From a virus, in the IMG/VR virus record IMGVR_UViG_3300032265_000589, positions 1 through 29,473 of that record: a stretch of 29,473 bases of DNA. The stretch is one strand, 5' to 3'. A program made the translations under genes and the position numbers. The notes beneath the pieces were generated by a model, which was given only the letters and a program-made list of their open reading frames with translations, did not search any database and was not told where the DNA came from. Below, one piece after another: positions 1 to 29,473 of this stretch. Position 1 is the stretch's first letter. Each line of letters begins with the position of its first letter.

Positions 1-564
1 AATACACCTGTATTTAGTAGCAAAACAAATAATACAGTATACGCAAAAGACTTATCTAATGAGATAATGGGTACTGCCATAGCTATTCAAAATGGTAGTA
101 TTATAACTAGTAATAGATTAATATCAGAATTAGCAGACCATGGAAATGTAGTAAGTACAGTAAATACATATTATCTTAACGGAAAACAAGTGTCATTGGA
201 TGTTGCATCTAAAAACCAATTACAATCGACTATCAAGATTGAAACTAATGTAAATGAGAACCTTCTTAAGATTGCAAATTCTGTAAGTACTGAATCTAAT
301 TTTATGGATCTTATAAAAAACAATTTGCCAGATTATACAGGTCTTCCTACTGAATTAAAGAAAAAAGTAGATGATAATCTAGTTTCTATGAGAAGTTCTA
401 CCATTACAATTAACGGGGTTAAGGCTACTCAAGATACTGCTGGTGATATTATATATACTGAAGATTCAGCTATTGGTTCTATGAGTATAAGTACAGCGTC
501 AGCGGGTATTGCACAGAGTATCTCGGCAGGTCTAAATGCAAGTAACCAATCCCCAGCACCGTAA
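1..564 (+). CDS. Probable virion protein, C-terminal part (5' end outside window)
   Basis: The reading frame is open from the first base of the window, so the gene starts upstream; an internal ATG at 67 is only the first in-window start. The visible 188 residues are rich in Ser, Thr, Asn and Ile with no membrane segment, and the tail is a low-complexity Ala/Ser/Gly stretch ending in NQSPAP. That composition is common in phage tail and fibre-associated proteins. I do not recognise the family. It stops 10 bases before the next gene, which has a similar Tyr/Thr/Ser-rich composition, so the two probably share an operon at the end of a structural module. The structural role is inferred from composition and position only. 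Confidence 0.6.
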   Translation, partial: NTPVFSSKTNNTVYAKDLSNEIMGTAIAIQNGSIITSNRLISELADHGNVVSTVNTYYLNGKQVSLDVASKNQLQSTIKIETNVNENLLKIANSVSTESNFMDLIKNNLPDYTGLPTELKKKVDDNLVSMRSSTITINGVKATQDTAGDIIYTEDSAIGSMSISTASAGIAQSISAGLNASNQSPAP

Positions 565-574
565 AACATAATCC

Positions 575-1153
575 ATGCCTTACTACCCGCTCAATAAGAT
601 AACCACTAATCTGTTCACCTCTGGTGATGAGTATGTACTCTCTACGACTAATAAGAGCTACAAAGGATACTATTGTAGTACTTATGATGGTAAGTACTAC
701 ACCAACAAAACAGTTACCCCGGACTCAATAGAGCTAATAAAGATATCTAGCACCAAAAATCCTACGTTAAGCCTAGCCACCATGGCTTATGATAATTTAA
801 TACCCCTTAAAACCAATACACCCGTGACACCCGTACAATACACTTCTGTACCTACACAACAAGACTACAAGAATGGATACTACTACAGGTACTTTTCCAA
901 AAGAGTAAATGGAGATTTATCCACCATCACTGAGATAGGTAAAGATAATTATGATGCTTTAGCCTCAAACCCACTATATAATACTGTGCAAATACAATGG
1001 ATGCTCACAGGACCACTAGAAGACCAACACATGTCGGGTATGCTGGTATTAGGAGTAATAAATAGAAACCTGAAATCTATAAACCAGGCATCAAGGCAGA
1101 TGCTTTATTTAAACCAGTATCTCACCAATCCTACTCAGTACTACAAAAAATAA
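575..1153 (+). CDS. Hypothetical protein, probable virion module
   Basis: A 192-residue protein starting at an ATG 10 bases after the preceding stop. It is very rich in Tyr, Thr, Ser and Asn (many YY, YK and YT pairs near residues 29-45 and 95-110), soluble, with no signal peptide or membrane helix. The style resembles small virion or tail proteins of environmental Bacteroidetes phages, but I recognise no domain. It is the last gene before a promoter-bearing gap, after which the replication genes begin, so it likely closes the structural operon. Function unknown. Confidence 0.6.
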   Translation: MPYYPLNKITTNLFTSGDEYVLSTTNKSYKGYYCSTYDGKYYTNKTVTPDSIELIKISSTKNPTLSLATMAYDNLIPLKTNTPVTPVQYTSVPTQQDYKNGYYYRYFSKRVNGDLSTITEIGKDNYDALASNPLYNTVQIQWMLTGPLEDQHMSGMLVLGVINRNLKSINQASRQMLYLNQYLTNPTQYYKK

Positions 1154-1186
1154 TTTTGTTGGTACTAAAATAACATCTATATTTGC
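1154..1186 (+). promoter_or_regulatory. Bacteroidetes-type promoter
   Basis: TTTTG at 1154-1158, a 19-base spacer, then TATATTTGC at 1178-1186. This matches the known Bacteroidetes consensus (TTTG near -33, TAnnTTTG near -7). Transcription would start a few bases before the zinc-ribbon gene ATG at 1205. The 9-mer and its flank (TATATTTGCATTCTAAA) recur exactly at 14588. Confidence 0.75.
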
Positions 1187-1204
1187 ATTCTAAAGATACG
1201 ATAT

Positions 1205-1357
1205 ATGATTTTAGAAGTGATAAAAACAGGAACACCTTGTAAAGAGTGTAATAGTGATTCTTGGTATCGATTACCTGATCACCCTAATATCTATGAATGT
1301 TCAGAGTGCTTCTACCCTGAAATAATATACCAAGAAGAATTAGAAGAAGAAATTTAG
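1205..1357 (+). CDS. Zinc-ribbon microprotein
   Basis: A 50-residue ORF starting at ATG 1205, directly downstream of a strong promoter match. It has two knuckles, CKEC (residues 12-15) and CSEC (32-35), sixteen residues apart, the layout of a single four-Cys zinc ribbon, followed by an acidic tail (EELEEEI). Such small ribbons are frequent in phages and often bind nucleic acid or host transcription proteins, but no specific partner can be named. It is the first gene of the transcription unit leading to the polymerase and SSB genes, so it is probably expressed early. Cysteine spacing supports a real gene despite its size. Confidence 0.7.
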   Translation: MILEVIKTGTPCKECNSDSWYRLPDHPNIYECSECFYPEIIYQEELEEEI

Positions 1358-1382
1358 TTATAGAAAGAAAAATTATAAAAAA

Positions 1383-2705
1383 TTGTTTTACATAATAGAG
1401 ACACCCGAGCAACTAAAAAAGTTCTCCGAATATAATTTGGAGCATTCTTTTATTGAGCCGATAGTATACAACGATAACTATCACCCCATCTTAACGGATG
1501 TGTGCGCCTATTATATTAAACCTGCCCAATCAAGAACTGGTTTTATATTGCCTGTAAATCATTCCGAAGCATTATCACTAGACCATGAGTCTATTTTATC
1601 CTTATTTAAGCATAAGGTGCTCAAGGCTTACGTTTATGACGCAAAGAGGGTTATGTATCATTTAAACCTAGAAATGCCCTTAATTTGCCTTAAAACGGCT
1701 AAATTCCTAGAGACAGGGGAAATACTAGATTTACAATCTTACAATCAACCAATTCAAACCTGGTTGTATTCACAGAATGGTTCAAATCCCTATATCAATA
1801 GGGTAGTACCTATATCTAAATTAGCAGAGAAGTATGACAACTTTATCATCGACCAAAAGTCATTACTGAATAGCAATGTTTATTCCAAGAAGTACTTCTC
1901 ATTCTACAATGAAGCTTTAAACACTGTCTTGTATAACATAGAGAGAGAGGGTATAAAGGTTAAGGGGTTTGATGTTCCTAACCTAAACTATATGTACGAT
2001 GGTGAAAAGGTTTACACACATTACAATCAGTATACTAGTACGGGCCGGCCATCAAACACTTTTAATAATGTGAACTTTGGTGCCTTAAACAAAACTGACG
2101 GAACCAGAGAAATGGTTGTACCTAACAGCACTTTCTTACTAGAGTTTGATTACAGCAGCTATCACCCTAGAATATTGGCTAATTTAGTAGGATACGACTT
2201 CAATGGTGAGGATATACACACCCACCTAGGAAAGATGTATTTTGATGTGGATCATATCACAGAAGAACAACATGAGGAAAGTAAAAAAATAACTTTTCAA
2301 ATTTTATACAATGATTCAAATAAATACACTAACTTTGCATTCTTTAACAAGGTTCACGAATTAAGGAATACCCTATGGGCACAGTACAACAAAAATGGTT
2401 ATATAAGGTCGGTGATAACCGGCAGGCCTATCAAGGGTATAAAAAGCAAGACACAGGTGTTACCATATCTGTTGCAGGCATACGAAACAGACAGGAACAT
2501 AAGTGTAATGAAGGACTTACAGAAGTTATTAGAGGGTTATAGAAGCAAATTGATTCTGTACACTTACGATTCTTTCTTAATAGATTATAACAAAAAAGAC
2601 GGTAAAGATTTGATGAACAAAATAAAAGAAATAACAGACCAGGATGGTTTTGTGACCCAGGCTAAATATGGGGATGATTATAACACTATGCAAATAATTA
2701 ATTAA
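1383..2705 (+). CDS. Divergent family-A DNA polymerase, short form
   Basis: A 440-residue protein whose C-terminal half has the family-A palm and fingers in order. The template-strand motif is TSTGRPSNTFNNVNFGAL (about 218-235). Motif A is DYSSYHPR at 256-263 (canonical DYSQIELR), a degenerate motif B is KKITFQILYND near 301-311, and motif C is TYDS at 394-397 (canonical VHDE). The two catalytic Asp (D256, D396) are kept, but the motif A Glu and the His and Glu of motif C are replaced. The first 150 residues resemble the shape of a 3'-5' exonuclease domain without its DxE motif, so proofreading is probably lost. The start is TTG at 1383: no ATG lies in frame between the upstream stop and this point, and the protein begins plausibly with FYIIETPEQL. 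A second, more canonical family-A polymerase lies at 15986. Repair, primer-extension or lesion-bypass roles are possible; none is shown. Confidence 0.8.
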   Translation: MFYIIETPEQLKKFSEYNLEHSFIEPIVYNDNYHPILTDVCAYYIKPAQSRTGFILPVNHSEALSLDHESILSLFKHKVLKAYVYDAKRVMYHLNLEMPLICLKTAKFLETGEILDLQSYNQPIQTWLYSQNGSNPYINRVVPISKLAEKYDNFIIDQKSLLNSNVYSKKYFSFYNEALNTVLYNIEREGIKVKGFDVPNLNYMYDGEKVYTHYNQYTSTGRPSNTFNNVNFGALNKTDGTREMVVPNSTFLLEFDYSSYHPRILANLVGYDFNGEDIHTHLGKMYFDVDHITEEQHEESKKITFQILYNDSNKYTNFAFFNKVHELRNTLWAQYNKNGYIRSVITGRPIKGIKSKTQVLPYLLQAYETDRNISVMKDLQKLLEGYRSKLILYTYDSFLIDYNKKDGKDLMNKIKEITDQDGFVTQAKYGDDYNTMQIIN

Positions 2706-2706
2706 A

Positions 2707-3186
2707 ATGACAGACGAGACAAATTTTAACAGGATTGACAGTAATCCCCCAGCACAGAAGAGTAAAATTGCCAACAAGATTTTCACAACCTTTTGCAAGA
2801 AAGAACAGCTTCAGGATATGATAGACCAAATAAAGTCTACGTATACTATTGCTAACAATAAGATACTGGTATTTACTTCCCCTCAGACAGAAGAGTACAT
2901 ACTCACATACAACGTAGAACCTGGAAATCTGTTAGAAGTGAAGGTGATAGGTAATACAGTACTACTACATCGAAACAAAGACTCTAAAACCCTTTTCTCT
3001 ATCAACGCAATAAATTTATTGAACCAAATGGAGAACGGTACGACAGAGGGCTACTACGAAGTTCCTTGGGAAAAATACCAGAAGAGTATTTTGCTTACTA
3101 GGAATAAAGTATTTACTCAGTTAAAGACTGAATTGTATACCATAATAGATACAACACCTAATACTGAAAACAATTTCAACATCTAG
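2707..3186 (+). CDS. Hypothetical protein between polymerase and SSB genes
   Basis: A 159-residue soluble protein, ATG one base after the polymerase stop, so translation is likely coupled. It starts with a polar region (FNRIDSNPPAQKSK), then a mixed alpha/beta body with beta-like runs (NKILVFTSP, LLEVKVIGNTVLLHR) and no Cys cluster or membrane helix. I do not recognise it. In T4-like phages the genes next to the SSB encode late-transcription or helicase-loading factors; position alone is not enough to assign either here. Confidence 0.65.
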   Translation: MTDETNFNRIDSNPPAQKSKIANKIFTTFCKKEQLQDMIDQIKSTYTIANNKILVFTSPQTEEYILTYNVEPGNLLEVKVIGNTVLLHRNKDSKTLFSINAINLLNQMENGTTEGYYEVPWEKYQKSILLTRNKVFTQLKTELYTIIDTTPNTENNFNI

Positions 3187-3240
3187 ACATTAAGCATTTT
3201 TTAATAACCGTTTATTTTTTAATTTCAAAAAACATCAATT

Positions 3241-4272
3241 ATGGCGTTAAGCATCCGCGAGCTAGCAGCACAAAGACTGAAAAAAGCTCAAACAGGTAGT
3301 TATGAAAAGACAGACTACAGTAAAATCAAGTTTAAACCTGAAACTGACAAGGAGTATCAGATTAGGATTTTACCGAACAAGTACTCTGAGTATCCAATCC
3401 ATGAATTGGAAGTACACAAGTACGACACTTTTAAGAAGGCTCCTATCTGCCTTACATCATTTGGAGAGACAGATCCAATTATTAAGTTCACTAAAAGTTT
3501 ATGGGAAGAGGTTAACAAAGCAAAAGCATCTAATGACCCTAACCTAGCTACAATCACTAAAGAGAATGGAGCTATTGCCAAGGCCTTAAGACCCAACAAA
3601 CGTTTCTTTGTACAGGTAATTGTAAGAGGAGATGAAGCAAAAGGACCATTGATTTGGGAATTTGGTACCACAGTTGCTCAACAATTAGACGGATTGTTAG
3701 CTACAGAAGATTATGAGACTATGGCTGACATCCAAGATGGTGTAGACCTTACCATAAAAGGATTTGAGGCTTCTATGCAGAACGGCGGTAAGTATACTGA
3801 CGTGACTATCACTCCAAAGAGAAAGAGCACACCATTGTCTACTGATGCTGAAACTGTTGAAAAGTGGCTTGAAGAGCAAAAGAATCCAGCAGAAATACTC
3901 TACAAGGCAATGTCTTATGATGAGTTGAAGCAAATGTTAAGAGAATACCTAGAGCCAGGTGATGAGGATGAAGATGAAGCTCCTGTTAAGAAAGCTGCAC
4001 CACTTCAACCTGCAAAAGCTCCTGTTAAAAGAGCCCCAGAACCTATTGAAGAAGAGGATGAGGAAGAAGAGGAGGAAGAAACACCACCACCACCTCCTCC
4101 TGCTAAAAAGAAACCTACTGTTAAAAAGACAGTGGTACTTGAACCAGAAGAAGATGAGGAAGAGGAAGATGAATTATCTCACATAATCCCTAAGGGAAAG
4201 TCTTCAACAAAAACCTCAGCCCCTACTTCTAATAAGAAGTCTTGGAATGATGTATTTGATGAAGAAGATTAA
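3241..4272 (+). CDS. gp32-like single-strand DNA-binding protein
   Basis: A 343-residue protein coating ssDNA during replication and recombination. The N-terminus (SIRELAAQRLKKAQ, residues 4-17) corresponds to the basic cooperativity segment of T4 gp32 (STAELAAQMAKL). The core includes RFFVQVIVRGDEAKGPLIWE, matching the gp32 strand region YWANIYVVKDP...VFKYRFG. Only one Cys (in APICLTSFGE) remains where gp32 has a Cys/His zinc site, so the zinc subdomain seems lost. The last 100 residues are a long disordered tail of acidic runs, a PPPPPPAKKKP patch and Lys-rich segments, ending in the acidic tip WNDVFDEED. Acidic tips in SSBs recruit partner enzymes. A 54-base gap precedes it and a large hairpin follows, so it may have its own expression control. 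Confidence 0.88.
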   Translation: MALSIRELAAQRLKKAQTGSYEKTDYSKIKFKPETDKEYQIRILPNKYSEYPIHELEVHKYDTFKKAPICLTSFGETDPIIKFTKSLWEEVNKAKASNDPNLATITKENGAIAKALRPNKRFFVQVIVRGDEAKGPLIWEFGTTVAQQLDGLLATEDYETMADIQDGVDLTIKGFEASMQNGGKYTDVTITPKRKSTPLSTDAETVEKWLEEQKNPAEILYKAMSYDELKQMLREYLEPGDEDEDEAPVKKAAPLQPAKAPVKRAPEPIEEEDEEEEEEETPPPPPPAKKKPTVKKTVVLEPEEDEEEEDELSHIIPKGKSSTKTSAPTSNKKSWNDVFDEED

Positions 4273-4281
4273 TTAACACTT

Positions 4282-4340
4282 AACCAAGGTCACATAGCTT
4301 TAAACTCCGAGTGAGTGACCGGCTTCCTGTGACCTTGGTT
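4282..4340 (+). terminator. Long hairpin after the SSB gene, likely terminator
   Basis: AACCAAGGTCACA (4282-4294) pairs perfectly with TGTGACCTTGGTT (4328-4340): a 13-bp stem with a 33-base loop, followed by TTAACTTAAATT. The loop holds a second GTGACC (4315-4320) that could pair with GGTCAC (4288-4293) instead, giving two competing folds. Terminator or 3'-end protection is likely; the T tract is short. Confidence 0.65.
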
Positions 4341-4366
4341 TTAACTTAAATTAAAAACAAATAAAA

Positions 4367-4591
4367 ATGACAAACACACAACAATCCCCAGTAACTATTT
4401 CGGAATCATTCAAGATTGAGCAAGAAAGAATGAAAGTAGACCAAGCTCTTCAAATAATAAGGTCTCTTGCTGACTTACTTTATGTAGAGACTGACTACAG
4501 AACAGGTTTATATCTAAACAGACTTGGATTTAGTGCCGAACAAACATTAGTAATCAGGACGAAAATACTTGAACAAGTCTATAAATTGTAA
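4367..4591 (+). CDS. Small hypothetical protein
   Basis: A 74-residue protein beginning at ATG 4367, 26 bases after the SSB hairpin. It appears mostly helical (residues 12-40, with IEQERMKVDQALQIIRSLADLL) and has no Cys, signal peptide or membrane segment. No family recognised. It starts the run of small genes between the SSB and recombinase and is followed six bases later by another small ORF. Confidence 0.55.
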   Translation: MTNTQQSPVTISESFKIEQERMKVDQALQIIRSLADLLYVETDYRTGLYLNRLGFSAEQTLVIRTKILEQVYKL

Positions 4592-4596
4592 TCAAA

Positions 4597-4749
4597 ATGA
4601 AGAAAGGAAAACAAAAATTAACCCTAGAAGAGTTAGCTAAGTCACAAGGGTACAAAAGTAGAGAAGATAAACTAGCTAACTTTAAATTTCGTGGACCTAA
4701 CAAAGGGTACATCCCTATTACTGAAAGAAATATTCAGTATCATCAATAG
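4597..4749 (+). CDS. Small basic hypothetical protein
   Basis: A 50-residue ORF starting at ATG 4597, five bases after the preceding stop. It is Lys-rich with a helical start (LTLEELAKSQGYKSREDKL) and a Gly/Pro turn (FRGPNKGYIPITERN). Its 3' half overlaps, in the +1 frame, an open frame encoding a membrane segment (4691-4855). Either the two are separate overlapping genes, or this protein continues into that frame by ribosomal frameshift or an old frameshift mutation. Function unknown. Confidence 0.5.
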   Translation: MKKGKQKLTLEELAKSQGYKSREDKLANFKFRGPNKGYIPITERNIQYHQ

Positions 4750-4855
4750 TCCCTGGCCAGGAATCGTAAGCATACTAGGCCTATTAGGCACACTTGGGTA
4801 TCTGAATCGAAGGTCAGCACAGTTTTTAGGTTCTGGAGGCAATGCAAAAATCTAG
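4691..4855 (+). CDS. Possible overlapping small membrane peptide
   Basis: An open frame (4676-4855) in the +1 phase relative to the gene at 4597. The first usable start is GTG 4691, giving 54 residues with one clear hydrophobic segment (PWPGIVSILGLLGTLGYL) flanked by Lys on one side and NRR on the other, as expected for a single-pass membrane protein. Past 4749 this is the only thing occupying the roughly 100 bases before the tRNA. It may be an independent GTG-started gene or the C-terminal part of a frameshifted product of about 85 residues from 4597. Not confirmed. Confidence 0.35.
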   Translation: MDLTKGTSLLLKEIFSIINSPWPGIVSILGLLGTLGYLNRRSAQFLGSGGNAKI

Positions 4856-4859
4856 GGTT

Positions 4860-4933
4860 CATAATATAGCTCAATTGGTTAGAGCCCCTGTATTGTAACA
4901 GGGAGACTTGGGTTCGAATCCCTACTATGACCA
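4860..4933 (+). tRNA. tRNA-Thr(UGU), non-canonical
   Basis: A clear D arm (GCTC 4869-4872, loop AATTGGTTA, GAGC 4882-4885), an anticodon arm CCCTG/CAGGG (4886-4890 and 4899-4903) around TATTGTAA, and a T loop TTCGAAT (4913-4919). The U before TGT (4894-4896) gives anticodon UGU, reading ACA threonine. The acceptor CATAATA/TACTATG has one A-C mismatch and is followed by an encoded ACCA (4930-4933). Oddities: the anticodon loop is 8 bases, or 6 if T4891-A4898 pair, instead of 7; the T stem is only GGG/CCC; and pairing extends 5' of the acceptor (GGT 4856-4858). It may be degenerate or specialised. Confidence 0.7.
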
Positions 4934-4947
4934 TTAAAATAACAATT

Positions 4948-5142
4948 ATGACAACAGCCTTATATGATGCACCTCTTACTCAAGAGGAAGAAAGTACAAG
5001 AGACCTAGCAATATTTTTAGATTGGGTATTGAAACACTACTCAACTACAAATGACGGACAATTCTTTGGATGGACAGATTCAATAGATAGAGAAGTTAGT
5101 TCAGCGGATATTAGCAAGCATTACAAATCAGTAAACATATAA
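4948..5142 (+). CDS. Small hypothetical protein
   Basis: A 64-residue acidic protein. I use the ATG at 4948 (leader AACAATTATG, as for neighbouring genes); an in-frame ATG at 4927 lies inside the 3' strand of the tRNA and is unlikely to be used. The sequence has an acidic helical part (TQEEESTRDLAIFLDWVLKHY) then a polar C-terminus ending SVNI. Its stop is two bases before the next ATG, in a junction sequence that is repeated two gene ends later. Function unknown. Confidence 0.55.
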   Translation: MTTALYDAPLTQEEESTRDLAIFLDWVLKHYSTTNDGQFFGWTDSIDREVSSADISKHYKSVNI

Positions 5143-5150
5143 TTATGACA
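5132..5150 (+). repeat. Gene-junction direct repeat, copy 1
   Basis: TAAACATATAATTATGACA spans the stop of the 4948 gene and the start of the 5145 gene. The same 19 bases recur at 5695-5713 across the next gene junction. Confidence 0.8.
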
Positions 5151-5705
5151 TTAATACAACACGCACAAACAGAATTGGAGTTACAAGGGTTATTCTCCAA
5201 AGAAAATGATTTTTATGGTGGAATGACAGGAAAAAGTGTCATGGAGCTTATAGAGGTATTCAGTAAGCAATGTCATTCAGGTATGAGTGCACCTATTGTT
5301 GTAGATTTATTCAGTAAATTAGCAAACTACAAACCATTAGGACCGCTTACTGGTGAGGATAATGAATGGTCTCAATGTACTCTGGATGATACCTTGTTTC
5401 AGAATAAGAGAGATGGTGGTGTGTTTAAGCACAAAGACGGTAGCGTGACATACAATAGTGCAATAATTAAAAGATGCCCTAATGGTGTGACCTGGTCAGG
5501 TCCTTTATATCTGACTAGAGAAGATGCTATTAATAGTGTAAACCGAATTAAGGTAGAAGTAAAGGGATTCCCATTTACCCCAAAGAAATTTTATATAGAT
5601 GTATTAGAAGAAGAGGTAGAAAAAGATGATTGGATAATGTGGGTAAAAGATCCCTCTCAATTAGAAGAGGTATTTGATTACTATAAACAAACCTTAAACA
5701 TATAA
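5145..5705 (+). CDS. Hypothetical protein
   Basis: A 186-residue soluble acidic protein in the small-gene cluster, starting two bases after the previous stop. The middle (SGPLYLTREDAINSVNRIKVEVKG) and the acidic C-terminal part (LEEEVEKDDWIMWVKDPSQLEEVFDYYKQ) suggest an alpha/beta fold. There are no Cys clusters, membrane segments or signal peptide. I do not recognise a family. The C-terminal NI ending matches that of the preceding gene because the junction DNA is repeated. Confidence 0.6.
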   Translation: MTLIQHAQTELELQGLFSKENDFYGGMTGKSVMELIEVFSKQCHSGMSAPIVVDLFSKLANYKPLGPLTGEDNEWSQCTLDDTLFQNKRDGGVFKHKDGSVTYNSAIIKRCPNGVTWSGPLYLTREDAINSVNRIKVEVKGFPFTPKKFYIDVLEEEVEKDDWIMWVKDPSQLEEVFDYYKQTLNI

Positions 5706-5713
5706 TTATGACA
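5695..5713 (+). repeat. Gene-junction direct repeat, copy 2
   Basis: Second exact copy of the 19-base TAAACATATAATTATGACA, spanning the stop of the 5145 gene and the start of the 5708 gene. A shorter related junction, TTAAACGTATGATA, occurs twice further on (5969 and 6263). Confidence 0.8.
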
Positions 5714-5980
5714 GATAGAAATAGACAAACAGGAAGAACATCAAGAATTGTTGATTTTGTAGTAGACCAATTGTTCAATGTAGGTCAGTGTATAGTTACA
5801 GATCATATTGTATTTGAATTTGAATCTACTAAAAAATCACAACTAGAAGATGGTCTAATTAGAAAAGTACAAGAAAGAGTGGCATTTAATCTAAGACATT
5901 TTGAAAAACCTATTAAACTTAATACTGAGATAATAGAGGTGAAAGGTTTTAAAATTGTACATTTTGAATTAAACGTATGA
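5708..5980 (+). CDS. Small hypothetical protein
   Basis: A 90-residue protein with a nucleotide-enzyme-like opening (RNRQTGRTSRIVDFVVDQL) that resembles phage proteins beginning with a degenerate P-loop (QTGRTSR in place of GxxGxGKT). The rest is a beta-rich segment (FNLRHFEKPIKLNTEIIEVKGFKIVHFEL). Without a full Walker A or a visible Walker B I do not assign nucleotide binding. It starts two bases after the previous stop and ends one base before the next gene. Confidence 0.55.
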   Translation: MTDRNRQTGRTSRIVDFVVDQLFNVGQCIVTDHIVFEFESTKKSQLEDGLIRKVQERVAFNLRHFEKPIKLNTEIIEVKGFKIVHFELNV

Positions 5981-5981
5981 T

Positions 5982-6275
5982 ATGAAAATACTAAATCAAC
6001 TACTAATTAGATCTATAGGAGTTCGATTGTTTTTTAAGTACAGAAAATTTATTTATGCTAATCAAAAAGTAAGAAATCAGCTAACCGCATTATTTTTATT
6101 ACATTTTGGAAAAGGTTATTCATGTAGCTTTAAATTAATAGGTAAATATGTACTATCTATGCATTCAGTGACATGGTCAGAGGACGATCTTTATAGTAGA
6201 CTGGTTATAGGTGTTTACAAAAAACAAGATAATGAATTGATGAATTCTTTTTACATTAAAGCATTAAACGTATGA
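5982..6275 (+). CDS. Small basic hypothetical protein
   Basis: A 97-residue basic protein, rich in aromatic and Lys/Arg residues (RLFFKYRKFIYANQKVRNQL), with one moderately hydrophobic stretch (LTALFLLHF) too short to call a membrane helix. No family recognised. It overlaps the next gene by four bases (ATGA), implying coupled translation. Its end sequence TTAAACGTATGATA duplicates that of the preceding gene. Confidence 0.55.
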   Translation: MKILNQLLIRSIGVRLFFKYRKFIYANQKVRNQLTALFLLHFGKGYSCSFKLIGKYVLSMHSVTWSEDDLYSRLVIGVYKKQDNELMNSFYIKALNV

Positions 6276-6493
6276 TAGGAACATTAGAATACACAACATT
6301 TTTCCAATCTACTCTTCCCAACCACTGGGCTATCACAGTCTATGGCCAATGGGGTCCTATACCCAAATGTAAGATTAGAAGTTATGAACTAAGACAGCAA
6401 GACGCTAGAGAATTAAAAGAAAGCGATTCAGGTACTGAAAGAGAATTTTATATCGATGAATGGGGTACAGCAGCATTAATAAATACACAATAA
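6272..6493 (+). CDS. Small hypothetical protein
   Basis: A 73-residue protein translated from an ATG overlapping the previous stop by four bases. It is rich in Trp and Thr (NHWAITVYGQWGPIPKCKIRSY) with a polar, acidic centre (QQDARELKESDSGTEREFYIDEWG). No Cys pair, membrane segment or family signature. It is the last of the small genes before the recombinase gene, 11 bases downstream. Function unknown. Confidence 0.55.
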   Translation: MIGTLEYTTFFQSTLPNHWAITVYGQWGPIPKCKIRSYELRQQDARELKESDSGTEREFYIDEWGTAALINTQ

Positions 6494-6504
6494 AACAATA
6501 ATAT

Positions 6505-7620
6505 ATGGCAAAAAGCGTTAAAACAGCAAAAGAAACACCCACTGCTAACATAAAAGCAGTAGTTAACCAAGCGGTGAATGGTAAGTTCAACAGTGAGTTA
6601 TTAAACAAATTCAAGAAGTCACACAACCTCTCAAACAACTCTGTGTTTAAACCGCAGGAATGGATTCCGGTTAGCCCAGCTTTCTCTAAAGCAGTAGGAT
6701 TACCTGGATTACCTAAAGGGCACATAACGCTTTTAATAGGTCTGAGTGATACAGGTAAGAGTACCACATTGTTTGAAGCGGCAGCAGGTGCCCAGAAGCA
6801 AGGCGATTTAGTAGTTTTCATTATTAATGAAATGAAATTCTCTTGGGACAGAGTTCGTAAACTAGGTTTTCAAGTAGACGAGACTGTTGATGAAGAGACA
6901 GGGGAGGTGATGCACACTGGAGACTTCATTTATGCTGATAGATTAATATGTCCAACCATAGAAACAACCGGGGCATTCATTCTTGACATACTTAAAGAGC
7001 AATCTAACGGAAAGCTTCCTTATAATATTACTTTCTGTATTGACTCAATGGGCAGTCTACCTTGTGATATGTCTGTAAGTATGGGTAAAAATGATAGTAG
7101 ATGGAATAGCAACGCATCAAATCTTACTTGGGGATCGTTTGTCAATCACAATTTTCCTATGTCTAGAAAATCTACATCTCCTTACACTAATACTTTAGTA
7201 GTAGTTAACAAGCAAGGTATTCAACTTCCTACATCCCCTGTAGATAAACCCAAAAGAATTGCTAAGGGTGGATCTACATTGTATTTCGATGCCAGTTTGG
7301 CTATTGCTTATGGTAATATATCAAATAGCGGGGTTTCAAATATAGATGCAGTGAAAAACACTAAATCTATTACCTTTGCTAAGAGGACTAAAGTAGCTGT
7401 GATGAAGAATCACATCACTAACTCTACAGCAAGTTCTAAAATAATCATGACCGATTATGGATTCATAGAGGATACACCTGCAGCAATTAACAAATATAAA
7501 GAAGAACACAAACATGAGTGGCTTTCAATATTAGGTGATACTAATTTTAAAGTAGTAGAAGAAGCTGAAGTAGAGGAAGGTAATGTAACTGCATACCCTG
7601 ACTTACAAGAAGAAGATTAA
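6505..7620 (+). CDS. UvsX/RecA-like recombinase
   Basis: A 371-residue RecA-fold ATPase likely to form filaments on SSB-coated ssDNA and catalyse strand exchange for recombination-dependent replication. Walker A is GLSDTGKST at about 79-87, Walker B is TFCIDSMGSL around 176-185 (Asp 180), and a conserved strand VVVNKQG follows. The Walker A of T4 UvsX and bacterial RecA differs in detail, but length, order of motifs and neighbours (gp32-like SSB, DnaB-type helicase, 5'-nuclease) fit UvsX. The acidic tail (VEEAEVEEG...LQEED) resembles that of RecA proteins. An unusual Lys-rich N-terminal 50 residues may contact DNA or SSB. RadA-like or gp41-like ATPases are less likely because the helicase is encoded separately at 10458. 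Confidence 0.85.
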   Translation: MAKSVKTAKETPTANIKAVVNQAVNGKFNSELLNKFKKSHNLSNNSVFKPQEWIPVSPAFSKAVGLPGLPKGHITLLIGLSDTGKSTTLFEAAAGAQKQGDLVVFIINEMKFSWDRVRKLGFQVDETVDEETGEVMHTGDFIYADRLICPTIETTGAFILDILKEQSNGKLPYNITFCIDSMGSLPCDMSVSMGKNDSRWNSNASNLTWGSFVNHNFPMSRKSTSPYTNTLVVVNKQGIQLPTSPVDKPKRIAKGGSTLYFDASLAIAYGNISNSGVSNIDAVKNTKSITFAKRTKVAVMKNHITNSTASSKIIMTDYGFIEDTPAAINKYKEEHKHEWLSILGDTNFKVVEEAEVEEGNVTAYPDLQEED

Positions 7621-7630
7621 ACAAACAATT

Positions 7631-8668
7631 ATGAACAAATCATCTAGGTTATTATCTCTTTTCGATAAAATTGACACCGAAGAACCTCAACCATTACACC
7701 TTTCTGCTAAGAACCGTGTACTTTTAGTTGATGGTATGAACTGCTTCATTCGAAGCTTCAGCTCAAAAGGTAACAAATTCAACAGCATTGGTCATCACGT
7801 ATCAGGACTCACAGGCTTCTTACAGAGCCTAGGGTCTGCTGTTCGGGAGATTAGGCCTACTAAAATCATCATAGCCTGGGATGGGGAGAAGGGATCACAA
7901 TCCAGGAAGTACCTCTGTAGAGATTATAAGGCAAACAGAGATAATACCTCTATCATTAAGAAAGGAATATTTGAATCTAAATCAGAGGAGGAAAATAGTA
8001 AGCAAGCTCAACTACTTAGGTTAGTTGACTACCTTAATTGTCTACCTGTCACTATGATTGTAAAGTCAAACTTAGAGATGGATGACGTCGCAGCCATACT
8101 AGTAAAGTATCTGGAAGATAAACCTGATACTCACACTTACATAATGAGCACAGACCAGGACTTTTATCAGTTGGTAACAGATAAGGTGACAGTCTACAAG
8201 CCGAAGGAGAAACTATTCATCACTGAGCGGGAGGTATTAGCCAAGTATAACATACACCCAGTTAACTTCTCTGTATTCAAGAGTTTGAATGGTGATACAT
8301 CAGATAATCTATCGGGCATCAATGGATTAGGTGAAAAGACCATTCCTAAGCTGTTTCCGGCACTTTCTACCTCTAAGAAGGTAACTTTACAGGAGATATA
8401 CCAAACGTGCCAGGATAAGCCTTCTAATTCAGTTTTATACGATAGGGTACTGTACTGCAAGTCTACTCTTGAGACCATGTTTAAAATCATGGACTTACAC
8501 GATGTAAATGTAAGCGATGAAGATAAGGAAGAAGTTATTTCAGAGTTTGAATCAAAAATAAATTTGTTTGATAAGAAAGGCTTCCTATATTTGCACTCCG
8601 AGGATAGATTGTATGATACCATCCCTAACATAGGCAAGTGGTTAACAATTTTTGACAATATAAAATAG
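7631..8668 (+). CDS. 5'-3' exonuclease / flap endonuclease (RNase H-type)
   Basis: A 345-residue member of the FEN/5'-nuclease family, expected to remove RNA primers and 5' flaps from lagging-strand fragments, like T4 RNase H or the 5'-nuclease domain of Pol I. The acidic metal ligands appear in order: LLVDGMN (Asp 34), AWDGEKGSQSRK (Asp 84), LEMDDVA (Glu 149, Asp 151, Asp 152), STDQDF (Asp 175, Asp 177) and GDTSDNLSG (Asp 222, Asp 225). A helix-three-turn-helix GINGLGEKT (229-237) follows. An N-terminal extension of about 25 residues precedes the first motif. The gene sits 10 bases after the recombinase gene. Its 3' end contains a promoter match for the next gene. Confidence 0.92.
   Translation: MNKSSRLLSLFDKIDTEEPQPLHLSAKNRVLLVDGMNCFIRSFSSKGNKFNSIGHHVSGLTGFLQSLGSAVREIRPTKIIIAWDGEKGSQSRKYLCRDYKANRDNTSIIKKGIFESKSEEENSKQAQLLRLVDYLNCLPVTMIVKSNLEMDDVAAILVKYLEDKPDTHTYIMSTDQDFYQLVTDKVTVYKPKEKLFITEREVLAKYNIHPVNFSVFKSLNGDTSDNLSGINGLGEKTIPKLFPALSTSKKVTLQEIYQTCQDKPSNSVLYDRVLYCKSTLETMFKIMDLHDVNVSDEDKEEVISEFESKINLFDKKGFLYLHSEDRLYDTIPNIGKWLTIFDNIK
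8563..8594 (+). promoter_or_regulatory. Internal Bacteroidetes-type promoter
   Basis: TTTG at 8563-8566, a 19-base spacer, then TATATTTGC at 8586-8594, identical in its 9-mer to the promoters at 1178 and 14588. It lies inside the 3' end of the 5'-nuclease gene, about 80 bases before the RNA ligase ATG at 8675, so it could boost the ligase, dNMP kinase and helicase genes. Confidence 0.6.
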
Positions 8669-8674
8669 AGATTT

Positions 8675-9736
8675 ATGAAGTTAGCGTCCGTAGAAAGGAT
8701 AACAGCACTGACTCCTATAGAAGGGGCAGATTCAATTGTTACAGCCCAATTACTTGGTTGGAATATAGTAGTCAAGAAAGACGAATTCCAAGTAGGGCAA
8801 CTAGTGAGTTACATTCAAATTGACACTGTAACCCCAGAGAAAGAAGAGTTCGAATTCTTAAGACCAAGAAATTTTAGAGTTCGAAGTATAAAACTCCGTG
8901 GTCAAATTAGCCAAGGGTTAATAGTTCCCCTTTCTGAAGGTAAATGGAAAGAAGGGGATGATCTTACAGAAGTATTAGGTATCAAAAAGTACTCAAAAGA
9001 TAAGGAAGTGTCAGAGTCTAGGCCTAAAATGCCAAAGGTATGGTATAAAAAGCTGTGGTATAAGCTAAAATACAACGTATTAGTTAAGCTTTTTCCGTGG
9101 GCTAAGGTTGTCAACAGAAATGGTTTTCCTAAAGATGTGGTATCTATCACAGACGAAGAGCGTATACAAAATATACCCAGAGTATTAGACACTTATAAAG
9201 GTAAAATGTTTGTGGCTGCTGAGAAGTTAGATGGTAGTAGCATCACCATAATTCATGAGAAGAAATGGAATAAGAGTAAATATCGTTTATGTAGTAGGAG
9301 ATTTGAATTATTCAATACTGACAATGAATGGTATCGTGTATTTGTAGATACAAACTTTAAGCAGTATATAGACTTACTTGCTAAGCACTTTAACACTAAC
9401 AACGTAGTTGTACAAGGGGAGTATATAGGAAAACCTCAAGGGAATAAATATAGGCTAACTCAAAATGAAATAAGGCTGTTTAACATACAAATAAATGGCA
9501 AACGTCTTACACAGGATACGTTTTATCAAATATGTACTCAGTATAACATACCTTGCTGCCCTCTCTTAGGTCAATTTGAATTGAATCATACTTTACCAGA
9601 ACTACTTAAATATGCAGAAGGTAAGTCAAAGCTAAATAGTAGTACAGAAAGAGAAGGTGTAGTACTGAGGTGTGTAGAAGACAACCTAAGCTTTAAAGTG
9701 ATTAGTAACAAGTTTTTGTTAAAAAATGATGAATAG
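8675..9736 (+). CDS. Rnl5-type (DraRnl-like) RNA ligase
   Basis: A 353-residue ATP-dependent ligase that would seal nicks in RNA, plausibly repairing tRNAs or other RNAs cut by host defence nucleases. The first 105 residues form the N-terminal OB-like domain typical of Deinococcus DraRnl (GWNIVVKKDEFQVGQLVSYI, then RSIKLRGQISQGLIVPL). Adenylyltransferase motifs follow: motif I EKLDGSS with lysine 184, SRRFEL (Ia), VVQGEYIG (III), EREGVVLR (IV) and FKVISNKFLLKN (V) at the C-terminus. All key residues are present. It overlaps the dNMP kinase gene by 11 bases. T4 Rnl1 and Rnl2 lack this N-terminal domain, so the Rnl5 assignment is the best fit. Confidence 0.88.
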   Translation: MKLASVERITALTPIEGADSIVTAQLLGWNIVVKKDEFQVGQLVSYIQIDTVTPEKEEFEFLRPRNFRVRSIKLRGQISQGLIVPLSEGKWKEGDDLTEVLGIKKYSKDKEVSESRPKMPKVWYKKLWYKLKYNVLVKLFPWAKVVNRNGFPKDVVSITDEERIQNIPRVLDTYKGKMFVAAEKLDGSSITIIHEKKWNKSKYRLCSRRFELFNTDNEWYRVFVDTNFKQYIDLLAKHFNTNNVVVQGEYIGKPQGNKYRLTQNEIRLFNIQINGKRLTQDTFYQICTQYNIPCCPLLGQFELNHTLPELLKYAEGKSKLNSSTEREGVVLRCVEDNLSFKVISNKFLLKNDE

Positions 9737-10403
9737 TATGAAGAACAATAACTTAATATCCCTTACAGCTAAGGCAGGTAGTGGAAAAGATTTAGTAGCT
9801 AGTATCATTCAGTATTTAACTAGTGATATTGATAAGCACAATATTACATTTAGCCAGTGGGATGGCAATACAGCTTGGAGTGTTGGAGAGTATAAATGGC
9901 AAATTAAAAAATGGGCTGGGCCTCTAAGAAAGGTAGCATCTATTTTACTAGGTATGGATGAGCAGTATCTGTACACCACAGAGTTTAAGGAAAGCATACT
10001 ACCCGATTACTGGGATCAACACATTGAGCATATCAGTATACCTACTTCTGGAAGGCTTTTCCTCCAGTTGTTGGGCACCGATGCAATAAGGATGGGACTG
10101 CATACAGATGCTTGGATAAATTCCCTTATGGCAGAATACAAATCCCCTAAAATGTCTGAATACAATCCTAGTAAATGGGTAGTCAGTGACACTCGTTTTG
10201 AAAATGAACTCCAAGCTATTAAAGATCGAAATGGAATATGTATTAAGATAGTAAGGCCATCCTTAGTATCAACAGACAGTCATTCATCTGAGACTAGTCT
10301 AGACCATATTACAGATTGGGATCATGTCATTATTAATGATGGGACTATTGAAGATCTTATTAGGAAGGTAAAAGCTATCTTAGAGCAGGAGGATATTCTG
10401 TAG
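9726..10403 (+). CDS. Deoxynucleoside monophosphate kinase
   Basis: A 225-residue P-loop kinase of the T4 gene-1 type, converting dNMPs to dNDPs with ATP. It has a P-loop AKAGSGKD (15-22, Lys 21), a central FLQLLGTDAIRMGLHTDAWI segment and SDTRFENE, both typical of phage dNMP kinases, and the C-terminal helix IEDLIRKVKAILEQ. The start overlaps the ligase stop by 11 bases. Three in-frame ATGs (9726, 9729, 9738) are possible, of which 9738 gives the shortest lead to the P-loop. With RNR, dUTPase and ThyA it completes dNTP supply. An adenylate or guanylate kinase is unlikely given the phage-specific middle region. Confidence 0.88.
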   Translation: MMNSMKNNNLISLTAKAGSGKDLVASIIQYLTSDIDKHNITFSQWDGNTAWSVGEYKWQIKKWAGPLRKVASILLGMDEQYLYTTEFKESILPDYWDQHIEHISIPTSGRLFLQLLGTDAIRMGLHTDAWINSLMAEYKSPKMSEYNPSKWVVSDTRFENELQAIKDRNGICIKIVRPSLVSTDSHSSETSLDHITDWDHVIINDGTIEDLIRKVKAILEQEDIL

Positions 10404-10457
10404 CATTACACATTCAGTTTTAGTATTTTTAATCTTTAAAATTTATGTACATTGACA

Positions 10458-11771
10458 ATGAAAAATTTGTCCTTATACGGATATAATTTCCGTATTAAGG
10501 TCCTCTACAGTTTAATTACGTCTAAGAAGTTTCTACAAGACGTGTCTGACATTATAGACTCAGAACATTTTGAGTCTACCCCTCAAAGATGGATAATAGA
10601 CAAAACAATTGTTTATTTCCGTCAGTACAATACTTATCCAACCATGGAGTTCTTTGCCACAGAGATAAAGAAACTGACCGATAAGGTATTGGGTATAGCA
10701 ATAAAAGAAGAGTTGAAAAAGTCTTATGAGTGTGAGCACGATGACATAGACTGGACTCAAGATGAGTTCCATAAATTCTGTGCTATTCAAAAGGTTAAAT
10801 CAGCACTACTAGATAGCGTAGATATGCTAGATGGTGGTTCTGACACAGAGGATATCGCAACTCTAGTAACTAAGTCTGTTGCAGCCGGTAAACCTAAAGA
10901 TGCTGTGCACATTTACGAGAAAGATGTAGAGTCTAGGTACAAAGAGGATAATCGTAAACCTGTACCTTTCCCATGGCCTACCTGGACAAAGCTAACAGAT
11001 GGTGGAATGGGTGGAGGAGATTTAGTAGTACCGGTATCAGGACCAAAGGGAGGTAAATCTTGGATATGTACAGCGTGTGGAGGGTATGCAGCTAAGCTAG
11101 GTCTGAATGTTATGCATTATAGCCTAGAGCTTTCTGCAGACTACGTTGGTAAAAGATATGATGCTTATTTCACAGGTATACACGTATCCGAATTGAAACA
11201 TAACAAAGCATCTATAGCTAAAAGTGTTGAGAACTTAAAAGGACACATCCGTATATTTGAATTTCCACCTGGGCGTACTAACCTGTCTCACATAGAGAAC
11301 CATTTAAGAAAGATGAGACTCCAAGAGGACTTCGTACCTGATTTAATCATAATAGATTACCTAGAGAAATTAGGTAACACCAAGAATCGTAAGGATAAGA
11401 ATGAAGATGCATCAGATGTATTCACAGAAGCTAAAGGATTGGCCAAGGTTCTGAATGTACCTATCATATCTCCTGCACAGGCTAACAGATCTGCAGAAGG
11501 GTTAGATATAATCAAAGGACAACACCTAGCCGGCACCTATGAGAAGTTCATGATTGCAGATATAATCTTCACAGTATCCAAAAAGACCAATGTATTTTAT
11601 ATGATGGGTAATAGATATGGTGATGATGATGTAGCATACCAATCTTCATTCGATAGAAAGAACGGCCACATAGTAATAGATACAGAGGAGTACGATGGAG
11701 AGTCTCAAGTAGATTTGAGTAAACCCGACACAAAAGAGAGAATGATTCAGAGGTTTAGGAAACTAGAGTAA
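10458..11771 (+). CDS. Replicative DNA helicase, DnaB/gp41 type
   Basis: A 437-residue hexameric helicase that would unwind the fork 5' to 3'. The N-terminal part (to about residue 150) is helical, like the DnaB N domain. The RecA-like motor has Walker A SGPKGGKSW around 194-202 and Walker B DLIIIDYLEKLG near 295-306. The sensor-like segment NVPIISPAQANRSAEG follows (DnaB family: PVI.LSQLNR), then an arginine-containing C-terminal motif (FDRKNGHIVID). I place the start at ATG 10458; an in-frame TTG two codons upstream is less likely. A 54-base A/T-rich gap precedes the gene. No primase is visible in the window. Confidence 0.88.
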   Translation: MKNLSLYGYNFRIKVLYSLITSKKFLQDVSDIIDSEHFESTPQRWIIDKTIVYFRQYNTYPTMEFFATEIKKLTDKVLGIAIKEELKKSYECEHDDIDWTQDEFHKFCAIQKVKSALLDSVDMLDGGSDTEDIATLVTKSVAAGKPKDAVHIYEKDVESRYKEDNRKPVPFPWPTWTKLTDGGMGGGDLVVPVSGPKGGKSWICTACGGYAAKLGLNVMHYSLELSADYVGKRYDAYFTGIHVSELKHNKASIAKSVENLKGHIRIFEFPPGRTNLSHIENHLRKMRLQEDFVPDLIIIDYLEKLGNTKNRKDKNEDASDVFTEAKGLAKVLNVPIISPAQANRSAEGLDIIKGQHLAGTYEKFMIADIIFTVSKKTNVFYMMGNRYGDDDVAYQSSFDRKNGHIVIDTEEYDGESQVDLSKPDTKERMIQRFRKLE

Positions 11772-11774
11772 ATA

Positions 11775-11830
11775 TTCAAAGTTTGAATCTCAAAGTTTCG
11801 CTATTTATTTACTCCCCTCAATATCGAGGG
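11775..11830 (+). other. Intergenic repeats and short hairpin before RNR genes
   Basis: The 82-base gap holds a palindrome TTCAAAGTTTGAA (11775-11787), a second copy of TCAAAGTTT (11790-11798), and a 5-bp hairpin CCCTC/GAGGG (11815-11819 and 11826-11830). There is no T tract, so a classical terminator is not evident. The repeats could be an operator controlling the nucleotide-reductase genes, or part of a leader structure. No clear TAnnTTTG promoter is present. Confidence 0.4.
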
Positions 11831-11853
11831 CCTAACATTAAAAGAAATAACGT

Positions 11854-12849
11854 ATGTCAGAACAAGACAACAAAAAGTCAATTTTTAAAAAGAGGGTGGC
11901 ATTCAAGCCCTTTGAATACCCAGATGTGATAAAGTATGTAGATGCTATCACACACAGTTACTGGTTGCACACAGAGTTCAATTATAGCTCTGACGTTGAT
12001 GACTTCCATACCAAGCTTGAGAAGTACGAGCAAAATGTAATTAAGAATTCATTACTAGCTATTGCACAGATAGAAGTTAATGTAAAGACATTTTGGGGAG
12101 ATTTGTACAAACACTTCCCTAAACCTGAATTTAATGCTGTAGGGATGACTTTCGGAGAGAGTGAAGTGAGGCATAGTTTTGCCTACGCACATCTGTTAGA
12201 AATACTAGGATTCAATGATGAGTTCACAGAAGCTTTACAAGAGCCTTGCATACAAGGTAGAGTAGACTACCTCAGTAAATATTTGAAGAATGCAGGATCA
12301 GATAACAAAGAGTTTTACACTTTAACTCTAGCCCTGTTCAGTCTTTTCATTGAGAATGTATCCCTATTCAGCCAATTTCTTATAGTTAAGTCATTTAACA
12401 AAGAGAGGAATTTACTGAAAGGGGTTGACAATGTAATACAGGCAACTCAACGTGAAGAAACTCTTCATGCATTGTTTGGCAGTTATCTTATCAATCTCAT
12501 CCAGCAAGAACAGCCAGAATGGTTTAACGAAGAGTTCTATGCAAAGATTGAAAGAGCGTGTAAGAAAGCTTATGATGCAGAAATCAAAATTATTGACTGG
12601 ATATTTGAAGATGGCGAATTAGCCTTCCTACCTAAGTCTCATGTAATTGAGTTCATAAAAGACCGGTTTAACCAATCAATGAAATTGATAAACTGCAAAC
12701 AACTTTTTGAAACAAATCAAGACATTCTCAATAACCTAGAGTGGTTTAACGTAGAGTCCACATCAGAGGTTCACACAGACTTCTTCCACAAAACACCAGT
12801 GAATTACAACAAGAAATCCCAATCAATAACAGCAAACGACTTATTTTAG
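11854..12849 (+). CDS. nrdB: Ribonucleotide reductase class I beta subunit
   Basis: A 331-residue radical-generating subunit of ribonucleotide reductase. Metal ligands can be placed: Glu 74 in AQIEVNVKTFWG, Glu 104 and His 107 in ESEVRHSFAYAH, Glu 167 in LFIENVSLF, and Glu 202 and His 205 in REETLHALF. The radical tyrosine Tyr 111 stands seven residues after Glu 104, exactly as Tyr 122 after Glu 115 in E. coli NrdB, which argues for a tyrosyl-radical enzyme. The C-terminus ITANDLF is the kind of tail that docks into the alpha subunit. It lies one base upstream of nrdA, in the order beta-alpha, the reverse of many bacterial operons. Confidence 0.93.
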   Translation: MSEQDNKKSIFKKRVAFKPFEYPDVIKYVDAITHSYWLHTEFNYSSDVDDFHTKLEKYEQNVIKNSLLAIAQIEVNVKTFWGDLYKHFPKPEFNAVGMTFGESEVRHSFAYAHLLEILGFNDEFTEALQEPCIQGRVDYLSKYLKNAGSDNKEFYTLTLALFSLFIENVSLFSQFLIVKSFNKERNLLKGVDNVIQATQREETLHALFGSYLINLIQQEQPEWFNEEFYAKIERACKKAYDAEIKIIDWIFEDGELAFLPKSHVIEFIKDRFNQSMKLINCKQLFETNQDILNNLEWFNVESTSEVHTDFFHKTPVNYNKKSQSITANDLF

Positions 12850-12850
12850 T

Positions 12851-14494
12851 ATGGAAATTAAATGGCTTAACGAAGCATCTCAACAGTTCTTAGAAGGTGG
12901 GTATCTACTCCCAGGACAAACAGTAGAAGAAAGATTAAAAGTAATAGGTGATAGAGCTGAAGAGATTCTAGGCATAGAAGGATTCAGCACTAAAGTACAA
13001 CAGTATATAGCCAATGGGTGGATAAGCTTGTCTACTCCTATATGGTCAAACTTTGGTACAGATAGAGGACTACCTATCAGTTGCTTCTCATCAGTGGCTC
13101 CAGACTCTGTAGATGGAATTCTATCAACAGTCGCAGAGATAGGCACTATGAGTAAGCATGGTGGTGGTACCGGACTTTACATGGGTGATGTAAGACCTAG
13201 AGGAGCAGAGATAAGAGGTAATGGTACTTCAAATGGTACTAAATCTTTCTTAGAGTTATTCCAAACCTGTACTGGTGTAATCTCTCAAGGGTCAACAAGA
13301 AGAGGTTATTTGGCCGCCTACATAGACATATTTCACAAAGACATAGAAGAATGGCTAAACATCCGTAGTGAAGGGGACACAATACAACACCTTACCTGGG
13401 GAGTATGTGTACCAACCAATTGGTTAAATGAAATGAAGGGTGGTGATGAGCAAAAGAGAAAGGTATGGGCTAAAGTCATCCAAAAAAGATTTGAAACCGG
13501 ATTACCATACATTTTCTTTACTGACAATGCAAACAACGGAGAATCAACTCCTGAAGTATATAAAGGAAAGGATTTGATAAAGGCAAGTAATCTTTGTGCG
13601 GAAATCGCACTTCCATCAAATGACGAGGAATCATTCGTATGTGACTTATCATCTTTGAATGACTTGTACTATGAGGAATGGAAAGATACCGATTGTGTAG
13701 AGGTAGTAACCTTCTTATTAGATGCAGCTATGACTGAGTTCATTGAGAAGGCATCTAATATCAAGTTCTTTGACCGGGCAGTTAATTTCTCCAAGAGACA
13801 CAGAGCATTAGGTATAGGTAGGCTAGGGTACCACTCTTTCTTACAAAGTAAGATGGTTGCATTTGAAAGCTTAGAAGCTCGTAACTGGAACATACAAATC
13901 CAAAAGACAATAAAGGAACAGGCATACGCAGCTTCTGAGAAGTTAGCTCAGATGTTTGGAGAATGTGAAGTCACTAAAGGAACCGGAAGAAGAAACAGTA
14001 CTTTGATTGCTATTGCACCTACAACATCCTCTGCATTTATATTAGGGCAGGTATCTCAAAGCATTGAGTGCTGGAACAGTAACTACTTCATCAAGGATTT
14101 GGCTAAAGGTAAGTTCGTTATCAAGAACAGATACCTAGAATCATTGCTAGAATCATTAGGTAAAAATACACCTGATGTATGGGATTCAATCAAGAAGAAT
14201 CATGGGTCAGTTCTACACCTTGACTTCCTTAGTGATCAGCAAAAGAGGGTATTCTTGACAGGTAAAGAGGTATCTCAGGATGAAGTAATCTTACAAGCCT
14301 CACACAGGCAAAAGTATATAGACCAAGGCCAGTCCCTCAATCTATACATAGACTCCAGTAAGACAGCCAAGGATGTGAATGCACTTATGCTAAAAGCACA
14401 CGATTTAGGATTGAAGTCACTGTACTACCAACACAACTTCAATGCAGCTCAATTATTGACAAAAGAGCTTCTTACTTGTGCAAGTTGTGAGTAA
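12851..14494 (+). CDS. nrdA: Ribonucleotide reductase class I alpha subunit, no ATP-cone
   Basis: A 547-residue catalytic subunit reducing ribonucleotides to deoxyribonucleotides. The active-site pair is Cys 78 (PISCFSS) and Cys 264 (SFVCDLSSLN). The radical-site motif NLCAE is at 247-251 with Cys 249, the Tyr pair that relays the radical is at 525-526 (SLYYQHNF), and the C-terminal CxxC is CASC (543-546), which needs thioredoxin or glutaredoxin. The usual N-terminal ATP-cone is absent: the protein opens directly in the alpha-domain (LNEASQQFLEGGYLLPGQT), so overall-activity inhibition by dATP is probably lost, as in several phage enzymes. It is followed by a strong terminator. Confidence 0.93.
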   Translation: MEIKWLNEASQQFLEGGYLLPGQTVEERLKVIGDRAEEILGIEGFSTKVQQYIANGWISLSTPIWSNFGTDRGLPISCFSSVAPDSVDGILSTVAEIGTMSKHGGGTGLYMGDVRPRGAEIRGNGTSNGTKSFLELFQTCTGVISQGSTRRGYLAAYIDIFHKDIEEWLNIRSEGDTIQHLTWGVCVPTNWLNEMKGGDEQKRKVWAKVIQKRFETGLPYIFFTDNANNGESTPEVYKGKDLIKASNLCAEIALPSNDEESFVCDLSSLNDLYYEEWKDTDCVEVVTFLLDAAMTEFIEKASNIKFFDRAVNFSKRHRALGIGRLGYHSFLQSKMVAFESLEARNWNIQIQKTIKEQAYAASEKLAQMFGECEVTKGTGRRNSTLIAIAPTTSSAFILGQVSQSIECWNSNYFIKDLAKGKFVIKNRYLESLLESLGKNTPDVWDSIKKNHGSVLHLDFLSDQQKRVFLTGKEVSQDEVILQASHRQKYIDQGQSLNLYIDSSKTAKDVNALMLKAHDLGLKSLYYQHNFNAAQLLTKELLTCASCE

Positions 14495-14514
14495 ATAACG
14501 TATCATTAATAATT

Positions 14515-14553
14515 AATCCCCTAGACATAAAACACCTAGGGGATTTTCTTTTT
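14515..14553 (+). terminator. Rho-independent terminator after nrdA
   Basis: AATCCCCTAG (14515-14524) pairs with CTAGGGGATT (14536-14545), a 10-bp stem with an 11-base loop, followed by TTCTTTTT. It ends the nrdB-nrdA unit and lies just upstream of a promoter. Confidence 0.9.
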
Positions 14554-14562
14554 AAAAATAAA

Positions 14563-14596
14563 TTTGGTTAGTTAGATAGTATGTGTATATATTTGC
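14563..14596 (+). promoter_or_regulatory. Bacteroidetes-type promoter
   Basis: TTTG at 14563-14566, a 21-base spacer, then TATATTTGC at 14588-14596. Seventeen bases from 14588 (TATATTTGCATTCTAAA) are identical to the promoter at 1178. It would drive the membrane protein, dUTPase and polymerase genes that follow. Confidence 0.8.
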
Positions 14597-14614
14597 ATTC
14601 TAAAACAGATATTT

Positions 14615-14833
14615 ATGGCAATTCTAATTTTATTCCTAGCAGCAAGCAGTTGTGCTTTTTTCATTTCAGGTTTATGTAAACCTATCCTACAATGGAACCC
14701 AGAGGGTTGGCCAAAGTGGTTAGTCATAACATTGAAGGTAATCGGTATTGTGGCTGGGAGTGTATTACTTATCGCAGGAGCAGTAGCCTTTGCAATATGC
14801 ATGGGAGCTTTTGGAGTTTCACCTAAAAAATAA
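14615..14833 (+). CDS. Small two-helix membrane protein
   Basis: A 72-residue protein with two hydrophobic segments, about residues 2-20 (AILILFLAASSCAFFISGL) and 39-67 (ending AFAICMGAFG), separated by a Pro/Trp-rich turn (NPEGWPKWL), and with a basic C-terminus (SPKK). It is the first gene after a strong promoter. The size and two-helix layout would fit a holin or a host-membrane modulator, but no lysis genes are nearby, so neither is claimed. The SSC at residues 11-13 is a weak lipobox and I do not call a lipoprotein. Confidence 0.65.
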   Translation: MAILILFLAASSCAFFISGLCKPILQWNPEGWPKWLVITLKVIGIVAGSVLLIAGAVAFAICMGAFGVSPKK

Positions 14834-14843
14834 ATAAACAAAT

Positions 14844-15272
14844 ATGAAAGTAAAATTTAAAAAAGTAAGAGAGGTACCCACCCCTATCTACGCAACAGAA
14901 GGGGCAGCAGCAATGGATTTGTACGCAGCAACAGAATCTGAGTATAATACCCAGGATAACTACTATGAATACGATACCGGAATAGCAATCGAGGTGCCGG
15001 AAGGCCACGGAGCTTTGGTACTACCTAGAAGTAGCATATCCACTAAAGGTATTATACTAGCCAACTCTATTGGATTAATTGATTCTGATTTCAGGTCCAG
15101 TATAAAGGTTAGGGTAAAACCTATTGATGAAGCGTTTTCATTGTACAGAAAAGGAGAGCGGATAGCACAATTACTGATAATACCTACACCTCGTATAGAG
15201 CTAATAGAGGTAGACGATTTAACCCCGACACAACGAGGTGAAGGTGGATTTGGTTCAAGTGGTTTAAACTAA
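14844..15272 (+). CDS. dut: dUTP diphosphatase (dUTPase)
   Basis: A 142-residue trimeric dUTPase hydrolysing dUTP to dUMP, keeping uracil out of DNA and feeding thymidylate synthase. All five family motifs appear in order: AAMDLYA (1), PRSSIST (2), GLIDSDFRSSIKV (3), GERIAQLLI (4) and the C-terminal P-loop-like RGEGGFGSSG (5). Motif 3 has the expected Asp for uracil-base binding, and Phe in motif 5 is the stacking aromatic. Its length is normal for the family. It starts 10 bases after the small membrane protein stop. Confidence 0.95.
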   Translation: MKVKFKKVREVPTPIYATEGAAAMDLYAATESEYNTQDNYYEYDTGIAIEVPEGHGALVLPRSSISTKGIILANSIGLIDSDFRSSIKVRVKPIDEAFSLYRKGERIAQLLIIPTPRIELIEVDDLTPTQRGEGGFGSSGLN

Positions 15273-15288
15273 GTGAAAACCTTAATTT

Positions 15289-15798
15289 ATGAATAATAAA
15301 AAAAGAAATAATAAAAAGAGGGTATACAGAGTAGCTAAGGGTGGATTTTGGGAAGAAGGTCCTTATCAGTTTCTTAATAGAACTAAAGATGAAGACTGCC
15401 CTATTATACGTAAATTAGATGAAATAAACATTAGCCATGAGTGGATGGGGCAGAAGTGCGTACCATTAGATAAGTTCATTAAGATTAAAGAAGCTCTTAT
15501 TAAGAATGGAGAACATCTGTACCACTGTCCAGGAAGATTTGGATTGCACAGACCAGGTTTTTCTGATGATCCTGTACTAGTGTATAATCTAAGGAAAAAA
15601 GATTTAATATGTAAAGGGTTCCAGAGGAAGTTTGCGGAATTTAGATCTGTGCTTGAATCTAAAGACGATTTCAAAAAATGGTTTAATGATAAAGAAGAGT
15701 GGCTTCTATTAGAGAAATTAGGATTTAATGTATATGAGGAAGTAGTACCAGCAGATAAAGTAGTGTCAGGACAAAAACAATCAATAATAATTTTATGA
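15289..15798 (+). CDS. Basic hypothetical protein
   Basis: A 169-residue protein with a strongly basic start (NNKKRNNKKRVYRVAKGG). The body has conserved-looking patches (HLYHCPGRFGLHRPGFSDDPVLVY) and a Phe/Lys-rich C-terminal part. Two isolated Cys and several His could bind a metal but form no standard motif. No family recognised. It overlaps the following gene by four bases (ATGA), so the pair is co-translated. Its position between dUTPase and DNA polymerase suggests a role in DNA metabolism, but that is guilt by association. Confidence 0.6.
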   Translation: MNNKKRNNKKRVYRVAKGGFWEEGPYQFLNRTKDEDCPIIRKLDEINISHEWMGQKCVPLDKFIKIKEALIKNGEHLYHCPGRFGLHRPGFSDDPVLVYNLRKKDLICKGFQRKFAEFRSVLESKDDFKKWFNDKEEWLLLEKLGFNVYEEVVPADKVVSGQKQSIIIL

Positions 15799-15989
15799 AA
15801 GAAATAACACCAGTACAATGTAGGAGATTTCTCCTAGAATCCGAAGATGAAGTGATTCATTTAGTAGAATTTAGTAGAGGGTATATAGGCTACTTCTATG
15901 ATAATGCCTACCAAACAGAGCCCTGGAATACAGGTATGCAAATACTGACCAAAGAAGAATTTGAACAAAAATTTAATGTCAAGTTATGA
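15795..15989 (+). CDS. Small acidic hypothetical protein
   Basis: A 64-residue protein linked by four-base overlaps to both neighbours (15795 with the preceding stop, 15986 with the polymerase start), so it is translated in a chain with them. It looks beta-rich (VIHLVEFSRGYIGYFYDNAY) with a short C-terminal helix (TKEEFEQKFNVKL). The overlap arrangement supports it being real. I recognise no family. Confidence 0.6.
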   Translation: MKEITPVQCRRFLLESEDEVIHLVEFSRGYIGYFYDNAYQTEPWNTGMQILTKEEFEQKFNVKL

Positions 15990-17938
15990 TTTTAGACGAT
16001 GTATACATTTTTGATATAGAAACAAACGGCCTTCTCAAAGAGGCCGATAGAATACACGTACTGAGTGTAGGTAAGGTAGTCAATGGGGAACTGAAGGTGA
16101 GGTCTATTACCGACTATGATCAGATGAAGGATTTCTTTATGGATGAAACTATCACTAAGATAGGACATAACATAATCCAGTATGATATACCTGTAGTTGA
16201 AAAGATACTTGGTATAAACCCACCTAAGGAAAATCTGATAGACACCTTACCGGTTTCTTGGTACCTGTTCCCAGAATTATTAAAGCATGGTCTTGAATCC
16301 TATGGGGAGATGTTCGGTGTACCTAAACCTCACATAGATGATTGGGAGAATCAAACACTTGAAGAGTATAAGCACAGGTGTCAAGAAGACGTTAAGATAA
16401 ATCATCTGCTATGGCAGGAACAATTATCTTATCTGAGGGAGATGTATGATAATGATGATGAGATAATACACTGCGTTGACTATTTGGCATTCAAGATGCA
16501 TTGTCTGAGAGACCAGGAGATAGTAGGAGTAAGGTTTGATGTGGAGTGGTGTGAAGCGGCTATATCAAAATTGAACTCAATCATAGAACCTAAGCTAAGG
16601 CAATTAGAATCCGTGATGCCAAAGGTAGAGGTTACCAAGAAGGTAAAGAGACCTAAGGAATCATCTCTAACAAAGAAAGGTGGATTAGAGTCTGTGGCCG
16701 GGCAGAAGTGGAGGCTACTCTGTGAAGAATATGGTGTACCTTTTGACTACGAAGAAGAGTTTGAAATAGTCTCTGGGTACAAAGAGCCTAATGCAAATTC
16801 AGATAGTCAAATAAAGAACTTCTTATTCTCATTAGGGTGGAACCCTAGAACTTTCAATACCACTAAGAACAAAGAAAAAGGTACACAAAAAGAAGTACCA
16901 CAGGTATATGATAAGAAAAAGGGTAGCGGAGCTGTGTGTGACTCAGTAATAGAACTCTATGAGAAAGTACCAGAATTGGAGCTCTTAGAGGGGTTAGGTG
17001 TATTAGGCCATAGAAAATCTCTCCTAGAGGGGATGTTAGAAGCCGCTATTGATACCGGAGACGGTAACATCAGAGTTTACGGTACCGCAAGGGATTATAC
17101 CAATACATTAAGACTTAAGCATACCAAGCCATTGGTAAACTTACCTAAAGTAGGTACACCTTACGGAGAAGAGATAAGAGGATGTCTCATCAATGATGAA
17201 GGTTATGTCCTGTGTGGATCTGACTTGAATAACATTGAAAGTGTTACCCGGAACCACTATCTTTTCCCGTATGACCCTGATTACGTTAGAACCATGGATG
17301 ATCCCCTATATGATAGCCATATAGATATTGCGGTAGTAGGTAACATGATTACCAAAGAGGAAGGAGAACTCTATGTTAAAATTGATAAGGGAATCATAGA
17401 GAAACCAACAGAGGAGCAAATGGTTATATTCAAAAAGATAAAACCTATAAGGTCTAAGGCTAAGAATACAAACTTCGGTGCCACTTATGGGTCAGGTGCA
17501 GCTACTCTGGCAAAGACAGGTAAAATGCCTTTATCAGAAGCTAAAAAACTTCTAGAGATATACTGGCAACGTAACTGGGCTATCAGGGCATTTGCAGAAG
17601 ATTGTTCAGTAAAAGTAGTCCAAGGACAGAAATGGATAAAGAATCCTGTATCTAAGATTTGGATTTATCTCAGGTCAGAGAAAGATAGGTTCTCATCAGT
17701 TAACCAAAGTTCTGCTGTATTTGTATTTGATATGGTAATAAAGAATCTTAGAAAGTTAGGAGTAATTATTCAATATCAAGTCCATGATGAGGTATTGTTT
17801 AGTGTACCTATAGGTAAGGAAAAAGAGACCAAAAATCTAATACAAAAGGTGATGGATATGGTTAACGACGAATTGAAGCTAGATGTGACAATAAAAATGA
17901 CACCTCAATTTGGTAATAGATACTCTGATTGTCACTAG
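15986..17938 (+). CDS. T7-like family-A DNA polymerase with 3'-5' exonuclease
   Basis: A 650-residue enzyme, probably the main replicative polymerase. The proofreading domain has Exo I FDIETNGL (Asp 10, Glu 12), Exo II GHNIIQYD (Asp 66) and an Exo III-like HRCQEDV (Asp 134). The Tyr usual four residues before this Asp is Arg, but a His at 129 gives H-x4-D, as in DEDDh nucleases. The polymerase domain has motif A GSDLNNIES (Asp 412, Glu 417) and motif B RSKAKNTNFGATYG (Arg 488, Lys 492, Phe 496, Tyr 500), matching T7 R518/K522/Y526/Y530 spacing. Motif C is QVHDEV (His 599, Asp 600, Glu 601). Phe at the position of T7 Tyr 526 is the variant that favours dNTP over ddNTP. No 5'-nuclease domain is fused; that activity is at 7631. 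Confidence 0.93.
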   Translation: MILDDVYIFDIETNGLLKEADRIHVLSVGKVVNGELKVRSITDYDQMKDFFMDETITKIGHNIIQYDIPVVEKILGINPPKENLIDTLPVSWYLFPELLKHGLESYGEMFGVPKPHIDDWENQTLEEYKHRCQEDVKINHLLWQEQLSYLREMYDNDDEIIHCVDYLAFKMHCLRDQEIVGVRFDVEWCEAAISKLNSIIEPKLRQLESVMPKVEVTKKVKRPKESSLTKKGGLESVAGQKWRLLCEEYGVPFDYEEEFEIVSGYKEPNANSDSQIKNFLFSLGWNPRTFNTTKNKEKGTQKEVPQVYDKKKGSGAVCDSVIELYEKVPELELLEGLGVLGHRKSLLEGMLEAAIDTGDGNIRVYGTARDYTNTLRLKHTKPLVNLPKVGTPYGEEIRGCLINDEGYVLCGSDLNNIESVTRNHYLFPYDPDYVRTMDDPLYDSHIDIAVVGNMITKEEGELYVKIDKGIIEKPTEEQMVIFKKIKPIRSKAKNTNFGATYGSGAATLAKTGKMPLSEAKKLLEIYWQRNWAIRAFAEDCSVKVVQGQKWIKNPVSKIWIYLRSEKDRFSSVNQSSAVFVFDMVIKNLRKLGVIIQYQVHDEVLFSVPIGKEKETKNLIQKVMDMVNDELKLDVTIKMTPQFGNRYSDCH

Positions 17939-17948
17939 TAAAATAATA

Positions 17949-17981
17949 TTTGTATAATTGGTTTTTATTATATATCTTCGC
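17949..17981 (+). promoter_or_regulatory. Bacteroidetes-type promoter upstream of groES
   Basis: TTTG at 17949-17952, a 20-base spacer, then TATCTTCGC at 17973-17981 (one mismatch to TAnnTTTG). The groES ATG is 19 bases downstream. It would start a chaperonin transcription unit. Confidence 0.65.
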
Positions 17982-17999
17982 ACCTTAAATAAATAAAAT

Positions 18000-18317
18000 A
18001 TGAGTTACAAAGCAAAACATGACAGGATTATCCTGAAAGCGATTAGCCCTACTGAAACACAAATAGGCAGAATTGTTATACCAGATTTGGCACAAGAGAA
18101 GGCTGAAATCTATGAAGTAGTAGCTGTAGGTCTTGGGTTTACAAACCCTTTTACAAAGGAGTGGATAGCAACCCAGCATCAAGTAGGGGACAGAGTTTAT
18201 TGTAAGAAAGCAGTAATGCACGAGTTACCAGACATTGGTGATGATAAGTATTACTCGACTAGAGATAATGAACCTCTAGCTTATTTGGAAAATACAGAAT
18301 CAACCTCTCAAGATTAA
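18000..18317 (+). CDS. groES: GroES-like co-chaperonin
   Basis: A 105-residue Cpn10-family protein that would cap the GroEL cage. It begins with the family signature KHDRIILKAISPTE (E. coli GroES LHDRVIVKRKEVET) and continues with GRIVIPD at the mobile-loop flank, YEVVAVGLG (E. coli GEVLAVGNG), VGDRVYCKK (VGDIVIFND) and the C-terminal DNEPLAYLE (ESDILAIVE). The segment after VGDRV (KAVMHELPDIGDDKYYS) replaces the usual YGVKSEKIDNEEV. T4 gp31 is the known phage example of a GroES substitute; here it is paired with a GroEL gene 450 bases downstream, which is much rarer. Confidence 0.88.
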   Translation: MSYKAKHDRIILKAISPTETQIGRIVIPDLAQEKAEIYEVVAVGLGFTNPFTKEWIATQHQVGDRVYCKKAVMHELPDIGDDKYYSTRDNEPLAYLENTESTSQD

Positions 18318-18322
18318 TCAAT

Positions 18323-18568
18323 ATGTCAACAGAACTTAAGAAGTTTGCGTTCATATACAATCTACCAAGCGACGGTCAGGTAGTCCTTTGGCCGGCATAC
18401 TACGAAGATTCTCAAGAGGAATTAAAAGACTATGAGCAAATAACCGAATACAACATTACCAATCTAGCTTGGTCATCTTGGTTAGCTAATAACCAACCTT
18501 ATATTGTCTTACAAAAGAAACAACAGGAAAAACCAGTAGTTAAAACAACTAGAATAAAAAAGAAATAA
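18323..18568 (+). CDS. Small hypothetical protein in chaperonin operon
   Basis: An 81-residue protein between groES and groEL, five bases after groES. It has a Trp/Tyr-rich body (VVLWPAYYEDSQEELKDYEQ, then NLAWSSWLANNQPYIVL) and a Lys/Arg-rich tail (KTTRIKKK) that may bind nucleic acid or acidic partners. No family recognised. Being embedded between two chaperonin genes makes it a candidate substrate or accessory factor, though this is inference. Confidence 0.6.
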   Translation: MSTELKKFAFIYNLPSDGQVVLWPAYYEDSQEELKDYEQITEYNITNLAWSSWLANNQPYIVLQKKQQEKPVVKTTRIKKK

Positions 18569-18570
18569 TC

Positions 18571-18768
18571 ATGAAGTGTATTAAGAGTAAAGCAGACGGT
18601 ACCATAAAGAGAGTAACCGATACAGAAGCCTTCCAATTAGTTGGAAGTAAATGGGAGTATGCACCTAAAAGTATGTGGAAAGGAACTACACGTACTGAGC
18701 CAGTAGCAGAACCGGTAACAGTAGAAGAACCTACCATTTCTGAAAAACAATTAAAACGTAAGAAATAA
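18571..18768 (+). CDS. Small hypothetical protein in chaperonin operon
   Basis: A 65-residue protein, two bases after the preceding stop and one base before groEL. The N-terminal half (ADGTIKRVTDTEAFQLVGSK, then WEYAPKSMWKG) resembles small phage proteins of the form KxGxIxRVxDxEAxxLVxxGxWxYxPKxxW, which I have seen described only as hypothetical. The C-terminal half is a Val/Glu/Pro linker ending in KRKK. Function unknown. Confidence 0.6.
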   Translation: MKCIKSKADGTIKRVTDTEAFQLVGSKWEYAPKSMWKGTTRTEPVAEPVTVEEPTISEKQLKRKK

Positions 18769-18769
18769 T

Positions 18770-20452
18770 ATGAGCGTAACAATCACATCAGGACAAGAGC
18801 TTAAAGAAAAGCTCCTTAAAGGTATCAACCTATCAGCAGACACAGTCACTGCAACATTAGGTAGTTCAGGAAGACCCGTTGCCATCCGGGACCAGGAAGG
18901 TACAATCCGTATCACAAAAGATGGATACAGTGTAGCTAATGCAATAACCTCATTTGAGGATCCTACAGAGGATATGGCATTACAACTGTTGAAAGCGGCA
19001 GCTAAGAAGTCAGTAGACGAAGCTGGTGATGGTACAACCACCACTACTTTACTAGTGCAATCGATAGTAAACGAATGTTTGGATATAACATCCAAGGAAA
19101 CTAACGTAGTTGAAATCCAAAAAGGTATAGCAGCATCTGTAAGTGCAGTAGTAACTAACCTTAAAGAACAAGCTATGGAGATAACTACCGAAGACCAAAT
19201 CTACAATGTAGCTAAGTTGTCTGCAAACGGAGATGAGAATATCGCTAAGTTGATCTCATTAGCCATAGACAAATCTGGAAGAGACGGCAGTGTATCTATC
19301 GAAGAATCTAAATACGCAGAAGACTCTTTGGAAGAGGTGGAAGGTATGGTGTTAAGCAAAGGTCTACTACACCATCACTTTGTTACTGACGAAGCTAAGA
19401 ATCATTCTTTATTACTGAATCCTTGCATCTTGTTAGTTGATGAGGTAATCACAAAAGCAGAGTCAATAGTTAACTTCATGCAGTATGCAGCAGAGAAAGA
19501 ACGCCCGTTGTTACTTATCGCAGAAGGGGTAGAAGGTGCAGCTATCTCTGTGTTGATTGTAAATCACCTAAGAGGTACCTGTAAAGCAGCAGTAATCAAA
19601 TCTCCAGACTTCGGTGATCGTAAGAAAGCAATCTTGGAAGATATTGCCACTATCACCGGTGCAACAGTTCTTAGTAAAGAAAAAGGACACAACCTTGAGA
19701 AGCTAAAGGATTTAGGTCAGTACTTAGGTTCAGCTAGGTCTGTTACTTCTACAAAGGATTCCACCACTATCATTGATGGTAAGGGAGACAAAGAGCAAAT
19801 TGAAGAAAGACTTCTTGCTATCAAGGAACAAATCGACAATGCTAAATCAGCATTTGAAAGAGAGAACCTCCAAGAAAGATTAGGTAAGATTATTGGTGGA
19901 GTAGTCATCATCAACGTAGGTGGTAAGTCTGAGGTAGAAATGAAAGAACGTAGAGACAGAGTAGAAGATGCCTTATTTGCCACTAAAGCTGCTATTGCAG
20001 AGGGTGTAGTCCCAGGTGGAGGATTAGCTCTAATCAATACTGAAAGTGCCCTAGATGAGCTTGTATTAGCCAACAAAGACCAAGAGATAGGTAAGAGTGT
20101 AATCAGAAGGGTTCTATATGCACCTTTCAAGAAGATTCTTAAGAATGCAGGTATCGAGAACCACTATGAAATTCTGTCTGAGATTAAAGCTAATAAGGAT
20201 AAGTCTTACATGATAGAGCAAGCTAAGACTACATCGCCTAACCTTACAGAAGTAGAATCTCATAAAACTTCACTTTGGCAAGGATACAATGTAAGAACAG
20301 GTGAATATGGTAACGTACAGGAGATGGGAATACTAGACCCTGTAAAGGTAACCAGAGTAGCTCTTCAGAATGCATCTAGCACTGCCGGTATCTTAATGAC
20401 AGTGGCCGCTGGGGTTAACGAAAGTAAAGTAGAAACACAACAAGAAGGATAG
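18770..20452 (+). CDS. groEL: GroEL-like chaperonin
   Basis: A 560-residue group I chaperonin, near the usual length. The equatorial ATP site is intact: GDGTTTTT at 86-93 with Asp 87, and VPGGGLAL near 414-421. The hydrolytic Asp is in EDALFATKAA (Asp 400, E. coli Asp 398). Numbering of the apical domain matches E. coli exactly from 191 to 265, so the substrate-binding patch can be compared residue by residue. Tyr 199, Ser 201, Pro 202 and Tyr 203 become Leu, His, His and His (segment GLLHHHF), Phe 204 is kept, Leu 234 and Leu 237 become Val and Met, and Val 263/264 become Ile/Val. The C-terminal GGM repeat is missing and is replaced by VETQQEG. A full phage GroEL is uncommon; a few jumbo phages are known to carry one. 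The gene ends with a hairpin terminator. Confidence 0.95.
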   Translation: MSVTITSGQELKEKLLKGINLSADTVTATLGSSGRPVAIRDQEGTIRITKDGYSVANAITSFEDPTEDMALQLLKAAAKKSVDEAGDGTTTTTLLVQSIVNECLDITSKETNVVEIQKGIAASVSAVVTNLKEQAMEITTEDQIYNVAKLSANGDENIAKLISLAIDKSGRDGSVSIEESKYAEDSLEEVEGMVLSKGLLHHHFVTDEAKNHSLLLNPCILLVDEVITKAESIVNFMQYAAEKERPLLLIAEGVEGAAISVLIVNHLRGTCKAAVIKSPDFGDRKKAILEDIATITGATVLSKEKGHNLEKLKDLGQYLGSARSVTSTKDSTTIIDGKGDKEQIEERLLAIKEQIDNAKSAFERENLQERLGKIIGGVVIINVGGKSEVEMKERRDRVEDALFATKAAIAEGVVPGGGLALINTESALDELVLANKDQEIGKSVIRRVLYAPFKKILKNAGIENHYEILSEIKANKDKSYMIEQAKTTSPNLTEVESHKTSLWQGYNVRTGEYGNVQEMGILDPVKVTRVALQNASSTAGILMTVAAGVNESKVETQQEG

Positions 20453-20463
20453 TATAAAAAAGA

Positions 20464-20495
20464 TTTGGGGGATTGAAAAGTCCCCCTTATCTTTG
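20464..20495 (+). promoter_or_regulatory. Promoter wrapped around a hairpin
   Basis: TTTG at 20464-20467, a 20-base spacer, then TATCTTTG at 20488-20495, a full match to the Bacteroidetes consensus, 19 bases before the next ATG (20514). Nearly the whole spacer is the groEL hairpin (20467-20486). Confidence 0.75.
20467..20486 (+). terminator. Hairpin after groEL, likely terminator
   Basis: GGGGGA (20467-20472) pairs with TCCCCC (20481-20486) around the loop TTGAAAAG, followed by TTATCTTTGT, a moderately T-rich tail. It lies 14 bases after the groEL stop. The stem sits exactly between the two elements of the following promoter. Confidence 0.75.
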
Positions 20496-20513
20496 TCTCT
20501 TAAATTAATAACA

Positions 20514-20726
20514 ATGAAGCAATATCGCATCCGAGAAGTAAATGGGTTCTTTTACCCAGAGTACTCTACAACATCAAATGGCTGGGCCTTATTAGGTAAT
20601 GGCTATAGAACAATGCAAGAAGCACAAGCGGAGATAGACTCTAATGAGAAGAAGTCTTCAGCTCCACTTAATGAGGTGATTCACGAGTATAAACCCAATT
20701 CAAAAAAAGAAATCTTATTAGGATAA
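20514..20726 (+). CDS. Small hypothetical protein
   Basis: A 70-residue protein. I choose ATG 20514 (KQYRIREVNGFFYPEYS); an in-frame TTG at 20493 overlaps the -7 element of the promoter and would not be transcribed from it. The sequence suggests a small beta-sheet (YRIREVNGFFYPEY) followed by a helix (RTMQEAQAEIDSNEKK), a pattern seen in small phage proteins with no known role. Its stop overlaps the next start by one base (TAATG). Confidence 0.6.
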   Translation: MKQYRIREVNGFFYPEYSTTSNGWALLGNGYRTMQEAQAEIDSNEKKSSAPLNEVIHEYKPNSKKEILLG

Positions 20727-21019
20727 TGGACCAGCAAGAATTAAGAATAGACATATCAAAGACCGTAGGGTGCATCTGCGAGAGTTGCAGTAATAGTACA
20801 TTCACTGAACGAGTGTTACTTAGAAAGATTTCTAAGTTTATTATAGGGGCTCAGGCTGATGCTCACATCCCTATCCCTGTGTTTGTATGTGCAAAGTGTG
20901 AAACAATACACCAAGGATCACTTAATCCTCAAGTAAAGGCTTTGTTTAATATCCCTGAGGATGAAGAACCGCAAGGCGAAGGTGCCAAAGTAATCCCAAT
21001 GTTCAAACCTCAAAAGTAA
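20726..21019 (+). CDS. Zinc-ribbon protein
   Basis: A 97-residue protein with two Cys pairs, CICESC near residues 12-17 and CAKC near 53-56, an arrangement typical of a zinc ribbon with a long insert containing KISKFIIGAQADAHIPIPVFV. It is translationally coupled to the upstream gene (TAATG overlap). Ribbons of this kind occur in phage proteins acting on DNA or RNA polymerase, but the specific role is unknown. The C-terminal part is polar and probably flexible. Confidence 0.65.
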   Translation: MDQQELRIDISKTVGCICESCSNSTFTERVLLRKISKFIIGAQADAHIPIPVFVCAKCETIHQGSLNPQVKALFNIPEDEEPQGEGAKVIPMFKPQK

Positions 21020-21025
21020 TCCATT

Positions 21026-21199
21026 ATGTCAAAGGTTCTAGAAGGATTAAATACACAACTTGAGGAGAAGCGTCAGCAGCTCCAAGATTTATTAGAAAGT
21101 GGAAAAGATATAGTTCACGAAGAGATTTACGAGTTAGAGTGTGAAGCTCTCACATCTGAAATCGATTCTATTTTAGAACAGATTACAAGAAATTTATGA
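21026..21199 (+). CDS. Small coiled-coil protein
   Basis: A 57-residue ORF starting at ATG 21026 and overlapping the nuclease gene by four bases (ATGA). The whole protein is one amphipathic helical run (LNTQLEEKRQQLQDLLESGK, then IYELECEALTSEIDSILEQI) with heptad-like Leu/Ile spacing, so it probably forms a coiled coil. The overlap with the nuclease suggests coordinated expression and possibly a partner protein. No family recognised. Confidence 0.6.
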   Translation: MSKVLEGLNTQLEEKRQQLQDLLESGKDIVHEEIYELECEALTSEIDSILEQITRNL

Positions 21200-22149
21200 G
21201 CAAGAAAAAGAAAGTAGAACACCCAATCCTTGAGACAATCCGTCAAAGGATTGTGCCTAAGGTATCTGGAACAAGGAATATATCCTACAGCCAGTTCTCT
21301 ACGTACCTGGAATGTCCTCACCAGTTCTACTTAAAGTATGGACAAGGGCACTACCCTTTTAGTAGTTCAATCCATTCTGTGTTTGGAACTGCATTACACG
21401 AGACTATACAGGAGTATATAAACCTATTGTACAATTCCACTGTAAAAGCTTCTAATGCATTCGATTATGAGAATTTTTTAAGAGAAAGGATGATTTCAAC
21501 TTATCAGATAGAGGTTCAAGCTAATAGTGGCAAACACTTCTCAACTAAAGATGAACTTCAAGAATTCCACCAGGATGGTTGTAAGATAATGAAGTACATA
21601 AAAAAGATTCGTACTAAGCTGTTTGACACTAAGTACGAGATACTTTTAGCTAATGAACTACTTCTTAACACCCCAGTGGTAGAAGGTAATGATAATATAA
21701 GGTTTACAGGATTCATTGACACAATCATCTTTGACACATTCAGTAACAAGATTAAGATATTCGACTGGAAAACATCTACATCTGGGTGGTCAAAGTGGCA
21801 GATATCTGATGAGAAGAAACTAGCCCAACTCCGTTTGTACAAGCACTACTTCTCTAAGCAGTACGGTGTACCATTCGAGGATATTACCTGTGAGTTTAAG
21901 ATCTTGAAAAGGAAGGTTAACACCTTTGAGTTTGAAGGGTATGAATCAGAAACACCTAGGTTGGCTACTGTAAAGCCTTCTCAAGCAGAGATTACTGTCA
22001 AAAAATCAGTAATGTTATTAGAAGAGTTTGTTCAAGACTGCTTCGACCAAGATGGAAAAGTAAAAGAAGGATACTACACACAAACTAATACAGACCATTC
22101 ATGCAGGTTCTGCCCATTCAATTCAAATAAAGATTTATGCCCAAGGTAA
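21196..22149 (+). CDS. PD-(D/E)XK nuclease, RecB/Cas4-like, probable Fe-S cluster
   Basis: A 317-residue nuclease of the RecB/Cas4/AddB exonuclease group. It begins with SYSQFSTYLECPHQFYLKYG (residues 30-49), the standard opening of this family, then a catalytic His in GTALHE (68). The core GFIDTIIFD...IFDWKTS places Asp 175, Asp 190 and Lys 192, and a QLRLYKHYF helix follows. One Cys at 40 and three at the end (303, 306, 315; CRFCPFNSNKDLC) give the 1+3 pattern that holds a 4Fe-4S cluster in Cas4 and AddB. Likely roles are resection for recombination with UvsX, or DNA degradation. No cas genes or CRISPR array lie nearby. Confidence 0.88.
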   Translation: MSKKKKVEHPILETIRQRIVPKVSGTRNISYSQFSTYLECPHQFYLKYGQGHYPFSSSIHSVFGTALHETIQEYINLLYNSTVKASNAFDYENFLRERMISTYQIEVQANSGKHFSTKDELQEFHQDGCKIMKYIKKIRTKLFDTKYEILLANELLLNTPVVEGNDNIRFTGFIDTIIFDTFSNKIKIFDWKTSTSGWSKWQISDEKKLAQLRLYKHYFSKQYGVPFEDITCEFKILKRKVNTFEFEGYESETPRLATVKPSQAEITVKKSVMLLEEFVQDCFDQDGKVKEGYYTQTNTDHSCRFCPFNSNKDLCPR

Positions 22150-22364
22150 AAACAACATTTCAGACAAATATCGCAGATTTAAAGCTCACAAGTGTGGAGG
22201 TTATACCGGAATTATTAATGGAATTCAGAAAAGAATGTGTAGATAATCCACTGATTAGTGTAAAGAAACTCCTAAACAGGGGTATGTTCCTGTATCTTAA
22301 TGACCCTGAGTTCAGAAATAAGATACTTAGTTGTACCGATTTAGTAACTAAAGGGCACTTATAA
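22137..22364 (+). CDS. Small hypothetical protein
   Basis: A 75-residue protein starting inside the last 13 bases of the nuclease gene. It appears helical in its second half (NPLISVKKLLNRGMFLYLND, then EFRNKIL), resembling small DNA-binding or ribbon-helix-helix proteins in length, but no signature is visible. The overlap suggests coupling to the nuclease. Function unknown. Confidence 0.55.
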   Translation: MPKVKTTFQTNIADLKLTSVEVIPELLMEFRKECVDNPLISVKKLLNRGMFLYLNDPEFRNKILSCTDLVTKGHL

Positions 22365-22365
22365 T

Positions 22366-22533
22366 ATGCTTGAACACGAAAAGAATTTACTCAAAACTAA
22401 AGAGTTAAAATCCATTAAAACAGAAACAGAAGAGGGTAAAGAAAAAAGAAGAATCCTCTTTACCCAATATCTAATTAACGTAAAAAACAGATTAAAAAAC
22501 AATGCACAAGTACCTCCCACAAGAACAACGTAA
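22366..22533 (+). CDS. Small basic hypothetical protein
   Basis: A 55-residue ORF starting one base after the preceding stop, highly Lys/Glu-rich and helical (HEKNLLKTKELKSIKTETEE), with a Pro/Thr tail. Its last 32 bases overlap the start of the glycosyltransferase gene in another frame, an unusually long overlap for this genome, and an inverted repeat lies in its middle. It is therefore less certain than its neighbours; the segment could instead be an untranslated leader. Confidence 0.4.
   Translation: MLEHEKNLLKTKELKSIKTETEEGKEKRRILFTQYLINVKNRLKNNAQVPPTRTT
22434..22465 (+). repeat. Inverted repeat upstream of glycosyltransferase
   Basis: GGGTAAAGA (22434-22442) and TCTTTACCC (22457-22465) form a perfect 9-bp stem with a 14-base loop, 36 bases before the glycosyltransferase ATG. 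No T tract follows, so it may be a leader structure or operator and not a terminator. Confidence 0.6.
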
Positions 22534-23959
22534 GAAAATCCTATTCATCAGCGATACCATTACTGGTATTTCAGGAGTAGCAAATGTATCCAAGGACATA
22601 GTCCTACATACATCCCAGCACTTTAATTATATTAGTGTAGGTGTATCATTAAACCCAGGAACAAAAGGTCAAAGGTTTGATTTATCCCAGGCAACTAACC
22701 AAGAGGTTGGAATTACAGATGCTTCTGTATTCAGTGTCGAATGGGATAAATACGCAGACCCTGAGTTCCTAAGGCAAGTAATATCTATAGAGAAGCCAGA
22801 TGCCCTTGTATTCATTACAGACCCTAGACAGTATGTAGATTTGTTTGGGATGGAGCACGATATCCGTACCGGAGCTATCAATGGTAAGCCCTGCCCGATG
22901 ATTTACATCCAGGTGTGGGATAACTTTCCTCAACCTAACTACAACTCTAACTTCTACAAATCAGTAGACCTTTCACTTTGTATCAATAAGCAAACAGCAC
23001 TTATTAACGAAATGATTCTAAAAGGTGAAGAGACAAAGCCAATCATTAAGTATTTTCCACATGGAGTAAATGTAGATAAGTTTAAGCCTATTCCTAAAGA
23101 TGACGATGGTCTTTTAACTGTAAAGCAACACCTATTAGGTACAACTGATACTGATCTAGTTATCTACTTCAATTCTCGTAACATTCGCCGTAAGTGTATA
23201 AGTGATTTGATTATGGCATTTAAAGGACTATTAAGAACCCTTACTGTAGAGAAGGCCAAGAAGGTATTCCTTGTATTACATACTCAACCTATTGACGAGA
23301 ATGGAACAGATTTACCTAAAGTAGTTACCGCCTTATTAGGAGAGCAATCTTCACAGGTAATCTTTGACAATGTACTTTATACCCCTGAGCAGTTAAATGT
23401 AAGATACAATATAGCTGATGTTACATGCCTTACTTCTAATGCAGAAGGGTTTGGTCTTAGTGGCCTAGAATCCTTAGCTGCAGGTACACCAGTGATAGTT
23501 AATGTAACCGGTGGTATGCAAGATTATTGTAGGTTTGAAGACGAAGACGGTAAATGGTTTACCCCTAATGAGAAGATATGGTCTAATCACAATAAGACAT
23601 ATACCAAACATGGAGAGTGGACATTCCCAGTTTACCCAAGTGTTAATACAATAGTAGGTTCCGTACCTACCCCTTACATCTTTGAAGATATTGCTTCATT
23701 CAGGGATATAACTGACAGGTTGATTGAAGTGTATGGCATGGATAAACATGACTTACAAGACTGTGGGCTAAAGGGTAGAGAGTGGGTTCTGAGTGAAGAG
23801 TCTAAAATGTCTCTGGACTATATGGCTAGTTCATTTATAGATGAAGTAGACAACTTACTTGACACCTGGAAACCTCGTGAGAAGTACACTGTAGAGAAGG
23901 TAAATAAACCTAAAGCTCAATTAGAAATAAATTTCCCTGATTATATCTTCCAAGAGTAA
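22502..23959 (+). CDS. GT4-family glycosyltransferase
   Basis: A 485-residue cytoplasmic GT-B glycosyltransferase. The N-terminal Rossmann-like half opens with KILFISDTITGISGVANVSK, the glycine-rich acceptor-side loop of GT4 enzymes. The C-terminal half has the donor-binding strand DLVIYFNSRNIRRKCISDLI and the retaining-enzyme EX7E motif in EGFGLSGLE, followed by AAGTPVIVNVTGG. No membrane segment or signal peptide. The sugar and acceptor cannot be read from sequence. Phage glycosyltransferases modify DNA bases, host cell-surface glycans or virion proteins. Nucleobase-modifying enzymes are often of other GT folds, so surface or virion glycosylation is equally plausible. Confidence 0.88.
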   Translation: MHKYLPQEQRKKILFISDTITGISGVANVSKDIVLHTSQHFNYISVGVSLNPGTKGQRFDLSQATNQEVGITDASVFSVEWDKYADPEFLRQVISIEKPDALVFITDPRQYVDLFGMEHDIRTGAINGKPCPMIYIQVWDNFPQPNYNSNFYKSVDLSLCINKQTALINEMILKGEETKPIIKYFPHGVNVDKFKPIPKDDDGLLTVKQHLLGTTDTDLVIYFNSRNIRRKCISDLIMAFKGLLRTLTVEKAKKVFLVLHTQPIDENGTDLPKVVTALLGEQSSQVIFDNVLYTPEQLNVRYNIADVTCLTSNAEGFGLSGLESLAAGTPVIVNVTGGMQDYCRFEDEDGKWFTPNEKIWSNHNKTYTKHGEWTFPVYPSVNTIVGSVPTPYIFEDIASFRDITDRLIEVYGMDKHDLQDCGLKGREWVLSEESKMSLDYMASSFIDEVDNLLDTWKPREKYTVEKVNKPKAQLEINFPDYIFQE

Positions 23960-23967
23960 TCAAACCT

Positions 23968-23975
23968 TATCTTTG
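23968..23975 (+). promoter_or_regulatory. Possible -7 element upstream of tRNA-like gene
   Basis: TATCTTTG, a perfect TAnnTTTG, ending 12 bases before the tRNA-like sequence. No TTG is found 19-21 bases upstream, so the promoter is incomplete by consensus. Confidence 0.4.
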
Positions 23976-23987
23976 TGATATAACAAA

Positions 23988-24066
23988 GAGTCAGTGAGCG
24001 TAATGAGGGGCGGTTCCCGAATCCCCAACGTGGTAGCTATTCCCGGTTCGAATCCGGCCTGACTCC
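23988..24066 (+). tRNA. tRNA-like element, anticodon uncertain
   Basis: GAGTCAG (23988-23994) and CTGACTC (24059-24065) form a perfect 7-bp acceptor stem. CCCGG-TTCGAAT-CCGGC (24042-24058) is a T arm with a canonical T loop and one C-C mismatch at the stem base. The total length of 78 bases plus a discriminator is tRNA-sized. The centre does not fold cleanly: a D arm AGCG/CGGT has a G-G mismatch, and the best anticodon arm (CCCGA/ACGTG, loop ATCCCCA, anticodon CCC, Gly) has two mismatches. GGGG (24007-24010) could instead pair with CCCC (24023-24026). It may be a degenerate tRNA, a decoy or another tRNA-shaped RNA. Confidence 0.55.
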
Positions 24067-24081
24067 TTAAATAAACAATTT

Positions 24082-24918
24082 ATGGATAAACTAAAGGCAC
24101 TTTTTAAAGATAACTGGAAATCGATAATCTTGTCCTACTTCTTGTTTGCTGTCAATTCTATACTGAGTATCTCGTACCCTAAACTACTGGGCAATACCAT
24201 TGACCATCTAATGTCAAAAGATTATTTTTATATCTGGTATTTAATACTTACATTTGCAGTGATGATGTTATTTGGGTACATCGGTAGGATTTACGACATA
24301 CAAGTATTCTCAAGAATCCACAGGAAGTTCGCTTCCACCGAAACACAAAAACAACTCGAAAAAGGTGTGGAGTCCACCAAGATTAACGGCAGGATAAACA
24401 TGTTAGGTAACGTAGTAAGGTTCTTTGAGGTTGACGTAGTTACCGTACTCAACACTACTTTCGGTGCTGTTGGCTCTTTGTATTTCTTAACTTTGGTTAG
24501 TTGGAAGCTATCAGGTCTCCTGTTACTTACAGGAGCAGCATTAGCAGGATTAAGCTACAACTATTCACCTAAGGCAGCGGAGCTTACCAAAGCTGGTAAT
24601 GACCTCAGTGAAGACCAATCAGATGTGGTATCCAGCAGGAAGATATCTTTGATTAACAACTTACTTAGAGCTTCTCAGAAGCTATCTATAAGAAGAGCTA
24701 AGCTAGATGCAGGGTTCAGTCTCAGTATACAGGGTATAGTATATGGAAGCGTTACAGCCTTACTCACATACTATGTTATGTTCAACAAGGTTACAATTGG
24801 AAGTGTGTTCTCGACCTACCGGTACATGTTTGACTTTTGTAACTCACTTATTGGTGTACCATTTATAGTTACATCCTATCTGCAAATTAAAGATGTTATT
24901 AAAAGATTAGAAGAATAA
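24082..24918 (+). CDS. ABC-exporter transmembrane domain, no ATPase
   Basis: A 278-residue membrane protein resembling the type-1 ABC exporter transmembrane domain. There are about six hydrophobic segments, near residues 14-32, 48-66, 130-148, 150-166, 215-235 and 250-268. Long polar helical stretches between them (IHRKFASTETQKQLEKG, ELTKAGNDLSEDQSDVVSSR) correspond to the intracellular coupling loops. The SYPKLLGNTIDHLM start is typical of exporters. A full exporter continues with a nucleotide-binding domain of about 230 residues; here the protein stops after KDVIKRLEE and no Walker motifs follow in the next genes. It may borrow a host ATPase, poison a host transporter, or be a remnant. Confidence 0.78.
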   Translation: MDKLKALFKDNWKSIILSYFLFAVNSILSISYPKLLGNTIDHLMSKDYFYIWYLILTFAVMMLFGYIGRIYDIQVFSRIHRKFASTETQKQLEKGVESTKINGRINMLGNVVRFFEVDVVTVLNTTFGAVGSLYFLTLVSWKLSGLLLLTGAALAGLSYNYSPKAAELTKAGNDLSEDQSDVVSSRKISLINNLLRASQKLSIRRAKLDAGFSLSIQGIVYGSVTALLTYYVMFNKVTIGSVFSTYRYMFDFCNSLIGVPFIVTSYLQIKDVIKRLEE

Positions 24919-24920
24919 AT

Positions 24921-25313
24921 ATGATAACAAAAGAACAGTTTGAAAGTTACCTAGCTGCTAAAGGAGCAATAGAAGATAAAGCACTTCAAGTAGCTGAGAT
25001 ATTAAATGAAGTAGATAAAGATAGATATCCACTTTATAAAGCATGTAGAGAGGTTGAAATCGACGAAGATGAGATTTTTATTCGATCAGTAACAGGCCAC
25101 TACTACGATGATGGTGTCGGATATAGCTTTAAACTAGAACTACTTTATAAATCAAATGAAGAGATTAAAGCACAAGCAATAACCGAGAGAGATGAACGAG
25201 TTAGACTGTTAAAAGAAAAACAAGCAGAAGCTCGTAGAACATCAGAAGCAGGAATGGAAGCAAAAGAAAGAGCTTTATACGAAGTATTAAAAGTAAAATA
25301 CGAAAATAAATAA
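24921..25313 (+). CDS. Hypothetical protein with C-terminal coiled coil
   Basis: A 130-residue acidic protein starting two bases after the ABC-domain stop. The N-terminal 95 residues look alpha/beta (EIDEDEIFIRSVTGHYYDD). The rest is a charged helix (ERDERVRLLKEKQAEARRTS, continuing AGMEAKERALYEVLKVKY) likely to form a coiled coil. No family recognised. It and the next gene both begin ATGATAAC, probably coincidental. Confidence 0.55.
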   Translation: MITKEQFESYLAAKGAIEDKALQVAEILNEVDKDRYPLYKACREVEIDEDEIFIRSVTGHYYDDGVGYSFKLELLYKSNEEIKAQAITERDERVRLLKEKQAEARRTSEAGMEAKERALYEVLKVKYENK

Positions 25314-25316
25314 GTC

Positions 25317-25769
25317 ATGATAACAGAATACAATTTAGATTTCCTGTTAGAAAATACAGGATGTTATGAGAAAAGTAAAGTAGAAAGTCTCTTTCCAAAA
25401 GAAAGAGAAGTAGTTAGCTATGAAGATATACTACAGAGTAGCATTTCTCTTAAGGATAAGTACTGGTTCTTTTGTAAAAGAGTTTTTACAGATAGTCAAA
25501 ACAAACATCTTGCTATTAAAATAACACAAGTTGTTCTTCCTATCTGTGAGGAGAAGTTCCCCGAAGACGGTAGACCACGTAAAGCAATAGAAGCTGCTAG
25601 ATTATACCTAGCAGGTGAGATAGTTAAGGAGGAGCTAGAGGCTGCTGCTAGGGCTGCTGCTGATGCTGCTAGTGTTGCTTGTTGGGCTGCTGCTAGGGCT
25701 GCTACTAATTTAAAATACACAAAAGAGTTGGAAGAATTATTAATAAACTTTATAGAAGAAAACAAATAA
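25317..25769 (+). CDS. Ala-repeat protein, possibly Imm5-like
   Basis: A 150-residue protein with an alpha-helical N-terminal half, then FPEDGRPRKAIEAARLYLAG (79-98) and an alanine-rich repeat region (EAAARAAADAASVACWAAAR, 104-123). The RPRKAIEAARxYLxGE segment followed by Ala-rich helices is, from memory, the layout of the Imm5-like family of predicted immunity proteins, also widespread in phages without an assigned job. No toxin gene is adjacent. The repeat is encoded by GCT-rich DNA with an exact 18-base direct duplication, so its length may vary between relatives. Confidence 0.6.
   Translation: MITEYNLDFLLENTGCYEKSKVESLFPKEREVVSYEDILQSSISLKDKYWFFCKRVFTDSQNKHLAIKITQVVLPICEEKFPEDGRPRKAIEAARLYLAGEIVKEELEAAARAAADAASVACWAAARAATNLKYTKELEELLINFIEENK
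25641..25703 (+). repeat. GCT-rich direct repeat
   Basis: GCTGCTGCTAGGGCTGCT occurs exactly at 25641-25658 and 25686-25703, 45 bases (15 codons) apart, with further GCTGCT between. It encodes the AAARAA blocks of the Ala-rich protein. Confidence 0.85.
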
Positions 25770-25777
25770 GACAAGTT

Positions 25778-26302
25778 ATGATACACTCAATTAAAGGTTT
25801 TTTCCGTAGGATAAAAAACTTAGTAAGGTGGTTTCCAATTATATGGAATGACCATGATTGGGATCAATGGTACATCTATGAGATCCTCAAATTCAAACTA
25901 AAGAATCAAGCAGAATATATTGGACATCATGACAGACATACACGTGCCCAACGTGATGCTCAAATCATGAGACTGTGTGTAAGATTGATTGACAAACTAC
26001 AGAATGAATGGTACAGTAGTGAATATCAGGATTATCATGAACCAAAGTTCAATTGGAATGATTCTAAAACACATCCAGACAGTTGGGAATTAGATATTGA
26101 AGAAGATCCAAATCACCGTTTTGATGAATACTTTAGAAAGTATCCACGCATCTATAAGCAGGTTATAGACAATCCTAACCCAAGATATAGCTTAGATACT
26201 GTATCAGCTATTGCTATGAATGTAGGACACATCAACGAAGAAAGAGCACATAAATTACTATTCACTATTCTTGAGAAAAATATTAGGAGGTGGTGGGATT
26301 AA
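25778..26302 (+). CDS. Conserved-looking phage protein of unknown function
   Basis: A 174-residue protein rich in Trp, Asp, His and Arg. The opening (GFFRRIKNLVRWFPIIWNDH, then DWDQWYIYEILKFKLKNQAE) and the HHDRHTRAQRDAQIMRLCVRL segment are a pattern I recall from many phage hypothetical proteins, always without assigned function. The polar C-terminal half repeats acidic and aromatic clusters and ends RRWWD. No membrane helix or catalytic motif is clear, although the many His/Asp could bind metal. Confidence 0.65.
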   Translation: MIHSIKGFFRRIKNLVRWFPIIWNDHDWDQWYIYEILKFKLKNQAEYIGHHDRHTRAQRDAQIMRLCVRLIDKLQNEWYSSEYQDYHEPKFNWNDSKTHPDSWELDIEEDPNHRFDEYFRKYPRIYKQVIDNPNPRYSLDTVSAIAMNVGHINEERAHKLLFTILEKNIRRWWD

Positions 26303-26313
26303 AATAAAGAAAT

Positions 26314-26478
26314 ATGAATAAAGCTGAGAGTACTAGATGTTACCTTAATTATCTTGATAAGAATAGAGGTTGGTTCAATTCGACTACATTTAAACCTCAA
26401 TGTATTATAAACGGTAAAGTAGTGAACCTATTAACTATCGAGGAGTTTGAATTAACAAATAAAGAATATGAACAATAA
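26314..26478 (+). CDS. Small hypothetical protein
   Basis: A 54-residue ORF starting at ATG 26314 (leader AAAGAAATATG), overlapping the thyA start by 11 bases. The sequence (CYLNYLDKNRGWFNSTTFKP, then a short acidic helix LTIEEFELTNKEYEQ) has no recognisable domain. The compact spacing on both sides supports translation. Function unknown. Confidence 0.55.
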   Translation: MNKAESTRCYLNYLDKNRGWFNSTTFKPQCIINGKVVNLLTIEEFELTNKEYEQ

Positions 26479-27133
26479 ACTAGATAAGCAGTACACAGAC
26501 CTCCTTCAAGACATACTTGATAATGGTGTAAAAAAAACAGATAGAACAGGTACAGGTACACTGTCAGTATTTAGTAGAGAAATTAGACATAAAATGTCTG
26601 ATGGATTTCCGTTACTGACTACAAAGAAGATGTACTTTAAGGGTGTTGTAACTGAATTATTATGGTTCTTACAAGGACGTACTGATTTACGTTATTTACT
26701 TGAGAATGATTGTAATATTTGGGATGGGGACGCTTATAAGGCTTATGAAAAGGCTTATGAAAAGGACCCCTCCATAGGACTATCTTTACTTGTTGCAAGA
26801 GTAGACGGTAAACATACATACCAAAAACCAACAAAAGAAATGTTTATTGCTATGATTGAGGCTGATGATGAGTTTTCAAGGACATGGGGTGATTTAGGTC
26901 CGATTTACGGGGCACAATGGAGAAGTTGGAAGTTCACAGATAAGTTTACAAATGGAGAACAGATTGCTTATGTAAATGGAAAGGTAGACCAGATTGCAAA
27001 TTTAATCAAAGACCTTAAAACAAATCCAGATAGTAGACGATTAATGGTAAATGCTTGGAATCCATCTGATTTACCAATCACTGATAATAGAAGTGATGAT
27101 GAATTGTATAATGACTATCTGAAACAGATTTAG
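26468..27133 (+). CDS. thyA: Thymidylate synthase, N-terminal part of split gene
   Basis: The first 221 residues of a thymidylate synthase, the folate-dependent enzyme making dTMP from dUMP. Visible family motifs are DRTGTGTLSVF (phosphate-binding Arg 26), GFPLLTTKK, ELLWFLQGRTDLRYL, IWDG, GDLGPIYGAQWRSW and NPDSRRLMVNAWNPSDL (Arg 190, Arg 191). The catalytic Cys is not here; it lies in the second part at 27914. Two insertions relative to the E. coli enzyme are seen: about 50 residues after IWDG, including a tandem AYEKAYEK, and a polar extension after NPSDL ending at DDELYNDYLKQI and TAG. If translated alone it cannot be active; it needs the other half in trans or RNA joining. Confidence 0.9.
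   Translation: MNNKLDKQYTDLLQDILDNGVKKTDRTGTGTLSVFSREIRHKMSDGFPLLTTKKMYFKGVVTELLWFLQGRTDLRYLLENDCNIWDGDAYKAYEKAYEKDPSIGLSLLVARVDGKHTYQKPTKEMFIAMIEADDEFSRTWGDLGPIYGAQWRSWKFTDKFTNGEQIAYVNGKVDQIANLIKDLKTNPDSRRLMVNAWNPSDLPITDNRSDDELYNDYLKQI
26741..26764 (+). repeat. Tandem 12-base repeat inside thyA
   Basis: GCTTATGAAAAG is repeated exactly in tandem (26741-26752, 26753-26764), with a partial third unit GCTTATAAG just before. It encodes AYEKAYEK in a lineage-specific insertion of the enzyme. Confidence 0.85.
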
Positions 27134-27165
27134 TTATTTTACTCAACTTTATTGATATTTATAAT

Positions 27166-27174
27166 AAAGGAGGT
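27166..27174 (+). promoter_or_regulatory. Strong Shine-Dalgarno sequence for homing endonuclease
   Basis: AAAGGAGGT, nine bases before the ATG at 27184. It is a near-perfect ribosome-binding site, unlike the A/T-rich leaders without Shine-Dalgarno of the other genes here. Confidence 0.75.
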
Positions 27175-27183
27175 AGTGTCATT

Positions 27184-27921
27184 ATGATAATTTATAAAAC
27201 AACTAATAATGTTAACGGTAAAATTTACATTGGAAAAGATAAAAAAAATAATCCAAAATATTTAGGTTCTGGTAAAATACTTAAACAAGCAATTACTAAG
27301 TATGGTACAGAATCGTTTACAAAGGAAATTATCGAGGAGTGTGAAGATGAAAAGATTTGGTTAGAAAGAGAAAAGTATTGGATTGAATATTTTAACGCAA
27401 TTAAATTAGGGTATAACATTGCACTTGGTGGAAGTGGTGGTGACACGATTTCTAATCACCCAAACAGGGATGAGATTAGAAAAAAACATAGTGAAAAAAT
27501 GAAAGACCCAAAAATTAATAAGAATAAAGAAAAGGGTAGAAAACTTATTATTAAGAAGCGAGATGACCCTAATTGGGTTAACCCTAGACTCGGTAAGGAA
27601 AGTCCCTTAATTGGTAGACCTAACGGACGAAAGGGTATATCTAACCCAGTACATTCTGAATGGATGAAAGAAAATAATCCAATGAAGGGTAAAACACATT
27701 CCGATGAAATAAAAAAGTTTCTAAGAGAGATAAACCAAAAACCTAAAAAAGAGGAACATAAAAACAAAATTAGTGAATCAGCACCAAATAATAAAAAATG
27801 TATTATTGAAGGGGCTGAGTACAGGAGTGTAGCATATGCCAGTAAAGTCTTAGGTATTTCAGAAAACACTGTTAGAGGTAGGGTTAAGAATAAAAATTTT
27901 AAAAATTGGAATTATGAATGA
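27184..27921 (+). CDS. GIY-YIG homing endonuclease
   Basis: A 245-residue homing endonuclease that would cut thyA alleles lacking the insertion and so spread itself. The catalytic domain opens with IIYKTTNNVNGKIYIGKD (GIY-YIG signature) and has the conserved Glu in WLEREKYWIEYF (about 60-71). The middle has NUMOD3-type repeats (NPRLGKESPLIGRPNG; NPMKGKTHSDEIKKFLREIN). The C-terminus (CIIEGAEYRSVAYASKVLGI, continuing SENTVRGRVKN) is a NUMOD1/IENR1-type DNA-binding helix-turn-helix. This is the domain order of T4 I-TevI, which sits in the T4 thymidylate synthase intron. Here the gene fills nearly the whole 786-base insertion, and its stop (TGA 27919-27921) lies inside the second thyA part. It is A/T-richer than the flanking thyA, consistent with transfer. 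Confidence 0.93.
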   Translation: MIIYKTTNNVNGKIYIGKDKKNNPKYLGSGKILKQAITKYGTESFTKEIIEECEDEKIWLEREKYWIEYFNAIKLGYNIALGGSGGDTISNHPNRDEIRKKHSEKMKDPKINKNKEKGRKLIIKKRDDPNWVNPRLGKESPLIGRPNGRKGISNPVHSEWMKENNPMKGKTHSDEIKKFLREINQKPKKEEHKNKISESAPNNKKCIIEGAEYRSVAYASKVLGISENTVRGRVKNKNFKNWNYE

Positions 27922-28534
27922 GAAGTTAACAAAAGAAGAGTTTTTGAAAAAATTAAAAACTGATGAGGATTTTAATAGTAAATTCGGCAGAAAAAATATT
28001 ACTGAAGGTAAACAAGTACTTCCCCCATGCCACTATGGATTTCAATGTTATACTAGAGAATTAAATTTGGAGGAAAGAAGAGAGATTGCTAGAAATAAAT
28101 TAAATCCTAGAGAATGGGCAGATGTTATTAAATTAGCTCATTACAATGAGACTTATGATAAGTACAATATTCCAACCAGAGCATTATCATTGAAATGGAA
28201 TCAACGTTCAGTTGATACGCCATTAGGTTTGCCATTTAATATAGCATCTTATGGTCTATTGTTAGAGATACTTGCAAAAGAAGTTAACATGGTACCAGAT
28301 GAATTGATTGGTAGTCTTGGTGATTGTCATATTTACCTAAACCAAATTGAAGGTGTTAAAGAACAGATTGGAAGAGAAGGGTATATGTTACCAACACTTA
28401 AGCACATGAAAACTGATGCTTTCTATAAGTCATTATCTGAAGATCAATCACTGTACACACATTTAGATAATACGGACTTTCAAATTGAGAATTATCAATC
28501 ACACCCATCAATTAAATTCCCTTTATCAAATTAA
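27914..28534 (+). CDS. thyA: Thymidylate synthase, C-terminal part of split gene
   Basis: A 206-residue continuation of thymidylate synthase carrying the nucleophile Cys 39 in LPPCHYGFQ. It also holds the dUMP-binding WNQRSVDTPLGLPFNIASYG (Arg 98, Asp 101, Asn 109), GDCHIYLNQI (His 139, Tyr 141), and the family C-terminus HPSIKFPLSN. The first 36 residues (NEKLTKEEFLKKLKTDEDFN...) are polar and helical, filling the same surface loop as the tail of the first half. Its ATG at 27914 overlaps the endonuclease stop by eight bases, so it could be translated by termination-reinitiation. Codon AAT (27917) follows in frame from ATT (27128-27130) if bases 27131-27916 are removed, giving an uninterrupted LKQI-NEKL. 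Confidence 0.9.
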   Translation: MNEKLTKEEFLKKLKTDEDFNSKFGRKNITEGKQVLPPCHYGFQCYTRELNLEERREIARNKLNPREWADVIKLAHYNETYDKYNIPTRALSLKWNQRSVDTPLGLPFNIASYGLLLEILAKEVNMVPDELIGSLGDCHIYLNQIEGVKEQIGREGYMLPTLKHMKTDAFYKSLSEDQSLYTHLDNTDFQIENYQSHPSIKFPLSN

Positions 28535-28539
28535 AAATT

Positions 28540-28878
28540 ATGGATTTTCATATCGGACAAATAGTTTATCATAGAGATGTCTATGAACATAGAGAACCAC
28601 TAGAAATAGTCGGTATTCGTAAAGATGAGTTGGAACTCGAAGGTGATTATAGTGGTGGAACTAATGGAGTAAAACAAAAATCATGGTTACCAATAAAAGG
28701 TGTTTCAGTAGTGTATAATTATGCATATAAAAAGAAATGTAGAGATACTGCGGTTGCAATTGAAGAATTGGCAAAACCGGTTGATAGAAATGGAGATACA
28801 ATGACAAGTACCATGTTTGACTTACTTGATATGGTATTTAGATTAACAACCGATGTTTCATATAACCCCGAATGTTAA
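28540..28878 (+). CDS. Hypothetical protein
   Basis: A 112-residue protein five bases after thyA. The N-terminal half looks like a small beta-barrel (FHIGQIVYHRDVYEHREPLE, then GVKQKSWLPIKGVSVVYNY), similar in style to short SH3-like phage proteins. The C-terminal half is helical. Two Cys (68 and 112) are isolated. No family is assigned with confidence. Confidence 0.55.
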   Translation: MDFHIGQIVYHRDVYEHREPLEIVGIRKDELELEGDYSGGTNGVKQKSWLPIKGVSVVYNYAYKKKCRDTAVAIEELAKPVDRNGDTMTSTMFDLLDMVFRLTTDVSYNPEC

Positions 28879-28881
28879 ATT

Positions 28882-28971
28882 ATGAACGAAAGTAAACTAT
28901 GCGACAAACACGGCATTTTACATCCAGTAAATATACCATGTCCTAAATGCCTAGAAGAGAAAAATAACTAA
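28882..28971 (+). CDS. Zinc-knuckle microprotein
   Basis: A 29-residue ORF between two coding genes, three bases after one stop and three before the next ATG. It has CDKH (7-10) and CPKC (20-23), a C-x2-H/C-x2-C set able to bind one zinc ion. Despite its size, perfect packing and the metal-ligand pattern make it a likely gene. Similar tiny zinc proteins occur in other phages, without known function. Confidence 0.55.
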   Translation: MNESKLCDKHGILHPVNIPCPKCLEEKNN

Positions 28972-28974
28972 CAA

Positions 28975-29439
28975 ATGAAACTAATAATAGCACTACTGCT
29001 CTTAGCTACAACATCCCTTGGACAAAGGTACATATCAATAAACCCCTCCTTCTACACAGGTGTAGGTAGTGTATCCCAAAGAACAAGCCTAGCAGTCGAA
29101 GCCGGCAAGCAATGGGGACCATTCAGTACAGGAGTAGATCTAGGTAAGACAAACCTATCCACACAGAATGGTACAGACACCACCTGGTATTTAGAGGTAA
29201 GGCCTAGCTTAAGTGTATTCCAGCAAGACAAGTTCACCAACACCTTGAACATAGGAATGGGTTATATCTTCTCAGCAGAAGAGAATGTCATGACAGAGCT
29301 TACCACAGGAATACAATACATGCCTAAGAGCAGATTATGTTACAACTTATTCTTTGGCACCTATTACTTCAGCGGTAAGTATTCATCTAGCTCTCAGAAT
29401 TACCTAGGGTTACAAATAAGCTATTTCTTTAAAAAATAA
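28975..29439 (+). CDS. Small secreted beta-barrel-like outer-membrane protein
   Basis: A 154-residue protein with a clear type I signal peptide (MKLIIALLLLATTSLG, cleavage near residues 16-17, no lipobox Cys). The mature part alternates polar and hydrophobic residues in short beta strands (FSTGVDLGKT, TWYLEVRPSLSVF, NTLNIGMGYIF, CYNLFFGTYYFSG) and ends NYLGLQISYFFKK, a strand with a terminal aromatic like outer-membrane barrels. About eight strands would fit. A phage gene for such a protein could change the host surface to block other phages or DNA entry. Host-derived transfer is also possible. No specific family is recognised. Confidence 0.65.
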   Translation: MKLIIALLLLATTSLGQRYISINPSFYTGVGSVSQRTSLAVEAGKQWGPFSTGVDLGKTNLSTQNGTDTTWYLEVRPSLSVFQQDKFTNTLNIGMGYIFSAEENVMTELTTGIQYMPKSRLCYNLFFGTYYFSGKYSSSSQNYLGLQISYFFKK

Positions 29440-29452
29440 AATATAAATAAGA

Positions 29453-29473
29453 ATGAAAGGTAAATTATATCAG
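29453..29473 (+). CDS. Start of a further gene (truncated by window end)
   Basis: ATG at 29453 opens a frame encoding MKGKLYQ, 13 bases after the preceding stop with an A/T-rich leader (ATAAATAAGA) like other starts here. Only seven codons are visible, so no product can be inferred. Confidence 0.35.

Follow-up and report, generated by a model that had tools for sequence, protein, structure and literature searches.

Divergent family-A polymerases in phages

A divergent family-A DNA polymerase, divPolA1, was named from 14 phages, among them the Flavobacterium phage vB_FspM_immuto, further called immuto (Yutin et al. 2024, PMC11348598). According to the text of that paper, divPolA1 is accompanied by a regular DNA polymerase of family A, B, or C, near which the genes for GroEL/GroES are located, and conserved replication genes lie downstream. 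Palm residues are kept in divPolA1, the thumb is truncated, and the exonuclease is inactivated; replacement of the catalytic exonuclease Asp is reported for two other members of the group. The text names no specific function for divPolA1 beyond involvement in replication and leaves open that it is the replicase, a fixed replication context being seen for divPolA1 alone. The divPolA2 of barbaviruses, treated in the same text, is likewise a divergent PolA that is encoded in addition to a regular polymerase and lacks an ordinary thumb and an ordinary exonuclease; by its description, it differs in its N-terminal domain, which is unrelated, and in its neighbourhoods, which vary. In the literature searched, the name divPolA1 occurs only in this paper and its preprint.

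The window, that is, the whole stretch of 29,473 nucleotides analysed here (IMG/VR virus record IMGVR_UViG_3300032265_000589), comes from an aquatic T4-like phage and encodes a further divPolA1 member, a kind of protein thus already described in 2024. The gene (1383..2705, plus strand, as are all genes and motifs below whose coordinates are joined by two dots) starts with TTG and specifies a thumb-reduced, predicted exonuclease-dead family-A DNA polymerase of 440 aa. The protein is orthologous to the published group, has a truncated thumb, is followed by replication genes, and coexists with an additional regular DNA polymerase near GroEL. It shares with immuto divPolA1 the neighbours, the kept palm residues, the truncated thumb, a regular polymerase beside chaperonin genes, and probably the loss of exonuclease activity; the two differ only by sequence divergence, apart from the TTG start of the window member, the His and Asn in its motif B, and an RNA-ligase gene in its cassette, which is also found in two close relatives. 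Relative to the text of PMC11348598, the figures of which may show some of these points, the near-invariant His at the steric gate, the counts over 129 sequences, and a test anchored on the 5' nuclease are new. The same is true of the small protein with a matching distribution, of the check for primases, and of two carriers, the Microcystis phage and the 484-kb phage.

Identity of the gene

The open reading frame is matched by PF00476 DNA_pol_A (E 2e-11, 43.9 bits against a curated cut-off of 34.3) and by the PHROG 17 DNA polymerase profile (E 2e-10). Among 45 diverse divPolA1 relatives, 34 are matched by PF00476 at E<=0.01. Both profiles also match the T7-like polymerase at 15986, in agreement with the earlier note, which had described the present protein as a second family-A polymerase beside that enzyme. 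Strong purifying selection acts on divPolA1, with a dN/dS of ~0.1 between close relatives (0.046/0.47; 0.057/0.63). It is close to certain that the reading frame encodes a family-A polymerase and an orthologue of the divPolA1 group.

A chance reading frame or pseudogene at 1383-2705 was ruled out by the PF00476 match, the dN/dS of ~0.1, and the 129 intact relatives. The two window polymerases were also considered as halves of one enzyme, an idea that was rejected because motifs A to C are complete in both. All significant matches in Pfam, PHROG, and further profile searches were to family A, and no primase fold or profile was detected in divPolA1; a match to PriX (E 0.48) is noise.

Fold, exonuclease-like domain, and thumb

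AlphaFold2 was supplied with an alignment of 43 sequences, from which three phage-record sequences were left out, and produced a model of divPolA1 with a mean pLDDT of 93.2 and a pTM of 0.90. The best PDB matches in Foldseek were Klenow (E 1e-19), M. smegmatis Pol I, and Pol theta, all with E 1e-19 to 1e-18. VIA-align gave Z 28.4 to M. smegmatis Pol I and Z 28 to Bst, with an rmsd of 3.2-3.4 Å over ~410 of the 440 residues and starting at residue 1; residues 1-437 of the model align to Bst 300-876. A fold outside the family-A palm was thus looked for with AlphaFold2, Foldseek, and VIA, and the result was a family-A fold. The overall arrangement of an exonuclease-like domain, palm, and fingers is that of Bst, Klenow, and M. 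smegmatis Pol I, from which divPolA1 differs in its shorter fingers, its 5' nuclease being encoded by a separate gene, its thumb, and the substitutions in motifs A and C discussed below.

As the VIA alignment runs from residue 1, the N-terminal part (1383..1718, residues 1-112) is taken to be an exonuclease-like domain, predicted inactive, an assignment made from the fold alignment and the order of strands and helices. Among candidate exonuclease acids, the Asp424-like position is freely variable, and N30/D31 occur often, though not invariantly; these positions come from alignment and not from residue-by-residue structural placement. The exonuclease active site looks lost, and the absence of exonuclease acids noted earlier is in line with what structure-guided analysis has shown for the family (PMC11348598). 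The exonuclease domain of Bst is likewise inactive.

Where Pol I has its thumb, only a short link is present (1950..2003, residues 190-207). The interval from Glu187 ('IERxG') to Tyr214 ('TxYN') spans 26 residues in the window protein and 14-34 in the 129 relatives, whereas the same interval in E. coli Pol I (E541 to Y659) is 117 residues long. The model contains no helix of 4 or more residues between residues 190 and 259. Judged by this spacing and by the predicted secondary structure, the thumb is almost absent, in agreement with the published 'truncated thumb'. Although divPolA1 thus lacks a thumb of ordinary family-A size, it is not excluded from the family: since profile, fold, and catalytic residues fit family A, the small thumb is best regarded as a trait of a divergent subfamily. 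The loss of the thumb is the most striking feature of the protein and was overlooked in the earlier note.

Active-site motifs

Residues were mapped onto E. coli Pol I by motif positions and alignments to Klenow, and conservation was counted in an alignment of 129 full-length divPolA1 sequences. Motif A, DYSSYHPR (2148..2171, residues 256-263), aligns to DYSQIELR of Klenow, with D256 as the catalytic Asp and H261 at the steric-gate position of Glu710. Motif B, the O helix, reads H297-x3-K301-x3-F305-x3-Y309-N310 (2271..2312). In motif C, Y395-D396-S397 (2565..2573; YTYDS is residues 393-397) stand at His881-Asp882-Glu883 of E. coli Pol I. Motifs A and C are as first reported, and both catalytic Asp, D256 and D396, are not only present but invariant (129/129 each).

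The same holds for K301 (129/129), while F305 and Y309 are each conserved in 128/129; the three are the equivalents of Lys758, Phe762, and Tyr766. R222, at the position of Klenow R668, Q365, and E368 are found in all 129 sequences. His is present at the Glu710 position in 128/129, Tyr395 is invariant (129/129), and residue 397 is Ser in 82 and Ala in 47 of the 129. The description of motif B as degenerate applies to residue 297, at the Arg754 position (Tyr in 109/129, His in the window protein), and to the Gly after the motif-B Tyr, which is Asn310 in the window protein; most divPolA1 have Tyr and Gly at these two places. It does not apply to K301, F305, and Y309. Likewise, the statement that key motif residues are lacking is correct in that residues are altered, but the altered residues are fixed across the divPolA1 family. 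On the evidence of the alignment, His in place of the motif-A Glu and Tyr-Asp-Ser/Ala as motif C are hallmarks of the family and not decay.

A scaffold without chemistry, in which a polymerase-like fold would serve in primer-end binding or in loading of helicase or SSB, could be read into the altered motifs A and C and the missing thumb. The residues that two-metal catalysis and dNTP binding require are, however, kept without or almost without exception in the 129 sequences, and selection is purifying, which makes such a scaffold very improbable.

Relatives and distribution

Among 50,697 annotated phage records, divPolA1 relatives were found in only three kinds of phage, represented by six records. 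Four of these are of immuto (gp001, E 3e-72, 34% identical over 96%); the other carriers are Microcystis phage Mel-JY01 and an uncultured phage of 484 kb (LR756508, 31%). A relative is encoded on at least 580 stretches in IMG/VR. The word unusual, used earlier for two PolA in one phage, thus holds for cultured phages but not in nature, and the divPolA1 family was already published in 2024. The cultured relatives infect aquatic hosts. Queuosine genes are common to immuto and the Far-T4 contigs (Roux et al. 2015, PMC4360716), a hint that these phages may be members of the Far-T4 group.

A scan of bacterial and archaeal genomes yielded only seven contigs, all in MAGs, the longer ones of which bear the same phage cassette. 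Nothing therefore points to a cellular family, and a cellular origin of divPolA1 is not favoured. Further matches are labelled human-gut 'Bacteriophage sp.', Roseobacter, and Microbacterium; four sequences read from the first two groups are ordinary PolA with the motif-A Glu and thus non-members. A relation to the polymerases of Rhodothermus phage RM378 was looked for in the first 100 kb of that genome, without a match.

Conserved replication cassette

The cassette in which divPolA1 resides has at its left edge a conserved protein of 192 aa (575..1153), possibly of baseplate type and without a Pfam match. Where a contig reaches that far, a homologue of this protein almost always lies close upstream of divPolA1. 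Directly downstream of divPolA1 is a small conserved protein of 159 aa (2707..3186), with a homologue in 32/32 loci with enough sequence. Small protein and full-length divPolA1 occur in exactly the same six of the 50,697 phage records, which makes the former a candidate partner. An AlphaFold2 model of this protein (pLDDT 83) had no reliable fold match in the PDB, the best Z being 5.5. Further downstream are a gp32-like SSB with an acidic tail (3241..4272; PF08804, E 3e-9), a UvsX/RecA-type recombinase (6505..7620; phrog_97 UvsX-like, E 2e-17; PF00154, E 4e-9), a 5'-3' exonuclease/flap nuclease of the Pol I N-terminal type (7631..8668), and a DnaB/gp41-type replicative helicase (10452..11771; phrog_19, E 3e-64). 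The nuclease is matched by TIGR00593, DNA polymerase I, in the 5'-nuclease part of that profile (E 1.6e-35), and by PRK14976, 5'-3' exonuclease (E 5e-25).

The order divPolA1, small protein, SSB, UvsX/RecA, 5' nuclease, DnaB was observed in 31 of the 32 loci that were collected by divPolA1 and have at least 7.5 kb of downstream sequence each; the remaining locus has the same order without DnaB. The proximity of the SSB gene to the second polymerase, pointed out before, is thus kept in relatives, and so is that of the recombinase gene. As these loci had been gathered by divPolA1 itself, a search was also run with the 5' nuclease as bait, and divPolA1 was present in 37/37 loci with enough upstream sequence, these loci being the nuclease relatives nearest to the window lineage.

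An RNA ligase of the DRB0094/PHA02142 type is encoded between the 5' nuclease and DnaB (8675-9736) and was found in the cassette of the window and of just two close relatives (L120, L121). Because of this confinement it was rejected as a core cassette partner for ribonucleotide patches.

With an SSB and a UvsX-type recombinase in the cassette at every complete locus, divPolA1 might act in recombination, extending the invading 3' end in UvsX/RecA D-loops on gp32-type SSB and so starting recombination-dependent replication, which the main replicase would then continue. The 5' nuclease and helicase, however, lie just as near, and D-loop extension normally needs a grip on the DNA and strand displacement, whereas the thumb of divPolA1 is missing. 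In T4, moreover, D-loop extension is left to the ordinary replicase. Such a role is considered unlikely, though with a chance that is not trivial.

Lesion bypass is another role that the features of the enzyme bring to mind: an exonuclease-dead, loosely gripping divPolA1 would let surface-water phages copy DNA across lesions, those from UV included, as the aquatic hosts of the cultured relatives, the lack of proofreading, the small fingers, and the changed O-helix Arg, steric-gate, and motif-C residues would allow. Its nucleotide-binding Lys, Phe, and Tyr in the O helix are fixed and not loosened, however, and a repair gene that the phage can dispense with should have a patchy distribution, whereas divPolA1 is present in all 37 testable loci. 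Translesion synthesis is therefore quite unlikely.

Regular polymerases and primases in the same phages

The regular T7-like family-A polymerase of the window, the putative replicase (15986..17938, 650 aa; PF00476, E 7e-20; phrog_17, E 7e-98), is located upstream of chaperonin genes, with GroEL at 18770-20452 (E 1e-52), a layout that is the same in immuto. It shares the family-A palm with divPolA1 but differs in its intact exonuclease motif I (FDIETNG), its full thumb-sized region, the motif-A Glu, and the VHDE motif C; of the full thumb and active exonuclease of a T7-like replicative PolA, divPolA1 lacks the former, and its candidate residues for the latter are not conserved. A divPolA1 profile did not match this polymerase at E<=10, and derivation of divPolA1 from the phage's own replicase thus has no support.

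The earlier reading of divPolA1 as an enzyme with a role other than main replication is supported. A separate regular polymerase was present in all nine examined divPolA1 records of at least 140 kb. It belongs to family A in four (immuto, G003, G007, G009) and to family B in five (LR756508, Mel-JY01, G010, G019, G020), which argues that the function of divPolA1 is independent of the type of replicase. The equal occurrence beside both families leaves the proposed role in modified-base synthesis unsupported; immuto carries 7-deazaguanine genes, for which no tie to divPolA1 was found. Some of the family-B polymerase frames are unusually short (~556-579 aa; G010:C1:86123-86770, G019:C1:66680-68590, G020:C1:27629-29100), and in G019 and G020 a second family-B match lies in a frame of ~301-313 aa, as if the polymerase were split in two genes.

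The conserved context of divPolA1, set against regular polymerases that are swapped between families A and B (and C), could be taken to mean that the roles are reversed, with divPolA1 as the true replicase and the 'regular' polymerases as accessory enzymes. It is hardly credible that an enzyme without proofreading and almost without a thumb would hold this position beside one with FDIETNG and a thumb-sized region.

A Toprim_2 protein of primase size (~313-333 aa) was found in 9/9 divPolA1 records of at least 140 kb, some of the matches being weak (Mel-JY01, E 0.001; G003, E 1e-4); the one of immuto is annotated as DnaG primase. Priming is thus not vacant in these phages, and the priming role proposed in the earlier note is weakened. 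Such a role would have divPolA1, freed of thumb and Glu gate, start chains or accept ribonucleotides as the primase beside the DnaB helicase of its cassette. The missing thumb, the change of Glu710 to His, and the crystallisation of the Bst gate mutant E658A with rCTP (PDB 4dqr) are consistent with it; the Toprim_2 proteins and the still bulky His at the gate speak against it and make it improbable.

Proposed role

Computation established that divPolA1 belongs to family A and has its fold, keeps the catalytic set invariant, is under purifying selection, has lost most of its thumb, lies in a fixed cassette, and coexists with a separate replicase and a primase. The reading tentatively preferred here, with a chance somewhat short of even, is that divPolA1 is a distributive gap-filling polymerase partnered with the 5' nuclease, a 'split Pol I'. 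The active site would have been re-tuned by the change of the steric gate from Glu710 to His and of motif C from His-Asp-Glu to Tyr-Asp-Ser/Ala, and the exonuclease domain would serve as a scaffold only. The enzyme would perform two-metal nucleotidyl transfer on short substrates and, as an active, low-processivity, non-proofreading polymerase, make short stretches of DNA. To judge from the function of the thumb in Klenow and T7 polymerase, the loss of thumb and proofreading would suit such short, distributive synthesis. On SSB-coated lagging strands, the Pol I-type 5' nuclease would remove primers and flaps, and divPolA1 would fill the resulting gaps, so that the two proteins together would amount to a Pol I divided between two genes. 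The missing grip on the DNA may be supplied by the small downstream protein or the SSB tail.

Several observations are consistent with gap filling. The family-A fold extends over the whole chain, D256, R222, K301, F305, Y309, Q365, and D396 are kept in 128-129 of the 129 sequences, and dN/dS is in the purifying range (~0.1). The adjacent nuclease is of the Pol I 5'-nuclease type in a cassette of fixed order, and a regular replicase of family A or B is present in all nine large records. Gap filling is not singled out by synteny from D-loop extension or lesion bypass, however, because recombinase and helicase are also in the cassette, and the linkage to the nuclease is not independent of that to the other cassette genes. 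In T4 and T7, gaps are filled by the single polymerase of the phage, so that the need for a dedicated gap-filling enzyme is not obvious. Without a partner, furthermore, a Klenow fold that lacks the thumb may hold primer-template too weakly to act.

The last point is taken up in a bolder proposal, in which divPolA1 would work only in complex with the 159-aa protein as a thumb in trans, and the pair would, on SSB-coated DNA, start chains or lay ribonucleotide-containing patches that are later trimmed by the 5' nuclease. The fixed Glu to His change together with the loss of the thumb would then mean that divPolA1 is no ordinary DNA polymerase. This is a long shot; if true, family A would comprise three kinds of enzyme, namely DNA polymerases, T7-type RNA polymerases, and divPolA1.

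As a split Pol I or otherwise, divPolA1 represents an abundant, almost uncultured enzyme family in a core replication cassette, and its fold shows the extent to which Pol I can be cut down. A thumb-less, exonuclease-dead, His-gate enzyme could be useful to enzyme engineers if it accepts unusual substrates. As immuto and its Flavobacterium host have been isolated, the function of divPolA1 is open to experiment.

Other features of the window

The thymidylate synthase gene thyA is split (26468-28534): the first reading frame covers profile positions 1-139 and the one at 27914 covers 140-265. Between the two parts lies a reading frame for a GIY-YIG/I-TevI-like homing endonuclease (27184-27921), an arrangement reminiscent of the td intron of T4, although a search of Rfam gave no intron match. 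A single tRNA gene is present at 4859-4932 (Rfam, E 3e-4), the anticodon of which was not named by ARAGORN. An Ala-rich protein of 150 aa encoded at 25317-25769 resembles the Imm5-like putative immunity protein (PF21805, E 3e-8), which is unusual in a phage replication region.

Follow-up and report, generated by a model that had tools for sequence, protein, structure and literature searches.

The window analyzed here, the whole of an IMG/VR virus record (29,473 bases) from a virus of bacteria, encodes thymidylate synthase (ThyA) in two separate open reading frames (ORFs) on the plus strand, with the gene for a homing endonuclease between them. The N-terminal piece (positions 26468 to 27133; 221 amino acids, TAG stop at 27131 to 27133) comprises a ThyA core at residues 1 to 202 (26468 to 27073) with the Arg21-type motif DRTGTG at 26540, ELLWFL at 26654, and PDSRR at 27026. 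The C-terminal piece (27914 to 28534; 206 amino acids) enters its core at residue 35 (28016) and carries the catalytic Cys codon at 28028, followed by QRSVD at 28202, FNIASY at 28235, and GDCHIY at 28319. The two ORFs cover the Pfam family Thymidylat_synt (PF00303) in complement, i.e., profile positions 1 to 139 in the N piece (E = 3e-51) and 140 to 265 in the C piece (E = 4e-33), and between them all the catalytic motifs of ThyA are present. The intervening 245-residue protein (27184 to 27921, plus strand) is a GIY-YIG homing endonuclease of the I-TevI type, with matches to T4 I-TevI (BLASTP E = 6e-19, 32% identity) and to the homing endonuclease family phrog_314 (E = 1e-46); its GIY-YIG catalytic and I-TevI DNA-binding domains score barely below the Pfam cutoffs (22.4 versus 22.6 bits and 26.3 versus 27 bits, respectively). 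It is preceded by a spacer (27134 to 27183) with a promoter-like ATATTTAT at 27155 to 27162 and the Shine-Dalgarno sequence AAAGGAGG at 27166 to 27173. This arrangement, an endonuclease ORF with one part of an enzyme encoded before it and the complementary part after it, is of the same kind as that of Aeromonas phage Aeh1 nrdA, and uninterrupted relatives of the split gene exist (141 distinct intact genes).

Re-reading of the ORFs confirmed all the coordinates that the original prediction had given for the ThyA pieces and the endonuclease, including the 53 bases from 27131 to the endonuclease ATG and the endonuclease stop within the second half, where the last 8 bases of the endonuclease ORF overlap the C-piece ORF from its ATG on. 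The active-site residues are indeed retained across both halves, and the break does lie in the loop preceding the catalytic Cys. Deletion of 27131 to 27916 (786 bases) restores one frame, as had been noted, both ThyA ORFs being in the same frame; this says little, since the insert length is divisible by three in 8 of the 20 split loci broken at this site. As a definition of the insert, the same interval proved too narrow. The loop from WN to PCH is exactly 10 residues long in 139 of the 141 distinct intact genes, and short by eye in the other two; the nearest intact comparators read NAWNVSELDEMTLPPC (L003) and, in an intein-bearing gene (L005), NAWNCSELDQMVLPPC. In the window, by comparison, NAWNPSDL is followed by 19 residues and the stop, the endonuclease, and then 34 residues ahead of VLPPC. 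Because the loop of intact relatives is short and of fixed length, residues 203 to 221 of the N piece and 1 to 34 of the C piece are additions, both overlooked previously. The resulting N tail (PITDNRSDDELYNDYLKQI, 27074 to 27130, plus strand) and C tail (27914 to 28015, plus strand, with the helix LTKEEFLKKLKTDEDFNSKFG at 27926 to 27988) were found in none of the 141 distinct intact relatives. The whole inserted cassette would thus span about 27074 to 28015 on the plus strand, in the order N tail, stop, endonuclease, start, and C tail. It is 98% identical between the window and a second split locus, L001 (940 of 960 positions, 27069 to 28028), while much of the remaining thyA alternates in this pair, as in a mosaic, between blocks that are nearly identical and blocks that are unrelated. 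This near identity is only an indirect hint that the endonuclease may cut an uninterrupted thyA and promote its own transfer. Judged from these comparisons, the tails are borne by the inserted element.

Split thyA genes are recurrent. IMG/VR was scanned with the N piece, two C pieces (the window's and one more), two tail alignments, and a profile derived from 130 intact genes. At least 37 split loci (37 distinct protein pairs) were recovered, a locus being counted only if it had both pieces and if the 3′ end of its C piece was distinct in DNA sequence; contigs with a C piece only were excluded. The breaks fall at three sites: A, that of the window (at least 20 loci); B, after QWRNW (at least 11); and C, in a small-domain loop (at least 6). 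The catalytic Arg, Cys, Asp, Asn, His, and Tyr motifs, searched with relaxed patterns, are kept in all 37. The intervening genes are diverse, with GIY-YIG enzymes in 12 of 20 loci at site A and HNH types in two others (L115 and L254); HNH types in all 11 at site B, one of them (L277) by resemblance only; and at site C, a 323-residue protein (L117 and L222) or GIY-YIG or similar enzymes (L177, L178, L189, and L223). The HNH-like ORF of L115 has the same I-TevI DNA-binding end as the site-A GIY-YIG enzymes. On a tree, the split labels change 16 times for the 20 members at site A, 7 for 11 at B, and 5 for 6 at C, or 27 times for all labels together versus a shuffled mean of 35.8. Because the genes are mosaic with variable loops, we use the tree only to say that the splits do not form one clade.

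An endonuclease was recognized in 14 of the 20 site-A loci and in none of the remaining six, all of which keep both ThyA pieces and both tails. The distance between the pieces in these endonuclease-free loci is 20 bases in L126, 169 in L249, 236 in L113, 364 in L248, and 812, with small ORFs, in L250 and L255; no Pfam family was found in the two such ORFs scanned (that of L113 and the first of L250). The N tails of L113 and L249 are each extended by the C-terminal residues of an endonuclease (KNWSYE and ENKNFKNWNYE, respectively), which we read as probable deletion scars.

Most of the tail matches fall in split thyA genes. Scans of IMG/VR with the tail alignments (one short pattern each) returned 48 loci for the C tail and 21 for the N tail; all 21 of the latter and 41 of the 48 are split thyA. 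The other seven C-tail loci are two relics (L257 and L268), four intact genes with a tail-like insert (L282, L287, L288, and L289), and one match to the native helix B (L292). Two tblastn searches of a phage collection with the tail letters returned nothing, for which the low-complexity filter is possibly to blame.

A match to the C tail is found within ThyA itself, in the helix that precedes GDLGPIYG, i.e., helix B (TKEMFIAMIEADDEFSRTWG, 26831 to 26890 of the window, plus strand). By alignment, this helix falls within an extra segment near residues 90 to 139 of the solved Enterococcus faecalis and Lactobacillus casei enzymes, which we take to be the ThyA small domain. Against the native helix-B profile, each of the 13 C tails examined outscored all 2,000 shuffles; by its sequence, the C tail thus duplicates small-domain helix B of the enzyme itself. 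The tail pairs of sites A and B are homologous, the N tails giving a mean score of 52.8 versus 18.1 for shuffles, an aggregate test that overstates significance because related tails were shuffled independently. For the N tail, a copy of native helix A is suggestive only: the position-specific fit was reached by 34 of 2,000 shuffles for L113 and by 109 to 1,372 of 2,000, mostly nonsignificant, for the other tails, and single-tail local scores were reached by 6 to 40 of 400 shuffles against native helix A and by 0 to 23 of 1,000 against site-C N ends. The site-B C tails also begin with a THEDGTP prefix resembling the LHPDGRP prefix that opens the site-C C piece (0 of 1,000 shuffles for three tails), and the C-tail prefix is in the site-B style in two site-A loci (L272 and L274). 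These resemblances suggest that the tails probably came from site C. The four intact loci with a C-tail-like helix encode one protein, an unbroken ThyA of another lineage with the helix in the same loop; this type was recovered by the tail scan, apart from the 141 intact genes, and its closest cellular matches among the 80 loci listed are mostly from SAR86 bacteria and about 40 residues shorter. This gene may have been split once and rejoined, or the helix may have been put to use independently. Its insert shows that an unbroken enzyme can accommodate the C tail.

Both tails bear the signature of selected coding sequence. At sites A and B, respectively, pN/pS is 0.16 (19 loci) and 0.21 (9 loci) for the N tail, omitting loci that fail the search motif such as L113, and 0.23 (20 loci) and 0.11 (11 loci) for the C tail. 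C tails read in the wrong frames gave 0.89 to 1.97; the tail stretches were located by motif, which biases them toward conserved residues and does not affect this control equally. Synonymous divergence in the tails is near saturation (pS 0.46 to 0.68), and because synonymous sites vary freely, a role at the DNA level, e.g., as an endonuclease target, fails to explain their conservation. For the ThyA pieces themselves, nine pairs of loci gave pN/pS values of 0.22 to 0.44 (N pieces) and 0.29 to 0.54 (C pieces). By these ratios, the tails at sites A and B and both pieces are under purifying selection at the protein level. A second ThyA above the cutoff was found in none of 36 records, i.e., the window plus those of 35 further split loci (only L123 was omitted, as nearly identical to L118), and ThyX in none of the 36; a weak sub-cutoff ThyA match occurs elsewhere in two. 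The records are mostly incomplete, nine exceeding 100 kb, so another thymidylate synthase could sit outside them.

A structure model of the window read through its stops aligned to single ThyA chains, best to that of L. casei (Z = 27.1, 281 to 282 residues, model range 3 to 688), although the intact rows in its input alignment already favor the ThyA fold. The modeled C tail forms two short helices (489 to 498 and 500 to 506) that mirror the native ones (123 to 132 and 134 to 140). The linker is a 262-residue nonsense read-through with which the N tail is merged, and the mean pLDDT is 69.5 and pTM 0.54. In the model, then, the two pieces can share one ThyA fold; tail contacts lie outside what it shows.

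Could the halves be joined after all? Phage thymidylate synthase genes are known to harbor group I introns, that of T4 td with a related endonuclease, and an unrecognized self-splicing intron overlapping the endonuclease ORF would join the halves in the RNA. At the gathering threshold, Rfam reported only a tRNA in the window and only a tmRNA (L028) in 20 split loci, but these scans are weak evidence because the T4 td and nrdB introns are missed at that threshold. A permissive search of positions 26400 to 28700 (2,301 bases) for group I and II introns returned only snoRNA-like chance matches, whereas in a stretch of equal length the same search finds the td intron (RF00028, 40.3 bits, E = 2.9e-8). 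The covariance-model search proposed earlier thus yielded no significant intron, Intron_gpI included, over these positions; as in Aeh1, the gene is divided with no self-splicing intron in evidence. The spacer at 27134 to 27183 is too short to hold an intron core, bearing out the original prediction that the insert outside the ORF could not accommodate one. The compact splicing element overlapping the ORF that it also entertained fares badly against related breaks with 20 to 364 bases between the pieces, since the 20 bases of L126 leave no room for an intron. Moreover, such an intron would be flanked on each side by a tail that is coding sequence, and the td intron lies elsewhere in the gene, at profile position 257. 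We regard a hidden intron as highly improbable. Joining at the protein level, with the tails acting as an atypical split intein, is barely conceivable. The gene order is that of the fractured genes attributed to Dassa (2009), in which a gene with split inteins is reportedly broken around a free-standing endonuclease, and a full intein does occur in the same gene of L005. Inteins start with Cys or Ser and end in His-Asn before Cys, Ser, or Thr; the N tail starts with neither residue, and the C tail, a ThyA helix, ends without His-Asn before any of the three. Pfam detects the L005 intein (E = 3.5e-15) but only Thymidylat_synt, and no intein splicing domain, in the window's pieces.

If the halves stay apart, they may be dead or alive. 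Decay of a dispensable gene, with thymidylate synthase supplied by the host, has a precedent in one decayed locus with truncated pieces (L257), but is quite improbable given the catalytic motifs of all 37 split loci, the purifying selection on both pieces in nine of nine pairs, and the frames that stay open across diverged loci. The two-polypeptide ThyA of the original prediction is instead supported by the lack of a detectable intron, the 20- to 364-base breaks with no endonuclease, and the selection on pieces and tails. Within it, the tails could be passive scars of cassette origin and assembly could proceed without them. Engineered enzymes often complement from fragments with no added tails, and copying of a ThyA segment would account for the C tail. 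This is nonetheless unlikely, as tail pN/pS values of 0.11 to 0.23 with pS near saturation, the keeping of the tails after endonuclease loss, and the same tail pair at two different break points all speak against it.

The reading we favor, and hold to be rather likely, is a two-polypeptide ThyA with its pieces docked by element-borne tails. A homing endonuclease cassette in the loop before the catalytic Cys would have divided thyA into two separately translated polypeptides, remaining in the RNA instead of being spliced out and supplying the coding sequence of the tails, i.e., a short helix ending the N piece and the helix-B copy starting the C piece. We infer that both pieces are made as proteins. 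They would adopt the normal ThyA fold, with the catalytic residues complete between them and the tails holding the break together; the tails thus probably let the halves associate, dock, and become a working enzyme.

More tentatively, and with some doubt on our part, the cassette may be a portable self-docking unit that was born at site C, moved with its helix copies to sites B and A, and outlived its endonuclease. The first break would have occurred in the harmless small-domain loop of site C, between two helices that pack against each other in any case. Copies of these helices, carried with the cassette to the more sensitive sites B and A, would have made each new break self-assembling, and the two-part enzyme, once established, could outlive the endonuclease. 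If true, selfish endonucleases would have, in addition to ribozymes and inteins, a third means of residing within an essential gene.

Enzymes split by homing endonucleases are already known, from only a handful of cases in the excerpts of the literature that we found. Closest is Aeh1 NrdA, described in such excerpts as split by mobE into NrdA-a and NrdA-b, two polypeptides that form an active enzyme; the title of Crona 2011 attributes its assembly to interaction domains of mobile-element origin. In both systems a free-standing homing endonuclease gene divides an enzyme of nucleotide metabolism. ThyA differs in the enzyme and the endonuclease class, in being broken at three sites with several endonuclease types, in having one tail traceable to its own small-domain helix, and in including six split loci with no recognized endonuclease. 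Aeh1 NrdA is active as two polypeptides, and split ThyA is predicted to be. In T4 td, a related GIY-YIG endonuclease likewise interrupts a thymidylate synthase gene, but the td halves are joined by RNA splicing, while the window has no detectable intron and its break is at a different place. In fractured genes, too, a free-standing endonuclease sits at the break and each piece has an added segment, the difference being that the ThyA tails are not inteins. The T4 gene 60/mobA and Aeromonas phage 25 gene 43A/43B splits are similarly endonuclease associated, with products that work as two polypeptides or copurify; the excerpts describing them do not mention shared tails or recurrence. No report of ThyA split into two polypeptides was found in full-text searches of an open-licence library. 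A 2010 review described as open the question of how the halves of enzymes split by endonucleases come together. Split ThyA offers a natural series in a small, well-understood enzyme with solved structures, spanning three break points, several endonuclease types, loci that have lost the endonuclease, and one whole gene with a tail-like insert. The series opens the docking hypothesis to direct tests and could provide an off-the-shelf means of dividing an enzyme in two.

Translation of the second half by reinitiation, as originally proposed, is plausible for the window, where the C-piece ATG overlaps the upstream frame. It does not hold as a general rule, since the C piece begins with no such overlap in 17 of the 37 split loci; in the other 20, its ATG lies within the end of an upstream open frame, the overlap being 4 to 11 bases. 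The context of the window's C-piece start is rich in A and T, like that of other window starts, and among the 31 starts listed GGAGG occurs only at that of the endonuclease. Folding of 12 spacers gave z values of −2.4 or below in four; for the spacer ahead of the window endonuclease, z is −0.68, which lends no support to a sequestering hairpin there. A promoter-like motif, from a set picked post hoc, precedes the endonuclease in 30 of 33 inserts longer than 500 bases versus 119 of 5,000 random 60-mers.

The spacer between the stop codon of the N piece and the start of the endonuclease gene, which in the window spans positions 27134 to 27183, carries a promoter-like motif, ATATTTAT or TATAAATA, in 30 of the 33 inserts longer than 500 bases. 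In some spacers, such as those of L260 and L266 (L numbers denote thyA-related loci in other IMG/VR virus records), this motif lies in the loop of a predicted hairpin that would mask the ribosome site. A hairpin covering the ribosome site has likewise been reported for I-TevI and mobE.

The thyA gene of L005 (positions 3998 to 6421) contains an intein with a LAGLIDADG domain (PF14890, E value 3.5e-15; PF14528, E value 4.6e-12), which extends from position 4580 onwards and lies immediately 5′ of the catalytic cysteine codon. The C part of this gene is up to 96% identical to that of the window. The intein is a competing invader of nearly the same thyA position as the window's insert.

In a different lineage, L282 encodes an intact ThyA (positions 2491 to 3480) in which a helix resembling the C tail is inserted at the window's break point, and the situation is identical in L287, L288, and L289. 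Intact genes of this type are possibly rejoined split genes. Decayed thyA remnants were seen in L257 (positions 926 to 1162 and 3001 to 3288), comprising a mini ORF with the N tail of site B (after QWRNW), an HNH gene that is disrupted, and a shortened C piece bearing the C tail of site A (before the catalytic Cys).

N-terminal thyA fragments lie 5′ of a complete thyA in L068 (positions 2240 to 2341, followed by a GIY-YIG-like segment), L073 (3998 to 4114), L133 (2567 to 2641), L134 (448 to 852), L170, and L203. They perhaps mark a fourth insertion place, at which the 5′ end was duplicated and the gene kept whole. Other small ORFs close to thyA, including L144 (2892 to 3272), L118 (1288 to 1635), L117 (1146 to 1505), and L057 (1352 to 1705), consist of two ThyA variable-loop segments (profile positions ~78 to 126 and ~198 to 252) without the remaining enzyme; for that of L144, searches of Pfam and PHROGs found no family.

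Elsewhere in the window, two ORFs separated by 13 kb encode different family A DNA polymerases (PF00476; positions 1383 to 2705, E value 2e-11, and 15986 to 17938, E value 7e-20). The phage also encodes GroES-like (18000 to 18317, PF00166) and GroEL-like (18770 to 20452, PF00118) chaperonins, and a 278-amino-acid ABC transporter membrane-region protein (24082 to 24918) that matched no Pfam model besides PF13748. In the virus contig of L028, a tmRNA gene (positions 6116 to 6488; RF00023, 94 bits) lies shortly downstream of a split thyA.
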